From Mycobacterium kiyosense (GTDB lineage Bacteria; Actinomycetota; Actinomycetes; Mycobacteriales; Mycobacteriaceae): a DNA stretch of 64,000 nt. Location of the stretch: assembly GCA_021654635.1 (NCBI GenBank), contig AP025179.1, positions 2,232,001-2,296,000 of the forward strand, read 5' to 3'. Under the pieces are notes generated by a model. The model worked only from the letters and a program-made list of their open reading frames with translations, was not told the origin of the DNA and searched no databases. This document shows positions 1-64,000 of this stretch, one piece after another; within the stretch, counting starts at the first letter, position 1, and each line of letters starts with the position of its first letter. The translations under genes and the position numbers were made by a program.

Positions 1-1
1 G

Positions 2-1696
2 GTGTTCGCCGCCGGGAATGTGGGGGCGTTGATGGCACTGGTGCGGCTGCGGCACCTGATGCGCGACGCGATCACCGCGAACGTCGACGGGATGGCCTCA
101 TTTCTGGGCCGCGTACACATGCAGAGCGTCGGCTTCTGGCTGAAATGGATCTTCGCCTGGTCGCTGCGCTACTGGCAGCCGGTGTTGCTGGGCATCGTCA
201 CGATCAGCGTGATGGGGATGTCGCTGATCGGCTGGTGGGCGCTATCGCGGCTGCTGGAGCGGATGCGCGGCATCCCCGACGTGCACAAGCTCGACGCGCC
301 CGCCGGTGATCACGACAGTGAGACTCCGATCGGGCCGGTTCCGGTGCGGCTGGACAAGGTGCGGTTCCGCTACCCGGGCGCCGACCAGGACGCGTTGCGT
401 GAGCTCAGCATGGATATCCGGGTCGGCGAGCACGTGGCCATCACCGGTGCCAACGGTTCGGGCAAGACGACGCTGATGCTGATCCTGGCCGGCCGCGAAC
501 CGACGTCGGGCACCGTGCAACGTCCCGGCCGGGTGGGTCTGGGCCAGCTGGGTGGAACGGCGATTGTGTTGCAGCATCCGGAGAGTCAGGTGCTGGGGAC
601 CCGGGTCGCCGACGACGTGGTGTGGGGTCTGCCGCCGGGCACCAAGACCGATGTCGCCAAGTTGCTGCGCGAGGTCGGGCTCGAGGAACTCGCCGAACGC
701 GACACCGGCAGCCTGTCCGGCGGTGAACTGCAGCGGCTGGCGCTGGCGGCCGCGCTGGCGCGTGAACCGGCGGTGCTGATCGCCGACGAGGTGACCACGA
801 TGGTCGACCAGCAGGGCCGCGAAGGCCTGCTGGAGGTGCTGTCCGGGTTGACCAAACGGCACCGGACCGCCCTGGTGCATATCACGCATTACAGCAACGA
901 GGCCGAATCCGCCGACCGCACAATCAAACTCAGCGACTCGCCGGACAACACCGGCATGGTCCAAGCCGTCGACGCCCCGATGCCGCAGGCCGGGGTGGGC
1001 GACACCCGGCACGCGCCGGCCCTCGAGCTGATCGGCGTCGGCCACGAATACGGCATCGGGACGCCGTGGGCGAAAACCGCGCTGCGCGACATCAACTTTG
1101 TCGTCGAGCAGGGTGACGGGGTGCTGATCCACGGCGGCAACGGCTCCGGCAAGTCCACCCTGGCCTGGATCATGGCCGGGTTGACGACGCCGACCAGCGG
1201 CGTCTGCCTGCTCGACGGCCGGCCCACCCACGAGCAGGTCGGTGCGGTCGCGCTGTCCTTCCAGGCGGCCCGGTTGCAGCTGATGCGCAGCCGGGTGGAC
1301 CTCGAAGTGGCCTCGGCGGCCGGCTTTTCGCATAAGGACGAGGACCGCGTGATCGCCGCGCTCGGTGTCGTCGGACTGGACCCCGCCTTGGCCAGGCGCA
1401 GCATCGACCAACTCAGCGGCGGCCAGATGCGTCGAGTCGTGCTGGCCGGACTGCTGGCGTGTTCACCCAAGGCGCTGATCCTCGACGAGCCGCTGGCCGG
1501 CCTGGACGCGGCCAGCCAGAGCGGCCTGCTGCGACTGCTGGAGGACTTGCGCCGCGAGCGCGGCCTGACCGTGGTGGTCATCTCCCACGACTTCGCCGGA
1601 ATGGAAACCCTGTGTCCGCGCACGCTGCATCTACGCGGTGGGGTGCTGGAGTCGGCCTCGGCCACCGCGGTGCCCGGACCGGGGTCGGTGTCATGA
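2..1696 (+). CDS. ECF-type ABC transporter, double ATP-binding protein (5' end outside window)
   Basis: This is the energy-coupling ATPase of an ECF-type importer, probably for a vitamin or metal; the substrate cannot be read from the sequence. The visible 564 residues begin with a short membrane region (a hydrophobic stretch near residues 58-80), then two nucleotide-binding domains. The first has a Walker [10 protein letters not shown] near residue 150 and signature [12 protein letters not shown]; the second has [12 protein letters not shown] near residue 380 and signature [12 protein letters not shown] followed by Walker [13 protein letters not shown]. The reading frame is open to the window edge and the M. 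tuberculosis homologue (Rv2326c, from memory) is about 700 residues, so roughly 130 N-terminal residues are missing. Its stop overlaps the start of the next gene (ATGA), giving translational coupling with the EcfT partner. Confidence 0.9.
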
Positions 1697-2541
1697 CCGT
1701 CAAGTCAACCTCGGAAAGACGCCAGCCGCGGAAGGCCGGCCGGCCCGTCGTGCTGCTGGTTCCGATACCGGGTGGCTCGCCCATCCACGACTTGTGGGCC
1801 GGCACCAAACTCCTTGTGGTTTTCGGTATTTCGGCGCTGCTGGCGTTCTACCCGGGGTGGGTGACGATCGGCTTCATGTCGGCCCTGGTGCTGGCGGCGA
1901 TCTGGATCGCGCGCATTCCGCGGGGCGCGCTGCCGTCGATACCGCGCTGGTTGTGGATTGCGTTGGCACTCGGCGGTATCACCGCCGCGCTGGCCGGCGG
2001 CAGTCCGCTGATCTCGGTGGGCGGCGTGCAACTGGGACTCGGCGGATTGTTGAACTTTCTGCGGATCACCACGCTGACGGTGCTGCTGTTGGCGCTGGGT
2101 GCGCTGGTGTCGTTCACCACCAATGTCGCCGAAATCGGCCCGGCTCTGGCGACTTTGGGCCGGCCGCTGCGGCCGTTGCGGCTGCCGGTGGACGAATGGG
2201 CGGTGGCGCTGGCGCTTGCCCTGCGCGCCTTTCCGATGTTGATCGACGAGTTTCAGGTGCTCAACGCCGCGCGGCGGTTGCGCCCCAAGCAGATCCCGAA
2301 GAGCCGCAAGGAAAGACGGCAGCAACGCCGGCTCGAAGTGATCGACCTGCTGGCCGCTGCCATCACCGTGACGCTGCGACGTGCCGACGAGATGGGCGAC
2401 GCGATCACCGCACGCGGCGGCACCGGCCAGCTATCGGCGAACCCGCAGCGTCCGAAGGTCGCCGACTGGGTGACCCTGGCGATCACCGCCGCGGCCGGTG
2501 GCGCCGGGGTGGCGATTCAAACGCTGCTCAGCGCGAACTGA
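1693..2541 (+). CDS. ECF transporter transmembrane component EcfT
   Basis: A 282-residue integral membrane protein with four or five hydrophobic segments between about residues 35 and 155, followed by a charged coupling region. The EcfT family (CbiQ fold) carries A-R-G/A-R-R motifs in this region; the sequences [11 protein letters not shown] and [15 protein letters not shown] are the likely contact helices for the ATPase domains. The ATG at 1693 overlaps the upstream ATPase stop by four bases, so the two products are made together. It is the transmembrane coupling subunit in the plasma membrane. No separate S component lies next to it; the N-terminal membrane part of the upstream protein may serve that role (inference). 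Confidence 0.88.
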
Positions 2542-2543
2542 TT

Positions 2544-2987
2544 TCAGCGCATCCGGTCGATCAGGTTCGACAACACCACGACGCTCTCGCTGCGTTCGAT
2601 GTCGGCGCTGGACCTGATCCGCTCGAGCGCGGTCTCCAGGTGGCGCATGTCGCGGGCCAGCACGTGCAGGATGGCGTCGGACGTTCCGGTCACGGTCGCC
2701 GCGCTGACCACCTCGGGAATGTCCACCCAGGCAGCCCGTAGCTCTTCGGGGGCGATCCGGCCGTGGCAGAACACCTGGACGTAGGCCTCGGTGTTCCAGC
2801 CCAGCGCGTTGCGGTCGATGACGGTGGTGAAGGCCTTGATGACGCCGCTGTCGAGCATCCGGTCGACGCGCCGTTTGACGGCGGGCGCGGAGAGGTTCAC
2901 CTGCTGCCCGATCTCGGCGTAGGTGGCGCGGGCATGCTCGGCCAGCTCGACCAGGATCCGCTCGTCGGTGTCGTCCAGTCGTTCCAT
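2544..2987 (-). CDS. Lrp/AsnC family transcriptional regulator
   Basis: A 147-residue protein of normal length for the family. Residues 1-60 form the AsnC-type helix-turn-helix (DERILVELAEHARATYAEIGQQVNLSAPAVKRRVDRM) and the rest is the RAM ligand-binding domain with VTGTSDAILHVLARDM. The ATG at 2987 gives the canonical family N-terminus MERLDDTDERIL; longer upstream extensions have no family match. It is transcribed divergently from the arginine/ornithine operon across a 122-bp region rich in inverted repeats, so it probably regulates that operon in response to an amino acid, as Rv2324 is placed in M. tuberculosis. Its 3' end lies two bases from the convergent EcfT gene. Confidence 0.93.
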   Translation of the reverse strand: MERLDDTDERILVELAEHARATYAEIGQQVNLSAPAVKRRVDRMLDSGVIKAFTTVIDRNALGWNTEAYVQVFCHGRIAPEELRAAWVDIPEVVSAATVTGTSDAILHVLARDMRHLETALERIRSSADIERSESVVVLSNLIDRMR

Positions 2988-3109
2988 CCGCGCTCGCCAA
3001 TCCTCGACGCAACAAATCATCGTTAATGATGATCTAGAGCAACATATCAACGCTGAGTACGCAAGTGTCATCGTTTGCTTGCGTAAAACTACGCAAATAT
3101 AGTTGGTCA
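2988..3109. promoter_or_regulatory. Divergent promoter region with inverted repeats, probable Lrp/AsnC operator
   Basis: The region between the regulator and the dimethylargininase gene is AT-rich relative to its surroundings and contains a near-palindrome ATCATcgttaATGAT at 3016-3030. It also has three copies of a TACGCAA/TTGCGTA-type half site: ACGCAA near 3059, TTGCGT at 3079-3084 and ACGCAA at 3091-3096. The last two form TTGCGTaaaactACGCAA just upstream of the 3110 start. Spaced dyads of this kind in a divergent promoter are what an Lrp octamer would wrap. Binding itself is inference. Confidence 0.55.
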
Positions 3110-3967
3110 ATGACGGATTACTATGTCGATGCCCCGGCCCGGCAGGATGCCAAACCGCCGCCAACGCGCACTCCCACCCTGCGGCGCTACGCGATGACTC
3201 CGCCCACGTTCTTCGCCGTCGAGTACGCGATCAATCCCTGGATGGACACCAGCACGCCGGTCGACGTGGCGCGCGCGACCCGTCAGTGGGCGCAGCTGCG
3301 GGACACCTACCTTCGCCTCGGCCACCAGGTGGAACTGATCGAGCCGATACCCGGGCTGCCCGACATGGTTTATGCCGCCAACGCCGGTTTCATCGTCAAC
3401 GACATCGCCGTGGTCGCCAAGTTCCGCTTCGCCGAGCGGGCCGCGGAATCCAAAGCCTATGCCGAGTGGATGTCGGCGATGGGATATCGGCCGGTCTCCA
3501 CCCGCCACGTCAACGAGGGGCAGGGCGACCTGTTGATGGTCGGCGACATGGTGTTGGCGGGATACGGTTTTCGCACCGATCGTCGCGCCCACGCCGAGAT
3601 CGCTTCCGCGCTGCGGATGCCGGTGGTCTCGCTGGAATTGGTGGATCCGCGCTTCTACCACCTGGACACCGCGCTGGCCGTGCTCGACGATCAGACCGTC
3701 GCCTACTATCCGCCGGCGTTCAGTCCGACCGCGCAGACGCAATTGCGCGCCTTGTTCGGTGACGCGATCATCGTCGGCACCGCGGACGCCTACCTGTTCG
3801 GGCTCAACGCCGTCTCCGACGGTCGTCATGTCGTCCATCCAGCTGGCGCAACGGGATTCGCCGAGCAACTGCGCGCCGCGGGTTTCGAGCCGATCGGCGT
3901 CGAGCTGTCCGAGTTGCTCAAGGGCGGCGGCTCGGTCAAGTGCTGCACGCTGGAGATACATCCGTGA
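3110..3967 (+). CDS. Dimethylargininase / arginine deiminase-fold amidinotransferase
   Basis: A 285-residue enzyme of the guanidino-group-modifying superfamily, predicted to hydrolyse dimethylarginine (or arginine) to citrulline. The N-terminal motif [13 protein letters not shown] and the conserved [12 protein letters not shown] are visible, with the catalytic His in FYHLDTAL near residue 183 and the catalytic Cys in the C-terminal GGGSVKCC (residue 278 or 279). It is the first gene of the arginine/ornithine operon: its stop overlaps the GTG of rocD (GTGA), then come rocE and a universal stress protein. The ATG at 3110 is preferred because it falls after the operator-like repeats. The homologue in M. 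tuberculosis is Rv2323c. Confidence 0.9.
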
Positions 3968-5189
3968 CAATTCTGGCGGACCTCACCGACACCGCCATTG
4001 CCCTGGCCGAAAAGCATGCGGCGCACAACTATTCGCCGCTGCCGGTGGTGGCGGCCAGCGCCGAGGGAGCGTGGATCACCGACGTCGACGGCCGGCGCTA
4101 CCTCGACTGCCTGGCCGCCTACTCGGCGGTCAACTTCGGTCATCGTCACCCCGAGATCATCGCCACCGCGCACGCCCAACTGGATTCGGTCACCCTGGTA
4201 AGTCGCGCTTTCCACTCGGATCGACTCGGACCGTTCTGCGCGGAACTGGCCGAACTGTGTGGCAAAGACATGGTCTTGCCGATGAACTCGGGTGCCGAAG
4301 CGGTCGAAAGTGCTTTGAAGGTCGCCCGCAAATGGGGGGGTGGATGTCAAGGGCGTCGCCCCGGATCGGGCCAAAATCATAGTGGCGGACAACAACTTTC
4401 ACGGTCGCACAATCAGTATCGTCAGCTTCTCCTCCGACCCGGTGGCGCGCGGTGGCTTCGGTCCGTTCACCCCGGGGGTTCTGTTCGGTGCCCTTCGGTG
4501 ACGCCGCCGCACTGGCCGCGGCGATCGACGACGACACCGTCGCCGTCCTGCTGGAGCCGATCCAGGGCGAGGCGGGCATCATCGTGCCGCCCGACGACTA
4601 TCTGCCCGCCGTGCGGGCATTGTGTCGTGAGCGCAACGTGCTGATGATCGCCGACGAGATACAGTCCGGCCTGGCCCGCACCGGCCACACCTTCGCCTGT
4701 GACCACTGGGGCGTGGTGCCCGACGTCTACCTGCTCGGTAAGGCGCTGGGCGGGGGAGTCGTGCCGCTGTCGGCGGTGGTCGCCGACCGCGACATCCTGG
4801 GCGTGCTGCATCCCGGCGAGCACGGATCGACGTTCGGCGGCAATCCGCTGGCCGCCGCGATCGGCACCACCGTCGTCGCCATCCTGGCTCGGGGTGAATT
4901 CCAATGTCGCTCAGCAGAATTAGGCGCGCGTTTGCACCGGGGACTGGGTGGGCTGCTCGGCCATGGCGTGACGGCGGTACGAGGGCTGGGGCTTTGGGCC
5001 GGGGTCGACATCGACCCGGCGCTGGGTTCGGGAAAGCAGCTGAGCCGGCGACTGGCCGAGCGCGGCGTCCTGGTCAAAGACACCCACGATTGGACCCTGC
5101 GGTTCGCGCCACCGCTGGTGATCACCGCCGAGGAGATCGATTGGGTGGTGGGGCAGTTCGCCGCTGCGCTGCGGGAGGCTCATAATTAG
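3964..5189 (+). pseudogene. rocD: Ornithine aminotransferase rocD, interrupted by two +1 G frameshifts
   Basis: Ornithine-oxo-acid aminotransferase makes glutamate semialdehyde from ornithine with PLP. All parts of a class III aminotransferase are present but in three frames. Frame one runs from GTG 3964 to VARKWG at about 4334, where a run of seven G shifts it. Frame two carries VKGVAP...[29 protein letters not shown] to a run of five G near 4476. Frame three continues [16 protein letters not shown] through the PLP-lysine region (LLGKALGGG) and HGSTFGGNPLAAA to 5189. Removing one G from each run restores a single ORF of about 408 residues. So the gene is either inactivated or misassembled. 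M. tuberculosis also has a split gene here (rocD1/rocD2), which makes true decay plausible. Confidence 0.85.
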
Positions 5190-5213
5190 CTGAGCTACCG
5201 ACGGGAGGCGCAG

Positions 5214-6677
5214 TTGCCGGCTAATTCGATCGGCCTCAAAGAGCAGATGCTGCGTCGCCGCCCGGTAGGTGGTGCCCCCGTCGCCGACGGGGCCGATCCC
5301 GGCCTCAAACGCAGCTTCGGTGCGTTCCAGCTGACCTTGTTCGGGGTCGGGTCGACGGTCGGTACCGGCATCTTCTTCGTGTTGTCCCAGGCGGTGCCCG
5401 AGGCCGGACCCGGTGTGCTGGTCTCGTTCGTCATCGCCGGCGTCGCAGCCGGATTGGCCGCCATCTGCTACGCCGAATTAGCCTCGGCCGTACCGGTTTC
5501 GGGTTCGTCCTACTCCTACGCCTACACCACCCTGGGGGAGGGAGTGGCGATCGTGGTGGCGGCGTGCCTGCTGCTGGAATATGGTGTGGCCACCGCGGCG
5601 GTCGCGGTCGGGTGGAGCGGATACCTCAACAAGCTGCTGCACAACCTGTTCGGAGCCGAATTACCGCACGCGCTGTCGGCGGCGCCGTGGGATTCCACGC
5701 CGCCGGGCACGGCGCACGGCTGGGTGAACCTGCCGGCGGTGTTCCTCATCGCCATGTGCGCCCTGCTGTTAATCCGCGGCGCTAGCGAATCGGCGAAAGT
5801 CAACACCGTCATGGTGCTGATCAAGCTGGGTGTGCTGGGCATGTTCGTGATTCTCGCCTTCACCGCGTTCGACGACACCCACTTGCGCGACTTCGCCCCG
5901 TTCGGCGTCGGGGGTATCGGCACGGCGGCGGGCACCATCTTCTTCTCCTACATCGGATTGGACGCCGTCTCGACGGCCGGGGACGAGGTGAAGGATCCGC
6001 AGAAGACAATGCCGCGCGCCCTGGTGTCGGCGTTGTTCGTGGTCACCGGCGTCTACATTCTGGTCGCGCTCGCAGCCCTGGGGACCCAGCCGTGGCAGAA
6101 CTTCGCCGCGCAGGAAAACGCCGGGCTGGCCACCGTGTTGGACAACGTGACACACGGCAGTTGGGCCGGCACGATCCTGGCGGCGGGGGCGGTGATCTCC
6201 ATCTTCACGGTCACGCTGGTCACCCTGTACGGGATGACGCGCATCCTGTTCGCGATGGGCCGGGACGGGTTGCTACCACCCCGGTTCGCCAGGGTGCATC
6301 CACGCACCATGACGCCGGTGAACAACACGGTGATCGTCGCGATCGCCGCATCGCTGATGGCAGCTGCGGTCCCGCTGGACAAACTCGCCGACATGGTGTC
6401 GATCGGTACCCTGACCGCGTTCATCGTGGTGTCCGCCGGCGTGATCATCCTGCGGGTACGCGAACCCGATCTGCCGCGCGCCTTCCGGGTGCCCGGATAC
6501 CCTGTGACACCGGTGCTTTCGGTGCTGGCGTGCGGCTACATCCTGCTCAGCCTGCACTGGTACACCTGGTTGGCGTTCGGGGCGTGGATTACCGTGGCCT
6601 TGATCTACTACCTGGTGTGGGGTCGACATCGCAGTGCCCTGAACGAGCAATCGGCACTCGACAAGGAGGTGCAGTGA
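5214..6677 (+). CDS. rocE: Cationic amino-acid permease (APC family), RocE-like
   Basis: A 487-residue APC-superfamily transporter with about twelve hydrophobic segments. The family consensus GVGSTVGTGIFFVLSQ is near residue 45, followed by YAELASAVPVSGSSYSYAYTTLGE and FFSYIGLDAVSTAGDEVKDPQKTMPRA, as in CAT-type arginine/ornithine permeases. The TTG start at 5214 follows a GGGAGGCGCAG ribosome-binding site. It lies 24 bp after rocD and its stop overlaps the next gene, so it belongs to the arginine operon and likely imports arginine or ornithine. It corresponds to Rv2320c (rocE) in M. tuberculosis. Confidence 0.9.
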   Translation: MPANSIGLKEQMLRRRPVGGAPVADGADPGLKRSFGAFQLTLFGVGSTVGTGIFFVLSQAVPEAGPGVLVSFVIAGVAAGLAAICYAELASAVPVSGSSYSYAYTTLGEGVAIVVAACLLLEYGVATAAVAVGWSGYLNKLLHNLFGAELPHALSAAPWDSTPPGTAHGWVNLPAVFLIAMCALLLIRGASESAKVNTVMVLIKLGVLGMFVILAFTAFDDTHLRDFAPFGVGGIGTAAGTIFFSYIGLDAVSTAGDEVKDPQKTMPRALVSALFVVTGVYILVALAALGTQPWQNFAAQENAGLATVLDNVTHGSWAGTILAAGAVISIFTVTLVTLYGMTRILFAMGRDGLLPPRFARVHPRTMTPVNNTVIVAIAASLMAAAVPLDKLADMVSIGTLTAFIVVSAGVIILRVREPDLPRAFRVPGYPVTPVLSVLACGYILLSLHWYTWLAFGAWITVALIYYLVWGRHRSALNEQSALDKEVQ

Positions 6678-7546
6678 GCGTCGTCGTCGGGTACCGGGCC
6701 GGCAACATCGGGTTGTCGGGATTGAACCTGGCCGCTGGGGCCGCGCGCACCCTCAAGACGTCGTTGACGGTGGCCACCATCGTGCCCAAGCCGTGGCTGT
6801 CGCTCGGGCGTGGCGAGGCGGAGTACGAGCAGTGGGCCGCGGACCTCGTCCAAAAGTCCGTCCGAGAAGCCGAGCGTGCTCTATTCGCACTGGGCGAGGG
6901 TCTCGAGATCAACTATCGCCACCGGGCGCACCGATCGGTGTCCGGCGGTTTGATCGAGGTGGTCGAGGAGGTCGGCGGGGAGATCCTGGTGCTCGGCTCG
7001 CTGCCCAGCGGCGGGCGGGCGCAGGTTGTCGTCGGCACCACCGCCGACTGGCTGCTGCATTCCTCGCCGGTGCCGGTCGCGATCAGTCCACCCGAATACC
7101 GTTCGCACCCAGGTGGTTTGACGCGGCTGACGTGTGCCTACTCGGCCACGCCGCAGTCGGCGGACGTAGTGCGTCGCTGTGTGGAGTACTCCGAGCGCTT
7201 TCATGTGCCGCTGCGGGTGGTCACGTTCGCCGTTCGCGGCAAGACCATGTATCCGCCCGAGGTGGGGCTGGACGCCGAAGACGTGGTGCTTGAAGCCTGG
7301 GCGTCGCAGGCGCGCGACATCCTGGACGGTCTCAAATCGGACGGCATCGTCGGCGACGACGTCACGCTGCAGGTCGTCACCGGCCACAATTGGGCCGAAG
7401 CGCTGGAAGGCACTGAGTGGATAGACGGCGAGATCCTGGTGATCGGCACCTCGCCGCGCGGCGACATCCGGCGGGTATTCCTGGGGGCGCGCAGCGGCAA
7501 GATCATCCGGCACAGCCCGGTCCCGGTGCTGGTGTTGCCCGGGTAG
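6674..7546 (+). CDS. Tandem universal stress protein
   Basis: A 290-residue cytosolic protein built of two UspA domains. Domain one (about residues 1-135) ends with VGTTADWLLHSSPVPVAISPP and domain two ends with LGARSGKIIRHSPVPVLVLPG. Both ends match the G-2x-G-9x-G-(S/T) ATP-binding signature only partly: the first has VVVGTTADWLLHSS and the second FLGARSGKIIRHS. The GTG at 6674 overlaps the rocE stop and sits behind a strong AAGGAGGT site at 6663-6670. It is the last gene of the arginine operon and matches Rv2319c by position. Its role in amino-acid uptake is unknown. Confidence 0.88.
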   Translation: MSVVVGYRAGNIGLSGLNLAAGAARTLKTSLTVATIVPKPWLSLGRGEAEYEQWAADLVQKSVREAERALFALGEGLEINYRHRAHRSVSGGLIEVVEEVGGEILVLGSLPSGGRAQVVVGTTADWLLHSSPVPVAISPPEYRSHPGGLTRLTCAYSATPQSADVVRRCVEYSERFHVPLRVVTFAVRGKTMYPPEVGLDAEDVVLEAWASQARDILDGLKSDGIVGDDVTLQVVTGHNWAEALEGTEWIDGEILVIGTSPRGDIRRVFLGARSGKIIRHSPVPVLVLPG

Positions 7547-7567
7547 CCCGACGCGCCCACTTCTCGT

Positions 7568-7744
7568 CCCTCTCTTCGGCGCCGAGCGTCACGCCAGCGT
7601 GGCTGTCGGCGCCGAGCGTCACGCCAGCGTGACGAGCGGGGGCCCCGGCGGCCGGCCGCATACCGCTTTCGCCCCTCTCTTCGCGCCGAGCGTCACGCCA
7701 GCGTGGCTGTCGGCGCCGAGCGTCACGCCAGCGTGACGAGCGGG
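7568..7744. repeat. Intergenic palindrome-bearing repeat, two long copies each with two sub-repeats
   Basis: Two near-identical segments of about 73 bp (7568-7640 and 7672-7744) lie between the convergent universal stress protein and uspC genes. Each contains the core GCGCCGAGCGTCACGCCAGC twice, giving four cores in all. The last core of each segment ends in the perfect dyad CGTCACGC-CA-GCGTGACG (for example 7616-7633). The repeat could act as a bidirectional terminator hairpin or be a dispersed mycobacterial extragenic palindrome. The segment from 7745 to 7815 is a further GC-rich low-complexity tract with GGGGTTTGGGGGTTTGGGG. Confidence 0.8.
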
Positions 7745-7815
7745 AGCCCCGCGGCGGCGGGGCCACGCGGCGGCGGGGGCCTGGGGTTTGGGGGTTTGGG
7801 GCCGGCGGCGCGTGC

Positions 7816-9132
7816 TCAGCGCCGGGCGGCGGCGTTCGCCGCGTCCTGAGCCTGCCGCAGCGTGGCTGCGACATCGCCTCGGCCCAGAAACATCTGGTCG
7901 AAGTACGGCTGCAGCGCCTCGTTACCCGCGGCGAATCCGGCGCCGCCCGGCGCCGGTATGCGAGGGCCGTCGAGCACCGCGAAGAACGGCGTCACGTCCA
8001 CACCCTTGGCCTTCCAGTACGCGAAATACCCGGGCTGCGCCGAGAGTACCGCGGGAATGGCCACACCTTCGCGACCCAGATAGGCGTTGCCCTGGCCGCT
8101 GCCCATCCAGGCCAGCACCTGACGGACGGCCTCCGGGTGCCTGGTCGCCGAATTACCAGCCGCGGCAATTCCATTGGTGACACTCACGCGGCCCTTCGGC
8201 CCGGCCGGCATCATCGCGATGCCCCAGCGGAAGGCGGCGTCGCGGGTGATCGCGGCCAGGCTGTAGGTCCCGGACTGGAAGAGCGCCATCCGGCCGGCCA
8301 GGAACTGGTTACGGGAGAAGTCGCCGTTGTCGTTGGTGTCCGACGCCGGGGGAGCGACATGGTCGCGGTTGATCAGGTCGACGAGGTAGCGAAAGGCTTG
8401 CCGCGCTTCGGGATTGTCGAACGCGAAGGCGTCGCCGCGCTGGAACACCCCGCCGGCCGATCCGATGTAGTTGAGGTAGATGCCCTGCGGGTCGTTGGCG
8501 GCGTTGTAGCCCCACTGCCGAACCCGCTCGAAGTCGAAGTCCGTTGTGTCGGCCCGATGTCCAGCGGCGTCGACGGTGACGCGGGCCAACAGCGGTCGCA
8601 GGGTGTCGTCGCTGGCCGGACTCCAGCGCAAGGTGTCCAGCTCGGCGGGATCGACCCCGGCGGCGGCCAGCAGGTCGGCGTTGTAGAACAGCGCGATCCC
8701 CGCATCGGTCAGCTGCGGGACCCCCCACAGCGACCCGTTGCGGGTGAATTGGTCGACCACCGCGGGTTCCCAATCCGCACTGCCCTTTTCGATCTTCATC
8801 AGCCGGCCGCTGTCGGCGTAGGCGTCCAGGTAGGCGTTGGACAGCCAGAAGATGTCGTCGGCGCTGCCGCCGGCCACGTCGGTGCGCAGGGTGTTGAAGT
8901 AGTTCGAGAACGCCACCATGTTGGTGTGCACCTCGATGCCGGGGTGGCTGCGGGTAAATGCCTCGAACGACTGCTTATACGCCGACGCAATCGGCTCGGC
9001 CCACAGTCGCACCGTCACCACGATCTTGCCGTGGTCGCTGGATCGGCCCATCAGGACTGCCGTCGTCAACAACAGCGCGGCGACCAGCACCAGCGCCGTG
9101 GCGCACAGCGTCGAGAAACGCGGCCGGCTCAC
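7816..9132 (-). CDS. uspC: Sugar ABC transporter substrate-binding lipoprotein-like protein UspC
   Basis: A 438-residue extracytoplasmic solute-binding protein (family 1). The N-terminus has a single hydrophobic segment (TLCATALVLVAALLLTTAVLMG) and no lipobox cysteine, so it is membrane-anchored or cleaved elsewhere. The mature part shows family features such as SADDIFWLSNAYLDAYADSGRL, GSLWGVPQLTDAGIALFYNADLL and the WGIAMMPAGPKGR segment. It captures the ligand for the UspA/UspB permease; the M. tuberculosis complex is an amino-sugar importer (established knowledge). The GTG at 9132 overlaps the uspB stop (GTGA), which fixes the start. It is the last gene of the uspABC operon. Confidence 0.92.
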   Translation of the reverse strand: MSRPRFSTLCATALVLVAALLLTTAVLMGRSSDHGKIVVTVRLWAEPIASAYKQSFEAFTRSHPGIEVHTNMVAFSNYFNTLRTDVAGGSADDIFWLSNAYLDAYADSGRLMKIEKGSADWEPAVVDQFTRNGSLWGVPQLTDAGIALFYNADLLAAAGVDPAELDTLRWSPASDDTLRPLLARVTVDAAGHRADTTDFDFERVRQWGYNAANDPQGIYLNYIGSAGGVFQRGDAFAFDNPEARQAFRYLVDLINRDHVAPPASDTNDNGDFSRNQFLAGRMALFQSGTYSLAAITRDAAFRWGIAMMPAGPKGRVSVTNGIAAAGNSATRHPEAVRQVLAWMGSGQGNAYLGREGVAIPAVLSAQPGYFAYWKAKGVDVTPFFAVLDGPRIPAPGGAGFAAGNEALQPYFDQMFLGRGDVAATLRQAQDAANAAARR

Positions 9133-9965
9133 TTGAGCCCCGAAACCAGGATCGAGGAGACGATGTGCCGCTGGAAAACCACGAACAACGCGATCAACGG
9201 GACGATCGCGACCGTCGTCGCCGCCATCACCAGCGTCCACTGCGAATTGAACCGGGACTGCAGATCTGCGGTGGCGACCGTCAGCACCCGCCACTTGCGG
9301 CCGCTGGTGATCACCAACGGCCACATGAAGTTGTTCCACTGCGAGACGACGGTGATCATGGTCAACGCCGCCAGCACCGGCTTGCTGGACGGCAGGATCA
9401 CGTGCACCAGCACATCCAGGGTGTTGGCGCCGTCCAGGCGCGCGGCGTTGATCAGGTCGTCGGGAACCAGCCGAAAATGCTCGCGCAGCAGAAAGATCGC
9501 ATAGGGCGAGCCGAACATGAACGGAAGCACCAACGCCCAGAACGTATTACGCAACCCCACCTGCGCCATCATTAGATACAGCGGCACCACGGTCACCGTG
9601 CCCGGCACCATCAGTGTGGCGATATAGACCCAGAACAGCGCGTCGCGGCCGGGAAACTGCAGCCGCGCGAACGCGTAACCGGCCAGGATCGAAAAGGTCA
9701 GCTGGCCCAGCAGGATCACCGCAGTCGTCAACGCGGTCACCGCGGCCGCCCGGCCGAACCCGGTACCGGCCAGGTCGGTGTAGTTGGCCAGCGTGGGCGG
9801 ACGTGGCCACTGCAGCGGCGACCCGGTCTCGAACTGGTGCGAGGAAGTGAACGACGTCAGCAGGCCAAGCACGAACGGCGCCAGGGTGATCAGCGCGCCG
9901 AAGACCAAGCCGGTGTAGATGACGGCGTTGGTCGCCCGGCGAGATCGCTGTTTAGACAAGGTCAT
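9129..9965 (-). CDS. uspB: Sugar ABC transporter permease UspB
   Basis: A 278-residue MalG-type inner-membrane permease with six hydrophobic segments. The EAA loop near the C-terminal third (DDLINAARLDGANTLDVLVHVILPSSKP) is the docking site for the ATPase. It starts with MTLSKQRSRR at 9965 and overlaps uspA by 14 bp and uspC by 4 bp, so the three are one operon. No ATPase gene is in the operon; in mycobacteria such permeases share a separate ATPase such as SugC/UgpC-type proteins (inference). Confidence 0.93.
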   Translation of the reverse strand: MTLSKQRSRRATNAVIYTGLVFGALITLAPFVLGLLTSFTSSHQFETGSPLQWPRPPTLANYTDLAGTGFGRAAAVTALTTAVILLGQLTFSILAGYAFARLQFPGRDALFWVYIATLMVPGTVTVVPLYLMMAQVGLRNTFWALVLPFMFGSPYAIFLLREHFRLVPDDLINAARLDGANTLDVLVHVILPSSKPVLAALTMITVVSQWNNFMWPLVITSGRKWRVLTVATADLQSRFNSQWTLVMAATTVAIVPLIALFVVFQRHIVSSILVSGLK

Positions 9966-10824
9966 AGGTGATCCGCCGCCGGAAGTACAGATGCTGCACG
10001 AAGGTGACGCCGACCAGAATGACGAACAGCACCACCGCCATCACCGCCGCCCGCCCGATCGCCGCGGCGCCGAACGCCTCGGCGTAGATGCGGTGGGCCA
10101 CCAGATCGGTGCTGCCGCCCGGGCCGCCACCGGTCAACGCGTAGACGGTGTCGAAAACCTGCGCCGTGCTGACGATCCCGGTGACCATCACGAAGAAGGT
10201 GGTGGGCCGCAGCATCGGCAGGGTGATCCGCCAGAACCGCTGCCAGGCGTTGGCGCCGTCGGTGCGGGCGGCGTGGTGGACGTCTTCGGGGATGGCCAGC
10301 AACCCGGCCAGGAACGACAACGAGACGTAGCCGACGTTGGTCCAGATGACGACCGCGGATACGACCGGCAGCGCCAGGTCGGGGTCGGTCAGCCATTCGA
10401 TGCGGCGGCCCAGCAAGGTGCTGACCGCCCCGTCGGTGGGGGCCAGGATCCAGCGCCACAGCACCGCGATCGCCAACGGGGCGCAGATCCACGGCAGCAC
10501 GTAGAGGGTGCGGAACAGCCCGGTCCCCGGCATCTGCCGGGCCAGCATCATCGCGGCCACCAGACCCAGCACCGTCTGCGCCGGAACAACGATCGCCACG
10601 AAGACCGCCGTCACCACCAGCGAGTCGACGAAACCGCCGTCGTGCAGCACCGAGTCCCAGTTCGCCAGGCCCACGTAGTGCAGCGGCCCCAGCAGGTCCC
10701 ACCGGTACAGGCTCAGCCACACCACCACCAGAATCGGCAGCAACAGGAAGGCGGTCACCCCGAACAGGCTGGGCGCCAGCAGGGCATACGCCAGCGCGGT
10801 GGTGCGGCGTGGCGCGTCGGACAT
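9952..10824 (-). CDS. uspA: Sugar ABC transporter permease UspA
   Basis: A 290-residue MalF-type permease and first gene of the uspABC operon. It has six membrane segments beginning with LAYALLAPSLFGVTAFLLLP and the EAA motif PEDVHHAARTDGANAWQRFWRITLPML. The ATG at 10824 gives MSDAPRRTTALAYALL. Only 33 bp separate it from the divergent tldD start at 10858, so the two promoters overlap. With UspB it forms the channel across the plasma membrane. This UspA is unrelated to universal stress proteins. Confidence 0.93.
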   Translation of the reverse strand: MSDAPRRTTALAYALLAPSLFGVTAFLLLPILVVVWLSLYRWDLLGPLHYVGLANWDSVLHDGGFVDSLVVTAVFVAIVVPAQTVLGLVAAMMLARQMPGTGLFRTLYVLPWICAPLAIAVLWRWILAPTDGAVSTLLGRRIEWLTDPDLALPVVSAVVIWTNVGYVSLSFLAGLLAIPEDVHHAARTDGANAWQRFWRITLPMLRPTTFFVMVTGIVSTAQVFDTVYALTGGGPGGSTDLVAHRIYAEAFGAAAIGRAAVMAVVLFVILVGVTFVQHLYFRRRITYDLV

Positions 10825-10857
10825 GAATGTATTAAAGCCTCTCGTTACGGTGTAGCC

Positions 10858-12375
10858 GTGACAGCGAACCGGGAGATCGACGCCGACTTCCTGGACCTGC
10901 CGCGCCACCAGTTGGCGGACGCCGCGTTGGCGGCGGCCAGAGCGGCCGGGGCCAGTTATGCAGACCTGCGGATTCACCGCCTCAGCACCGAGCACATCCA
11001 GTTACGGGACGGCGAGCTGGAGACGGCCGTGCTCAGCCGCGAGGTCGGTTTGGCGGTGCGGGTGATCGTGGCGGGTACCTGGGGATTCGCCTCCCATTCG
11101 GAGCTGGCGCAGGATGTGGCGGCGCGCACCGCACGGCACGCGGTGCAGGTGGCGACGCTGCTGGCGGCGTTGAACACCGAGCGGGTGCGCTTGGCGCCCG
11201 AGCCGGTCTATCCCGACGCCTCGTGGGTTTCGGACTACGAGATAGACCCGTTCGGGGTTCCGGCGGCAGAGAAAATTCAGGTGCTGCAGGACTATTCCGG
11301 GCGGCTGCTGGACGCCGAAGGCATCGACCATGTCTCGGCCAGCCTGACCGTGGTCAAGGAGCAGACCTTCTACGCCGACACGTTCGGTTCGTCGATCACC
11401 CAGCAGCGGGTGCGGCTACAGCCGTCGCTGGAGGCCGTGAGCATCGACGCCAAGGCGGGCAGCTTCGACTCGATGCGCACCCTGGCACCGCCGACGGCGC
11501 GGGGGTGGGAAGCCGTGGCCGGCGACGAGGTGTGGAACTGGTCGGCGGAGCTGGCCGAGCTGCCGGATCTGCTGTATGAGAAGGTACGGGCGCCGTCGGT
11601 GGTGCCCGGGCCCACCGATCTGGTCATCGACCCGTCGAACCTGTGGCTGACCATCCACGAGTCCATCGGCCATGCAACCGAATACGACCGGGCCATCGGC
11701 TACGAGGCGGCCTATGCCGGCACGTCTTTCGCTACCCCCGACAAACTCGGTTCGATGCAGTACGGCTCACCGGTGATGAACGTCACCGCCGACCGGACCG
11801 TCCAATACGGTTTGGCGACAATCGGTTACGACGACGAAGGGGTGGCCGCCCAGAGCTGGGATCTGGTGCGCGACGGGGTGTTCGTCGGCTACCAGCTGGA
11901 CCGGGTGTTCGCGCCGCGGCTGGGGGAGCCGCGGTCCAATGGCTGCTCCTACGCCGACTCCGCGCATCACGTCCCGATCCAGCGGATGGCCAACGTGTCA
12001 CTGCAACCCGGGCCCGAGGACCGCAGTACCGCGGATCTGATCGAAAGGGTTGACGACGGCATCTACATCGTCGGGGACAAGTCCTGGTCGATCGACATGC
12101 AGCGGTACAACTTTCAGTTCACCGGGCAGCGGTTCTACCGGATCCGGGACGGCCGCATCTACGGCCAGCTGCGCGACGTCGCCTACCAGGCGACCACCAC
12201 CGATTTCTGGAATGCGATGGAGGCCGTGGGCGGACCCTCGACGTGGCGGCTTGGCGGGGCACTCAACTGCGGTAAAGCCCAGCCCGGCCAGATCGCCGCG
12301 GTCAGCCATGGCTGTCCGTCGGCGCTGTTCCGCGGCATCAACGTGCTCAACACCCGGACCGAGGGCGGCCGATGA
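10858..12375 (+). CDS. tldD: TldD metalloprotease
   Basis: A 505-residue TldD/PmbA family zinc protease. The metal-binding motif HESIGH is at residues 267-272, followed by the long conserved segment with GYDDEGVAAQSWDLVRDG and HGCPSALFRGINV near the C-terminus. TldD pairs with TldE (PmbA) in a heterodimer that degrades unfolded peptides and, in some bacteria, processes RiPP precursors. The next gene is that partner, overlapping by four bases (ATGA). The GTG at 10858 gives the family N-terminus DFLDLPRHQLADAALAAARAAGASYADLRI. It matches Rv2315c. Confidence 0.95.
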   Translation: MTANREIDADFLDLPRHQLADAALAAARAAGASYADLRIHRLSTEHIQLRDGELETAVLSREVGLAVRVIVAGTWGFASHSELAQDVAARTARHAVQVATLLAALNTERVRLAPEPVYPDASWVSDYEIDPFGVPAAEKIQVLQDYSGRLLDAEGIDHVSASLTVVKEQTFYADTFGSSITQQRVRLQPSLEAVSIDAKAGSFDSMRTLAPPTARGWEAVAGDEVWNWSAELAELPDLLYEKVRAPSVVPGPTDLVIDPSNLWLTIHESIGHATEYDRAIGYEAAYAGTSFATPDKLGSMQYGSPVMNVTADRTVQYGLATIGYDDEGVAAQSWDLVRDGVFVGYQLDRVFAPRLGEPRSNGCSYADSAHHVPIQRMANVSLQPGPEDRSTADLIERVDDGIYIVGDKSWSIDMQRYNFQFTGQRFYRIRDGRIYGQLRDVAYQATTTDFWNAMEAVGGPSTWRLGGALNCGKAQPGQIAAVSHGCPSALFRGINVLNTRTEGGR

Positions 12376-13745
12376 TCACACCTCAGCACGTCGTCAACAT
12401 CGTCCTGGACGAGGCGGCCAAGAACGGCCGCGCCGACGAAACCATGGTTCTGGTGACCGACAAGTCCGAGGCCACGCTGCGCTGGGCGAACAATTCGATG
12501 ACCACCAACGGTGTCACGGTCACCCGTACGGTGACGGTGATTTCGGTTGTGCGCCAAGGTGACAGCGTGCAGGTGGGCTCGGTGGTCTCCGGTGAGGTGG
12601 ACCCGAGGGTGCTGCCCGGGCTGGTGGTTTCGTCGCAGGATGCGGCCCGGTCGGCGCCGGAGGCCGGCGATGCCGCGCCGCTGCTCGCCGACTCCGGCGA
12701 GCCCGCGGACTGGGACGCCCCGGTGCCCGGGACGGGGGTCGCAGTGTTCAGCGGTATCACCGGTCCGCTGAGTAAGGGGTTCCGGGCCGCGGACCGGTTG
12801 TACGGCTATGCGCACCACAGTGTTTCGACGACTTTGTTGGCGTCGTCCACGGGGTTGCGGCGGCGCTACACCCAGCCCACCGGGGCGATCGAGGTCAACG
12901 CCAAACGCGGTGACGCCAGCGCCTGGGCCGGCATCGGCAGCGCCGATTTCGTTGACGTGCCTATTGATTCGCTGCTGTCGGACTTGTCGACGCGGCTTGG
13001 TTGGGCCGCGCGTTCCGTCGAATTGCCCGCCGGGCGGTACGAGACGATCATGCCGCCCTCGACAGTGGCGGACATGATGATCTACCTGGCCTGGACGATG
13101 GGCGGGCGAGGCGCCCAAGAGGGCCGCACGGCGCTTTCGGCACCCGGCGGCGGCACCCGGGTGGGGGAGCGGCTCACTAATCTGCCGCTGACCCTGTTCT
13201 CCGACCCGATGGCGCCGGGCCTGGCGTGTGCGCCGTTCGTCGCGGTGAGCAGTTCCAGCGAGACCACGTCGGTGTTCGACAACGGCATGGAGATCGGTCA
13301 TGTCGACTGGATCCGCGAGGGCGTGATCAATCAGCTGGCCTATTCGCGTGCCAGCGCCGCCAGGTTCGACGCCCCGGTCGCCGTCGCCTGCGACAACCTG
13401 GTCATGACCGGCGGATCGGCCGACCTGGCGGACATGATCGCGGCCACCGAGCGGGGTCTGCTGCTGACCACCCTGTGGTACATCCGCGAGGTCGACCCGA
13501 CGACGTTGCTGCTGACCGGTCTGACGCGCGACGGGGTGTACCTGGTCGAGGACGGCGAGGTGACCGGGGCGGTCAACAACTTCCGGTTCAACGAGAGCCC
13601 GCTGGATCTGCTGCGGCGCGCCACCGAAGCCGGTGCCAGCGAGAAGACGCTGCCCCGGGAGTGGGGCGACTGGGCCACCCGCGCGGCGATGCCGTCGCTG
13701 CGGATCCCCGATTTCCACATGTCGTCGGTGAGTCAGGCGCAGTAG
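12372..13745 (+). CDS. pmbA: TldE/PmbA subunit of the TldD/E protease
   Basis: A 457-residue protein of the same family as TldD but without the HExxxH motif, as expected for the non-catalytic TldE half. Family landmarks include [20 protein letters not shown] near residue 37, [20 protein letters not shown], and the C-terminal [27 protein letters not shown] stretch. It overlaps tldD by ATGA, so the two subunits are co-translated. The product is cytosolic. No RiPP precursor gene was recognised nearby, so a general proteolytic role is the default. Corresponds to Rv2314c. Confidence 0.94.
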
Positions 13746-13785
13746 ACGATTGCCGGTTATTCGGGACGGCCCTAACGTGATACGG

Positions 13786-14631
13786 ATGTCGGCTCCCGTT
13801 CGCAGCGATGCACTGACGCGGTTGGTTGCTTTCTCCGACGGGCGGCTCACCGGTTTGGTGCGCCGCGTGTGTGCGCAGACGGTGTCGCTACCGCCGTTGC
13901 CCGTCGAAGACCGGGTCGGGGAGCCGCAGTCCGAAGCCGAAGTGGCGGTGGCCGAATTCGCCGAGCAGTTCAGCGCGGATGTCTCGACGATCACCGTCGA
14001 ACAACGAACTCGATTGCTCGAGCAGCTGGGGGACAACGCTTTTCGTGTCGTCGTCGCGATGTTCATTGCCGACTTCGTGCCGCGGGTGCGCGCGGGTCTG
14101 GAGGCGTTGGGCGTCGGCTCGGAGTATCTGGGCTGGGTGGACGGGCCCATCGAGTGGGTCCGTGGCACCAATCCTGCCGGTGAATTGTTCAAACGTTTCC
14201 TGCCCGGAGTCGCCCGGATGCGTGCGCTGGATCCGGTGACCTCGGAGCTGGTCCGGCTGCGCGGGGCGGCGGCGCACAACTGCCGGCTGTGCAAGTCGCT
14301 GCGCGAAGGACACGCACTGGACGCCGGCGGTTCGGAGTCGTTGTACGACGAGATTTCGCAATTTGAGACGTCGATCTTGCTGGATGGGCGCGCTAAGGCA
14401 GCGCTGCGGTATGCCGATGCGTTAATTTGGACCCCTGCGCACCTCGCCGTCGACGATGCCGTCGAGGTGCGCTCCGGGTTCTCGCCGGAGGAAGCCGTCG
14501 AGCTCACCCTCGACATCATGCGCAACGCCAGCAACAAGATCGCGGTGTCGTTGGGAGCCGATGCGCCGCGAGTGGAAGCGGGGACCGAGCGATATCTGAT
14601 CGACGTCGACGGCCAGACGGTCTTCAGCTGA
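13786..14631 (+). CDS. AhpD-like carboxymuconolactone decarboxylase-family protein
   Basis: A 281-residue protein. The C-terminal half contains the AhpD/CMD core [22 protein letters not shown], with the CxxC pair and downstream His expected for an alkylhydroperoxidase-type disulfide active site. The N-terminal 100 residues are specific to this mycobacterial group. ATG 13786 is chosen over a TTG at 13750. It follows pmbA closely and precedes the lipoprotein gene by 11 bp. It matches the position of Rv2313c. A peroxidase or reductant-relay role is inferred from the CxxC only. Confidence 0.82.
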
Positions 14632-14642
14632 CGGCGGCCGCC

Positions 14643-15425
14643 ATGAGATTCGCCGGGAGCGTGGTCGCGGTCGTGGTGCTCGCGTGCGCGGTGAGCGGCT
14701 GCTCGGGCGGCGGAAAGACGGCGCGGCCGATGGTGACGCCGCACGACACCGCGACCTCGCGGCTGGCGCCCATCTACCCGGGGACGACGGTGTCGATTCC
14801 GCCCCCCGGGTCGAGCACCACCTCGTCGTCCACTCCGGCGTCGACCACCTCTGCCGCCGCAACCCCGCACACCTTTCCCGGGGACGGCACCTTCAAAGTA
14901 GGAAGCGAGATCCAGCCCGGTACTTATCGGTCGCTGGGCGGGCATTCCTGCTATTGGGAGCGGCTGCGCGGCTTGTCGGGCAACTTCGAGGACGTCATCG
15001 CCAACGGGGCCGGTGACTGGCCGCAGGTGGTGAAAATCGCTCCGTCGGATCTGGCGTTCCGGACGCAGGGCTGCCCGACCTGGTCGCCGATGTCGGCGAC
15101 GGACACGTCTTCGACCACGAACACGACTACGACGACCACGTCCAAGGCGCCGGTGACGCTGCCGCCCGGTGCCCAGGCCTGCCCTGCCACCTCCGGTCCG
15201 GCGGGCGGGTTCGCCTCCTCGGCGGTGGGCTCGGCCGACACCACCTGCCCGTTCGCCGAACAGGTCCGGCTGGCCTACGGAGCCGGTGGCCCGGCCAGCG
15301 TCACACCGCGGCAAGTCGATGCGGTCAGTCCGGTGACCGGCCAGCACTACGCGATGACCTGCGCGGCCAACGGTGCGCTGGTGGTGTGTAACGGCGGCAA
15401 CGGCGCAGTCGTCTACGTGTACTAG
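14643..15425 (+). CDS. Secreted lipoprotein with Thr/Ser-rich linkers
   Basis: A 260-residue predicted lipoprotein: basic start MRFAG, hydrophobic core VVAVVVLACAV, lipobox AVSGC. Two Ser/Thr-rich linkers (about residues 55-80 and 155-175) separate compact modules. The first module, GDGTFKVGSEIQPGTYRSLGGHSCYWERL, is the repeat found in many actinobacterial surface proteins where PGTY and CYW recur. The second module has paired cysteines. It is exported and anchored in the membrane. Function unknown. ATG 14643 is the only start that gives a signal peptide. Confidence 0.8.
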   Translation: MRFAGSVVAVVVLACAVSGCSGGGKTARPMVTPHDTATSRLAPIYPGTTVSIPPPGSSTTSSSTPASTTSAAATPHTFPGDGTFKVGSEIQPGTYRSLGGHSCYWERLRGLSGNFEDVIANGAGDWPQVVKIAPSDLAFRTQGCPTWSPMSATDTSSTTNTTTTTTSKAPVTLPPGAQACPATSGPAGGFASSAVGSADTTCPFAEQVRLAYGAGGPASVTPRQVDAVSPVTGQHYAMTCAANGALVVCNGGNGAVVYVY

Positions 15426-15445
15426 CGCGCTGTGCGGGTACCTTC

Positions 15446-15958
15446 TTGTCCGTGGCATTTCGACGGTACAGCGCGGTGCGTGGACGACGGTTGGGGTTCG
15501 CCGAGGCAGTGGGTGAGCGGATCGCGATGAGCCGGTTCGGCTACCAGCTCGCCGTCCACGTGGCGCCCAGCGTCGACCGGTTTCTGCTGCCGCGGACCAA
15601 CGGCCGGTTCAGCACCGCGGGGCTGGACATGGTCGGCCTGCTCAACACGACCGGCGCCAAGTCCGGTCAGCCGCGATCCCATCCGCTGGTGCTGATTCAC
15701 GACGCGGACGGCCTGCTGGCGATCGGGTCGAACTACGGGCGGCCCGAGCACCCGGGGTGGAGCGCCAACCTGCTCAAAAATCCGGACTGCAGCGTGCAGT
15801 TCAAGGGGCAGACGCTGCCGTATCGGGCCGAGCTGCTCACCGGTGACGAGCGTGCCAAGGCGTGGGCGGCAGCTGTGGACTATTACCCCGGGTACGAGAA
15901 CTACCGGGTCAACTGTGCGCCGCGCGAGATCCGGGTCTTCCGGTTACGGCCGCTCTGA
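15446..15958 (+). CDS. Deazaflavin (F420)-dependent nitroreductase-family protein
   Basis: A 170-residue protein of the Ddn/DUF385 family. The signature TTGAKSGQPRSHPLVLIHDADGLLAIGSNYGRPEHPGWSANLLKNPD is the F420-binding split-beta-barrel core. Such enzymes use reduced F420 to reduce quinones or nitro compounds. Start is TTG 15446 or GTG 15452. Its 3' end overlaps the convergent desaturase gene by about 58 bp, which is long and suggests the desaturase ORF has a lengthened tail. Confidence 0.85.
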   Translation: MSVAFRRYSAVRGRRLGFAEAVGERIAMSRFGYQLAVHVAPSVDRFLLPRTNGRFSTAGLDMVGLLNTTGAKSGQPRSHPLVLIHDADGLLAIGSNYGRPEHPGWSANLLKNPDCSVQFKGQTLPYRAELLTGDERAKAWAAAVDYYPGYENYRVNCAPREIRVFRLRPL

Positions 15959-17193
15959 GACTTTTGCCGCCAGGGGCGAACCGAGGCTAGCGCCGTCTTG
16001 AGTCCGCGGCGTCGGCCGGCGTGGACGTTGCCGACGAAGCCCGGTTCCAGTTCGGCGAACATTCGCTCGCTGCGGGTCTCCGGGGCGTTGTCGGCGGTGT
16101 CGCGCAAATACCGGTTCGGCAGCGACAGTTTGGCAATGGTCCGCCACGTCTTGCCGTACTGCACCAGGAAAGGGCCTGTGGTGTAAGGCAAGTCGTACTT
16201 GTCGCACAGCGCGCGCACCCGCAGCGAGACCTCGTGCAGCCGGTTGCTGGGCAGATCCGGGAACAGATGGTGCTCGATCTGATGGCACAGGTTGCCGCTC
16301 ATGAAGCGCAGCGTTGGCCCGCCCTCGAAGTTGGCGCTGCCCAGCATCTGTCGCAGATACCACTCGCCCTTCGTTTCGCCGATCATGTCCGTCTTGGTGA
16401 ATTTCTCTGCGCCATCGGGGAAATGGCCACAGAAGATCACCGCGTTGGCCCAGATGTTGCGCAGCACGTTGGCCACCGCGTTGGCCTTCAGGGTCGACTT
16501 GAAGGTGGCCGCCGGCGACAACGAGGTCAGCGCGGGGAACGCCACGTAGTCCTTGGCGAGTTGGCGGCCGATCTTCGTCGAGAACTCGCGGGTCTGCACC
16601 CAGGTGGTGTCGCGCTCCGGGCCGGCCTTCAGGAGTTTCTCGAGATCGATTGTCTGCAAACCGATTCCCCACTCGAACCCCAGCGAGAGGATGGCGTTGT
16701 AGAGGATATTGCCGATGTTGTAGGGCTGCCACGGCTGGTCGCGGGTGACGCGCAGGATGAAGTAGCCGACGTCGTCGTCCATGTCGAGGATGTTGGTGTA
16801 CTTGTGGTGCTGCACGTTGTGGGCGGCGACCCAGTGTTTCGAGACCGCATTCATGTCCCACTCCCAGGTGCTGGAGTGGATCTCGGGGTCGTTCATCCAG
16901 TTCCACTGCCCGTGCATGACGTTGTGGCCGATCTCCATGTTCTCGACGATCTTGGCCACGGCCAGGGTCAGCGTTCCCGCCCACCATGCCGAGCGCTTGG
17001 AGCTGGCGGCCAGCAGGGCCCGGCCGGTCACCTCAAGGGCACGCTGCGCGGCGATGGTGCGGCGGATGTAGCGGGCATCGCGTTCGCCGAGGGAGTCCTC
17101 GATGTCTCGGCGGATGGCGTCGAGCTCGAAGCCCAGGTTTTCGATGTCGGCTTCGGTCAGATGGGCGAAGGCCGATACGTCGGTGATCGCCAT
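15901..17193 (-). CDS. Membrane fatty-acid desaturase, DesA3-like
   Basis: A 430-residue acyl-CoA desaturase with the three histidine boxes of the membrane-bound di-iron family: HNVMH near residue 89, HNVQHH near residue 124 and HQIEHH near residue 308. M. tuberculosis DesA3 (Rv3229c) makes oleoyl-CoA with an oxidoreductase partner; the same reaction is likely here. The start MAITDVSAFAHLTEADIE at 17193 is clear. The last 25 residues (after LKTALASVRPWRQ) look non-conserved and run into the convergent Ddn gene, so a lost stop codon or a late frameshift is possible. No oxidoreductase partner gene is adjacent. Confidence 0.88.
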   Translation of the reverse strand: MAITDVSAFAHLTEADIENLGFELDAIRRDIEDSLGERDARYIRRTIAAQRALEVTGRALLAASSKRSAWWAGTLTLAVAKIVENMEIGHNVMHGQWNWMNDPEIHSSTWEWDMNAVSKHWVAAHNVQHHKYTNILDMDDDVGYFILRVTRDQPWQPYNIGNILYNAILSLGFEWGIGLQTIDLEKLLKAGPERDTTWVQTREFSTKIGRQLAKDYVAFPALTSLSPAATFKSTLKANAVANVLRNIWANAVIFCGHFPDGAEKFTKTDMIGETKGEWYLRQMLGSANFEGGPTLRFMSGNLCHQIEHHLFPDLPSNRLHEVSLRVRALCDKYDLPYTTGPFLVQYGKTWRTIAKLSLPNRYLRDTADNAPETRSERMFAELEPGFVGNVHAGRRRGLKTALASVRPWRQKSQSGRNRKTRISRGAQLTR

Positions 17194-17606
17194 AGGTTGC
17201 TCCCCCGTTGTCTCTCAGCGTCCGACGCCCAGGGCGGTGCCCGGTCGGCGCGATCGAGCAGCTGTACTCGATCGTCGACGCTTGCGATTTCTCACTCGTC
17301 GCGGACGCACGTTGTGGAACGGTTCCGCTGCGCAATCTGGGTCTGCGCATTCACCACTGTTTGCTGATGTATCCAGAACAACACCGCGCGATGAGGTGCG
17401 GCTTGATCCCAGCTAAGCGTCAGCTTTGTGTCCTGATCGACCACCAACCTACCCGACGCCCCCATTTCCAGTCGTTGCGAACGTTACGGGGTGCCGCCGT
17501 GAGGTCGGTGACGACACGCGCGTGGTGCTCGTCGGGCGTGCGGGAACCGGGGAGTGTGGAGTCGACCACGTCGCCAATTGCCTATCTTCTTGCCTGTGGT
17601 CGGAAA
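17194..17606. other. Intergenic region between desaturase and alpha/beta hydrolase
   Basis: This 413-bp stretch separates two divergent genes and must hold both promoters. I see no convincing coding sequence; the frames that cross it lack family motifs. No RNA gene, terminator or strong repeat stands out. Confidence 0.5.
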
Positions 17607-18416
17607 ATGGTGACAGTGGCGCGGCGGCTGGTGCGTCCGGGCGCCGACATCGCTTTCGCCAATACCGGGTCGGGCGCCCGCGCGGTCCTACTCACACACG
17701 GGGCGGGCCTCGACCACACCATGTTCGACGCCCAGGCCGCTGCGCTCACCCAACACGGCTACCGGACGATCGTGTGGGATATGCGCGGACATGGGCAATC
17801 CACGCTGGCGCCGGGCACGCGGTTCACCGCCTCCGACGCTCTCGACGACCTCGCGGCGCTGATGGACGAGTGCCAGGTCGACGGGCCGGTGCTGGTGGGG
17901 CACTCACTTGGGGGAAATCTCACCCAAGCCTTCGTGCGCGCCCACGCCGACCGAGTCAGCGGCCATATCGTCGTGGATTCGACGTGGAACGCCGGTTCTT
18001 TGACCGGGCGAGAGCGACTTGCGCTGCGTCTCGCCGCACCGGCGCTGGCCCTGATTCCCGCGCGCGTACTGCCCAGCCAGATGGCCCGCGCGTCTGCCGT
18101 CACTCCGCACGCGATCGCACGGGCAGCGGCGGTCTTCGCGCGAATGCCGAAGCGGACTTTCTTGGATGTCTGGCGGGCTACCGTCTCGTTCGTCGCCCCG
18201 GAACCGGGCTACCACCCCACGGTGCCGCTCGGGTTGGTGCGGGGTGCGCAGGACCGCACCGGCAATATCGCGACCGCCATGCCCCGTTGGGCGCGAGCCG
18301 AGGGCATCACCGAGCACGTCATTCGCGACGCCGGCCACATCGTCACTTGGGATGCACCCGACGCGACGTCACACGCGCTGCTGCAGATCCTGAGCCAGTG
18401 GGGGCTGGAAACTTAG
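17607..18416 (+). CDS. Alpha/beta-fold hydrolase
   Basis: A 269-residue alpha/beta hydrolase. The nucleophile elbow GHSLGG is near residue 97, the oxyanion segment LLTHGAGLDHTMF lies near residue 29, and the catalytic His is in RDAGHIVTWDAP near residue 242. The family includes esterases, lipases and peroxidases; the substrate cannot be told. ATG 17607 gives a normal start directly ahead of the first beta strand. It ends 186 bp before the tRNA gene and is the last core-genome gene before the island. Confidence 0.87.
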   Translation: MVTVARRLVRPGADIAFANTGSGARAVLLTHGAGLDHTMFDAQAAALTQHGYRTIVWDMRGHGQSTLAPGTRFTASDALDDLAALMDECQVDGPVLVGHSLGGNLTQAFVRAHADRVSGHIVVDSTWNAGSLTGRERLALRLAAPALALIPARVLPSQMARASAVTPHAIARAAAVFARMPKRTFLDVWRATVSFVAPEPGYHPTVPLGLVRGAQDRTGNIATAMPRWARAEGITEHVIRDAGHIVTWDAPDATSHALLQILSQWGLET

Positions 18417-18602
18417 CTGTCCAATCTGCACAGCGAGACGCATGGATAGCTGGTGGTCCGATCGCCACGGCCGGAGCTGCACTGAGTGGGCTGGGTGGTC
18501 GTCTGCCCTCTGGCGCCGTACGACCCAAACGGCATACCACGGCGTCTTTGGCGATCGGCGCGGGCGCTAATCTCAAGGTCGCGCAGATAGTAGTCAGCAC
18601 CG

Positions 18603-18676
18603 GGGGCGGTAGCTCAGTCGGTTAGAGCCGCGGACTCATAATCCGTTGGTCGTGGGTTCGAGCCCCACCCGCCCCA
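18603..18676 (+). tRNA. tRNA-Met (anticodon CAT), island integration site
   Basis: A 74-nt cloverleaf: acceptor GGGGCGG pairs with CCGCCCC, the anticodon stem GCGGA/TCCGT encloses loop CTCATAA with anticodon CAT at 18637-18639, and the T arm is GTGGG-TTCGAGC-CCCAC. The discriminator base is A at 18676 and CCA is not encoded. CAT could also be a lysidine-modified tRNA-Ile2, but the sequence fits an elongator tRNA-Met. Its 3' half is duplicated at 27653-27699, marking the target of a tyrosine-integrase element; the gene itself remains complete. Confidence 0.93.
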
Positions 18677-18678
18677 CT
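18632..18678 (+). repeat. attL: tRNA 3' half
   Basis: The 47 bp from the anticodon stem to two bases past the discriminator are identical to 27653-27699. The match ends abruptly on both sides (flanks GC/AAG here against CA/CCC at the right copy). This is the expected core left by site-specific integration into a tRNA gene. Confidence 0.92.
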
Positions 18679-19082
18679 AAGTTTTTCTGCAGCTAGATCG
18701 AATTTTGAAGGTTCGCAGCGTCGAATTCAAACGGCCAAAATGGCTCAGATTTACGCAATTCTTACGCAATCAAGTGGCACAATCAGCGGTACAAAGTCGT
18801 CCCAGCAAACCCGCCCCACGGCACCCGCGATGACCCCCACTACCCGAACACCCGTTCGATATGTGCCGGTCTCGCTGACCCCGCGCTGAGCACTGGCAAT
18901 GGATGTATTGACCCCCTGAGCGCCACGCACAGTCACGAACGCGCCTGCCAGGAGTTGCCACACCGGCCAGCGCCAGACAATCGGCTACTGGTGGCCGATT
19001 TGCGCTCGCAGACCGGGACGCACCTCGATTCAAAACGCGAGATTGCATCTCTCACCCGAAAGACCATCTAACGTATGTCGCT
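18679..19082. other. Island left end, no clear gene
   Basis: About 400 bp between attL and the first island gene. It holds the paired TTACGCAA sites at 18751-18769 and short minus-strand open frames without recognisable motifs. It is probably the regulatory end of the element. Confidence 0.5.
18751..18769 (+). repeat. Paired TTACGCAA sites, left arm (candidate integrase arm site)
   Basis: TTACGCAAttcTTACGCAA: two 8-bp copies with an 11-bp period, about 70 bp inside attL. The same pair, with the same period and orientation, occurs inside attR at 27472-27490. Such short direct repeats flanking the core are typical arm-type binding sites of tyrosine integrases. Confidence 0.6.
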
Positions 19083-19490
19083 ATGTCCACATACCCGGCG
19101 TTCGCCACTGTGCGTTTCAATGGCGTGCTCGCGAACCACCTGGAGTCACTAGAAGTGATGATTGATGAACTCCGCCGAAACGGCGTTGACGGCGAGATTG
19201 CGTACCGCCCATCTGGCGGCAAGGGACCTGGCGTCGTTGAAGTCATCGGCATCTACATAGCCCTTAAAGCTGCCGATGCCACTATCAGCACCGTTACCAG
19301 TACCACCGTCACAGCCGTAATGAATTGGATCAAGAATCCATTTAAGCGTGCCAGCGCAGAGATATCCGACCAACCTGTGACAAAAGACGTAACCATTTAT
19401 GGGCCAGATGATAAGCCGCTCAAGCGAATTAAAGGCAGCAGTGCCGACGATATCGAGGTCACAGACCCTGACGATGCAGCTTCGCCGTAG
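19083..19490 (+). CDS. Small island protein, possibly EACC1-like conflict-system component
   Basis: A 135-residue protein. It starts with a beta/alpha unit (ATVRFNGVLANHLESLEVMIDELRRNG), then a hydrophobic, Gly/Ala/Thr-rich stretch VIGIYIALKAADATISTVTS, a short helix ending in VMNWIKNPF, and a beta hairpin VTIYGPDDKPLKRIKG. This layout resembles effector-associated constant component 1 (EACC1) proteins of bacterial conflict systems; this is recognition by pattern only. Its usual partners (trypsin- or caspase-like effectors) are not seen, perhaps because IS insertions removed them. The stop overlaps the convergent truncated gene by 32 bp. Confidence 0.6.
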   Translation: MSTYPAFATVRFNGVLANHLESLEVMIDELRRNGVDGEIAYRPSGGKGPGVVEVIGIYIALKAADATISTVTSTTVTAVMNWIKNPFKRASAEISDQPVTKDVTIYGPDDKPLKRIKGSSADDIEVTDPDDAASP

Positions 19491-19703
19491 TGCGCCGACG
19501 TGCGCGCCAGCGTTGTTTGTTTGCCTGCCTGAGTTTTCGGTCCCTGTATTCGGTGTAGAGCCTTTTCGCGATTACACTAATCATCGGCCAATGCCGCTCT
19601 AGTTCAGCGTGCCAATCATTCTCAATGGCAACGGGTTTCGGTGCTTTCGAATAGCTTTCGTAATCGCTGGTGTTAGTTCGCAATACAGCGGCTAGGTAGG
19701 TCG
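19459..19703 (-). pseudogene. C-terminal remnant of an unknown island gene, cut by IS3 element
   Basis: The minus-strand frame reads about 80 residues, from STYLAAVLRTNTSDYESYSK through WPMISVIAKRLYTEYRDRK to a basic tail ending in RQGL. Codon use and composition look like real protein. The frame runs upstream into the IS3-family terminal repeat at 19704, so the 5' part is lost. The other flank of that IS carries the integrase, not the rest of this gene, so the insertion was accompanied by a deletion or rearrangement. Not recognised. Confidence 0.55.
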
Positions 19704-19776
19704 AAAAAGGGATTGCCCCCGGTTTGGTTGACTCCTGACCCTGTGAGGATTCGTCTTCACTGGAAGGATCAATCTC

Positions 19777-20073
19777 GTGCCGAAACCGTTTCCTACGGAG
19801 TTCCGTGCTGATGTCATTGCGGTGGCCCGCAAGGGCGAGGCGTCGTTGCGTCAGATCGCGAAGGATTTCGGGATCTCGGAGGCTTGCCTGCATCGCTGGC
19901 TCAAGATCGCCGATCGCGAGGACGGTAATGACCAGCCCGGATCGCCGGCCGCTGCTGACGACGTGGCCGCGCAGCTGCGCGAAGCGCACAAGCGCATCAA
20001 GCTCCTCGAGCAGGAGGCCGAGGTGATGCGCCGCGCGGTCGGCTACCTGTCCCGGGACGCCAACCCAAAATGA
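19777..20073 (+). CDS. IS3-family transposase OrfA
   Basis: A 98-residue helix-turn-helix protein with the IS3 OrfA pattern: MPKPFPTEFRADVIAVARKG, then SLRQIAKDFGISEACLHRWLK and a leucine-zipper segment AHKRIKLLEQEAEVMRRAV. It normally binds the element ends and is fused to OrfB by a -1 frameshift. Here the IS110 insertion sits exactly at the orfA/orfB junction (the original AAAATGATGTACC), so the fusion transposase can no longer be made. Confidence 0.9.
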   Translation: MPKPFPTEFRADVIAVARKGEASLRQIAKDFGISEACLHRWLKIADREDGNDQPGSPAAADDVAAQLREAHKRIKLLEQEAEVMRRAVGYLSRDANPK

Positions 20074-21421
20074 CGCTTCTATGGGGGGCTGTCAAGCCAT
20101 GGCGGCCTGGAGTTGCCGGAACAGTGAGCGGCAGACGTAGCGTTTGAGGTTGCGCCGGATCTCTCGCTTGGTTTTGCCGGTTTCCAGTCCCCGGCGTAGG
20201 TAGGCGCGGGTCGCGGGGTCGAAGCTCATGCGGGTTCGGACGATGATGTCGATGGCACGGTTGAGTTGTCGGTCGCCGGATCGGCTGAGGCGGTGTCGTG
20301 TGGTGTTTCCCGATGATGCGGGCAGGGGCGCGATTCCCCCGAGTGCGGCGAATGCGGCTTCTGAGCGGACCCGTCCGTGGTGGGAGTAGGCGCAGATCAG
20401 GATTGCGGCGGTGACGGGACCGACCCCTGGGGTTTGTTGTAGCCCGGGAGCCAGGCGTTGCGCATGCTCGGCGAGTTGGGCGTGGTTGTGGCGCAACTGG
20501 CGGGTTTGCTCATTGACAACGGTCGCCAGTCGCTTGGCTTCGGCGCGGGCAATGAGATCAACTTTGTTGGTGCAGCGGCTATTTCGCCAGGATTCGATGA
20601 TGGCGATCTGCTTATCGGTCAAGGGTGAGCGGGCGTCGACACCGAGGTCGACAGTGCGTAGCAGCGCGGTCAGTGCGTTGCGGTTGGCAGTGCGTTGTTG
20701 GTCGATGAGTGAACGGGCACTCAAGAGCACCCGCAGGGCAGCACGATCACCGGCGCCGCGCGGGTGGGGAACCCGCGAACATTCCTTGCCGAGCACTGAG
20801 CGCGCGGCTGCCTCGGCGTCGAGGGGGTCGGACTTGCCGGCGTGGGCGTGGGCGTGCGCGGATCGTGGTTGTGGGCGCACTTCGCCGATGGGAACGCCCT
20901 GAGCTGCGAGAGCTGCGGTGAGTGTCGAACCGTAGGAGGACGTGCCTTCGACGGCGGCGAAAACTGTGCCGGGAGCGCGGCGGGTGACCCAGGTCAGGGC
21001 CCTGTTGATTCCGGCCGGTGATGCCGGGAAGGTCGCCGTGTCGATCACTGCCCCAGTCTTGGTGGAAACCACGCAGTAGGTATGTGTTCGCGCGTGGGTG
21101 TCCACACCCACGATGTGGTCGTAGGTGTCGGCGATGATTGCCATCGATGAGTTCTCCTCTACTTTGTCTATTTACCTTTCTGAGTCGGCGCCGATGAATG
21201 TTGTTCGCGCAGAGACACATCTGTAATGAGTCACGCCGCCAATGGTGGTGGACAAGCTTCTGATCAAGCCATCTGTGCGGACGGTGTCGACGCCAGCTCC
21301 CCTCGCGGACAGGTCATTTTGAAGACACCGCGATGAGCGGGTCGAATATACCCGGAGTCACACGAGCCGAGCCGAACGTCAACACTGCCAGCCGGCCTCG
21401 GGCCAGCCACCCTCATTACAG
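20074..21421 (-). mobile_element. IS110-family insertion sequence
   Basis: About 1.35 kb inserted at the orfA/orfB junction of the IS3 element: left flank ...CCCAAAATGA, right flank ATGTACCCG. There are no terminal inverted repeats, as usual for IS110. The transposase is on the minus strand at 20092-21144. The 278 bp upstream of it (21145-21421) is non-coding and would hold the bridge-RNA-type left-end region known for IS110 elements; I infer its presence from the family only. Confidence 0.82.
20092..21144 (-). CDS. IS110-family transposase
   Basis: A 350-residue recombinase. The N-terminal DEDD RuvC-like domain shows IVGVDTHARTHTYCVV near residue 12, AAVEGTSSYGSTL near residue 63 and KSDPLDAEAAARSVL near residue 104. 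The C-terminal Tnp_IS110 domain has LQQTPGVGPVTAAILI and AAFAALGGIAPLPASSGNTTRHRLSRSGDRQLNRAI, containing the catalytic serine. It appears intact, so it may be active. Confidence 0.93.
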   Translation of the reverse strand: MAIIADTYDHIVGVDTHARTHTYCVVSTKTGAVIDTATFPASPAGINRALTWVTRRAPGTVFAAVEGTSSYGSTLTAALAAQGVPIGEVRPQPRSAHAHAHAGKSDPLDAEAAARSVLGKECSRVPHPRGAGDRAALRVLLSARSLIDQQRTANRNALTALLRTVDLGVDARSPLTDKQIAIIESWRNSRCTNKVDLIARAEAKRLATVVNEQTRQLRHNHAQLAEHAQRLAPGLQQTPGVGPVTAAILICAYSHHGRVRSEAAFAALGGIAPLPASSGNTTRHRLSRSGDRQLNRAIDIIVRTRMSFDPATRAYLRRGLETGKTKREIRRNLKRYVCRSLFRQLQAAMA

Positions 21422-21833
21422 ATGTACCCGCTGGTCCTCGACCTTGCCGATGACGGCGTACCCGTCACGGTGACCTGCCGGGTCCTGGGGTTCTCCACCC
21501 AGGGGTTCTACAAATGGCGCAAAGCGCCGTTGTCACAGCGCGATTGGGACGATGCTCACCTGATCAACGCGGCCCGCGACATCCACGCCGATGACCCTAC
21601 CTTCGGCTACCGGTTCATCGCTGACGAATTGCTCCGGCACGGGATCACCGCCGGCGAAAACCGTGTCGCACGGTTGTGCTCCCAGGAGCGCATCTGGTCG
21701 ATCTTCGCTAAGAAGCGAGGACTGAATCGTCGATCCGGCCCACCGGTCCATGACGACCTCGTGCAGCGTCAGTTCATCGCCCAGGCCGCCAACCAGGTGT
21801 GGCTGGCCGACATCACCGAGCACCGCACTGCTT

Positions 21834-21931
21834 GGATTCCAGCAATCGTCGCAACACCTATCGGAGGTGATGGCGATGGCTGGCCGGAAGTACAGCAAGG
21901 AGCAGAAGGAAGAGTTCTTCAGGTTGCTTGA
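21834..21931 (+). other. 98-bp foreign remnant inside orfB
   Basis: This stretch has no counterpart in the intact IS3 copy. It contains GTCGCAACACC near 21848, which resembles the IS30 end sequence in this window, and an ATG-initiated frame reading MAGRKYSKEQKEEFFRLLD. It looks like the left end and transposase start of another, lost insertion sequence left by an internal deletion. Confidence 0.5.
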
Positions 21932-22100
21932 CGAGGGCAAGCTCTACCTCTGCGCCATCAAAGACGTGTACTCCAACCGGATTGTGGGCTACTCGATCGA
22001 CTCGCGGATGAAGTCCTCGCTCGCGGTGGCTGCCCTGGATCATGCCGTGGCATTGCGCTCACCGTTTGCGACGATCGTCCATTCCGACAAGGGCAGCCAA

Positions 22101-23560
22101 GGCGGATTCAATCGGTGGTCGCAACACCGGTTTGATGAACCGAGTGTAGGTGGTCGTTGAAGGCTTCGGCGGGGTGCGGCCAGCCGAGCGTTTTGCGTGG
22201 TCGGGTGTTGAGGGTGTGGGCGATCGCGGCGATATCGTCTGCGGTCCACCGGGATAAGTCAGTTCCTTTCGGAAAGTATTGGCGCAGCAGCCCATTGGTG
22301 TTTTCATTGGTGCCACGCTGCCACGGGCTCTTCGGATCAGCGAAGTACACCTGCACCCCCGAAGCGATCGAGAACTGAGCATGCGCCGAGAGTTCCTTGC
22401 CTCGGTCCCATGTCAAGGACCGACGCAATTCTGCGGGCAGCGTGGTGATCGTCTGCTCCAACGCGCCTGCCATCGTGATCGCGCCATAGCCGGCCAGCGC
22501 TGGACCGTTCTTGGTCCGTGGTATCACGCCGTAGCCAATCTCGCGTGGCAGATGGACCAGCATGGTAAAACGACTGCTCCGCTCCACCAAGGTACCGATC
22601 ACGCTGCGCTGCAACCCAATCAGAAGATCGCCTTCCCAATGGCCTGGTACGGCACGGTCGGCGACTTCCGGCGGACGCTGGCTGATCAAAGTCTCCGGGG
22701 TGACATGGGCCCATGCTTTCTGCCGGGTCCGTGCCCGCGGCACCCCGCAACGCGCGACCGCGGCGCAGACAGCCAGCTGACCAGATCCCGTTTGAGCGCG
22801 CCCCGGGTCTCGACATACAACGCCTGATAGATGGCCTCGGGGCTGATCCGCATCGTCTGATCATCGGGGAAATCCACCGGCAAACGGCGGGCGATCTGCT
22901 CGGGACTCCACGCCTGAACCCAGGCCCGATCACCTCGGTGGGGCTTGTTGCGGCCCTTCCACGGGGTACTGGCGGGGCCGGCGACAACCTGCCCGTCAGC
23001 GCCGCGAACGACGCCGGACAGCTTGTCCTGGACGTAGAGGCGCAGCCGCTCATTGGCGACGAGCTTGGCCGTCTTCGGGCGACGGGCACGCCGTTCAGCG
23101 TGCCACTGCGCCACCGAGGCTTTGTATTCCAGTCGATAGGTGCGCGTCGATGCATTGCGGCGCAGTTCACGCGATACCGTCGACGGCGCCCTGCCCAACC
23201 GGCGAGCGATCTCGCGAATCCCGGCACCTTGGGCCCGCCACAACGCGATATCTTCACGCTCATCCGATGACAGGTAACGACCCGAAACAGTCTCTGGTAA
23301 GCGTGGATTCACACCGCCAGCGTGACGGAACCAACGGAACCCGACCGGGGACGACACGCCCGCTTGGGCCGAGGCGTCTTCAGTCATCGCCCCAGCAGCG
23401 ATGGCCGCCCAGAACCTGACCCTGTCCTGACGCCAGGCCACCGTAGGCCGTCCCGGCGAGGGAATCTGCCCCCGATATAACTGGACCGCCCGCTGCCGAT
23501 CTCGCACCCGCACTCGCACACCTCCAATTCGAGGTGTTGCAACGACCAGTTGAATCCGCC
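22101..23560 (-). mobile_element. IS30-family insertion sequence with CAA target duplication
   Basis: A 1460-bp element with imperfect inverted ends: GGCGGATTCAATCGGTGGTC at the left and the complement of GGCGGATTCAACTGGTCGTT at the right, both leading into GCAACACC. It is flanked by CAA at 22098-22100 and 23561-23563. Excising it with one CAA restores the OrfB sequence GSQFRSRK in frame, which proves both ends. Confidence 0.88.
22108..23519 (-). pseudogene. IS30-family transposase, frameshifted
   Basis: The N-terminal ORF (23519 down to about 22775) has the IS30 helix-turn-helix region SSDEREDIALWRAQGAGIREIARRLGRAPSTVSRELRRN and [31 protein letters not shown]. The C-terminal part (22743-22108) has the DDE core [25 protein letters not shown] and [18 protein letters not shown]. 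Between them the family sequence CLRRGRALR is in the third frame, so two small indels near 22745-22790 separate the halves. The protein is probably not made in full. Confidence 0.8.
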
Positions 23561-24269
23561 CAATTCAGGTCGAGAAAGTTCGTCCACGCACTGTCGCGCA
23601 ACGGGTTACATGGCTCGATGGGCCCGCGTGGGAGCGTGCGGGGACAATGCGGCGATGGAATCGTTCTTCGCCCTTCTGCAACGCAACGTGCTCGACCGGC
23701 GACGCTGGTCGACCCGAGCCGAACTGCGCCTGGCAATCGTGAGTTGGATCGAGCGGACCTACCACCGGCGCCGCCGGCAACGCGCACTTGGCAAGCTCAC
23801 CCCGATAGAGTTCGAACTGCTCCACACACCAGTCGCAACCGCGGCCTGAAATTCACAACCCCGCGAGTCAATTGAAGTCGGGGCAGTCCCTTTTTCATGT
23901 TGGTAGCCCGAAGACCGATGAATCTGAGCGGACGGTGCCTCTAGAGCGGTGGCTAGCCGATGACCTACGGAGCTACATCGCCAACCACCACGGCACCTGC
24001 CTAGAGCCAACAGCGCCCCTGTTCCCTGGCCGATTGGACCTGGCCGCTGCCAAAGCTGCGGGCAGAAACGTCAAGGATTCCGCAGACCGATTCGATTGGT
24101 CCAAGCCGCTTGACCCTAGCAACGTCTACAAGCGATTCATGCAGCCAGCGCTAGCCGCCCTCAAGCTACCGTCGGCGCGGTTTCACGACCTACGGCATTG
24201 GGTCTGCTGCACGAATAGGTGACATCTGAGTTGGCTTGCCCAGCATGGGCGGGCTGGAAGGATGTCCCC

Positions 24270-24578
24270 ATGGCAAGGCCCTACCCCCGCGAGTTCCGCG
24301 ACGACGTCGTCCGGGTCGCTCGCAACCGCGATGACGGTGTAACGATCGAGCAGATCGCCACCGATTTCGGAGTGCACCCGATGACGCTGCAGAAATGGCT
24401 CCGTCAGGCCGACATCGACGAAGGCACCAAGCCCGGCAAGAGCGCCAGCGAGTCCGGTGAGCTGCGCGAAGCCCGACGGCGGATCAAACTGCTAGAGCAA
24501 GAGAACGAGGTGCTGCGCCGGGCCGCAGCGTATTTATCGCAGGCCAATCTGCCGGGAAAAGGGTCTACCCGCTCGTGA
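24270..24578 (+). CDS. IS3-family transposase OrfA (intact)
   Basis: A 102-residue helix-turn-helix protein: MARPYPREFRDDVVRVARNR, TIEQIATDFGVHPMTLQKWL and a leucine zipper ARRRIKLLEQENEVLRRAAAYL. The 3' end contains GGGAAAAGGGTC around 24556-24567, a plausible slippery A-run for the -1 shift into orfB. ATG 24270 gives the normal family start. Confidence 0.92.
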   Translation: MARPYPREFRDDVVRVARNRDDGVTIEQIATDFGVHPMTLQKWLRQADIDEGTKPGKSASESGELREARRRIKLLEQENEVLRRAAAYLSQANLPGKGSTRS

Positions 24579-25432
24579 AAGAGCTCGCCGCCGACGGGAT
24601 CCCCGTCGCGGTGACGTGCCGGGTACTCAAGCTCTCCCGCCAACCGTATTACCGCTGGCTGGCCGACCCCATCACCGAGGCCGAACTCATCGAGGCCTAC
24701 CGCGCCAATGCGCTGTTCGACGCGCACGCAGACGATCCGGAGTTCGGCTACCGCTACCTCGTGGAGGAGGCGCGCGATGCCGGCGAGCCGATGGCCGAGC
24801 GCACCGCATGGCGGATCTGCTCGCAGAATCGACTGTGGAGCGTGTTTGGTAAGAAACGCGGCAAGAACGGCAAAGTCGGGCCGCCGGTGCACGACGATCT
24901 TGTCGAGCGTGACTTCACCGCTGAAGGGCCAAATCAGTTGTGGCTCAGTGACATCACTGAGCACCGCACCGGTGAGGGCAAGCTCTACCTCTGTGCGATT
25001 AAGGACGTGTTCTCCAACCGGATCGTCGGCTACAGCATCGACTCCCGAATGAAGTCACAACTGGCCATCCGGGCACTACACAGCGCGGTAGCCCGACGCG
25101 GAGATGTCGCGGGGTGCATTCTGCACTCGGATCGCGGATCTCAGTTCCGGTCAAGGAAATTCGTACACGCCTTGAATCAACACGAGATGGTCGGCTCTAT
25201 GGGCCGTGTCGGAGCCGCCGGCGACAACGCCGCCATCGAGAGCTTCTTTAGCCTGCTGCAGAAGAACGTGCTCGACCGCCGCCGCTGGGACACCCGAGAA
25301 CAACTCCGCATCGCGATCGTCACCTGGATCGAGCGCACCTACCACCGGCGCCGCCGCCAGTCCGGCCTCGGGCGGTTGACCCCGATCGAATTCGAAGCAA
25401 TCATGACCACACCGGCCAGTCAGGCCGCGTGA
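24575..25432 (+). CDS. IS3-family transposase OrfB (intact integrase domain)
   Basis: A 285-residue rve-type integrase domain. The DDE triad is seen in WLSDITEH, HSDRGSQFRS and NAAIESFFSLL, with the usual 35-residue spacing between the last two, and the C-terminal RRRQSGLGRLTPIEFE is conserved. It is probably expressed as an OrfAB fusion through -1 frameshifting, in which case translation enters upstream of 24575 with KRVYPLVKEL. Confidence 0.93.
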   Translation: MKELAADGIPVAVTCRVLKLSRQPYYRWLADPITEAELIEAYRANALFDAHADDPEFGYRYLVEEARDAGEPMAERTAWRICSQNRLWSVFGKKRGKNGKVGPPVHDDLVERDFTAEGPNQLWLSDITEHRTGEGKLYLCAIKDVFSNRIVGYSIDSRMKSQLAIRALHSAVARRGDVAGCILHSDRGSQFRSRKFVHALNQHEMVGSMGRVGAAGDNAAIESFFSLLQKNVLDRRRWDTREQLRIAIVTWIERTYHRRRRQSGLGRLTPIEFEAIMTTPASQAA

Positions 25433-25684
25433 CCGAAACTGTCACCTGATCGTGCAGCAGACCCATTCTTTTGCCGTGAACCTGCTTTCCGCTAGCCCGC
25501 CAGTCGATTTTAAGCGGGTTTCGAAGTGGCTAGGGCACAGCACCTTCACGCTGACTTTGGACGTGTACGGCGACCACATCAATGAGGACGTTTCACAGCC
25601 CGCTGGTCTGGCGCGGCCCGTTGCGGTGCAGTCAAACGTAGTTCCGATGCAGCGACGCAATGCATGACTCGGTAGGCAAAGGCT

Positions 25685-27298
25685 TTATTGCAGTCCGTCG
25701 AAAACGCTCGTATGCAGAATTACTCTTCGGATACTACGCTTGTCTTTGAAAGGAACAAGACGGTCCTCTGGAGCTTGCTTGCCGTCATCAGAATCTTTCG
25801 ATTCAGTGTCATCATCAACTTCAAACAAACCTTGAGGCTCGGCTTTGGTGCGTTTCAGGTCGATGTAGGTGCCGTAGTCAAGTGCATAAATGTTATATCT
25901 TTTGCCGGGATTCTCTTTGTCGCTATATCCCCGAAGAATCAAATGGAGTAACCGTAAATCAAATAGCGTCTGAATCATTGGGTGATCCGCATCGGCCCGC
26001 GAAAGCATGAACATTTTTGTTTGGCGGCTTCCGATGACATCTTGAATTATGCGATGGAGAGCCTCGCGCTGATCGGTGGATAAAGAAGTAGATTTATCAG
26101 TCTCGTACCAATCCCGGGCAGCTTCTTCGACCGAATGCAGGTCGATTTTGGGACGGCCAGTAGTAAGAGCTTTAAAAAACGCCGCGCTGAAGATCCCCAG
26201 AAAGTCTCGTACAACTCCTTCGCCGGCCCTTACAAGTTCCACAAATGTGGCGGGCTCTGTGAACAGTCGCACGCGAAATGATGTCGCATCTTTGATGTTG
26301 TGTTCGGTAAGTATTCCAGGGTCTAGATCTGATGTCACGTGCTTATAAAGCAGCTCGTGAAATACCGTTACCACCTTTTCTCTGTTGCGGTCGTAGACGT
26401 AAAAATCATCTAGGTCCAGATTGGCTGCTATGTCGGCGCCTAACTCAAAGCCGATGATATTGCGGTCAGTATCGGTCAGCGTGAACCGCGACCTATATTC
26501 TAATGAGGCGATTTTGACAGTGATGCGATTTGATGTAAACAAAGATCGACGAATGAATTCTGCAATGAATGGCTGAATTTCGACGGGAAGTGAAGTCCAT
26601 TCGTCGATCAAAAGAATCAAATGGTCAACTTTCATTGCGGCGAGCGTGATATTCAGCTTTTGGTGAACTTCACTAAAAACTAGGCTTTCACGGAGTGCCT
26701 CTTCATATTCAACCTGGCGAGCAGTCGCTTTCTCATGACTATCGGATGCTTTTAAGCCTCCCTCAAGACTTCCGCTAATTGAACCTTTTAAGCTGGCTTC
26801 AAGTCCATCCGTCGACTTCGCAGAGCTGGTATCTTTAATGTTTCTTTTTGCTACGTCCACAGATTTTTGGGCAATGTATTCGGCAAAGTCGCTCACTTCT
26901 TGCAGGCCGGATCCATCACTTTCTGGATGGGTTGCAATATCAAGTAATCGACTTTGGAGCAATCCTAGAAAATCTTTAAATACGGCAATGCACCTATCGG
27001 CAATCGGTCGGGTGGTATCTGTGAATAAGTGTGAGCTCCCAAGTAGACGGATATCAATATACATAGAATGAGATCCAGAATTTTGTTCGAAAGCTTGCCC
27101 TAGTACCTGCAAAACGTGTGTTTTCCCGGTGCCACGTCGACCATACAAGATCTGGTTGTTGTGATTTTCGAGCTGCGGCAGTATTCCCGTTTCGACATAC
27201 GTCTTCTGCAACACTGTCACGTCAGGTTCGCGTTCTGAGCGACTAGCGATACTGCTGACCGCTCGCGCTACACGGGGATCTTCGATAAACGACGCCAC
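25685..27298 (-). CDS. AAA/P-loop ATPase, ORC-CDC6-like, candidate defence cargo
   Basis: A 537-residue protein, markedly AT-richer than the chromosome around it, so recently acquired. The N-terminus EDPRVARAVSSIASRSEREPD leads to Walker A GRRGTGKTHVL (Lys59). A long helical insert at about 105-215, rich in Gly/Ser/Ala around 165-190, precedes Walker B LILLIDEW (227-234). The C-terminal half likely forms a winged-helix-like region and ends in an acidic tail. It resembles bacterial proteins labelled ORC-CDC6 family AAA ATPase, several of which sit in mobile islands; their function is unproved. It is the only full-size non-transposon gene in the island. A role in anti-phage defence or element maintenance is inference. 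The start at 27298 gives MASFIEDPRV. Confidence 0.75.
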   Translation of the reverse strand: MASFIEDPRVARAVSSIASRSEREPDVTVLQKTYVETGILPQLENHNNQILYGRRGTGKTHVLQVLGQAFEQNSGSHSMYIDIRLLGSSHLFTDTTRPIADRCIAVFKDFLGLLQSRLLDIATHPESDGSGLQEVSDFAEYIAQKSVDVAKRNIKDTSSAKSTDGLEASLKGSISGSLEGGLKASDSHEKATARQVEYEEALRESLVFSEVHQKLNITLAAMKVDHLILLIDEWTSLPVEIQPFIAEFIRRSLFTSNRITVKIASLEYRSRFTLTDTDRNIIGFELGADIAANLDLDDFYVYDRNREKVVTVFHELLYKHVTSDLDPGILTEHNIKDATSFRVRLFTEPATFVELVRAGEGVVRDFLGIFSAAFFKALTTGRPKIDLHSVEEAARDWYETDKSTSLSTDQREALHRIIQDVIGSRQTKMFMLSRADADHPMIQTLFDLRLLHLILRGYSDKENPGKRYNIYALDYGTYIDLKRTKAEPQGLFEVDDDTESKDSDDGKQAPEDRLVPFKDKRSIRRVILHTSVFDGLQ

Positions 27299-27652
27299 TT
27301 TGCGGCCCCCTCAACTGTTTCCTGCGAACTGATGGTCCATCGGGCGGAGTTGATTGTAGGCGCAGGGCGGCTGTGTAAAGCGGGCTACGCGCCGAGCATG
27401 TCCGATCTGCCGTCTTGAATGCATTAATCAATCTAACGAACCCGCCAGCAAACCCGGTTTCGCGGAGGCTCTTACGCAATCGTTACGCAAGACTGCACCC
27501 TACCCTCTGACCTGCGACGATGATACAAGTACTCAGATTGAATGCTCTGATCCAACGAAAGTTATTGGAAGACAAGGGATTCAACGTGATCAAAAGAATA
27601 CCCGAAACCTGTTGCGGGGCACGCAGTTTCGACTCAAAACCGCGAGTCAGCA
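27299..27652. other. Island right end: ATPase promoter region and integrase-site repeats
   Basis: The 354 bp between the ATPase start and attR hold the ATPase promoter and the TTACGCAA pair at 27472-27490. A short plus-strand frame from 27520 (MIQVLRLNALIQRKLLEDKG) runs toward attR; it has no recognisable family and I do not call it a gene. Confidence 0.45.
27472..27490 (+). repeat. Paired TTACGCAA sites, right arm
   Basis: TTACGCAAtcgTTACGCAA, same orientation and 11-bp period as 18751-18769, about 160 bp inside attR. Candidate arm-type site for the lost integrase. Confidence 0.6.
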
Positions 27653-27699
27653 GGACTCATAATCCGTTGGTCGTGGGTTCGAGCCCCACCCGCCCCACT
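27653..27699 (+). repeat. attR: duplicated tRNA-Met 3' half
   Basis: A 47-bp perfect copy of 18632-18678. It lacks the D arm and 5' acceptor strand, so it is not a functional tRNA. It marks the right boundary of the island. Confidence 0.92.
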
Positions 27700-27843
27700 C
27701 CCCCACAATTGACAGCGGTTCTACACCGCGAGCCCGAGGAATACCAACAGCGCACGGTCAAGCCGAACGAGGTCGCCGTTCGAAAGGCGACCGATCTGGC
27801 GGGTCAGGCTGGTCAACGGTCGGGAGTAGGCGAGCCGGTCGGC

Positions 27844-28572
27844 TCACTCCTCGATGGCACTCTGAGCGCCCTGGCCCGGGTTGCGTTTCGCGCGTACGGC
27901 CGGCCGCGTCGACGGCCGCCGCGGAATGCGGTCTCTGAGGCCACTCAGCGAGGTGACCATCCTGTTGAGGGTGTCGACGGCAGCCTCGAGGGTGTCGGCG
28001 GTGGGCGTCAATTGCTCGACGGCGGGCTGGAGCCGACTCAGGATTTCAGCGGCTTCGGTGAGTTGTTCCAGCGGTCCATTCTTGGCCAGCAGCTTGTCGA
28101 TGATGCCGTCCTCGACGAACATCCGCTCGATGATGCCGTCTTCGGCGAACATGCGCTCTAACGGCCCATCCTCGGCGAGCAGTCGGTCTACGAGCCCGCC
28201 GGGCGCCAGGATCCGCTCCAGCGAGGAGCTACTTCCCGCGGTCACCCGATCCAGCAACCCGCCCGGGGCGTCCAACATGTCGACAACCCCACCCGGACGC
28301 ATCAGCTTGTCCGCCGGGCCACCGCGGGCAAGAGCGCGCCCCATCGCCCTGTCGCTTTCGGTCAATTCCGCAACCCGGTTTGCGCCGACGATGGCGCCGC
28401 GCAGCGGGAAGAGATCGGTGATCGGGTCTGCCCCCTTGGGGGCGTCCTCGCCCAAGGATTGCTTGACGGCCCCGAGCGCCATGGACGCAGCGGCGAGTCC
28501 GGCGTCGGCCACCTTGACGCCGGCTCGGACAGGGCCTTTAACTGCGCCGACAATGAGCTCGCTGATGTTCAC
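27844..28572 (-). CDS. Conserved mycobacterial protein with decapeptide repeats
   Basis: A 242-residue protein of unknown function starting at GTG 28572 (VNISELIVGAVKGPVRAG). The N-terminal third is Ala/Gly-rich and may associate with membrane. From about residue 95 to 165 it has a 10-residue periodicity with a P/D-G-(small)-hydrophobic-(D/E)-(R/K/M) core: GGLLDR, GGLVDR, DGPLER, DGIIER, DGIIDK, NGPLEQ. The C-terminal third is a predicted coiled coil (LQPAVEQLTPTADTLEAAVD) and a basic tail. It is the first gene after the island and reads toward it. An upstream extension to 28770 lacks conservation. Confidence 0.72.
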   Translation of the reverse strand: MNISELIVGAVKGPVRAGVKVADAGLAAASMALGAVKQSLGEDAPKGADPITDLFPLRGAIVGANRVAELTESDRAMGRALARGGPADKLMRPGGVVDMLDAPGGLLDRVTAGSSSSLERILAPGGLVDRLLAEDGPLERMFAEDGIIERMFVEDGIIDKLLAKNGPLEQLTEAAEILSRLQPAVEQLTPTADTLEAAVDTLNRMVTSLSGLRDRIPRRPSTRPAVRAKRNPGQGAQSAIEE

Positions 28573-28726
28573 GCGGCAAGTGTATGGCTGAGTCGGCTTG
28601 TGGCGGCCTTTTCGGTTCGGACTACCGTGGGCAGCGGAAACTCCGCTCGCTTTACCTTGCGGAACACTGCACGCTAATCTCGCGTCCGCGGCGCGCTGCC
28701 GCGTTCGCTTGGAGGGATTCACACAC

Positions 28727-29497
28727 ATGCGCCTGTTCAACGTCGCCGCACTCGTCGCGGCTGCGGCCATCTCCGGTTCCGCTGCGGTGGCCAGCGCGGC
28801 GCCGAAAGATTACTGCGCCGATCTCAAAGGCACTAGTACCGGCACCACCTGTGCGATCCAGCTTTCGGACCCCGCGTACACCGTCGACATCAGCATCCCG
28901 CTGGATTACCCCGACCAGCAGCCGATCGCCGACTACATCTCTCAGACACGTGACACGTTCATCAATGCGGCCAAAGGTGCGCCCCACGACAAACCCTCTG
29001 AGCTGAAGATCAAGCCGACGGAATACAGCTCGGCGATCCCACCGCGCGGCACCCAGACTGTGGTGTTCAACGTGTACCAAAACGTCAGCGGCGCACAACC
29101 TAGGACGACCTTCAAGGCGTTCAACTACGACCAGACCTATCGCAAGCAAATCCTCTACACAGCCAAATCGGACGATAAGAAAAACACGCCGCTGTGGCGG
29201 GTCGACGATCCGCTGAAGACCGTGGGGCCGATCGTCCAGGCTGAGTTGCAGAAGCAGCAAGCCCCGCCTCAGCCCGCCACGCCGCCCGCGCAACCGGGGC
29301 AGTCGACTACCGCCACCGCACCGCCGCCGTTGCCGATCTCGCCTACCGCGCTGTACGACCCCGCCAACTACCAGAATTTCGCGGTGGTCAACGAAGGCGT
29401 GATCTTCTTCTTCGACCAGGGCGCGCTGCTGCCCGACTCAGCGGGGGCGGTGCAGGTGCTGGTGCCCCGGTCGGCGATCGACCCGATGCTTGCCTGA
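28727..29497 (+). CDS. Secreted MPT64-like protein (RsiV/DUF3298-type fold)
   Basis: A 256-residue exported protein. The signal peptide is MRLFNVAALVAAAAISGSAAVASA, cut before APKDYCADLKG. The mature part follows the MPT64/TB22.2 pattern: TVDISIPLDYPDQQPIADYISQTRDTFINAA, FKAFNYDQTYRK, and the C-terminal YDPANYQNFAVVNEGVIFFFDQGALLP with VPRSAIDP. A Pro/Gln/Thr-rich insert near residues 180-205 is unusual. ATG 28727 lies behind GGAGGG at 28711-28716. Paralogues in M. tuberculosis are secreted antigens; biochemical function is unknown. Confidence 0.88.
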   Translation: MRLFNVAALVAAAAISGSAAVASAAPKDYCADLKGTSTGTTCAIQLSDPAYTVDISIPLDYPDQQPIADYISQTRDTFINAAKGAPHDKPSELKIKPTEYSSAIPPRGTQTVVFNVYQNVSGAQPRTTFKAFNYDQTYRKQILYTAKSDDKKNTPLWRVDDPLKTVGPIVQAELQKQQAPPQPATPPAQPGQSTTATAPPPLPISPTALYDPANYQNFAVVNEGVIFFFDQGALLPDSAGAVQVLVPRSAIDPMLA

Positions 29498-29691
29498 GAT
29501 TAGGCAGTGAGCGCTGGCCGCCCTGGTTATTTCCGAATCTGGCGAATTGGCAAGGCGCACAAGCCATTCAGCTAGCGCGGGGCGCGCTGCGCGTTGCGCG
29601 GGGTAGTCATCTCGGGCTACCCAGGCGCCCAGCAGCTGCTGCAGGTTCATCGGATCGATAGCGACATTCGCACCGGCGCAGGCCAGGGTGC

Positions 29692-29826
29692 CTGCCCGTT
29701 CGAGTTGCCGGTCCCGATGATCGAATCAGCCGACCTGACCGAAGCAATGGTCTATCTGTGCGGGCAGGCCGGCCGCTAGATCACCGGTGTCACACTTCCC
29801 GTCGACGCGGGCTACACCGTCAGATA
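29692..29826 (+). pseudogene. C-terminal remnant of a short-chain dehydrogenase
   Basis: The plus frame reads FELPVPMIESADLTEAMVYL...GQAGR, a stop codon, then ITGVTLPVDAGYTVR and a stop. This is the end of a mycobacterial SDR (the ITGVTLPVDAG motif closes the Rossmann fold) with an in-frame TAG at 29777-29779. No N-terminal Rossmann glycine motif is found upstream. It is a decayed fragment; the region 29498-29691 holds nothing recognisable. Confidence 0.7.
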
Positions 29827-30045
29827 GTGCCAGGCCGGCGGGCTGAGCTCCGGCCTGGCCAACGATATCCAGTTGCTGCGGGTCACCGCTCCGCCGTTCC
29901 ACTCGAATCCGTTGCCCGCGGGTTCTGGCCTGTCCACAGTGTGGCTGGCCGCCGGCAGCTTCTTTGCCGCGCGCGGGAGCGAATGCATGGCCTGCCAATG
30001 CCACACCGGCGAGATCGCCGTATCCGGAGATCCAAGGTCATCCAC
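29812..30045 (-). CDS. Small ORF of unknown function downstream of FetB-like permease
   Basis: A 77-residue frame starting at GTG 30045, overlapping the permease stop. Residues 30-77 (HTVDRPEPAGNGFEWNGGAVTRSNWIS...) look protein-like, but no family is recognised. It overlaps the end of the SDR remnant on the other strand. It could be a remnant or not coding. Confidence 0.3.
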   Translation of the reverse strand: MDDLGSPDTAISPVWHWQAMHSLPRAAKKLPAASHTVDRPEPAGNGFEWNGGAVTRSNWISLARPELSPPAWHYLTV

Positions 30046-30865
30046 GGCGGCGACGAAAAGCCTTCTGCCGCAACGTAGCAGCGCCGGTATCGGCCCGCCG
30101 TGGCAGCGGCATCAACCGATGGTCAGCCGTGAACAAATGGCGCACCAGCCCCAGTGCCAGGATGACCGTCGTGATCGCCACGGCGCCCAGGATGACGAAC
30201 ATGACCACCGCTTGAACCAGCACGGCCTGCAACGGCGCCACCCCGGCCAGGATGAGCCCGGTCATGGCACCGGGCAAAAACACCAGCCCAGTGGCCTTGG
30301 TGGTCTCGATCTGGGGAGACACCGCCGAACGCAGCGCGATCCGCACATACGGGGCCGCCGCCTGACGCGACGACTGACCCAAAGCGAGCCGGGCCTCGAC
30401 TTCCTCGCGTTTGTCGCGCAGTTCGTCGACCAGGCGTCGCGCTACCAGCACGGTGGCGGTCATGGAATTGCCGATCATCATGCCCACGATGGGAATCAAC
30501 GTTCGACCGCCCAGCGGGAAGACCCGCAGCCCGAACACCACACTGAGCGTGATCACCACCATGGCGGCGAACGCCGCAGTCGCCAGCCGTGCCAGCCCAG
30601 GCACCTCCGGAGCCCGCCGGCGCACCACGTCGCCCGCGTAGAGAACCATGCCGGCGGTCCAGGCCCACGACCACCACAGCGAGCGTCCGGGCTGCAGCAA
30701 AAGCGCCAGCGCCTCGCCGACCAGCAGCAACTGCACCAGTGCTCGGGTTGCGGCCCACAGGATCGACCGCTGCAGGCCCAGGCGCTGCCACAGCGAAATC
30801 CCGGCGGCCAACACGACCAGCGCCAGCGAGGCTAGCAAACCCAGCCAGCCCACCTGGCCGGTCAC
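30038..30865 (-). CDS. ABC transporter permease, FetB/UPF0014 family
   Basis: A 275-residue membrane protein of the UPF0014 family with about seven hydrophobic segments. The central signature GGRTLIPIVGMMIGNSMTATVLVARRL and the ETTKATGLVFLPGAMTGLILAG segment are diagnostic. E. coli FetAB exports iron and aids peroxide resistance; related pairs may move other metals. It overlaps the ATPase gene upstream by four bases, so they form one operon. Confidence 0.9.
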   Translation of the reverse strand: MTGQVGWLGLLASLALVVLAAGISLWQRLGLQRSILWAATRALVQLLLVGEALALLLQPGRSLWWSWAWTAGMVLYAGDVVRRRAPEVPGLARLATAAFAAMVVITLSVVFGLRVFPLGGRTLIPIVGMMIGNSMTATVLVARRLVDELRDKREEVEARLALGQSSRQAAAPYVRIALRSAVSPQIETTKATGLVFLPGAMTGLILAGVAPLQAVLVQAVVMFVILGAVAITTVILALGLVRHLFTADHRLMPLPRRADTGAATLRQKAFRRRRG

Positions 30866-31512
30866 GGCGCGACCACTTCGATGCCCAGGCTGCGGCCGTG
30901 TTCCACGCGCAGGACGCGGTCGGCGATGCGTTGGATTTGCGCCGGGTCATGGCTGACCCAAAGGACGTTCATTCCCTCGTTGGCAAGCCTGCGCACGGTC
31001 TGCTCGATCACCTGTGCTGCCGCGGCATCCACCGAAGCCGTCGGCTCATCCAACAGCAGCACGCGCGGATGCGTTAACAGCATGCGCGCCAGACACATTC
31101 GTTGTGCTTCGCCACCCGACAACGCGGTCGCGTCGCGTTCGAGCCAGCTGCCGGTGAGTCCGACGCAGGACAACACGTCGGCCATTTGCGTAGAGGTTGC
31201 GGCAGGGTCAGCGACCGCAAGATTGTCGGCTACCGAGCCGGGAAACGGAGTCGGCCGCTGAAAGCACATGCCCACCCGACGCCGGAGCTGCAACGGATCC
31301 AGCGTCGTAACGTCGTCACCCTCGAACAGCACCCGCCCGGTGGTCGGGACCTCGAGTCGATTGCACAGACGCAGCAACGTCGATTTTCCCGAGCCGGACG
31401 GTCCGGATACCGCAGTGACTCCACCGTCCGGCAGCGTCGCATCGAAATCGACGAGGGCGTGCACGCCATTGCGCTCGACGGTGACGCCCTCGAAGCAGAA
31501 CAGCGCACTCAC
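30862..31512 (-). CDS. ABC transporter ATP-binding protein, FetA-like
   Basis: A 216-residue ATPase with Walker A GPSGSGKSTLL near residue 38, signature LSGGEAQRMCLAR near residue 132, Walker B VLLLDEPTASVD and the H-loop WVSHDP. It drives the FetB-like permease encoded by the overlapping next gene. The start at 31512 gives MSALFCFEGVTVERNGVHAL. Confidence 0.9.
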   Translation of the reverse strand: MSALFCFEGVTVERNGVHALVDFDATLPDGGVTAVSGPSGSGKSTLLRLCNRLEVPTTGRVLFEGDDVTTLDPLQLRRRVGMCFQRPTPFPGSVADNLAVADPAATSTQMADVLSCVGLTGSWLERDATALSGGEAQRMCLARMLLTHPRVLLLDEPTASVDAAAAQVIEQTVRRLANEGMNVLWVSHDPAQIQRIADRVLRVEHGRSLGIEVVAP

Positions 31513-31573
31513 CAGCTGATGTTATGTGGTTCGATTATCGCCGTTGAGAGCCAGCTCCCACTAGTTGCAGCCG

Positions 31574-31816
31574 TCAGGAACGGTTCTTTCCGTTCGGCAT
31601 TCCAAGGATGGCCATCGTGCTGTCCGAGGGCCCGGACCGGAGTCCCTGTGCGATTCCGCGTTCAATTTCGTTGTCAGAGAACAATGTGTGGGCTGGCGAT
31701 GGCGCTCGACAGGCGCAACCCAGTGCCGCGAAGGGGCTTGGTCCAGCTGTAGCAGAAGGCGTCAATAGTGCGCCGCCGATGATGAGGGCACCGCTGACAA
31801 GGGTTTTCGTACACAT
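31574..31816 (-). CDS. Small secreted protein
   Basis: An 80-residue protein with a clear signal peptide MCTKTLVSGALIIGGALLTP-SATA followed by GPSPFAALGCACRAPSPAHTLFSDNEIERGIAQGL. The mature peptide has a Cys-x-Cys pair and a helix with IERGIAQGL, a pattern I associate with small exported mycobacterial proteins of unknown role. It lies upstream of, and divergent from, the response-regulator gene, so it may be under that system's control (inference). Confidence 0.65.
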   Translation of the reverse strand: MCTKTLVSGALIIGGALLTPSATAGPSPFAALGCACRAPSPAHTLFSDNEIERGIAQGLRSGPSDSTMAILGMPNGKNRS

Positions 31817-31961
31817 TCGGGCCTCGGCTTATTTGACTGTTTCCGTGCGTGTTCACGACTACGGGACGAGCCGAGCTTAGGAGGCGAGCGCTGAGAGATC
31901 GCTGAGAATAGGTGTCGCGTTGTCAGGGCGGTTCGCGGTCCGCCGACTGTAGCGTGCAGAT

Positions 31962-32631
31962 ATGAGGGGTCCTGCTCGTCGAGGACGAGGCAAGGTTGTC
32001 GGCGACGCTGTCCAGGGGATTGAAGGCCGAAGGGTTCGTAGTAGTGGCCGCTGGCACCGGCGACGAGGGTTTGCACGAGGCGACCGAGAACGCCTTCGAC
32101 GTCGTGGTGCTCGACATCATGCTCCCGGGCTACAGCGGGTATGAGGTGCTGCGTCGCATGCGGGCGCGCGGTGTGTGGACGCCGGTATTGATGTTGACTG
32201 CCAAGGATGGCGAGTACGACCAGACCGACGCGTTCGATCTGGGCGCCGATGATTACCTGACGAAGCCGTTTCCCTTCCGGGTACTGGTGGCGCGACTGCG
32301 TGCCCTGGTGCGCCGTGGCGCACCTGCACGGCCGGTGGTGTTGACTGCGGGATCCCTGTCAATGGATCCTGCTCGCCACCTAGTCCAACGCGGCTCGACG
32401 CCGATCACCTTAACCCCCCGCGAGTACGGGTTGCTCGAATTTCTGATGCGCAATAAAGATGTGGTGGTGACGAAAGCCGAAATCTTGGGCAATGTTTGGG
32501 ACGCCCACTACCAGGGTCCTGACAATGTGGTCGAGGTCTACGTCGGGTATCTGCGCCGCAAGATCGACGTTCCGTTCGGCACCAACACGATCGAGACGGT
32601 CCGCGGCGTCGGCTACCGATTGACCTGTTGA
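31962..32631 (+). pseudogene. OmpR-family response regulator with a +1 G frameshift after codon 2
   Basis: The coding sequence is complete except for one base. ATG 31962 followed by AGGGGTCCTG should read M-R-V-L-L-V-E-D-E-A-R-L-S-A; one extra G in the run at 31966-31969 puts the rest in another frame, where the next starts lose the acidic pocket. The receiver has the phospho-acceptor in VVVLDIMLPG, and the switch residues in LTAKDG and TKPF; the C-terminal winged helix (LTPREYGLLEFLMRNKDVVV...VRGVGYRL) is intact. It pairs with the convergent sensor kinase, whose 3' end overlaps by 19 bp. If the extra G is an assembly error, the gene is functional. Confidence 0.82.
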
Positions 32632-34037
32632 GACTTGTGTTGTGAGAAGGCGACGATCATCAGCGTTCCGCCGCCGGTGCGGTCGTCGATAGTGACTGTA
32701 CCGCCATGCGCGGCAACGACTTCTGCGACAATCGCCAGCCCCAAGCCGGTTCCGCCCCCACTGCGGGAGCGATCTGTGTCCAGACGCACAAAGCGTTCGA
32801 ATACGCGGTTTCGCTCGGCGGGTGCGATGCCGGGGCCGTCGTCGCCGATGGCGATCAGCGACGAACCGTTCCGCGTGCTGACGTCGATCGATACAAGCGA
32901 CTTGGCGTGGCGGACAGCATTTTCGGTTAGGTTGCGAATCACTCGTGAGATGGCTGCCGGGTCACCACTCAGACGTGCCGGGGCGATGTCGGTTTGGACG
33001 ATGCCTGTGAATTCCGTTCGCGCCCGCGCTGCCTGCGCCTCGGCGAGTTCGTCGATGGCAATTTCTTCGCTTCGGAGTACCAGGGTGTGTTCATCCGCAC
33101 GAGCCAACATCAGCAGGTCTTCGATCAGGGCGTGCATGCGTTGAGCCTCGGGAAGCAGAGTGGTCAAAACGAAATCCGAGTCGAGCAGTTCCGGGTGATC
33201 CTCGGCGAGCTCCAGCCCGGAGATGATGGTGGACAGCGGACTGCGGAGCTCGTGGGAGGCGTCCCCGACGAAGCGCCGCTGCGCTTGGTGGCCGGCTTCG
33301 ATGCGCGAAAGCATTTCGTTCATGGTGACAGCGAGGGCCGCAATCTCATCGTTACTGCGGGGGATAGGTACGCGTTCAGAGAGATCAGATGTGGAGATTT
33401 CGGCGACTCTGCCGCGAATTGCGTCCACGGATCGGAGAGAGCGTCGCACGAGTCGGTAGCTCGCTGAGGCAGCTACGGCAACGATGACCGGTGCGCCGCA
33501 AGTGAGTAGCAGCGCGACTGTCCGTGCTGTGCCCTCGACCGCTTCGCTGCCCCCACCCACAATCACCGTGTAATCGCCCGACGGGGTCCTCACCCGCTGG
33601 CCGCTCAGACGCATGTCGTCGTTGGGCGACGCGTCATCGGAAATGCTGCGGCGCAAGCCGTAACCTAGAGCGGTGACAGGCATCAGCGGTTTTCCGGGCG
33701 CCGACCCAGATCGCCGCACCACGTTGCCGGCCGGGTCGATCAACTGAACGGCCACTACACGCTGATCCGTGGCCAGCAGAGCATTGTCAACGGTGTCGAG
33801 CGAATTGGACTGCAGCGCATCCACGATGGCGTGGACTCTGCCGGCGGTGGCATCGTCGACGCCTGCAATCAGCGATCTGTACAGGACTACATCCAATGTC
33901 GCGCCCGCAATCGCAAATGCGAACAAGACGGCCAATCCCGACACTGCGGCTGAGCGCGCAGCGATGCCCAACTTGGGAGGCCACACCGCACGCACGCGAG
34001 CGCTGAGCCACCTCAGCCATGCCATCCTCATGCGCAC
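32613..34037 (-). CDS. Two-component sensor histidine kinase
   Basis: A 474-residue membrane kinase. Two transmembrane segments (about 28-50 and 170-195) flank an extracytoplasmic sensor, followed by a HAMP domain (VRRSLRSVDAIRGRVAEIS). The phospho-acceptor H box is GDASHELRSPLSTI, the N box NLTENAVRHA, and the G boxes are DDGPGIAP and GGGTGLGLAIV. It is the partner of the convergent response regulator; the tail-to-tail arrangement is unusual for such pairs. The start is at 34037 (MRMRMAWLRW) or the internal ATG two or four codons later. Confidence 0.9.
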   Translation of the reverse strand: MRMRMAWLRWLSARVRAVWPPKLGIAARSAAVSGLAVLFAFAIAGATLDVVLYRSLIAGVDDATAGRVHAIVDALQSNSLDTVDNALLATDQRVVAVQLIDPAGNVVRRSGSAPGKPLMPVTALGYGLRRSISDDASPNDDMRLSGQRVRTPSGDYTVIVGGGSEAVEGTARTVALLLTCGAPVIVAVAASASYRLVRRSLRSVDAIRGRVAEISTSDLSERVPIPRSNDEIAALAVTMNEMLSRIEAGHQAQRRFVGDASHELRSPLSTIISGLELAEDHPELLDSDFVLTTLLPEAQRMHALIEDLLMLARADEHTLVLRSEEIAIDELAEAQAARARTEFTGIVQTDIAPARLSGDPAAISRVIRNLTENAVRHAKSLVSIDVSTRNGSSLIAIGDDGPGIAPAERNRVFERFVRLDTDRSRSGGGTGLGLAIVAEVVAAHGGTVTIDDRTGGGTLMIVAFSQHKSQQVNR

Positions 34038-34175
34038 AGTCTCATTCTGCCGTGCTGAGAACTAACTGAGTATGCCGCCCGGCCGGTGTACGGCGAAGCG
34101 GATGTTGCAAACTTCTCAGCGGTTCTTCAGCACCTCCTACCTACGCTGGGCGCTGCCATAGTGAGGAGGCAAATC

Positions 34176-34901
34176 GTGAGTTGCCATACTGATTCGATCC
34201 ACCGTGCCGGAATAGACGGACCGGTGGCCGAATATGACGGCGGTGCCGCCAGCTCGGCCGTGTTGGCCAGGCCGCGCTGGCGCGGCTGGATTCATTTTTA
34301 CTGCGCTGTTGCGGCATTGTTCGCCGGCGCAGCGCTGGTGACGATGTCCTGGGCGCAGGTCTCCAAGTTGGCGGGACACGCCACGCTGGCCTACACGCTG
34401 GCGATCGTGGCGATGTTTGCGGTCAGCGCTATCTACCATCGCGTCTACTGGCAGTCGGCGACGGCCCGTGGCTGGATGCGACGGCTCGATCACTCCATGA
34501 TCTTCGTATTCATCGCCGGAACTTACACGCCTTTCGCCAGACTGGAGATGCCGCGTACCACAGGGCACGTAGTACTCGGGATCGTGTGGGGCGGTGCGCT
34601 GGTAGGCATTGCGCTGAGCCTGTTCTGGCCGACGGCCCCGCGATGGGTGGGGGTCGCACTTTATCTGTTGCTGGGCTGGGTAGCGGTCTGGTACACCAAC
34701 TTGATCGTCTACAACGCAGGGGTGACCGTCATGGTGCTGTTGGCGCTCGGCGGACTGCTCTACAGCGTCGGCGCGGTGTGCTACGGGTTACGCCGGCCGG
34801 ATCCGTGGCCGAGCGTCTTCGGTTATCACGAAGTTTTCCACGCGTGCACTGCGGTTGCGGCGATTTGCCAATACATCGCGATTTGGCTCGCTGTCTTCTA
34901 A
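34176..34901 (+). CDS. Hemolysin III / TrhA family membrane protein
   Basis: A 241-residue protein with seven transmembrane segments, of the PAQR superfamily. Conserved family residues are in [29 protein letters not shown] and the C-terminal [22 protein letters not shown]; the His residues of these motifs form a metal site in the superfamily. E. coli TrhA affects membrane homeostasis; the hemolysin name is historical. GTG 34176 follows GAGGAGG at 34163-34169. Confidence 0.87.
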
Positions 34902-35175
34902 AGCGTCTCGGCGACAATGGGTCTGATGCTAGACGCAACGAGCGCGGACCCTCTTCCACGCATCAACGTGTGATGAAAAGTGCTGGGATCAAACGTTATC
35001 GGCCATCGAGTCGGTGGCGCTCGGAACCACCTCAATCATCGCGTCCAAGGCATACCGCCTTCCTGCAAGGCGTGCCCGGTGCTGCATGTACTAGTGCGCC
35101 GCGCATGAATCTCTGCAGTCGCACTCTCTTACAACAGATTCAGCGTTGTGCCCCGCTCACCGGCAGGAGGATGAG
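34902..35175. other. Intergenic region upstream of MFS gene
   Basis: About 270 bp with no convincing gene. It ends in the AGGAGG ribosome-binding site at 35165-35170 of the MFS gene. Confidence 0.4.
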
Positions 35176-36442
35176 ATGTCGGGAATGCAGACACTCGAGG
35201 GTCCTGCTGATATAGATTTTCTCGGCGCCGGCGCGCGCGCTGGTCGATCCTGGCAATTGCGCTGTGGGCCACTGCAAGTTCCTTCTTGTTCATCAATGGT
35301 TTTGCCTTCTTGATTCCTGCCCTGCGATCGGCCGGCGGGATCCCACTGACTCAGTCCAGTCTGTTGGCGTCGATTCCGAGCTGGGGAATGGTGCTCACTC
35401 TGCTTCCGTGGGGTTACGCTGTCGATCGCCTCGGCGAGCGAACGGTCCTGACTGTCTCCTCCGCGCTGACTGCCGTCGCGGCATTCGCCCTGGCTTCGCA
35501 GCATTCGTTCTTCGCAATCGGTGCCCTGCTGTTTCTGGGCGGGATGGCCGCAGCCGGCTGCAACACCGCAGGTGGTCGACTGGTGTCAGCGTGGTTCCCG
35601 CCGCATCAACGTGGTGTGGCGATGGGAATCCGTCAAACTGCTCAGCCGGTGGGAATCGCGTTGGGAGCGTTGGTGATGCCGGAACTGGCCGAGCAGGACG
35701 CAATTTCCGCGCTGTGGTTTCCCGCTCTGTGTGCTGCACTATCGCCGCCGTGATCGCCGCCATTGGTATCGCCGATCCCGGGCGGAGAGCCCGACAATGC
35801 GCCAGCATCGAAGAACTGGCCAATCCGTATCGAGAGTCCTCGGTGTTGTGGCGGATACATGCGGTGTCGGGATTGATGATGATGCCCCAGGCGGTGACCG
35901 TGACGTTCATGCTTGTCTGGTTGATGGACCACCGGGGTTGGTCGTCCGCGATGGCGGGCGCCTTGGTGACTGCCTGCCAATTGTTGGGTGCGTTGGGCCG
36001 CATCGTGGTTGGCCGATTGTCTGATCGCCTCGGCTCGCGGATGCAGCCCGTGCGCGTCATCGCCCTTGCTGCCGCGCTGACGCTTTTCTTGTTGGCCCTC
36101 ACCGATCACCTAGGCTCACGGCTCGACGTGTGGTTCATGGCAGCGATCACGATCCTCGCGGTGCTCGACAATGGTTTGGAGGCGACAGCGATCACCGAGT
36201 TCGCGGGCCCCTTTTGGAGTGGACGAGCGCTGGGCGCGCAGAACACCACCCAACGAGTGATCGCCTCCGTGGGGCCTCCGGCGTTTGGGGCGTTGATCAG
36301 TACTACGGCCTATCCGCTGGCATGGGCTCTCTGCGGGCTTTTCCCATTGCTTGCGGCCCCGTTGGTGCCGGCCGACCTGGTGCCGCCCCGCCTCCAACAG
36401 GGGGTAGGTCGCAGGCCGGGCGCAGGATCTACCAGCAATTAA
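35176..36442 (+). pseudogene. MFS transporter, broken by two frameshifts
   Basis: ATG 35176 after AGGAGG opens MSGMQTLEGPADIDFL; the frame must shift near 35220 (GC-rich CGGCGCCGGCGCGCGCGC) to RARWSILAIALWATASSFLF, which runs through INGFAFLIPALRSAGGIPLT and GYAVDRLGERT to 35753. A second shift near 35740 leads to AVIAAIGIADP and the C-terminal half ending at 36442. Both shifts are equivalent to one missing base. Twelve membrane segments and the RLSDRLGSR loop motif of the major facilitator superfamily are present. The transporter is inactive unless these are sequencing errors. Substrate unknown. Confidence 0.78.
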
Positions 36443-36683
36443 TGACGCGGAGCGAATGCGCGCTTGGTTGTCGATAGCACGGGCAGTTGGATGCGGCGGG
36501 CAACTGCCCGGGCTACTCGGAGTCACTCCACAGCTTTTCCGCAGGGTAATCGCGCAACATATGGCGTAGCTTGAGCCGACGCGCAGACACACGCGCAATG
36601 CAGGAAAACCAGCCGCGGCGCGGATACGGTGTCGGCGTCGAGTGGAGACAGTCCGCACGTCCACACCCAGCACAGGGGGAACC

Positions 36684-37217
36684 GTGAAGTCCATGAAATC
36701 CATTGCCGTGAGCGTTGCCGCGCTGGCCGCTGTCGGTGGTGCGGCAGCATTGGGCTCCGGTGCATCCGGTGTCCCGCTCGCCGCCCAGGTTCAGCTGGCC
36801 TCCGCCGGCGCGCCGCTGCCGCTGGATCCCGCGCCCTCACCGACGCCGTCGCCCGCCCCCGATCAAAACGTGCCGACCGCGGACCAGATCACCTCTATCC
36901 TCACCAATTTGTCCGATCCTGGCGTGTCGTACCACACCAAGGACAGCCTGGTCGAAGGCGGCATCGGTTCGGGCGAGGGCCACGTGATGGATCACGAGCT
37001 GAGAAAGGCCTACCGCAACGGTCAGCTGCCGCTGTCCTTCGCCGTGACGAACATTCAATCGAACGGTCCGACGACGGCGACCGCCGACGTGGCCGTCTCG
37101 GGCCCCAAGCTGCCGGCGCCGGTCACCAAGAACCTGATGTTCGTCAACCAGAACGGCAACTGGGTGCTGTCCAGCCCCTCCGCAACGGAGCTGGTGCAGG
37201 CGGTCTCCGGGCTCTGA
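36684..37217 (+). CDS. Secreted MTB12/CFP2-like low-molecular-weight antigen
   Basis: A 177-residue exported protein similar to MTB12 (Rv2376c). The signal peptide VKSMKSIAVSVAALAAVGGA is followed by QLASAGAPLPLDPAPSPT and the conserved DQITSILTNLSDPGVSYHTKDSLVEGGIG, PLSFAVTNIQSNGPTTATADVAVSGPKL and NGNWVLSSPSATELVQA. The GTG at 36684 corresponds to the MTB12 start MKMVKSIA; ATG 36693 is the alternative. A Pro-rich linker (PSPTPSPAPD) sits between export signal and domain. Secreted, immunogenic in relatives, molecular role unknown. Confidence 0.9.
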   Translation: MKSMKSIAVSVAALAAVGGAAALGSGASGVPLAAQVQLASAGAPLPLDPAPSPTPSPAPDQNVPTADQITSILTNLSDPGVSYHTKDSLVEGGIGSGEGHVMDHELRKAYRNGQLPLSFAVTNIQSNGPTTATADVAVSGPKLPAPVTKNLMFVNQNGNWVLSSPSATELVQAVSGL

Positions 37218-37245
37218 CGCCCGCTTGCTCTGACGCCGGCGCCGC

Positions 37246-37734
37246 TTACCGGGACAGCACGGCCTCGATCGCGCTGATCACCTCCGGTGCGTCCGGTTCG
37301 GTCCGCGGCCGAAACCGGTTGACCACCTCGCCGTCGGGCGCGACGAGGAACTTCTCGAAGTTCCACTGAATGTCACCCGCCTTGCCGTCGGCGTCGGGGG
37401 CCTTGGTCAGCTCGGCGTACAGCGGATGGCGGTTGTCGCCGTTGACGTCGGTTTTGGCCAGCAACGGAAACGTCACCCCGTACGTCGTCGAGCAGAACTC
37501 CTGAATCTCCTCGGCCGTGCCCGGCTCCTGGCCCATGAACTGATTGCAGGGAACGCCCACGACCGTCAGACCACGGTCGCGGTAGTCCCTGGCCAGCTTC
37601 TCCAGTGCCGTGTACTGCGGGGTAAGCCCGCACTTGGACGCAACATTCACGACCAGCGTTGCGCCGCCGGACAATTCGGCCAGCGTGGCCTGCTTTCCGT
37701 CGAGGGTGGTCAGGGCGATGTCGTTGAGGGTCAC
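37246..37734 (-). CDS. Glutathione peroxidase-family thiol peroxidase
   Basis: A 162-residue thioredoxin-fold peroxidase. The active-site Cys35 is in VNVASKCGLTPQY, the Gln is in PCNQFMGQEPG and the Trp in WNFEKFLV. It has Cys, not selenocysteine, and a second Cys in EEIQEFCS, so it probably uses thioredoxin or mycothiol-linked reduction, since mycobacteria lack glutathione. GTG 37734 gives VTLNDIALTTLDGK, matching the normal family start. It is convergent with the antigen gene, 28 bp apart. Confidence 0.92.
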   Translation of the reverse strand: MTLNDIALTTLDGKQATLAELSGGATLVVNVASKCGLTPQYTALEKLARDYRDRGLTVVGVPCNQFMGQEPGTAEEIQEFCSTTYGVTFPLLAKTDVNGDNRHPLYAELTKAPDADGKAGDIQWNFEKFLVAPDGEVVNRFRPRTEPDAPEVISAIEAVLSR

Positions 37735-37814
37735 GCCGACGACGCTAACACTGCGTTGACGTGCCGGCCTCGGCAAGGCAACGTGACGGATGCCCGAACC
37801 GAGGAGCTGCCACC

Positions 37815-38525
37815 ATGAACGCCGAGACGCCAGAGGTTGCCGCGGCCACCGTCGTCCTGGGCCGCGACGGCGCCGACGGCTTCGAGGTGCTGATGCTCAA
37901 GCGGGCCACGACGACGTCGTTCGCCGGGGGAGCTTGGGTCTTTCCCGGAGGTCGGGTGGACCCGGCCGACGCCGGGACGGACTCGCTCGACAGCATCGAG
38001 GCGGCCCGCCGCGCGGCGGCGCGAGAAACCTTGGAGGAGGCCGGAATTCACCTTGACGGGAACACGTTGTCGGTGATCTCGCAGTGGAGTCCGGGTCCCG
38101 AGGCCCCTAAACGTTTCCGCACCTGGATGTTGTTCAGTGTCGCGATCGACGCCGGCGAGGTGGTTGTCGACGGCAGCGAGATCGTCGATCACCGGTGGAT
38201 CAGCCCGGCCGACGCCCTCGAAGAGCACGGGCACGGCCGAATGGTGCTGCTGCCCCCGACCTGGGTGACGCTGCACCAGTTGTCGGCGTACCGCGATTGC
38301 GCCGCCGCGACGGCCGGGGTCGAGTCAATGCCGTTCGAGCACTTCGAAAGTCACCTCGTCACCGCACCGACAGGCATGGTCATCCTCTGGCACGGCGACG
38401 CCGGCTACGACACCCGCGACGCCGACCTGCCCGGTCCGCGGCACCGCTTGACGATGCGGCGCGGTCCGTGGGTTTACGAGAGAAGCTGGGCCGCATCACA
38501 CGGCAACAGCGCAACGGCGAGCTAG
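37815..38525 (+). CDS. NUDIX hydrolase
   Basis: A 236-residue NUDIX protein. The Nudix box is split around VFPGGRVDPADAG and RAAARETLEEAG: the GX5EX7REUXEEXGU pattern is present with an enlarged loop between G and the REtleEaG helix. This longer layout is that of NUDT19/CoA-diphosphatase-like proteins. It probably hydrolyses a nucleoside-diphosphate conjugate. ATG 37815 follows GAGGAG at 37801-37806. Nine bases separate it from the TPM gene. Confidence 0.86.
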   Translation: MNAETPEVAAATVVLGRDGADGFEVLMLKRATTTSFAGGAWVFPGGRVDPADAGTDSLDSIEAARRAAARETLEEAGIHLDGNTLSVISQWSPGPEAPKRFRTWMLFSVAIDAGEVVVDGSEIVDHRWISPADALEEHGHGRMVLLPPTWVTLHQLSAYRDCAAATAGVESMPFEHFESHLVTAPTGMVILWHGDAGYDTRDADLPGPRHRLTMRRGPWVYERSWAASHGNSATAS

Positions 38526-38534
38526 ATTACCCGC

Positions 38535-39407
38535 ATGCGCATTGCCCGCTCGCTCGCTGCACTCCTGACGGTCCTCACAGCTGGCCTGCTGCTTGCAACC
38601 CCGGTCGGCGCGCAACCGCCGTCCAAGCTCACCGAGCACATCACCGACACCACCGGCGCGTTGACGGACTCCGACCGGGCGGCGGTCAGCTCGGCGATCG
38701 ACCGGCTCTACCGGGACCGGCGCCTCCAACTGTGGGTGGTCTACGTCGACAATTTCTCCCGGTTCAAGCCCGACAACTGGGCGGAGAACACCCGCGCCGC
38801 CAGCAAAATGGGCGCCCAGGACGCGCTGCTGGCCGTGGCTACGAACACCAAGTTGTACGCGTTCTCCGTTCCGGGTCTTTCGGTATCCGAGTTGAGCAGC
38901 CTGCGGAGCACGAAAATCGATCCCGAGGTGAACGCCAAAGACTGGGGGGGCGCCGCGGTCGCCGCCGCCGACGGGCTGAACAAATCCGCCAGTTCGACGA
39001 ATTCGTCATCGCCGAACTGGCTGTTGATCGCGACCTGCATCGGCATCGCGGTGGTCGTCATCGTGGCGCTGATTCTGCTGATTCGACGGCGTCGCCGCCG
39101 CCGCGCGGCGCGGGGACATTCCGACGCAGGCGGGCGCGTTGATTCCCTGGAGCAGGCGCTGTCCACCGCGGACGCCCGGCTGCGGCAGATCTCCGACTAC
39201 GTCGCCAAGCACCGCAAGGCCGTCGGCGACCAGGCCCAGGCCCAGCTCGAAGACGCCAAGCGGCATCTGGCAGCGGCGCACGGCAAGCAGGCCAGCAACG
39301 AAGCCGAAGCCATCGCCTACGCCAACAGGGCGTCGGTACTGGCGGCGCGGGCCCAGGAACTGGCCAACGCCGACGTGGTGGCGGCGCACCGCACGCCGCG
39401 CCGATGA
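38535..39407 (+). CDS. TPM-domain membrane protein, short form
   Basis: A 290-residue protein. The signal peptide MRIARSLAALLTVLTAGLLLA precedes a TPM (DUF477) domain with ITDTTGALTDSDRAAVSSAIDRLYRDRRLQLWVVYVD, then a Ser/Asn linker, one transmembrane helix WLLIATCIGIAVVVIVALILLI with a block of eight Arg after it, and a cytoplasmic coiled-coil (DSLEQALSTADARLRQISDYVAKH). Mycobacterial TPM proteins such as Rv2345 are about 660 residues; this one lacks most of the C-terminal coiled coil. TPM domains are linked to membrane quality control or photosystem repair elsewhere; function here unknown. Confidence 0.82.
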   Translation: MRIARSLAALLTVLTAGLLLATPVGAQPPSKLTEHITDTTGALTDSDRAAVSSAIDRLYRDRRLQLWVVYVDNFSRFKPDNWAENTRAASKMGAQDALLAVATNTKLYAFSVPGLSVSELSSLRSTKIDPEVNAKDWGGAAVAAADGLNKSASSTNSSSPNWLLIATCIGIAVVVIVALILLIRRRRRRRAARGHSDAGGRVDSLEQALSTADARLRQISDYVAKHRKAVGDQAQAQLEDAKRHLAAAHGKQASNEAEAIAYANRASVLAARAQELANADVVAAHRTPRR

Positions 39408-39442
39408 GACCCGGTAACCTCGCGAATTCTCTTGCACGGCAA

Positions 39443-39467
39443 GATATTCCGAATGTGCGGGAATATC
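39443..39467. promoter_or_regulatory. Inverted repeat, candidate operator
   Basis: GATATTCC at 39443-39450 and GGAATATC at 39460-39467 form a perfect 8-bp dyad with a 9-bp spacer. It lies 13-53 bp upstream of the possible starts of the oxidoreductase gene, where a dimeric repressor could block transcription. No regulator is adjacent. Confidence 0.5.
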
Positions 39468-39519
39468 TGCAGGGTGAGGGATGTCTGACGAAGCGACACC
39501 TACAGGCAGGGGAACGGCA

Positions 39520-40350
39520 ATGAAGTTCGGGATCGCAACGTTCGTCAACGACGACAGCATCGACACGGTGACGCTGGCGCGTGCGATCGAAGAGCGCGGA
39601 TTCGAGTCGTTGATGGTCGCCGAGCACACCCACATTCCGGCCAGTCGGGAATCGCCGTATCCGCTGGGCGGTGAGCTGCCGAAGATCTACTACCGCACCC
39701 TGGACCCCTTCGTCACGCTCGCCGCCGCCGCGGCCGTGACGTCGAAGATCGAGTTGTTCACCGGCATCGCCCTGCTCATTCAGCGTGACCCGATCATCAC
39801 TGCCAAGGAAGCGGCGAGCATCGATGTGATCTCTGGGGGCCGGTTCGTGTTCGGCGTCGGGGCCGGCTGGAATATCGAGGAAATGCGCGACCACGGCACC
39901 GACCCGAAGACGCGCGGGGCGCTGCTGGACGAGCGCATCGAGGCCATCAAGGCGCTGTGGGCTGACGAGCCCGCCGAATATCACGGCACCTATGTCGATT
40001 TCCCCCCGTCGTACAGCCGGCCCAAACCCGTTCGCAAACCGCATCCACCGATCTTTTTCGGCGGAGATTCGGCCGCGACGTTCAAGCGGGTGGTGCGGCA
40101 TCAGGCCGGTTGGCTCTCCAACCCGTTCCCGATCGAGCACGTCACCCGCCGGGTGCCGCAGTTGCGCGACGCCGCCGGGCACGACGTGCCGATGGCGATG
40201 TTCGGCACACCGAAAGACCCCGATTATTGGCAGGCCGCCGAAGAGCTGGGATTCGGTCAGCTGGGGTTGCTGCTGCCCACCAAACCGCGGGACGACTCGC
40301 TGCGGCGCCTGGACGAATTCGCGGACCTCATAGCGAAATATCGCGCCTAG
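39520..40350 (+). CDS. F420-dependent LLM-class oxidoreductase
   Basis: A 276-residue luciferase-like protein. The TIM-barrel motifs are RGFESLMVAEHTHIP, TSKIELFTGIALLIQRDPIITAKEAASIDVISGGRFVFGVGAGW and RKPHPPIFFGGDS, typical of the TIGR03619-type F420 enzymes abundant in mycobacteria. Substrate unknown. ATG 39520 is preferred since it follows AGGGGAACGG and begins MKFGIATFV; ATG 39481 would add 13 residues. Confidence 0.9.
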   Translation: MKFGIATFVNDDSIDTVTLARAIEERGFESLMVAEHTHIPASRESPYPLGGELPKIYYRTLDPFVTLAAAAAVTSKIELFTGIALLIQRDPIITAKEAASIDVISGGRFVFGVGAGWNIEEMRDHGTDPKTRGALLDERIEAIKALWADEPAEYHGTYVDFPPSYSRPKPVRKPHPPIFFGGDSAATFKRVVRHQAGWLSNPFPIEHVTRRVPQLRDAAGHDVPMAMFGTPKDPDYWQAAEELGFGQLGLLLPTKPRDDSLRRLDEFADLIAKYRA

Positions 40351-40500
40351 CGGGGCGAGGCGAAACCCAGTCGCCCGCATCGGAGCCAGAGCGGTGACTC
40401 AAGAATGATCCGGGGCTACGCTGCTAGCTGTACCCACAGGTGTTCGTCGGTGATGTTGTGCGGCGAGTCGGCTCAGTGACGGGCACCGGGAGGGATCACC

Positions 40501-41853
40501 ATGCGGTTCACCGCGCAGGAACTGCACGCGCGCGCCGTAGAGCGCCGCGCGGTCGAGGCGGCGCTGTGGGGCATGCCGCTGGTCAACGTGGACGCCATGC
40601 GGCAGGCCTATTTTCGGGCCGGCGCGCACTACAACGACTGCATCTTCTGGTCGAACCCCAACACGTGGATGAACCAGACCACGACACCCAACCATTCCAC
40701 GAGCTACGTGATGTTCTTCATGAATCTCGCTGCGGGCCCAATCGTGGTCGAGGTCCCGGCAGCTACCGAGCAGGCGCTGTACGGGACGATCATCAACGTC
40801 TGGAACGAGCCGTTGCGCAACGTCGGAAACACCGGTTTCGACAAGGGCGCCGGCGCCAAGTATGTCGTGTTGCCGCCGGGATTCGACCGCCCGGTCCCCG
40901 ACGGTCATGTGGCGGTCCCGTGCACGACCTACACCGCGTACTGTTTGCTGCGCATCATCATCGCGACCCAATCGGAGCAGGACCGCCGCGACGGCATCGA
41001 CTATCTGCACACGCTGAAGATTTATCCGCTCGGGGAGGCCGGCTCAGCGATCCAATTCATCGATGTGGCGGGGCAACCGTTCGAGGCCGTCCCACGCTAC
41101 GACGCGAGCTTGTTCGCTTCGCTGTCGGCGATGGTAGCGCAGGAGCCAGTCCAGGACCGCGACTTGGCGCTACTGGGCCAACTGCACCTGCTCGGCATCG
41201 GTAAAGACCTCACCTTCGATCCCGAAGCGCTGGGCGTCGACGTGCTTGACCGCGCAGCCGAGGAGGCGCATCAGTGGATGATGGAGGGCTACGCCAGCAC
41301 CGGCACTCCGGTCTGGCCGCACACCGGCCGCAGATGGCGCTTCCTGCTGGACGTTCCGCTGGCTGAGGGCACCCGACTGACGTTCGTCGAGCCGGGTCGT
41401 GATCTGCGCGTCGACGTGCGCGCCTTCGCCTGGTTCGCGATGTTCGGGCCGGTGGTGCCCCCACCGCCGCAGCTCTACCTGAAGACCTACGAGTCCGATG
41501 ACGGCAGCAGGCTCAACGGCGCTGGGTCCTACCGGCTGCGGGTGCCGCCCGATGTGCCGACGACGCAATTCTGGGCCGTGGACGTCTATGACGCCGCGAC
41601 CGGCGCGTTCATCCGTGAATCCCCGGTAGTCGGGTTGGACTCCTACCGCAACGACGTCGACGTCAACCCCGACGGTTCGGTCGACGTGTACTTCTCCCCG
41701 GCGCCGCCGCCGGACCGCGAAACCAACTGGGTGCACACCCGCGATGGTGATCCGTTCTTCGTCCTGTTCCGCATCTACGGACCGAAAAAGCAAGCGGTCG
41801 ACGGCACCTGGGTCCTCACCGACATCGAGGAGTTACCCCATGACCACCGATGA
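40501..41853 (+). CDS. DUF1254/DUF1214 protein, first of a tandem pair
   Basis: A 450-residue protein with an N-terminal DUF1254 (about 20-130; YFRAGAHYNDCIFWSNPNTWMNQTTTPN) and a C-terminal DUF1214 (about 330-440; FWAVDVYDAATGAFI, and near the end DPFFVLFRIYGPKKQAVDGTW). There is no signal peptide. The family is widespread but has no firm biochemical role. It follows a 150-bp promoter region and overlaps its paralogue by 14 bp, so the two are co-translated. Confidence 0.85.
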   Translation: MRFTAQELHARAVERRAVEAALWGMPLVNVDAMRQAYFRAGAHYNDCIFWSNPNTWMNQTTTPNHSTSYVMFFMNLAAGPIVVEVPAATEQALYGTIINVWNEPLRNVGNTGFDKGAGAKYVVLPPGFDRPVPDGHVAVPCTTYTAYCLLRIIIATQSEQDRRDGIDYLHTLKIYPLGEAGSAIQFIDVAGQPFEAVPRYDASLFASLSAMVAQEPVQDRDLALLGQLHLLGIGKDLTFDPEALGVDVLDRAAEEAHQWMMEGYASTGTPVWPHTGRRWRFLLDVPLAEGTRLTFVEPGRDLRVDVRAFAWFAMFGPVVPPPPQLYLKTYESDDGSRLNGAGSYRLRVPPDVPTTQFWAVDVYDAATGAFIRESPVVGLDSYRNDVDVNPDGSVDVYFSPAPPPDRETNWVHTRDGDPFFVLFRIYGPKKQAVDGTWVLTDIEELPHDHR

Positions 41854-43192
41854 CGGCGCCACGATCCAGCGGGCTTACGACGAAGCCGACCTGGCCAGGG
41901 CGATCACGGCGTACAAGTTCTTCTATCCGACGGTCTCCGGCGCGCGGATCATCCGCGGTAACGAGGCGGCGGGTCTGGTGGCCAACAAAGTTTTCGGCGT
42001 TCTCGACTGCGGGCCAACTCAATTGGTGTTCACCGCCAACTCCGACACACCGTACGGACCGTTACAGCTGGACTTGGGAATCGGGCCGCTGGTGGTCGAA
42101 CTCGAACCGGGGCCCTTGATCGTCGTGGCGATGGACGTCAACCAGCGGTGGGTCGCCGATATGGGACTACCGGGCCCCGACGCGGGCAATGGTGGCAAGC
42201 ACCTGCTCGTCGGGCCCGACTTTGTCGGCGAACTACCCGACACCGGTTACTACCTACACCGAGCTAGTAGTAACCAGCAGATCGTCGGCGCACGATCACT
42301 ACCCGTCGACGGCGATGTCGACGGCGCCATGCGGCGCCTCAAGACCATCAAGGTCTACCCACTGCATTCCGACGTCGAGTGGACCCCGCCGCAGTGGTTC
42401 GACCTGACCGGCAAATTCCAGGACACCACGCCTTTAGGCGTCGAGAACGGCATCGAGTTCTGGCGGGTCTTGCACGAAACCGTCGACGCTGAACCGGCAT
42501 TCGAGGGTTACCGAACCCACTACGGAGAGCTGGCCGCGCTCGGTATCGCCAAGGGGCAACCGTTCGACCCCGACCAGCGAATGATCGACATCCTCACCGC
42601 CGCCGCCCAGCACGGCAACGCCCAGCTGCGTGCCCAGTCGTTCGCCGACCGCTCTGCCGACCGTCACGTCTGGGATGACCGCCAATGGGAGCACGCCGCA
42701 CTGCGTTTCGAGGACGGCGACTTCAACGCCACCACGCATGTCGATCTGGTGGCCCGCGAGAAATGGTTCTACCAGGCGATCGGAGCCTCGCCGGCCATGT
42801 TCCGCCGCGACACCCAGGCAGGCTCGTTGTACTGGCTGGGGCACCACGACCACACCGGCGCCCCGCTGGAAGGCGCCAACACCTACCGGCTGACCGTGCC
42901 GCTGCCAGTGCCGGCCAGATTGTTCTGGTCTGTCACGGTCTACGACGTCGGCACGCGTTCCCAGATCCAGACTCCGCAGAACAAGGCGGCGCTGCGGTCA
43001 TTGTTCGAACTTCAGGGCCTCACCGGCGGCGCCGTCGACCTCTATTTCGGTCCCGCTGCGCCGGCGGGCCACGAACACGCTTGGATCCAGACCATCTCCG
43101 GCAAGAACTGGTTCACCTACTTCCGCATCTACGGGCCGCAAGCGGCCGCCTTCAACGGTCATTGGCGCCCAGGCGATTTCGAACGAATTTAG
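41840..43192 (+). CDS. DUF1254/DUF1214 protein, second of a tandem pair
   Basis: A 450-residue paralogue of the upstream gene, with the same domain order: ANSDTPYGPLQLDLGIGPLVVELEPG in DUF1254 and RLFWSVTVYDVGTRSQI plus NWFTYFRIYGPQAAAFNGHWRPGDFE in DUF1214. ATG 41840 lies within the 3' end of the first gene. Equal length and overlap suggest a hetero-oligomer. It ends 4 bp into the convergent LysR gene. Confidence 0.85.
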   Translation: MTTDDGATIQRAYDEADLARAITAYKFFYPTVSGARIIRGNEAAGLVANKVFGVLDCGPTQLVFTANSDTPYGPLQLDLGIGPLVVELEPGPLIVVAMDVNQRWVADMGLPGPDAGNGGKHLLVGPDFVGELPDTGYYLHRASSNQQIVGARSLPVDGDVDGAMRRLKTIKVYPLHSDVEWTPPQWFDLTGKFQDTTPLGVENGIEFWRVLHETVDAEPAFEGYRTHYGELAALGIAKGQPFDPDQRMIDILTAAAQHGNAQLRAQSFADRSADRHVWDDRQWEHAALRFEDGDFNATTHVDLVAREKWFYQAIGASPAMFRRDTQAGSLYWLGHHDHTGAPLEGANTYRLTVPLPVPARLFWSVTVYDVGTRSQIQTPQNKAALRSLFELQGLTGGAVDLYFGPAAPAGHEHAWIQTISGKNWFTYFRIYGPQAAAFNGHWRPGDFERI

Positions 43193-44130
43193 CTTGCCCC
43201 GCTTTCCAGGTCCTGGCTCCGGGCGATGTTCTCGGCGATGATCTGGCAAGCCGTGTCGTAGAAGGCGCTGATCAAGGTCGAGAACGAGAGCTCGAAGGGG
43301 TAGATCATGTGCACCGCCACCGGTTCGACGTCCCAGTCCGGCAGGACTGGGACGATGGTGCCCTCGTGCAGTTCGTCGGCGCAGATGATCTGGGTGGGCA
43401 TTGCGCCGAACCCCAGCCCCTGCAGGATGTACTGCTTGCAGACCTGAAAGTTGTTGGCGCGTGCGCGCACCGGCGGCGACAACTCGTGTCGTCTTCTACC
43501 CCGGGTGACCGTGAGCTTGCGCGGACCGCCGAAGCCGAAGTCGATGAAGGGCAGGTCGTTCAACTGTGACGGCGCGGTGATGGGCTCTCCCAGGCCCTGC
43601 ACGAACTTTGCTGAGGCGCACAGAAACAGGTTGAGGTCGAACACTTTTCGGGCGATCAACGTCGAATCCTGCAGTGGCCCAGGACCGAACACCACGTCGA
43701 AGCCATCCTTGACGGGGTCGACCATGCTGTCGACCAACCGGATGTCCAAGCGCGAGTGCGGATAGCGCCGCAGAAATGTGGCGCCCACTCGAGATGCGTA
43801 GTCGATACCGAGGAACACCGGCATCGCCACGCGCAGCTCGCCCTGCGGTTCTTGTCGGCTGGCCTCCGCCAGCGCGCGCACACTGTTGGCCTCGTTGAGG
43901 ATGTTGACCGTGTGCCGGTAGACCTTCTCGCCAAGGTCGGTGACGGTGAGCTGGTGGGTGTTCTTACGCAACAGCTTGATGCCCAGGTCAGCCTCCAGCT
44001 TCGCCAGTTTGCGGCTGACGGTGGATTTGGGCATGCCCAGCAGCGCCGCCGCCTTCGAAAGGCTGCGGCTCTCGACAACCTTGCCGAAGATCAGCAGGGC
44101 GCCGAGGTCGAAGGGCGGGTTCTGGTCCAT
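43189..44130 (-). CDS. LysR-family transcriptional regulator
   Basis: A 313-residue LTTR with an N-terminal winged helix (FGKVVESRSLSKAAALLGMPKSTVSRKLAKLEADLGIKLLRKN) and a periplasmic-binding-like effector domain. The start MDQNPPFDLGALLIF at 44130 is the family norm; ATG 44172 would add 14 residues. It is divergent from the Rieske oxygenase gene across a 92-bp intergenic region, so it very likely controls that operon in response to its substrate or product. Confidence 0.92.
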   Translation of the reverse strand: MDQNPPFDLGALLIFGKVVESRSLSKAAALLGMPKSTVSRKLAKLEADLGIKLLRKNTHQLTVTDLGEKVYRHTVNILNEANSVRALAEASRQEPQGELRVAMPVFLGIDYASRVGATFLRRYPHSRLDIRLVDSMVDPVKDGFDVVFGPGPLQDSTLIARKVFDLNLFLCASAKFVQGLGEPITAPSQLNDLPFIDFGFGGPRKLTVTRGRRRHELSPPVRARANNFQVCKQYILQGLGFGAMPTQIICADELHEGTIVPVLPDWDVEPVAVHMIYPFELSFSTLISAFYDTACQIIAENIARSQDLESGAS

Positions 44131-44222
44131 GAGCTTGTTCCAACTATGCAACAGGGTGTTGCGGTTCTGCATCTGTTTGGACCATTTCGGCAGCTGTTAG
44201 CGTCGGCTGCGAGGAGGGTCCG

Positions 44223-45509
44223 ATGAGTCACGACAGCCTGGTGACCAAACCCGACAGCGGACACTGGACCGACGCGTATCCCGAGCTCGGCCGCGGTCCG
44301 GTGTCGCTTCAGGACTGCGTATCCGAGGATTTCTACGAGAAGGAACGCGAGCACGTCTTCAAGAAGAGCTGGCTTTACGTCGGCCGGGTCGAGCGGGTCC
44401 CTCGGACGGGAAGCTACTTCACCCGCGAACTCAAGGTGTTGAACACTTCGATCATCATCGTGCGCGGCAAGGACGATGTGATTCGCGCCTTCCACAACAT
44501 CTGCCCGCACCGCGGCAACAAGATGCTGTGGGAAGACGATCCCTTCAAAGAGGTCTCCGGTCGTGCGCCACTGCTGTACTGCCGCTTCCACGGCTGGCGG
44601 TACAAGCTGGACGGCACCCTGCACGCCGCCACTCGTAAAGACTTGCTGCTGGACTTCGACGCCGACAGCTGCCGGGTGCCCGCGGTGCAATGCGAGGTGT
44701 GGCAAGGATTCATCTTCATCAACCTCGACCCGCACAACACCGAACCGCTGCGGTCGTTCCTCGGGGCGCTGGCCCACGGCATCGAGGGCTACCCGTTTGA
44801 CGGGCCGCATCAGATCTACCGGTTTTCGGCCGAATTGCAGTGCAACTGGAAGATATTCGTCGACAGCTTCGCCGAGAGTTACCACGGCCCGTATCTGCAC
44901 GCGTCCTCGTTCGGCAACCTCACCGCTGAGGCCAAAGAGGCGCTGGACAAGCCGAACCCGTTCACCGATGCGCTGGCCTACCAGCTCAGCGGCCCGCACC
45001 GGATGTTCTCGTTCGCCGGTGAGCCGTCGCGGCGGACGCCGTATTCGAAGCCGATCGAGTGCGTGATGGAGGCAAGCGCCGCAGGCCCCTGGAACAAGAG
45101 GCTCGATCGGGGTCCGATGCCCCCCGGAATCAATCCGACGCGCGCCGAAAAGTACGGGTTCGATTCGTTCCAGTTCTTCCCCAACTTCGTGCTCATCTTC
45201 GGCTCGTCGGGTTTCACCACCCACGCGCACTGGCCGACCGGCCCGCACTCGCACCTGTTCGAAGTCGAAATGTTCTATCAGCCTCCCAAGACGCACAAGG
45301 AGCGACTGGGCCAGGAACTCACCGTGACGTTCCTCAACGACATCATCCTCGAAGACGCGAGTCCGTCCGAGGGCCTGCAGGCGATGCTCAACAGCGGTGT
45401 CCTCACACACTTTACGATGAATGACGAAGAGATCCTGCTGCGCCATCTACACAAGGTGGTCGCCGACTACGTCGCGGCCGGAGAGCGGGAGAAAGCGGGG
45501 CAACAGTGA
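44223..45509 (+). CDS. Rieske non-heme iron oxygenase, alpha subunit
   Basis: A 428-residue aromatic-ring-hydroxylating or demethylating oxygenase. The Rieske [2Fe-2S] site is CPHRGN...CRFHGWRY near residues 97-122, and the mononuclear iron site is in NWKIFVDSFAESYHGPYLH near residues 217-235, where the two His and an upstream Asp bind Fe(II). It needs a reductase, not encoded here. GAGGAGG at 44211-44217 precedes ATG 44223. It is the first gene of the LysR-controlled operon. Confidence 0.93.
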   Translation: MSHDSLVTKPDSGHWTDAYPELGRGPVSLQDCVSEDFYEKEREHVFKKSWLYVGRVERVPRTGSYFTRELKVLNTSIIIVRGKDDVIRAFHNICPHRGNKMLWEDDPFKEVSGRAPLLYCRFHGWRYKLDGTLHAATRKDLLLDFDADSCRVPAVQCEVWQGFIFINLDPHNTEPLRSFLGALAHGIEGYPFDGPHQIYRFSAELQCNWKIFVDSFAESYHGPYLHASSFGNLTAEAKEALDKPNPFTDALAYQLSGPHRMFSFAGEPSRRTPYSKPIECVMEASAAGPWNKRLDRGPMPPGINPTRAEKYGFDSFQFFPNFVLIFGSSGFTTHAHWPTGPHSHLFEVEMFYQPPKTHKERLGQELTVTFLNDIILEDASPSEGLQAMLNSGVLTHFTMNDEEILLRHLHKVVADYVAAGEREKAGQQ

Positions 45510-45829
45510 CCACGGTTCTGCCGCAAGAGTTTTCACATCTGGAACACCTGGTGCCCGAGTGGGCGATCGAGGACGGCCACCAGCGTTACGTGAAGCGGGT
45601 CAACAGTTCCATGGACCAGATCCGCGAATTCTACGATCAGGTTTTTCCTTGCGCCCAGGAAGCGGTCGCCTACATCGACAAGTTCGACTACTCCGAACCG
45701 CTGCCCGACGACGTCGCGAATCTGCGCAACCTGCTCTACTCGCTGATCACCGTCTCGCTGGCGGTCGAGCTGTGGAATCAGCCTCGGGTGAAGCATTCGG
45801 CCAACACGATCCTCACCAGGGTGAGTTGA
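45506..45829 (+). CDS. Unknown 107-residue protein of the Rieske/TauD operon
   Basis: A small soluble protein with no recognised domain. It is largely helical (YVKRVNSSMDQIREFYDQVF, DDVANLRNLLYSLITVSLAVELWNQ) with one Cys. GTG 45506 overlaps the Rieske gene stop (GTGA) and the next gene starts 5 bp later, so it is a true member of the operon. A role as a small subunit or chaperone for the oxygenase is conceivable but not shown. Confidence 0.75.
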   Translation: MTTVLPQEFSHLEHLVPEWAIEDGHQRYVKRVNSSMDQIREFYDQVFPCAQEAVAYIDKFDYSEPLPDDVANLRNLLYSLITVSLAVELWNQPRVKHSANTILTRVS

Positions 45830-45833
45830 AACC

Positions 45834-46664
45834 ATGGGACTCGGCTCGGCGCAGCTGGAAATCGTCGACCTCACAACGACTATCGGTAGCGAAATCAGAA
45901 CCGACCTCGACACGCTGCTCAGCGGCGCGCAGGCCCCGGCTATCCGCGACATCCTGGAGCGGCGTGGTGTGGTGTTCTTTCGCGGATTGGACATCGGCGA
46001 CGAGCAGCAGGTCGCCATCGCCAAGACGCTGGGTACCGTGGTCGCCAACGAGGGCGCCGGCGGCATCAACAAGATCTCGCTGGACGAGAACGTGAACGCC
46101 CGCGCCAAATATCTTCAGGGATCGATGTTTTGGCATTTCGACGGGTCGCTGCAGCCGCTACCGAATTTGGCCACGTTGTTGCGCGCGGTACAGCTTTCCC
46201 GGACCGGCGGTCAGACCGAATTCTGCAACACCTATGCGGCTTACGAGGACCTTTCCGATGCCGACAAGAAAGCACTGGCAGAGCTGCGCGTAGTGCACAG
46301 TGCCGAACGGTCACAGTATTACGTCACCCCGGAGATGAGTTACGCCGAGATCGCGATGTGGCAGAAGTCGCCGACCAAGGTGTGCCCGATCGTGTGGACC
46401 CACCAGTCCGGCCGCAAATCGCTGCTGCTGGGCGCCACCGCCGACTACGTCTTGGGGATGTCGGTAGGGGACAGCCGTGCATTACTTGCGCGCCTGCGCG
46501 ATTGGGCCACCCAGCCCCGGTACGTCTACCGGCACGACTGGCAGCCGGGTGATCTGCTGATCTGGGATAACACCGGAACGATGCACCGGGTGCTGCCGTA
46601 TGCCGCCGACAGCGGTCGGCTCATGCACCGGACCATCCTTGCTGGTGAGGAGCCGCTGGAATGA
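45834..46664 (+). CDS. TauD/TfdA-family Fe(II)/2-oxoglutarate dioxygenase
   Basis: A 276-residue dioxygenase. The HxD iron motif is in SMFWHFDGSLQPLP near residue 102, the distal His is in NTGTMHRVLPY near residue 247, and the 2-oxoglutarate-binding Arg is in GRLMHRTIL near residue 263. The family removes side groups such as sulfonates or hydroxylates small acids and lipids. With a Rieske oxygenase in the same operon it suggests a multi-step oxidative catabolic path. Confidence 0.92.
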   Translation: MGLGSAQLEIVDLTTTIGSEIRTDLDTLLSGAQAPAIRDILERRGVVFFRGLDIGDEQQVAIAKTLGTVVANEGAGGINKISLDENVNARAKYLQGSMFWHFDGSLQPLPNLATLLRAVQLSRTGGQTEFCNTYAAYEDLSDADKKALAELRVVHSAERSQYYVTPEMSYAEIAMWQKSPTKVCPIVWTHQSGRKSLLLGATADYVLGMSVGDSRALLARLRDWATQPRYVYRHDWQPGDLLIWDNTGTMHRVLPYAADSGRLMHRTILAGEEPLE

Positions 46665-46751
46665 GACCGACGCACCCGCCGAGAAACCCGGCGACGTCAC
46701 CCTGACCAAGTTCTGCGCCGAACTGCGTGTCCCGCGGGTTAGGTTGTCTTA

Positions 46752-49313
46752 ATGACCACTGACCGCGGCGAGTCCGCGTTCAACCGATTGGGCCGGCGGG
46801 AGCCGGTGAGTCGCATGCACGAACAGCTCGACGAGCTCGTGGCGGCCCGCGACCTGATGGAGAAATTGGTACGGGTCATCGTCGAGATCGGTTCCGACCT
46901 CGACCTGAATGTGACGCTGCACCGAATCGTCGACGCCGCGACCGAGCTGACCGGGGCCGGCTACGGGGTGCTGGGGATCCGCTCAACCGATGGCAGCCTG
47001 GTTTCCTTCGTGCACAGCGGAATCGACGACGAGTTGGCCCGCAGATTCGGCGACCTGCCGGTAGGGGAGGGCCTGCGCATCGACGACCTGAGCACTCACC
47101 CCGGGGCGATCCCATCGCAACCGCACGGTCTGCCGCTGCGGGCATTGCTCGGAATCCCAATCGCGGTGCGGGGAGCCGATTTCGGCAGCCTTTACCTGGC
47201 CGACGATCGGCCCGGTCGTGTGTTCTCGGACGCTCATGAAGGCGCTGTCTGGGCGCTGGCGACGGCCGCGGCGGCCGCCATCGACAACGCGCGGCTGTTC
47301 GAGCGCGAACGCGAGAACGCGAAGTGGACGAAGGCCAGCCGCGAGATCACCACGGCGCTGCTGTCCGGTGACCCGCAGACCGGACCGCTGCAGCTCATCG
47401 TGAATCGGGCACTGGAACTGGCGAACGCTGAACAGGCCATCCTGTTGGTTCCACGGGAACCGGATCTACCCGCCCACCAGGTCGATACCTTGGTCGTGGC
47501 CGCCACCGCGGGGCGCTACGCGTCGGAGGTGATCGGCCGACAAGTGCCTATGGACGGTTCCACCACAGGTGGTGTCGCGCGGCGCGGTCTGCCCCTGATC
47601 ACCGATTCCTTCGAATATCCGATCGAAGGGTTCACCGACGTCGGTGCGCGCCCGGCAATCGTGATGCCGCTTATCGCCCACGATTCGGTGCTCGGCGTGA
47701 TCGCCGTCGCGCGTCACCCGCAGCAGCCCCAGTTCGGCACCGACTATCTCGAGCTGGTGAGTGACTTCGCGCGGCACGCAGCCATTGCATTGGCGCTGGC
47801 GGCCGGCCGCGAACATGCGCTCAACCAGGAACTGGCCCTGGCAGACACCGTCGACGAGGCGCTGCAGGGCGCCGCCGAGGAGCTGCGCCGGCAATGGCGA
47901 GCACGTCGCGTACTGGCAGTGACCTTCCGAAGGGGCAGTCACGCAACAACGTTGAGCAACGCGCCACAGGTGGTGTCGGTCGGCGAGTCCACGCAGTGGA
48001 ACGAGCTGCCGTCCCGCACCCGGCAGCAGCTCGTCTCGTTGTGCGACGGAGACCTACTCACCCCCTGCACCGCAGAGCCCGGGACCGCGGGGATCGCGCT
48101 GCAGCATCCCGAAGGCGTCGTGGTCGTCTGGATCGATCTGCCCGAGCAACGGCCATTCACCCTGGAAGACCAAACTCTGCTGACCGTGCTTGCGGGCCGC
48201 CTCGGGCAAGGCTTGCAGCGGGTGTACCAGGTCGACCAGCAGCGCGAAACCGCTTTGGCCCTGCAGCATTCGATCCTGGGTCCCGCCAAACTGCCCGGCG
48301 GGTTCTCGGTGCGCTATCAGGCGGCCAGCCACCCCCTGCAGGTCGGCGGGGATTGGTATGACGTCGTCGACTTGGAGGATGGACGCATCGCGATGGTGGT
48401 AGGCGACTGCGTCGGGCACGACCTCGCCGCTGCCACCGTCATGGGACAGGTGCGCAGCGCCTGCCGCGCACTGTTGTTCGAAAACCACAGTCCCGCCGCG
48501 GCTTTGTCCGGGATGGACCGCTTCGCGGCGCGGCTGCCCGGCGCCCAGTGCACCACCGCTGTCTGCGGCGTGCTCGACCCCGCCACCGGCGAACTGGTGT
48601 ATTCCAGCGCCGGGCACCCGCCGCCTATCCTGGTCCTCGCCGACGGCACTGTTCAGATACTCGACGAAGGTCACACCATCGCGCTCGGCGTGCGGCGCGA
48701 TTGGGCTCGTCCGGAGGCACGTGTGATCCTGCCGGCCCGGTCCACGCTGGTCCTCTACACCGATGGTCTGGTCGAGCGTCGTCGTACCTTGTTGGAGGAC
48801 GGTATCTTTCGGGTCGCGGCGGTCGTGGGGGAAGCCGAAACCGTCTCGCTGGACGGTCTTGCCGACGAAATCATGGCCCGGGTCGAGCCGGCCGGCGGCT
48901 ATCAGGACGACGTCGTGCTCCTGCTGCACCGCCATCCCGCCCCGCTGGAGTTGACGTTCCCCCCCGATGCCAGCCACCTGGCATCCACCCGAACGGCGTT
49001 GCGCCGTTGGCTGTCCCAAGTCCGAGTGCGTCCTGAGCAGACGACGAACATGCTGATCGCCGCGGGTGAAGCGATGTCCAACGCCATCGAGCACGGCCAC
49101 CGCGACCAGCCGGGCGGCACGATCAGCCTGGGCGCGGTGGCACTTGTCGACGAAGTGCAATTGACGATCACCGACACCGGTTCGTGGAAGCCGCCGCAGC
49201 CAACCACCACGCGGGGACGGGGTATCGCCCTGATGCGACGGCTCATGCACGATGTCACCATCAATACGGAGACCAACGGCACCACCGTTCACCTATCGGC
49301 GAGGATCACCTGA
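46752..49313 (+). CDS. GAF-PP2C (SpoIIE)-HATPase fusion regulator of a partner-switching pathway
   Basis: An 853-residue cytosolic multidomain sensor. Order: coiled N-terminus, GAF 1 (about 50-180), GAF 2 (about 215-350), a third degenerate GAF-like region (about 365-490), SpoIIE/PP2C phosphatase (about 504-726; GGDWYDVVDLEDGRIAMVVGDCVGHD and VLYTDGLVERR), and a C-terminal RsbW-type ATPase (about 735-853; NMLIAAGEAMSNAIEHGHRD and GRGIALMRRLMHDV). Phosphatase and kinase are in one chain; the STAS antagonist they would act on is the next gene, overlapping by one base (TGATG). Resembles Rv1364c without its STAS domain. Confidence 0.92.
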   Translation: MTTDRGESAFNRLGRREPVSRMHEQLDELVAARDLMEKLVRVIVEIGSDLDLNVTLHRIVDAATELTGAGYGVLGIRSTDGSLVSFVHSGIDDELARRFGDLPVGEGLRIDDLSTHPGAIPSQPHGLPLRALLGIPIAVRGADFGSLYLADDRPGRVFSDAHEGAVWALATAAAAAIDNARLFERERENAKWTKASREITTALLSGDPQTGPLQLIVNRALELANAEQAILLVPREPDLPAHQVDTLVVAATAGRYASEVIGRQVPMDGSTTGGVARRGLPLITDSFEYPIEGFTDVGARPAIVMPLIAHDSVLGVIAVARHPQQPQFGTDYLELVSDFARHAAIALALAAGREHALNQELALADTVDEALQGAAEELRRQWRARRVLAVTFRRGSHATTLSNAPQVVSVGESTQWNELPSRTRQQLVSLCDGDLLTPCTAEPGTAGIALQHPEGVVVVWIDLPEQRPFTLEDQTLLTVLAGRLGQGLQRVYQVDQQRETALALQHSILGPAKLPGGFSVRYQAASHPLQVGGDWYDVVDLEDGRIAMVVGDCVGHDLAAATVMGQVRSACRALLFENHSPAAALSGMDRFAARLPGAQCTTAVCGVLDPATGELVYSSAGHPPPILVLADGTVQILDEGHTIALGVRRDWARPEARVILPARSTLVLYTDGLVERRRTLLEDGIFRVAAVVGEAETVSLDGLADEIMARVEPAGGYQDDVVLLLHRHPAPLELTFPPDASHLASTRTALRRWLSQVRVRPEQTTNMLIAAGEAMSNAIEHGHRDQPGGTISLGAVALVDEVQLTITDTGSWKPPQPTTTRGRGIALMRRLMHDVTINTETNGTTVHLSARIT

Positions 49314-49642
49314 TGCCCACGTTGCTCACCCTTGACACGGCGCATTCCGAAGACGGCAAACACCTGCTGATCGCGGCCGGGGAAATCGACCTGAGCAATA
49401 TCGACGCGTTCAAGAACGCTCTGGCCTCGGCCACCGCCGAGGCCGCGAACACCGGCAGTCCGCTCACGGTCGACCTCAGTGCGGTGGAATACCTGGACAG
49501 CGCCGCGATCAACGCGTTGTTCGCGCACGCTGACGGCATTCGTCTCATTGCTCATCCGCTGCTGCTGTCCGCCCTCACCGTGAGCGGCCTGGCCGAGCTC
49601 GTTAACATCGAAAACGCCTCTGCGGCAACGGAATCTAACTGA
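49313..49642 (+). CDS. STAS-domain anti-sigma-factor antagonist
   Basis: A 109-residue protein with the STAS core GEIDLSNIDAFKNALASA and LTVDLSAVEYLDSAAINALFAHA; the Ser in YLDSAAI is the expected phosphorylation site. ATG 49313 overlaps the stop of the phosphatase/kinase fusion, so the two are stoichiometric partners. When dephosphorylated it should bind an anti-sigma factor and release a sigma factor. Confidence 0.92.
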   Translation: MPTLLTLDTAHSEDGKHLLIAAGEIDLSNIDAFKNALASATAEAANTGSPLTVDLSAVEYLDSAAINALFAHADGIRLIAHPLLLSALTVSGLAELVNIENASAATESN

Positions 49643-49647
49643 GATCG

Positions 49648-50538
49648 GTGGGCAACACAGGGTTCGCGGCAGGGCTCGCGCTGGGGTCTGCGCTGATGGT
49701 CGGCGTCGGCGACGTCCTGCAGCAACGGTCCGCCCACCAGGTCACCGACGAACCGGTCGGCACGGCAGCGCTGTTCGGCCGACTCCTGCGCGACGGCCGC
49801 TGGTGGGCCGGCAGCTTGGTGGCCGGCGCCGGGTTCGGGTTACAGGCTGCGGCCCTCTCCATGGGTTCGGTGGTGCTGGTGCAGGCGCTGCTGGTGACGT
49901 CGTTGTTGTTCGCGATGCTCGTCAGTGCCAGGGTTGAACATCGCAGAATCACTGTCGGCCAAGGTTTTTGGGCGGTGCTGTTGGCCGCGGCGGTGGGTGT
50001 GGTGGTGACGGTGGGCAACCCTCAGTCCGGCAACTCTCGAGGTTCGCCGCAAACCTGGGCTCTCGTTACGATAATTGTCGGCACGGCGTTGGCGTTGTGT
50101 CTGATCGGTGCGCGGATGTTCCCCGGTACGGTCGGTGCACTGCTGCTGGGGCTGTTGTCCGGTGCGCTGTGGGGAGTGTTCACGGTCCTGACCAAGGGTG
50201 TCGTCGACGAACTCGGCCGCGGAGTTGCGGCGCTGATGCGGATGCCGGAGTTCTATGCGTGGGTGGTGCTGGCGATCGCCGCGACGGCCTGGGAGCAGTC
50301 GGCGTTTCGGGCCGGGCCCCTCACCGCGTCGCTGCCGGCGGTCACCATCGCCGAGCCGGTCGTCGGATCGGTGCTCGGTATCACCGTGCTGGGCGAGACA
50401 CTGCGGACCTCGGGCGTCGGTCGCGTGGCGCTGGCGGTCTCGGTGCTGGCGATGGTGGCCGCGGCCGTGGCGCTGGCGCGCAGCCAGGCCGTCTCTCCGG
50501 TCAGCGGTCAGAAGTCAAGTCCCGCAACGAAAAACTGA
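49648..50538 (+). CDS. DMT-superfamily (EamA-like) membrane protein
   Basis: A 296-residue protein with about nine or ten membrane segments, similar to drug/metabolite transporters. GTG 49648 opens MGNTGFAAGLALGSALMVGVGDVLQQRSAHQV; the second half contains a repeat of the fold (LLGLLSGALWGVFTVLTKGV and AEPVVGSVLGITVLGETLR). It follows the STAS gene by 5 bp, so it may be co-transcribed. Substrate unknown. Confidence 0.8.
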   Translation: MGNTGFAAGLALGSALMVGVGDVLQQRSAHQVTDEPVGTAALFGRLLRDGRWWAGSLVAGAGFGLQAAALSMGSVVLVQALLVTSLLFAMLVSARVEHRRITVGQGFWAVLLAAAVGVVVTVGNPQSGNSRGSPQTWALVTIIVGTALALCLIGARMFPGTVGALLLGLLSGALWGVFTVLTKGVVDELGRGVAALMRMPEFYAWVVLAIAATAWEQSAFRAGPLTASLPAVTIAEPVVGSVLGITVLGETLRTSGVGRVALAVSVLAMVAAAVALARSQAVSPVSGQKSSPATKN

Positions 50539-50616
50539 TCGCCGACGCGTGGTGGCTGCCGTCCCGGGAGGCCCCCGGGTAGGCAGTGCGACCGGTCGCC
50601 TAGGGTCGAGACTGGC

Positions 50617-51309
50617 ATGTGGGTTCCTATTCTGGTGATGGCTGTCGCGGTGAGCCTCGAACCGTTCCGGATCGCCATGACGGTACTCATGCTCAACCGG
50701 CGCCGTCCGGCGCTGCAGCTGCTCGCGTTCCTCAGCGGGGGGTTCGCGATGGGGATGACGGTGGGTCTGTCGGTGATTTTCGTGCTGCGCAGACGCTTGG
50801 TCGCCTCCGGTCAGCTGACCGGTCCCAGAGTCCAGATCCTGATTGGTGCGCTGGCTGTGCTTGTCGCTGCGGTGCTGGTCGTCACCGTCGCGGTGGGCCG
50901 CGTTCGCGGTGGTTTCCCGGGGAAACCCGGCGACGCCGAACGGGCCAGTCCTATCCAGAAGTTGCCGGCGCGGTTTCGGCACCTGCTGACCGGACCGTCG
51001 CTGTGGGTGGCGGCGGTGGCCGGGCTCGGTATCGCGTTGCCATCGGTGGATTACCTGGCCGCGCTGGCTGTCATCCTGACCTCCGGTGCAGCGGCGATGA
51101 CCCAGGTCGCGGCGCTCCTGGTGTTCAACATCACCGCGTTCGCGATGGTCGAGATCTCGTTCGTGGCGTGCCTGCTGGCGCCGGAGACCACCCGCCGGAC
51201 GATGACTGCGCTGAACAACTGGGTCGGGTCGCGCCGCCGGATCGAGGTGGCCGCGCTGCTTGCCGGAGTGGGCTGCGTTCTGCTTGCGGTCGGATTAGCC
51301 GGGCTCTGA
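50617..51309 (+). CDS. GAP-family membrane protein (peptidolipid-associated type)
   Basis: A 230-residue protein with six membrane segments: MWVPILVMAVAVSLEPFRIAMTVLMLNRRRP at the start and EVAALLAGVGCVLLAVGLAGL at the end. The EPFRIAMTVLMLNRRRPALQLLAFLSGG segment matches the GAP/Sap family involved in exporting surface lipids such as glycopeptidolipids in some mycobacteria. ATG 50617. Confidence 0.75.
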   Translation: MWVPILVMAVAVSLEPFRIAMTVLMLNRRRPALQLLAFLSGGFAMGMTVGLSVIFVLRRRLVASGQLTGPRVQILIGALAVLVAAVLVVTVAVGRVRGGFPGKPGDAERASPIQKLPARFRHLLTGPSLWVAAVAGLGIALPSVDYLAALAVILTSGAAAMTQVAALLVFNITAFAMVEISFVACLLAPETTRRTMTALNNWVGSRRRIEVAALLAGVGCVLLAVGLAGL

Positions 51310-51365
51310 GCCCAATGTTTCGAACGGATGTGCGACGGTTATCTACTCGTGGTGAGGTGGATGAC

Positions 51366-51581
51366 GTGAATGACGACCGGCGGCAGGCGCCGCGAGAAAA
51401 CCCGGAGAAGGACACGTCCGAGTGGGTCACCGGCGACGAGCCGATGACCGGACCGCAGCGCAGCTATCTGGAGACGTTGGCGCAGGAGGCTGGACGCGAC
51501 GTCCCCGGCGATTTGACCAAGGCGAAAGCCTCGGAACTCATCGACGAGTTACAGCAGCAGACGGGACGCGGTGCCCGCTGA
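51366..51581 (+). CDS. DUF3072 small protein
   Basis: A 71-residue acidic protein. The core GDEPMTGPQRSYLETLAQEAG followed by LTKAKASELIDELQQQTGRG is the DUF3072 signature, a SAP-like helical hairpin. GTG 51366 is chosen because it sits after GTGAGGTGG; ATG 51315 would add 17 residues. Function unknown; the helix-extended-helix look suggests nucleic-acid or chromatin binding. Confidence 0.82.
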   Translation: MNDDRRQAPRENPEKDTSEWVTGDEPMTGPQRSYLETLAQEAGRDVPGDLTKAKASELIDELQQQTGRGAR

Positions 51582-51593
51582 CGGGTGCGGCCG

Positions 51594-52400
51594 TCACGAT
51601 GTGGACTTCAGCAGCTCGTCGATCTTCTTGAGCCGCTTGAGGACCAGTGCTGTGACATCGACGGTACGGTCGGGCGAGCAGCCGACGATCTGCGAGACCA
51701 CGTTGGCCTTGGCGATCACCGCGAATTCGCAGACCCACCGCTGACCGGAAAGATCGGTGGTCCACTGGGCGACTTCGGGGGAGGTCGCGGCCAACGGTCC
51801 CGGGTTCACGGTCATCTTGCGGCCGTCGTCGCCCCAGGCGGTGACGGGGCGCTGGCACCCGGACACCGTCTTGCGCACCGAGTTGAGAAACCCGGGGGCG
51901 TCGAAGTTGGCCGGATAGGTCGCGGATGCCTCCAGCAGTTGGTGCTGATCCGGTTGGTGGTCCTGCTGCGTGCGCGCTTCGCGGCCGGTGTAGTTCGAGG
52001 GAAATAAGGGATAGCGGCCAAACGCCACCGCGCCGTGGCATTGCGCAGGGTCGGCGCCGACGAAGAGTGCGGACTGCATGTCGTCTTCGGTCAGCGGGCT
52101 GTTGTTGACCACCGAGATGGCACCGGATGCCGTCAGCAGATCCACCAGTTGCGACGGTTGGATCGGTCCGGTGGGGCCGGCCCCGCCTCGTGCCGCGACC
52201 GTAGGGGTACCGGCGACGATGTGGTTGCATCCGCAGAGCACGGCGCACAGCACGATGGCGAATCCGCACCGTCTGCGCGGCGAGGATCGTCCAGGCCTGA
52301 TCGTGCGACCGCCAGGTGCACTGCGATGTTCCTCACCGCCGGCGAACGGCACGATGGTCTCCTTCGGCGGAGGCGATGGCTTGCACCCCCAAGCATCCAC
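51594..52400 (-). CDS. Lipoprotein with PknH-type extracellular sensor domain
   Basis: A 268-residue secreted protein. Lipobox VLCGC lies near residue 58 after the hydrophobic CGFAIVLCAVL, so the true start may be GTG 52352 rather than ATG 52400. The mature part has the PknH_C features LLTASGAISVVNNSPLTEDDMQ, LFVGADPAQCHGAVAFG, FLNSVRKTVSGCQR and RWVCEFAVIAKANVVSQIVGC, with cysteines that would form disulfides. Unlike PknH it has no kinase domain. It ends 12 bp from the convergent DUF3072 gene. Confidence 0.85.
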   Translation of the reverse strand: MDAWGCKPSPPPKETIVPFAGGEEHRSAPGGRTIRPGRSSPRRRCGFAIVLCAVLCGCNHIVAGTPTVAARGGAGPTGPIQPSQLVDLLTASGAISVVNNSPLTEDDMQSALFVGADPAQCHGAVAFGRYPLFPSNYTGREARTQQDHQPDQHQLLEASATYPANFDAPGFLNSVRKTVSGCQRPVTAWGDDGRKMTVNPGPLAATSPEVAQWTTDLSGQRWVCEFAVIAKANVVSQIVGCSPDRTVDVTALVLKRLKKIDELLKSTS

Positions 52401-52444
52401 GAGAACGCCGCGGCACGCTCACCAACTCGAGCCCCTACCGGGTG

Positions 52445-52987
52445 CTACAGCGGAATCCATACCCCGAAGAGCCAGAAACCCCACTGGTTGAACCCGGGAT
52501 TCCAGATCGGCGTCTCCTGGAAACCCCAGTAGTTGATGGGTCCGCCCATCCATCGCCCGCCGGGCGGCGGAAGGGGTCCGCCCCAGGCTGGGCGCGGTGG
52601 AGCGCCGAAACCCCAGGGTGCGGCCCCGTTGCCCCACGGTGCCCCGTGGAAGTAACCGCGCTGGGCGTCGCCGCGCCACGGTGCGGGGCCACCCGGGCCA
52701 CCGGGTCCGCCCGGACCGCCGGGACCACCCGGGCCGCCGGGTCCGCCCGGACCGCCGGGCCCGTGGTTGGCCGGCGGCTGTCCGCCGGGGCCGCCTGGGC
52801 CGTGCCCGGCGAATTGCCCGCCCGGACCCCCGCCGTGTGCGCCGGGAGCGCCGCCCGGTGCGCCCGGCGCACCCTGGCCTCCGTGATTCGGCGGCGGGTC
52901 AGCGCTTGCCAAACCCGCTCCTCCCATTGCCGCTGCGCTCAGCGCCCCGGCGATGGTCAGCCCTGCTGCCAGCTGTTTCAGGTTCAT
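52445..52987 (-). CDS. Secreted Gly/Pro-rich protein with collagen-like repeat
   Basis: A 180-residue exported protein. The signal peptide MNLKQLAAGLTIAGALSAAA ends at ASADPPPNHGG. Residues 33-100 are Gly/Pro-rich, including an uninterrupted run of nine GGP-type triplets (DNA 52690-52760). The C-terminal part is Trp/Pro/Gly-rich (PWGNGAAPWGFGAPPRPAW, GRWMGGPINYWGFQETPIWNPG) and ends in WLFGVWIPL. Repeat DNA of this kind changes length readily. Probably a cell-wall or secreted protein; function unknown. Confidence 0.75.
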   Translation of the reverse strand: MNLKQLAAGLTIAGALSAAAMGGAGLASADPPPNHGGQGAPGAPGGAPGAHGGGPGGQFAGHGPGGPGGQPPANHGPGGPGGPGGPGGPGGPGGPGGPGGPAPWRGDAQRGYFHGAPWGNGAAPWGFGAPPRPAWGGPLPPPGGRWMGGPINYWGFQETPIWNPGFNQWGFWLFGVWIPL

Positions 52988-53221
52988 GGTCCCTCGCCTG
53001 TTCTCTTGGTGAAAGCCGTGGAATCCGGCTCACATTCGCAATCTAGTTAGCTTGGCTATGAATCGCGTGTGACTGCGCGAGGTGTAACTTTTGAACCGCC
53101 GTCGGGGGCCGGTGCGAGTGCCAAATATCAACCGAATCAGCGTTTTTGGAGCGCCCGGCGTACACAATCGAGGCATCATTGCTCGCGAACCCCACCCACC
53201 GCTGACTGGGAGACCTCCGAA

Positions 53222-54094
53222 ATGACCGAATCGGGCGAACGCACCCGCATGGCTTTGCGGGCACTTGCCCGTGCCGCCGCGCCGCGTCCCGACGCGGCGC
53301 GGCGAGCGGCCAAGGACTTCGCGCGGCCCCTGCTGCCGGCGGTGGGCGCCGAGGTCCGCTGGGCCTTTCACCCGCCGTGGACCTGGCTGTCCGGTGTCGT
53401 GGCCAATCTGGTCCTGGCCGTCGTCTGGTTGTCGGTGCAGCCACTGACGGTTGGCCACGGTCACCCGCCCGGCCGGCACTTCCACCACCACCAACTCGAT
53501 TGGGTGGTGCTGGTCAGTACCTATTTTTCGTCGTTCATCCTCGCCGACGTCACCACTACGAACATGCTCGGTGCCGACCACTACCGAGTCGCGCGGGGTC
53601 TCTCCGACGGAGTGCCGCTGTGGCGGATTCTGCTGATCAAGAACCTGGCCCTGATCGTGATCGTCGGGTTGCCCACCTTGGCGGTGGCGGCTGTGCTGAC
53701 GGTATCCAAGGAAGGGGTGCCGCAGTTGGCCATGACCATTCCCAATGTCGCGGTGCCCATCGTGTCGTGGCTGGGGGTGGGGAACGTGGTATCGGTGCTC
53801 AATCCAGTGCCGGCCGAGCCGCTGCTGCGGCGTTGGCGCCATCGCAGTAATCCGCGTCGCACCACCGCCTGGCTGGCGGCGATCACGTTGCCGTACGCGC
53901 TCTACTACGTGGCCGACCCGATGGGCGGCGTCGAACACCGGGTGTTGTGGACGAAGTTGCCCGCCGCGATCGGACCGGTATTAGGCCGTGACACAAAGAG
54001 TTTCGTGCATCTCGGGTTCGCCACGATGGTGTGGATCGGGGGAACCATGCTGGCCGTTCTGTGGGAGCGCAGGCGAGGATTGCGGTTCAGGTAA
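53222..54094 (+). CDS. Integral membrane protein of unknown function
   Basis: A 290-residue protein with an Arg/Ala-rich N-terminus and about six membrane segments (for example WLSGVVANLVLAVVWLSVQ, WVVLVSTYFSSFILADV, LLIKNLALIVIVGLPTLAVAAVL). A His cluster HGHPPGRHFHHHQ between segments 1 and 2 might bind metal. It looks like a mycobacterial ABC-permease-like or unknown membrane family. ATG 53222 is likely; the frame upstream to 53069 has no motifs. Confidence 0.72.
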   Translation: MTESGERTRMALRALARAAAPRPDAARRAAKDFARPLLPAVGAEVRWAFHPPWTWLSGVVANLVLAVVWLSVQPLTVGHGHPPGRHFHHHQLDWVVLVSTYFSSFILADVTTTNMLGADHYRVARGLSDGVPLWRILLIKNLALIVIVGLPTLAVAAVLTVSKEGVPQLAMTIPNVAVPIVSWLGVGNVVSVLNPVPAEPLLRRWRHRSNPRRTTAWLAAITLPYALYYVADPMGGVEHRVLWTKLPAAIGPVLGRDTKSFVHLGFATMVWIGGTMLAVLWERRRGLRFR

Positions 54095-54260
54095 GCGCGC
54101 TGCCGGCGAAGTCAACGGACGTTGTTTCAGGCACTTTCCCGGATTCCGCATCCGGGATGCGCCGGTAGCACAATCGACCTCGTCGCCCGGGGCTCGGCGC
54201 GGCGACGATGGGTGGGAGGGGTGAACCGGTGGGAGCCGGCTTGACGGCACGGTCATTAAT

Positions 54261-54286
54261 CTAGCTAAGTGTTAAACTAGCTAAGT
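54261..54286 (+). promoter_or_regulatory. Direct repeat CTAGCTAAGT x2 upstream of methyltransferase
   Basis: Two exact CTAGCTAAGT copies at 54261-54270 and 54277-54286, 16 bp apart and 29 bp before the start, in an AT-rich patch unlike its surroundings. Each contains the palindrome TAGCTA. Likely a regulator-binding site or promoter element of the methyltransferase pair. Confidence 0.5.
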
Positions 54287-54314
54287 ATTCTATTTCCGAT
54301 TTTGGAGAGTTGCC

Positions 54315-55247
54315 GTGCCACGCACCGAAAACGACACCTGGGATCTAGCTACCAGCGTGGGCGCAACCGCGACCCTGGTGGCCGCGGCCCGCGCAATTGC
54401 GACCAAGTCCGATCACGCAGTCATCAACGACCAATTCGCCGAGCCGCTGGTCCGCGCCGTCGGAGTGGATTTCTTCACTCGCTGGGTCACCGGTGAACTC
54501 CGGGCCGACGACGTCGACGACGACGAGTCGAGCTGGAAACTCGCGCACATGCCCGACGCCATGGCCGCGCGAACCCGGTTCTTCGACTCGTTCTTCCAGA
54601 AAGCCGCGCAGGCCGGTATCCGCCAAGCCGTCATCCTGGCCTCCGGACTGGACGCCCGCGCATACCGGTTGGAGTGGCCCGCCGACACGAAAGTGTTCGA
54701 GATCGACCAGCCGGAGGTCATCGAGTTCAAGACCGTGACCTTGGCGGGTCTGGGCGCCACTCCCACCGCTGACCTGCGCACCGTCGCCATCGACCTGCGT
54801 CAGGACTGGCCGACGGCCCTGCGCCGGGCGGGCCTGGACACCGAGCGCCCGACCGCTTGGATCGCCGAGGGGCTGCTGGGCTACCTGCCGCCAGAGGCAC
54901 AGGACCAGCTGATGGACAACATCACCTCGCTCAGCGCCCCGGGCAGCCGATTGGCGCTGGAAGCCATCCCGCGCCGGCCGCAGCGCGACGCCGAACAGGC
55001 GCGGGAGATGATGCGCAGGTCCACCGCGAAGTGGCGTGAGCACGGATTCGATCTGGATTGGGGCGAACTCGGCTTCGAGGGCGAGCGCAAGGACGTTGCT
55101 GACTACCTGGAAACTCTGGGTTGGCGCTCGGAGGGCACCGAGATGAGCCAGTTGCTGGCCGACAGCGGTCTTGGAGTTGTCCCGCCCACCCACGATTCAG
55201 TGACGATGGCCGACACCATCTACTACACCTCGATCCTGGGCCAGTGA
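54315..55247 (+). CDS. Class I SAM-dependent methyltransferase (mycobacterial TIGR00027/LCMT-like type)
   Basis: A 310-residue protein of the large mycobacterial S-adenosylmethionine-dependent methyltransferase family. Family marks are [21 protein letters not shown] near the start, [34 protein letters not shown] (SAM-binding glycines), [13 protein letters not shown] and [22 protein letters not shown]. The acceptor is unknown. GTG 54315. Its stop overlaps the start of the next methyltransferase (GTGA). Confidence 0.92.
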
Positions 55248-55867
55248 GCGCACCACGACGCACGCTCAACGGCGCGGTGACGTCGCTGTGGAGCTTCCTC
55301 TCGCCGGCCTATGACCTGCCATTCCTGCAGCGCTGGGTGTATCGGCCGCCGCACGACGAGGTAATCGCGCAACTGCGCGCCCACGGCGCGCGCCGGATCG
55401 CGGACGTCGCCTGCGGCACCGGCATTCTCAGCGGCCGGATCGAGCGGGAACTGCAACCCGACGAGATCTACGGCATCGACATGTCCGAAGGCATGCTCAA
55501 CCAGGCTCGCGCCAAGTCCACCCGGGTGCAGTGGAAGCGAGCCCCCGCTGAACAGCTGCCGTTTCAGGACGGTGCTCTGGACGCCGTCGTATCCACCTCG
55601 GCGTTTCATTTCTTCGACCAGCCGGCGGCCCTGAGCGAATTCCACCGCGTGCTGGCGCCCGGGGGCTTGGTGGCAGTAGCCACCCTGAGCAGTCGGCAGC
55701 CGTTCCAGCCGCCCGACCGCTGGATGCCGCAGCACAATCCGTCCCCGGCCAAGATGCGCAAGATGTTCGAGGATGCCGGTTTCACCGTCAGCGACCAGCA
55801 CCGCATCCGGCGGCCGCTGTGGACCCAGCTGATCTCAGATCTACTGACGGTCGGCGTCAAGAGCTGA
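55244..55867 (+). CDS. Class I SAM-dependent methyltransferase (UbiE-like)
   Basis: A 207-residue Methyltransf_11 protein: [19 protein letters not shown] (motif I), [40 protein letters not shown] and [19 protein letters not shown] 55244 overlaps the upstream methyltransferase stop, so both are co-translated and may modify the same product. It resembles ubiquinone/menaquinone-type or small-molecule methyltransferases. Confidence 0.9.
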
Positions 55868-55975
55868 GGCGTACCGGAGCCCGAAATGGCGCGGCTACGT
55901 AACGGTTGGTAGGGCACTGGTCACATCCAGGTGTATCCGAACGAGCAATCGGGTAGCCGAAAGCGCGTGAGCGGT

Positions 55976-56452
55976 ATGACATCCTACGATCAAGTCGGCT
56001 TTGCTGAAGCCGGCGAACTCGGGGTGATGCATACCGGAAATGCCGACGCCTACACCGTGGCGAAGTTCCGCCAAGATCTCAGCGACTGGCTGAACCTCCA
56101 TCTGGAACTCGACGAAGACCGTGCCGCCGACATTCTGCTGGCGACCGACGAAGCGCTTTCCAATTGCGCCGACCACGCCTACCGGGTGGTCGGTCAGGTG
56201 GGGTCCATGACGTTACGAATCACTTATCGACCGGCGACGACCCAGCTCGGGATCTACATCAGCGACCACGGGCGCTGGATTGAGCCCAGCAACACCGCTC
56301 CCGCTCCGAACGCGGTGCGCGGTCGGGGCATTCTGTTGATGCGTGCGCTGGCGGACAAGTGCACCATCGATGGACGGCCCGACGGCACCACAGTCTGCCT
56401 GCGCTTCGACGACTGCCCGCCCAACAGCTACGTATTAAGCCAGGCCAGCTGA
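55976..56452 (+). CDS. RsbW-like ATP-binding anti-sigma kinase
   Basis: A 158-residue HATPase_c protein. Motifs DILLATDEALSNCADHAYR (N box) and YISDHGRWIEPS...RGRGILLMRALADK (G1 and G2) identify a serine kinase/anti-sigma factor of the RsbW type. Start ATG 55976 or GTG 55967. It is 133 bp upstream of a STAS gene, giving a second partner-switching pair in this window. The sigma factor is not encoded here. Confidence 0.88.
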   Translation: MTSYDQVGFAEAGELGVMHTGNADAYTVAKFRQDLSDWLNLHLELDEDRAADILLATDEALSNCADHAYRVVGQVGSMTLRITYRPATTQLGIYISDHGRWIEPSNTAPAPNAVRGRGILLMRALADKCTIDGRPDGTTVCLRFDDCPPNSYVLSQAS

Positions 56453-56585
56453 CTCGCAGCCCGGCCCCGCGTGACGACGCGGTGGCCGAAGCGTTGTCAA
56501 GTTGTTTCAACCATCCTGATTGTGGCTAAACCCCGTCAGGTTTCCGATGCGGTTTCCGCAGAATCAAGTCGATGAGGAGCGCAGC

Positions 56586-57035
56586 ATGAGCCTTGCCGCG
56601 AGCGAAGTGTTTGCAGCGCCATTGCGACTGAGCCCGCGCTTGGTCGCCGAACTCGGCGCAGAGCAAAGCACGCTGCGCGCTGCTGTCCAGGGTTTCAGCT
56701 CGGCGGTGATCGTTTACGTCGGCGGCGAGATCGATGCCTACAACGACGAGACCTGGCGGGTGCTGCTGGCGGAGGCGGCGTCGTTCGCCACCGCCCCTCA
56801 GCTTTTCATCGTCGATGTGAACGGCGTGGACTTCATGTCGTGCTCCTCATATCTGGCTCTGGCAGACGAGGCGGTCGGCTGCCGTGAACGCGGTATCGAC
56901 CTTTGTCTGGTCAGTCAGCTGCCATCGGTTCGCCGTGTCGTCACGGCGTGCGGGCTCGACGATCTGGTGGCCGTGCACAGCAGTGCGCCGCAAAGTCTGC
57001 AGCTGATGGAGCAAAAGCGCGAGCAAGCCTGCTAA
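56586..57035 (+). CDS. STAS-domain anti-sigma-factor antagonist
   Basis: A 149-residue protein with a 40-residue N-terminal extension and a STAS domain: AVIVYVGGEIDAYNDETWRVLLAEA and LFIVDVNGVDFMSCSSYLALADEA, where the phospho-acceptor Ser is in the MSCSSYLA loop. ATG 56586 follows GAGGAGCG. It pairs with the upstream RsbW-like kinase. Its 3' end overlaps hypB by four bases, tail to tail. Confidence 0.88.
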   Translation: MSLAASEVFAAPLRLSPRLVAELGAEQSTLRAAVQGFSSAVIVYVGGEIDAYNDETWRVLLAEAASFATAPQLFIVDVNGVDFMSCSSYLALADEAVGCRERGIDLCLVSQLPSVRRVVTACGLDDLVAVHSSAPQSLQLMEQKREQAC

Positions 57036-57796
57036 CTCGCGAATTGTCGCACCCATTCGAACCACGAAGCCATCCCTTCGCCGGTGCGTGCGCTCACCGG
57101 CAGTATTGTCGCCGTCGGGTTGACCTGCCGGATGTGCCCGATGTAGGTGGCCACGTCGGCGTCGAGGTGGGGTACCAGGTCGATCTTGTTCAGCAATACC
57201 ACGTCGACGGCTCGGAACATCACCGGATATTTCAGCGGCTTGTCCTCACCTTCGGCGATCGAGTACACCATCGCCTTGGCGTGTTCGCCGACGTCGAACT
57301 CGGCGGGGCAGACCAGGTTTCCGACGTTCTCGATGATCACCAGGTCCAGCTGCGTCAGGTCCAGCCCCTGCAGTGCGCGGTTGACCATCGGGGCATCCAG
57401 GTGACACTCGCCGCCGAATCCGTTGTCGGTGTTCAGTAGCGAGATCTGCGCGCCCCGGCCGCCGAGTTTGGCGGCGTCCAGATCGGTGGCGATGTCGCCC
57501 TCGATGATGCCGACAGACAGGTCGCCGGCCAGTTCGTCGAGGGTGGCGGCCAGCACCGTGGTTTTGCCGGAACCCGGCGAGCTCATCAGGTTGAGCGCCC
57601 GAATTCCGTTGTGTTCGAAAGCTTTCCGATTGATATCGGCCCGGGTGTCGTTCTCGGCGAAGATCGACTCCAGCACTTCGATACGCTGCGCGCCGGTCGC
57701 ATAGCCACTGTGGTCGCCGTGGCCATCATGGTGGTCGTGGTCGGCGTCGGCGTGACTGTGCACCGTGCCGTCGTCGTGCCGATGGAATCTACCCAT
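57032..57796 (-). CDS. hypB: Hydrogenase nickel-incorporation GTPase HypB
   Basis: A 254-residue GTPase that inserts nickel into [NiFe] hydrogenases. A His-rich N-terminus (FHRHDDGTVHSHADADHDHHDGHGDH, spanning residues 4-30) stores nickel. The P-loop is SSPGSGKTTVL near residue 72, switch-region ENVGNLVCPAEFD carries the conserved Cys, and NKIDLVPH is the base-specificity motif. It is divergent from the hypF-C-D-E cluster across about 240 bp. Its usual partner gene hypA is not adjacent. Confidence 0.95.
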   Translation of the reverse strand: MGRFHRHDDGTVHSHADADHDHHDGHGDHSGYATGAQRIEVLESIFAENDTRADINRKAFEHNGIRALNLMSSPGSGKTTVLAATLDELAGDLSVGIIEGDIATDLDAAKLGGRGAQISLLNTDNGFGGECHLDAPMVNRALQGLDLTQLDLVIIENVGNLVCPAEFDVGEHAKAMVYSIAEGEDKPLKYPVMFRAVDVVLLNKIDLVPHLDADVATYIGHIRQVNPTATILPVSARTGEGMASWFEWVRQFAS

Positions 57797-58038
57797 TGCT
57801 CAACCTTCTTTCCTGACACCTGGACCCCTGACCGCTGACTGCCGCCCGCCGGACAGCAACGACGATTCGGGCACCACACAATGCTGCCCGCACAGAGCCG
57901 GTGGTGTCGCGAAGTAGCGCAGACTTTTTGCACGCGATCATGATTGTCGGCGCCTCCGGGCCAGGTCTAGCCTGAAGTAGACAACCCGCGCCGACAGCCC
58001 TGAAAGCGCGGAAGTCTGTCACTGCTCAGGAGGTTCGG
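57797..58038. promoter_or_regulatory. Divergent hypB/hypF promoter region
   Basis: 242 bp between divergent hyp genes with no coding sequence. CAGGAGG at 58027-58033 is the hypF ribosome-binding site. No clear operator is seen; both arms must carry promoters. Confidence 0.5.
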
Positions 58039-60322
58039 ATGGGCAGTCGAAGTGACACGGTGCGTGGCGTGCGGTTGCGGCTCGACATTCTCGGCGTGGT
58101 TCAAGGCGTCGGCTTCCGCCCCGCCGTCGCGCGCATCGCCGCACGTCATGGCTTATCCGGGTGTGTCTACAACGACGCGGGGTCGGTGCATTGCGAGTTC
58201 GAAGGCCCGCCCGAACGGGTCGACGCTGCGCTGCGTGCGATCACGGTCGACCATCCGCCGATGGCGCGCATCGACGCGATCCGGACCACCGCGCTGCCGC
58301 CGATGGGGGAATCCGGATTCCGGATCCTGGGCAGCCAGAGCGGCGATGAGCGCCGCACCTTGGTGCCGCCCGACATCGCCGTGTGCGACGACTGCCTGCG
58401 TGAACTGCGCGATCCCGCCGATCGCCGCTACGGCCATCCCTTCATCACCTGCACCAACTGCGGTCCGCGCTACACCGTGATCACCGACCTGCCCTACGAC
58501 CGGCCGATGACCACCATGGCGCAGTTTCCCATGTGCGCGCGGTGTGCGACCGAATACCGCGACCCCACCGACCGCCGATTCCACGCGCAGACCATCGCGT
58601 GCCCGGACTGCGGCCCCACCCTGTCCTGGCACGGGCCGGGCGCGGACGATCCACTGCAGGCCGCCGCAACGGCGATCGACAACGGATTGATCGTCGCACT
58701 CAAGGGGATCGGCGGGTTTCATCTGGCCTGCCGCGCCAACGATGCCGCCGCGGTCGCAACGCTGCGGCGTCGGAAAAACCGGCCCGCCAAGCCTTTTGCG
58801 GTGATGGTTGCCGATATCGCCGGCGCGCGACGGATCTGCCGGGTCGATGAGCAGGCGGCCAGCTTACTGGGGTCTCCGGCCGGCCGCACCCCTCGTGTTG
58901 TTGCCCGCCCACGACGACGTGATGCTGGTCGGGGTGGCGCCCGGGCTGTCCGAAATCGGCGTGATGCTGGCGTATTCGCCACTGCACCACCTGCTGTTCG
59001 ACCGGCTCGGCTCGGTGCCGCTGGTGATGACCTCCGCCAACAACTCCGGGTCACCCATCGTCTTCCGCGACGCTGACCTGGATTGGATCGACGGGCTGGC
59101 CGACGCGGTGCTCACCCATGATCGTCCCATCCACGTGCCCTGCGAGGATTCAGTGCTGACGCTGGACGGCAACGGCGCAATGGTGCCGATCCGGCGTTCC
59201 CGCGGCTACGCCCCGCTACCGGTGGCGACGCCCGCGGCGGCTGCCGGGGCAACGATCCTGGCCACCGGCGGCGACCTCAAGACCACGTTCTGTCTGATGT
59301 CCCCCGACGGGCACGCGCACCTGTCGTCGCATTTGGGGGACATGGCCGACCCACGGACCCAGAGCTGCTTCGAATCGGCTTTGGATCACCTGTCTTTCAT
59401 GACCGAACGCCGTCCCGAGCTGATCGCGTGCGACCTGCACCCTGGCTACGCGACCACCAGTTGGGCGCGGCGCCAAGATAAGCCGGTCGTGCAGGTGCAG
59501 CATCACCACGCCCATGCGGTGTCGCTGCTGGCCGAACACGGCCTACTCGGCACCGCGATGCTCGCCGTCGCCTTCGACGGCACCGGCTACGGCACCGATG
59601 GCAGCGTCTGGGGCGGTGAACTGCTGATGATCACCGATCCGGCGTCGTTCACCCGGGTCGGCCACCTGCTGCCGTTCGCACTGCCGGGCGCCGACGGCGC
59701 GGTACGTCGGCCCGGCCGGATCGCACTGGATCTGCTGCACCGGGCCGGGATCGACTGGGCGCCGGACATTCCGGCCGTCCACGAGATGAGCGATGCGTCC
59801 CGGCATGTGCTGGCTCAACAGATTCCGCGCGGCATCGGGTGCATCCCGACCAGCAGCATGGGCCGGCTGTTCGACGCCGTGGCTAGCCTGCTCGGTGTCT
59901 GCCAAGAGGTGACCTACGAGGGACAGGCGGCCATCGAACTCGAGCACCTGGCCCGTCGCGGCAGTCCGGTACCGATGGAATTCGCAGTGACGGCAGGCGT
60001 TTTGGATCCGCGGCCGTTGGTCGCCGAGTTGGTCGCCGGACTGCGTGCCGGCGTCGCACCAGCCGATCTGGCCGCGGGATTCCACACCGCCGTGATCGCA
60101 GCGACGGTGCGGGCGATCGAGCAGGCCGCAGCGGGAATCCGCACCATCGGCCTGACCGGCGGGGTGTTCGTGAACCGATTACTGCGGGAGGGGCTGCGCG
60201 ACCGATTGGTCAGCGATGGTTTCGACGTGCTGACGCATGCGGTGTTGCCCTGCAACGACGGCGGGCTGGCTCTCGGGCAGGCCGTGATCGCGGCGCAGCG
60301 ACAGGAAAGGGGGGGCCGGCCG
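58039..60322 (+). pseudogene. hypF: Carbamoyltransferase HypF, interrupted by a +1 G frameshift
   Basis: HypF makes the thiocarbamate precursor of the hydrogenase cyanide ligands from carbamoyl phosphate. Frame one (from ATG 58039) has the acylphosphatase domain VVQGVGFRPAVARIA, two zinc fingers (CDDCLRELRDPADRR...CTNCGPRY and CARCATEYRDPTDRR...CPDCGPTL) and the start of the YrdC domain. At GGGG near 58868-58871 the frame shifts; without one G the text reads SLLGLRPAAPLVLLPA. Frame two holds the rest of YrdC and the Kae1-like domain (VQVQHHHAHAVSLLAEHG, LTGGVFVNRLL). It then runs without a stop into hypC. Active only if the G is an artefact. Confidence 0.88.
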
Positions 60323-60594
60323 ATGTGTCTCGGAATTCCCGGCAGGGTAGTCCGCACCTGGGAGGAGGCGGGAACACGCATGTGCACCGTCGACTTCGGT
60401 GGCACCACCAAGACGGTCTGCCTGGCCTATTTGCCCGACCTGCAGATCGGTGAATACGCGATCGTGCACGCCGGATTCGCCATCACTCGGCTCGACGAAG
60501 CATCGGCCAACGAAACCCTGCGGATGTTCCAGGGACTCGGGGTGCTCGACGAGGAGTTGGCCGGAGACCAAGGACAAAGCAGCAGGGAGCCAGC

Positions 60595-60598
<4 letters not shown>
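60323..60598 (+). CDS. hypC: Hydrogenase maturation chaperone HypC
   Basis: A 91-residue chaperone. The N-terminal [10 protein letters not shown] is invariant in HypC, whose Cys2 binds the iron-cyanide fragment. The start at 60323 follows a G7 run at 60309-60315 and is in frame with the upstream hypF text, so a read-through fusion is possible in this sequence. If one G is removed from the run, hypF would end at a TAG about 25 bp into hypC instead. The stop overlaps hypD by four bases. Confidence 0.93.
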
Positions 60599-61690
<1,092 letters not shown>

Positions 61691-61698
<8 letters not shown>

Positions 61699-62758
61699 AT
61701 TCCCGGTGGCGATCGACCCCGCGGACTGGGTGTGTCCATTGCCGCTGCGCGAAACCCGGCGCATCGTCCTGGGCCATGGTGGCGGCGGGGTGCTGTCGGA
61801 AGAACTGATCGAGAACCTCTTCCTGCCGGCGTTCGGTGGTACGCGGGGTGCGACGCGCGACTCGGCCCTGCTCGACGTCGCGGGCGGACGTATCGCGCTG
61901 ACCACGGATTCCTATGTGGTGCAACCGTTGTTCTTTCCCGGCGGCAACATCGGCAACCTGGCGGTCAACGGCACGATCAACGACTTGGCGTGCAGCGGAG
62001 CGCAACCAATCGGTTTGACCGCCGGGTTCATCCTGGAAGAAGGTCTGGAACTCGACGTACTCGGCGTGGTCGCCGAAACCATGGGCAGGGCAGCGGCGCA
62101 GGCCGGGGTGAACATCGTCACCGGCGACACCAAGGTGGTGGCCAAGGGTGGCGCGGACCAGCTTTTCGTCAATACCGCCGGTGTCGGCCTGGTCCCGCCG
62201 GGCCTGCAGATCGGGCCCGAGCGGGCACGTCCCGGCGATCACATCATCGTCTCGGGCAATCTCGGCGAGCACGGTGTGGCGATCATGAGTGTGCGCGAGG
62301 GCATCGATTTCGGCACCGTGGTCACCACCGACAGCACCCCGCTGCATCGGCTGGTCGCCGCCACCCTGGACGCGGCCGGAAGCGCGGTGCACGTGCTGCG
62401 CGACCCCACCCGGGGCGGACTGGTGGCATCGCTGGTCGAGCTCGCCCGCGCGGCATCGGTGGGTGTCGAGCTGGAACTGGCGAAGATCCCTATTCCCGAG
62501 ACGGTTTCGTCGGCCTGCTCATTCTTGGGACTGGACCCGCTGCAGGTTGCCAACGAGGGCAAGATGGTGGCGTTCGTCGACCCGGACAGCAGCGAAGCAG
62601 CGCTGGCGGCGATGCGGTCACGCCCGGAGGGCGCCGATGCCGCGATCATCGGTCGCGTGGTCACCGAGCACCCGGGCATGGTGGTCGGCAGAACCGCCTT
62701 CGGCACCACCCAGGTCATCGAACGCCAACTGGGTGAACAACTTCCACGAATCTGCTGA
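61691..62758 (+). CDS. hypE: Hydrogenase maturation dehydratase HypE
   Basis: A 355-residue AIR-synthase-fold ATPase that dehydrates a carbamoylated C-terminal cysteine to cyanide. The sequence ends exactly in PRIC, the invariant acceptor. Other marks are [46 protein letters not shown] and [19 protein letters not shown] 61691 overlaps the hypD stop by 8 bp. It is the last gene of the cluster; htpG follows after 351 bp. Confidence 0.96.
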
Positions 62759-63109
62759 CTGCGCCGCGTGACGGGGAGCGCCGGGGGATGCCCCGAAGCC
62801 GGCCACCAGATGCGAACCGCCACGCAAGGAGCGCGACGCCATTGCAGCTCATCCAGGCGCCGGTCAGTCCGGGCGCACCGTGACCCAAACCGGTTCGCGC
62901 TCGTCGCGATGCTCGGCGGCGTGAGCCGATAACCAGCAGACCGCGCCAGATCCGCCGATCACGGGTGCATCGATCATCGCGACCGCCAGGGCGTCCACTG
63001 CCCGCACATCGCCGACCTGGTGGCTGTCAAACCAAAACCCGCCCCGTAGTGAACGCGATCGATGTCTCGTCTAAATTCGGACGCGATCGGATTCGTCGGA
63101 AGGAAAATC
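62759..63109. other. Intergenic region before htpG, with a possible small minus-strand ORF
   Basis: 351 bp without a clear gene. On the minus strand a 47-codon frame from GTG 63007 to the stop at 62864 reads VRAVDALAVAMIDAPVIGGSG...EREPVWVTVRPD, and protein-like sequence (RGGFWFDSHQVGD) continues further 5' without a start codon until an upstream TAG. It could be the remnant of a decayed gene. The htpG ribosome-binding site GGAAGGA lies at 63098-63104. Confidence 0.4.
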
Positions 63110-64000
63110 ATGAACGCGCAGGTCGAGCAGCTGGAGTTCCAGGCAGAGGCCCGGCAATTGCTGGACTTGATGGTCCACTCGGTTTATTCGAACAAAGACT
63201 CGTTCCTACGGGAACTGATCTCCAACGCCTCCGATGCGTTGGACAAGCTGCGGCTGGAAGCCTTGCGTAACAAGGACTTAGACGTCGACACCTCGGATCT
63301 GCACATCGAGATCGAGGTTGACAAAGAGGCCAGGACGCTGACCATCCGCGACAACGGCATCGGGATGACCCGCGCCGAAGTGGTGGACCTGATCGGAACG
63401 CTGGCCAAGTCGGGCACCGCCGAACTGCGCCAACAGCTTCGGGAGGCCAAGAACGCCCAGAACGAGCAGGCATCCGAGGAGCTGATCGGCCAGTTCGGCA
63501 TCGGGTTCTACTCGTCGTTCATGGTCGCCGACAAGGTCCAGCTGCTCACCCGCAAGGCCGGCGAGAGCGAAGCCACCAAGTGGGAGTCGAGCGGCGAGGG
63601 CACCTACACCATCGAAGCCGTCGAAGGCGCCCCGCAAGGTACCTCGGTCACCCTGCACCTCAAGCCCGAAGACGCCGAGGACGAGCTGCACGACTACACC
63701 TCCCCCTGGAAGCTCAAAAGCCTGGTCAAGCAGTACTCCGACTTCATCGCCTGGCCCATCCGGATGGAGGTCGAGCGCCGCATCCAGGTGCCCGTCGAGG
63801 GTGCCGAGGGGGAGGGCTCCGAAGAGGAGCCCGTGGAGACCACCGAAAAGGTCGTCACCGAAACCGAGACGCTGAACTCGATGAAGGCGCTGTGGGCGCG
63901 CCCGAAAGAGGAGGTCTCCGAGGAGGAGTACAAGGAGTTCTACAAGCACATCGCGCATGCCTGGGACGACCCGCTCGAGGTCATCGCGATGAAGGCGGAG
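63110..64000 (+). CDS. htpG: Molecular chaperone HtpG (Hsp90), 3' end outside window
   Basis: The first 297 residues of the Hsp90 family ATPase. The N-terminal GHKL domain is complete: FLRELISNASDALDKLR (ATP-binding Asn), TIRDNGIGMTRAEV, GTLAKSGT, and LIGQFGIGFYSSFMVADKV. The middle domain begins with SPWKLKSLVKQYSDFIAWPI and includes a charged insert near residues 225-260 (EGAEGEGSEEEPVETTEK). ATG 63110 (MNAQVEQLEFQAEAR) follows an AGGAAAATC leader. Cytosolic chaperone; M. tuberculosis homologue is Rv2299c. Confidence 0.97.
   Translation, partial: MNAQVEQLEFQAEARQLLDLMVHSVYSNKDSFLRELISNASDALDKLRLEALRNKDLDVDTSDLHIEIEVDKEARTLTIRDNGIGMTRAEVVDLIGTLAKSGTAELRQQLREAKNAQNEQASEELIGQFGIGFYSSFMVADKVQLLTRKAGESEATKWESSGEGTYTIEAVEGAPQGTSVTLHLKPEDAEDELHDYTSPWKLKSLVKQYSDFIAWPIRMEVERRIQVPVEGAEGEGSEEEPVETTEKVVTETETLNSMKALWARPKEEVSEEEYKEFYKHIAHAWDDPLEVIAMKAE

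Follow-up and report, generated by a model that had tools for sequence, protein, structure and literature searches.

The window analyzed here, a stretch of 64,000 nucleotides from Mycobacterium kiyosense (contig AP025179.1), contains an island of approximately 9 kb, bounded by a tRNA-Met gene on one side and by a 47-bp repeat of its 3' end on the other. The tRNA-Met gene (CAT; 18603–18677, forward strand, identified by ARAGORN) is the attachment gene. Based on BLASTN repeats, one att core lies within and at its 3' end (18632–18678), and the distal att core, a perfect copy on the forward strand, occupies 27653–27699. A pair of TTACGCAA is found at the tRNA end (18751–18769, copies at 18751 and 18762) and a second pair at the remnant end (27472–27490, copies at 27472 and 27483), inside the 354-bp gap (27299–27652) between the start of an ATPase gene and the tRNA remnant. 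These two pairs make up four of the eight copies present on both strands of the window and may represent arm-type sites of the integrase; they are not kept in the sister islands described below, where M. palauense has none and M. neoaurum a single copy. In at least 13 of 61 genomes (M. kiyosense included), a same-strand tRNA-Met 3' remnant of 41–46 bp lies 1.7 to 84 kb downstream of the complete gene, and tRNA-Met is therefore an integration hot spot. No relative among the matches listed spans the joint of both island flanks, and the right flank there is not beside tRNA-Met, so these matches revealed no empty site.

From the tRNA end, the island starts with a 135-aa open reading frame (19083–19490, forward strand) that appears intact and shares 70% identity with a 133-aa sister-island protein (L214 13453–13854); no match was found for it in Pfam, NCBIfam or PADLOC. 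An apparently whole IS110 transposase follows (20092–21144, reverse strand; NF033542, 163.4 bits against a cut-off of 140), with residues 11–346 aligning to positions 1–339 of the 343 in the model. IS3 fragments enclosing an IS30 transposase were recognized at 21422–23849 from the ORF list, Pfam and NCBIfam, the nesting being our reading of the ORFs; the IS30 transposase remains in two frames (22108–22743 and 22686–23519). Two forward-strand pieces of a tyrosine integrase come next. The first (23872–24222) runs up to the HDLRH motif and is 76% identical to residues 284–379 of the M. neoaurum integrase, and the second (25452–25667) is the C-terminus, 86% identical to residues 379–443. They are parted by an IS3 element on the same strand (24270–25432, orfA taken from the ORF list) with a whole-looking orfB (24575–25432; NF033516, 252.5 bits, over the cut-off across nearly the whole protein). 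TBLASTN with the sister integrases returned these two pieces only, and an N-terminal part was not found. No capsid or primase relic of the sister islands was detected by TBLASTN at E 1e-3, and no HerA by Pfam or NCBIfam. The integrase is dead; the IS110 and one of the IS3 elements may still be active. An earlier note on this DNA had described every mobility gene as broken and the ATPase as the sole intact cargo; the former is true of the tyrosine integrase but not of the whole-looking IS110 transposase and IS3 orfB, and the ATPase, although intact, is not clearly alone given the 135-aa frame.

The ATPase gene (25685–27298, reverse strand) encodes an ORC/Cdc6-like AAA+ protein of 537 aa with a GTG start and an intact open frame, in a single copy in the 6,346,450-base genome. 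The complete protein proposed earlier was confirmed, with Walker A (GRRGTGKT, residues 53–60, Lys59) and Walker B (LILLIDE, residues 227–233, Asp232-Glu233). In an alignment of 28 family sequences, the other 27 members are 44–80% identical to the window ATPase and 90 columns are invariant. Lys59, Asp232 and Glu233 do not vary in any of the 28, which means that the ORF is no chance frame. The protein is a member of Pfam PF24389 (ORC-CDC6-like; 52.6 bits, gathering cut-off 27), and its best-matching stretch is short, residues 32–66. The predicted model has an ORC/Cdc6-type AAA+ fold, and we take its C-terminal part to be a winged helix. The earlier note had suggested examining the C-terminal half for a nuclease or DNA-binding domain; a nuclease is not seen there in the model, and no nuclease or REase domain was found by Pfam, NCBIfam or fold search, methods that remote forms could escape. 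No toxin domain was found by Pfam or NCBIfam. Searches of the PDB by sequence gave nothing relevant with the single ATPase and nothing at E 0.01 with the family profile, and the PADLOC-DB 2.0.0 profiles gave no real match (best mad8, E 0.0035, 14.9 bits). Between the mycobacterial copies, dN is about 0.16 and third positions are 61% different, with dS saturated and hence no dN/dS; at the level of the coding sequences, the comparison shows purifying selection on the ATPase between species.

Among relatives with genomic context, the nearest (77% identity in each case) are those of M. palauense (L020) and M. neoaurum (L017, L190); four proteins seen without such context (P0002–P0005) are closer (79–88%). 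BLASTN with the tRNA placed both ATPases likewise between tRNA-Met and a 3' remnant, in islands of 5.3 kb in M. palauense (remnant 89% identical over 45 bp) and 12.3 kb in M. neoaurum (93% over 43 bp). Counted to the shared GTG, the distance from ATPase start to remnant is 354 bp in the window, 354 bp in M. palauense and 357 bp in M. neoaurum, and the gap is alignable among the three. The ATPase and the same integrase are arranged head-on in both the window and M. neoaurum. In M. palauense, GajA and then GajB of Gabija are located behind the ATPase on the same strand, and no relative of the M. neoaurum integrase was found in that island. The M. neoaurum island encodes a Prim-Pol/D5 protein and a capsid-like protein whose identity to the Indlulamithi phage capsid protein is 41.6% over 98% and which matches 153 of 50,697 phage records; PF05065 (HK97 capsid) has no match in the tRNA-Met islands of four genomes, M. 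neoaurum included. Just outside the M. neoaurum tRNA remnant lie pieces of a second tyrosine integrase (L017 8647–9558), which suggests tandem islands at tRNA-Met. No long direct repeats were found in L017, L020, L023 or L187, nor by BLASTN a second copy of tRNA-Ala in L187 or of tRNA-Arg in L023.

Of the 297 genomes of the genus, 20 encode relatives of the M. neoaurum integrase at E 1e-60. Sister regions were taken from five genomes (G224, G223, G163, G010 and G192), and slots were read in the first three; the G010 contig starts at the integrase, which cuts off the slot, and the 4.5-kb G192 region was left out. G224, G223 and G163 share the order of tRNA-Met remnant, cargo slot and integrase (broken in G163), and in all three the ATPase is missing and other genes fill the slot. 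Backbone proteins common to the islands are the integrase, a resolvase-like protein and a protein of 305–343 aa, together with the capsid protein in M. neoaurum, G224 and G010. The slot of the 5.5-kb G163 island (L214 10123–12168) holds a 300-aa protein and a DUF4062 (Swarozyc-like) gene, whose product matches KpSwz at E 2.6e-51; DUF4062 is described as the antiphage NADase system Swarozyc in excerpts of a preprint (PMC13174449). A 394-aa and a 232-aa protein occupy the G224 slot (L212 9769–11675), and a 407-aa protein and a uracil-DNA glycosylase relative occupy that of G223 (L213 10552–12462). Only the 394-aa and 407-aa proteins are related (55%); both look membrane-bound to us, and with their differing second genes they are candidate cargo pairs. 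A PDB search gave no match for the 300-aa protein or the two G224 proteins. The GC fraction of the slot genes, Gabija included, is 0.46–0.53, compared with 0.50–0.62 for the backbone genes. In the G163 island, the relative of the 135-aa frame is located at the tRNA end, beside a 341-aa protein (L214 14082–15107) that looks like a trypsin-type protease to us, with a weak PDB match to SplA (E 0.31), and the two form a possible second conflict-type cargo.

Beyond these islands, 7,999 candidate proteins were scored in the search, and 633 of them passed E 1e-3. PF24389 is present in 115 of the best 120 (the window protein included, the others being 43–88% identical), and UniRef or NCBI gives the name 'ORC-CDC6 family AAA ATPase' to some relatives. 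The family is sparsely distributed across at least eleven bacterial phyla. A genome scan gave 222 relatives, the best 80 of which were kept. Matches were obtained in 9 of 297 genomes of the genus, four of them near full length, and in 8 of 394 of the class (own included in each count). A tree of 82 sequences clusters by phylum (18 changes against a shuffled mean of 44.8), and since it follows the phyla this closely, transfer between phyla is not rampant. Homologues occur in 23 of 72,556 plasmid records, 22 of which are from Burkholderia glumae. On one B. glumae plasmid, the homologue has gamma-mobile-trio genes downstream and, upstream, a GajA/GajB pair whose end is about 1.2 kb away, and on an Acetobacter plasmid a PtuA-like ATPase and integrases are within 9 kb. 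At L029, SIR2-HerA, a known pair, is located about 1.2 kb downstream. No homologue was found in the 50,697 INPHARED phages; 11 loci on IMG/VR predicted phage contigs carry one, at 27–35% identity. Ten neighbor proteins from seven of the IMG/VR loci were compared with PHROGs, which identified a portal protein at L137 and L139, a head protease at L133 and a tape measure protein at L135, and only an integrase at L132, L136 and L138. In the separate search that named the GajA/GajB, PtuA-like and SIR2-HerA proteins, six of 10 hand-picked neighbor proteins, from known-looking pairs or ATPases, were matched; among these 10, a TIR protein of L154, two L035 proteins and one L039 protein had no match. 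In three Bacteroidota loci (L045, L034 and L070) the homologue stands within two genes of a UPF0176/rhodanese-type gene, and in a Polaribacter MAG (L050 10004–11262) it is split in two frames, through decay or assembly error. The system had been put forward as a candidate for an undescribed one. The family is already named in Pfam and NCBI, but no function of the stand-alone ORC-CDC6-like family was found in the open-access literature searched.

The ATPase gene has a GC content of 46.7% (GC3 45%) in a window of 64.9%, which bears out the composition unlike the host claimed earlier, and its GC3 is the lowest among the 52 called window genes of 150 aa or more. For the family, 84 homologue loci were collected, from which L001 (own) and L002 and L003 (the same places as L020 and L048) were excluded to leave 81, and the GC offset was measured at the 72 with at least 4 kb of flank (within L004–L096). 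The homologue is below its flanks at all 72 loci, by a median of −12.2 points (range −2.7 to −31.2), with 67 under −5; control genes of 1.3–1.9 kb have a median offset of +0.8, with 3 of 89 under −5. Furthermore, the homologue has the lowest GC3 in its locus at 55 of 69 loci, compared with 3 of 96 control genes. AT-richness is therefore a property of the family and not of the window island alone. Gene GC spans 28 to 66% and flank GC 35 to 75%, and the former tracks the latter (r 0.85), so the offset does not simply reflect recent import from one AT-rich source. The housekeeping AAA+ gene DnaA also has some AT offset, smaller than that of the ATPase: a median of −3.1 points with 9 of 30 under −5, against −9.2 and 63 of 81 for the ATPase treated similarly. 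GajA was unusable as a yardstick, with a match in 1 of 296 genomes. The family-wide offset is a quantitative property that calls for explanation.

The neighborhoods of the homologues were compared with control regions. At E<=1e-15, the number of PADLOC profiles matched was 125 for 143 neighbors in the closer clade; these were the genes within 4 kb that encode at least 125 aa, 145 in all, minus the two longest. For the remoter clade the number was 12 (134 of 265 neighbors used), and for the control proteins it was 100 (134 of 288 used). Defence genes as seen by PADLOC are thus not above control family-wide, and the enrichment for which the earlier note had proposed a test did not appear. Integrases were located within 8.5 kb at 9 of 81 loci and in 1 of 35 control regions (Fisher p 0.28), which is no enrichment, with a home-made HMM built from three and then nine seeds that probably misses some; a Pfam integrase search matched in 40 of 40 homologue genomes, on whole genomes and with places incompletely listed. 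No common partner gene was present in the 84 loci, the largest neighbor clusters spanning 6, 4 and 3 loci by crude gene calls, and many neighbors are ordinary genes. In the absence of a family-wide enrichment, the argument for a defence role is built on the islands in mycobacteria together with a small number of other loci.

The M. neoaurum island resembles the candidate phage-inducible chromosomal islands (PICIs), a kind of phage satellite, of mycobacteria. According to excerpts of PMC10654092, the three mapped candidates with tyrosine integrases sit at tRNA genes. An integrase with attL/attR at a tRNA is present in the window, as the repeat and a broken integrase, and in M. neoaurum, with a whole integrase at tRNA-Met. 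As in those candidates, the M. neoaurum island combines a tyrosine integrase, a tRNA gene, a replication protein and a phage-like capsid protein; unlike them, the window island is reduced to integrase pieces and cargo, and TBLASTN of sister-island proteins found no major capsid protein gene in it. Judged from its gene content, the window island would be at most a degraded relative of candidate PICIs. That the ATPase is cargo of the satellite type is well supported and very probably correct.

Collectively, we propose that a decayed, phage-satellite-like tRNA-Met island carries the ATPase as its terminal cargo and that the protein most likely acts alone in defence against phages or other DNA invaders, with a probability of about 0.6. 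This reading draws on the island borders, the shared integrase, a location next to the distal att copy that three species have in common, and the ORC/Cdc6-type AAA+ fold. It also draws on three sister islands in which this slot holds other cargo, one gene of it resembling an antiphage gene. The anti-phage role suggested in the earlier note thus stands as the likeliest one, through the DUF4062 gene in the slot, the Gabija companions and the homologues on phage contigs, but no family-wide enrichment of defence genes backs it. Mechanistically, the ATP-bound protein might assemble on invading DNA as an initiator does, in an AAA+ ring or filament with winged-helix contact. With no recognized nuclease domain, it would stop the invader by occupying or remodelling its replicating or packaging DNA. 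For the satellite, such a protein could be a means to control competitors, and for the host it could be immunity able to outlive satellite mobility. A bolder version, which we hold only tentatively and regard as somewhat doubtful, is that a lone ORC/Cdc6-like AAA+ protein constitutes a new anti-phage or anti-plasmid system that mimics the initiator fold on invading DNA from a tRNA-Met satellite slot, its AT-richness being selected, for example for silencing or weak translation until infection.

Other explanations were weighed against this defence reading. The ATPase could serve the mobile element itself as a replication initiator, an integration or excision helper or an island stability factor. 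ORC/Cdc6, TnsC and IstB-like AAA+ proteins, to which weak profile matches and folds point, do such work; the gene is head-on to the same integrase in two species, and homologues adjoin integrases in L004 (tRNA-Ala) and L023 (tRNA-Arg). However, three sister islands with related integrases do without the ATPase, the M. neoaurum island already has its own Prim-Pol/D5 protein, and the M. palauense ATPase keeps company with Gabija where no relative of that integrase was found. No integrase was detected within 8.5 kb at 72 of 81 loci, the incomplete HMM notwithstanding, and on four phage contigs the homologue lies beside head or tail genes; a function for the element is therefore judged unlikely. 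The slot of integrase-linked islands might also be filled by cargo that aids fitness or competition by means other than phage defence, such as toxin delivery or regulation. As stated in excerpts of PMC10654092, PEST toxin systems are found beside the integration functions of prophages and candidate PICIs in mycobacteria, and secreted-toxin cargo adjoins the integrase in candidate PICIs, so this position is not reserved for defence. The G224 and G223 slots hold the membrane-bound-looking pair, the 232-aa protein and the uracil-DNA glycosylase relative. We give this reading a low probability, since the ATPase has no toxin domain by Pfam or NCBIfam, its modelled fold is a DNA-type AAA+, and two Gabija pairs, the SIR2-HerA pair and the DUF4062 gene accompany the family or share its slot.

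An old family with a chromosomal housekeeping function, in DNA repair or replication control, for which the island is a mere vehicle, would agree with the ordinary neighbors of many homologues and with a tree that follows the phyla. It appears quite improbable in view of the very patchy occurrence in the genus (9/297) and the class (8/394), the AT offset at 72 of 72 measured loci and the homologues on plasmids and phage contigs. In conclusion, we find that an unstudied and widespread ATPase family can be linked to a defined site in mycobacteria, namely the cargo slot of tRNA-Met satellite islands. In this slot the islands swap known and unknown defence-like genes, which makes it a small reservoir for new mycobacterial phage-defence genes and bears on the use of phages against mycobacteria.

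Compared with the archaeal Cdc6/Orc1 initiators retrieved in the fold search (2qby, 1fnn and 2v1u; 11–17% identity), the window ATPase has an insert at about residues 147–204, modelled with low confidence, and belongs to a patchy family instead of being a core gene. Matches to BrxC of BREX and RdrA of RADAR are tied with those to many other AAA+ proteins, and the window ATPase is a single protein in its island. The profile NF053860 ('DS41_1_antiphage'), which by its name would correspond to DS-41 of DefensePredictor (PMC13092281, excerpts), is weakly matched (E<=0.1) by 19 of 28 family members, with a best value of 1.4e-4; the window ATPase itself reaches 12 bits where the cut-off is 370, and this is a P-loop match comparable to the ones with DnaA and Hda. 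In excerpts of PMC12839542 and PMC10853773, ORC/Cdc6 ATPases are treated within BREX and HerA/FtsK capture systems. The Orc/CDC6-HerA capture systems are described in excerpts of the latter as having a HerA/FtsK neighborhood, with an inactive REase domain preceding the winged helix; in the family studied here, HerA stands near the homologue at one locus, L029, next to SIR2. The same excerpts call the Orc/CDC6 family a mainstay of conflict systems.
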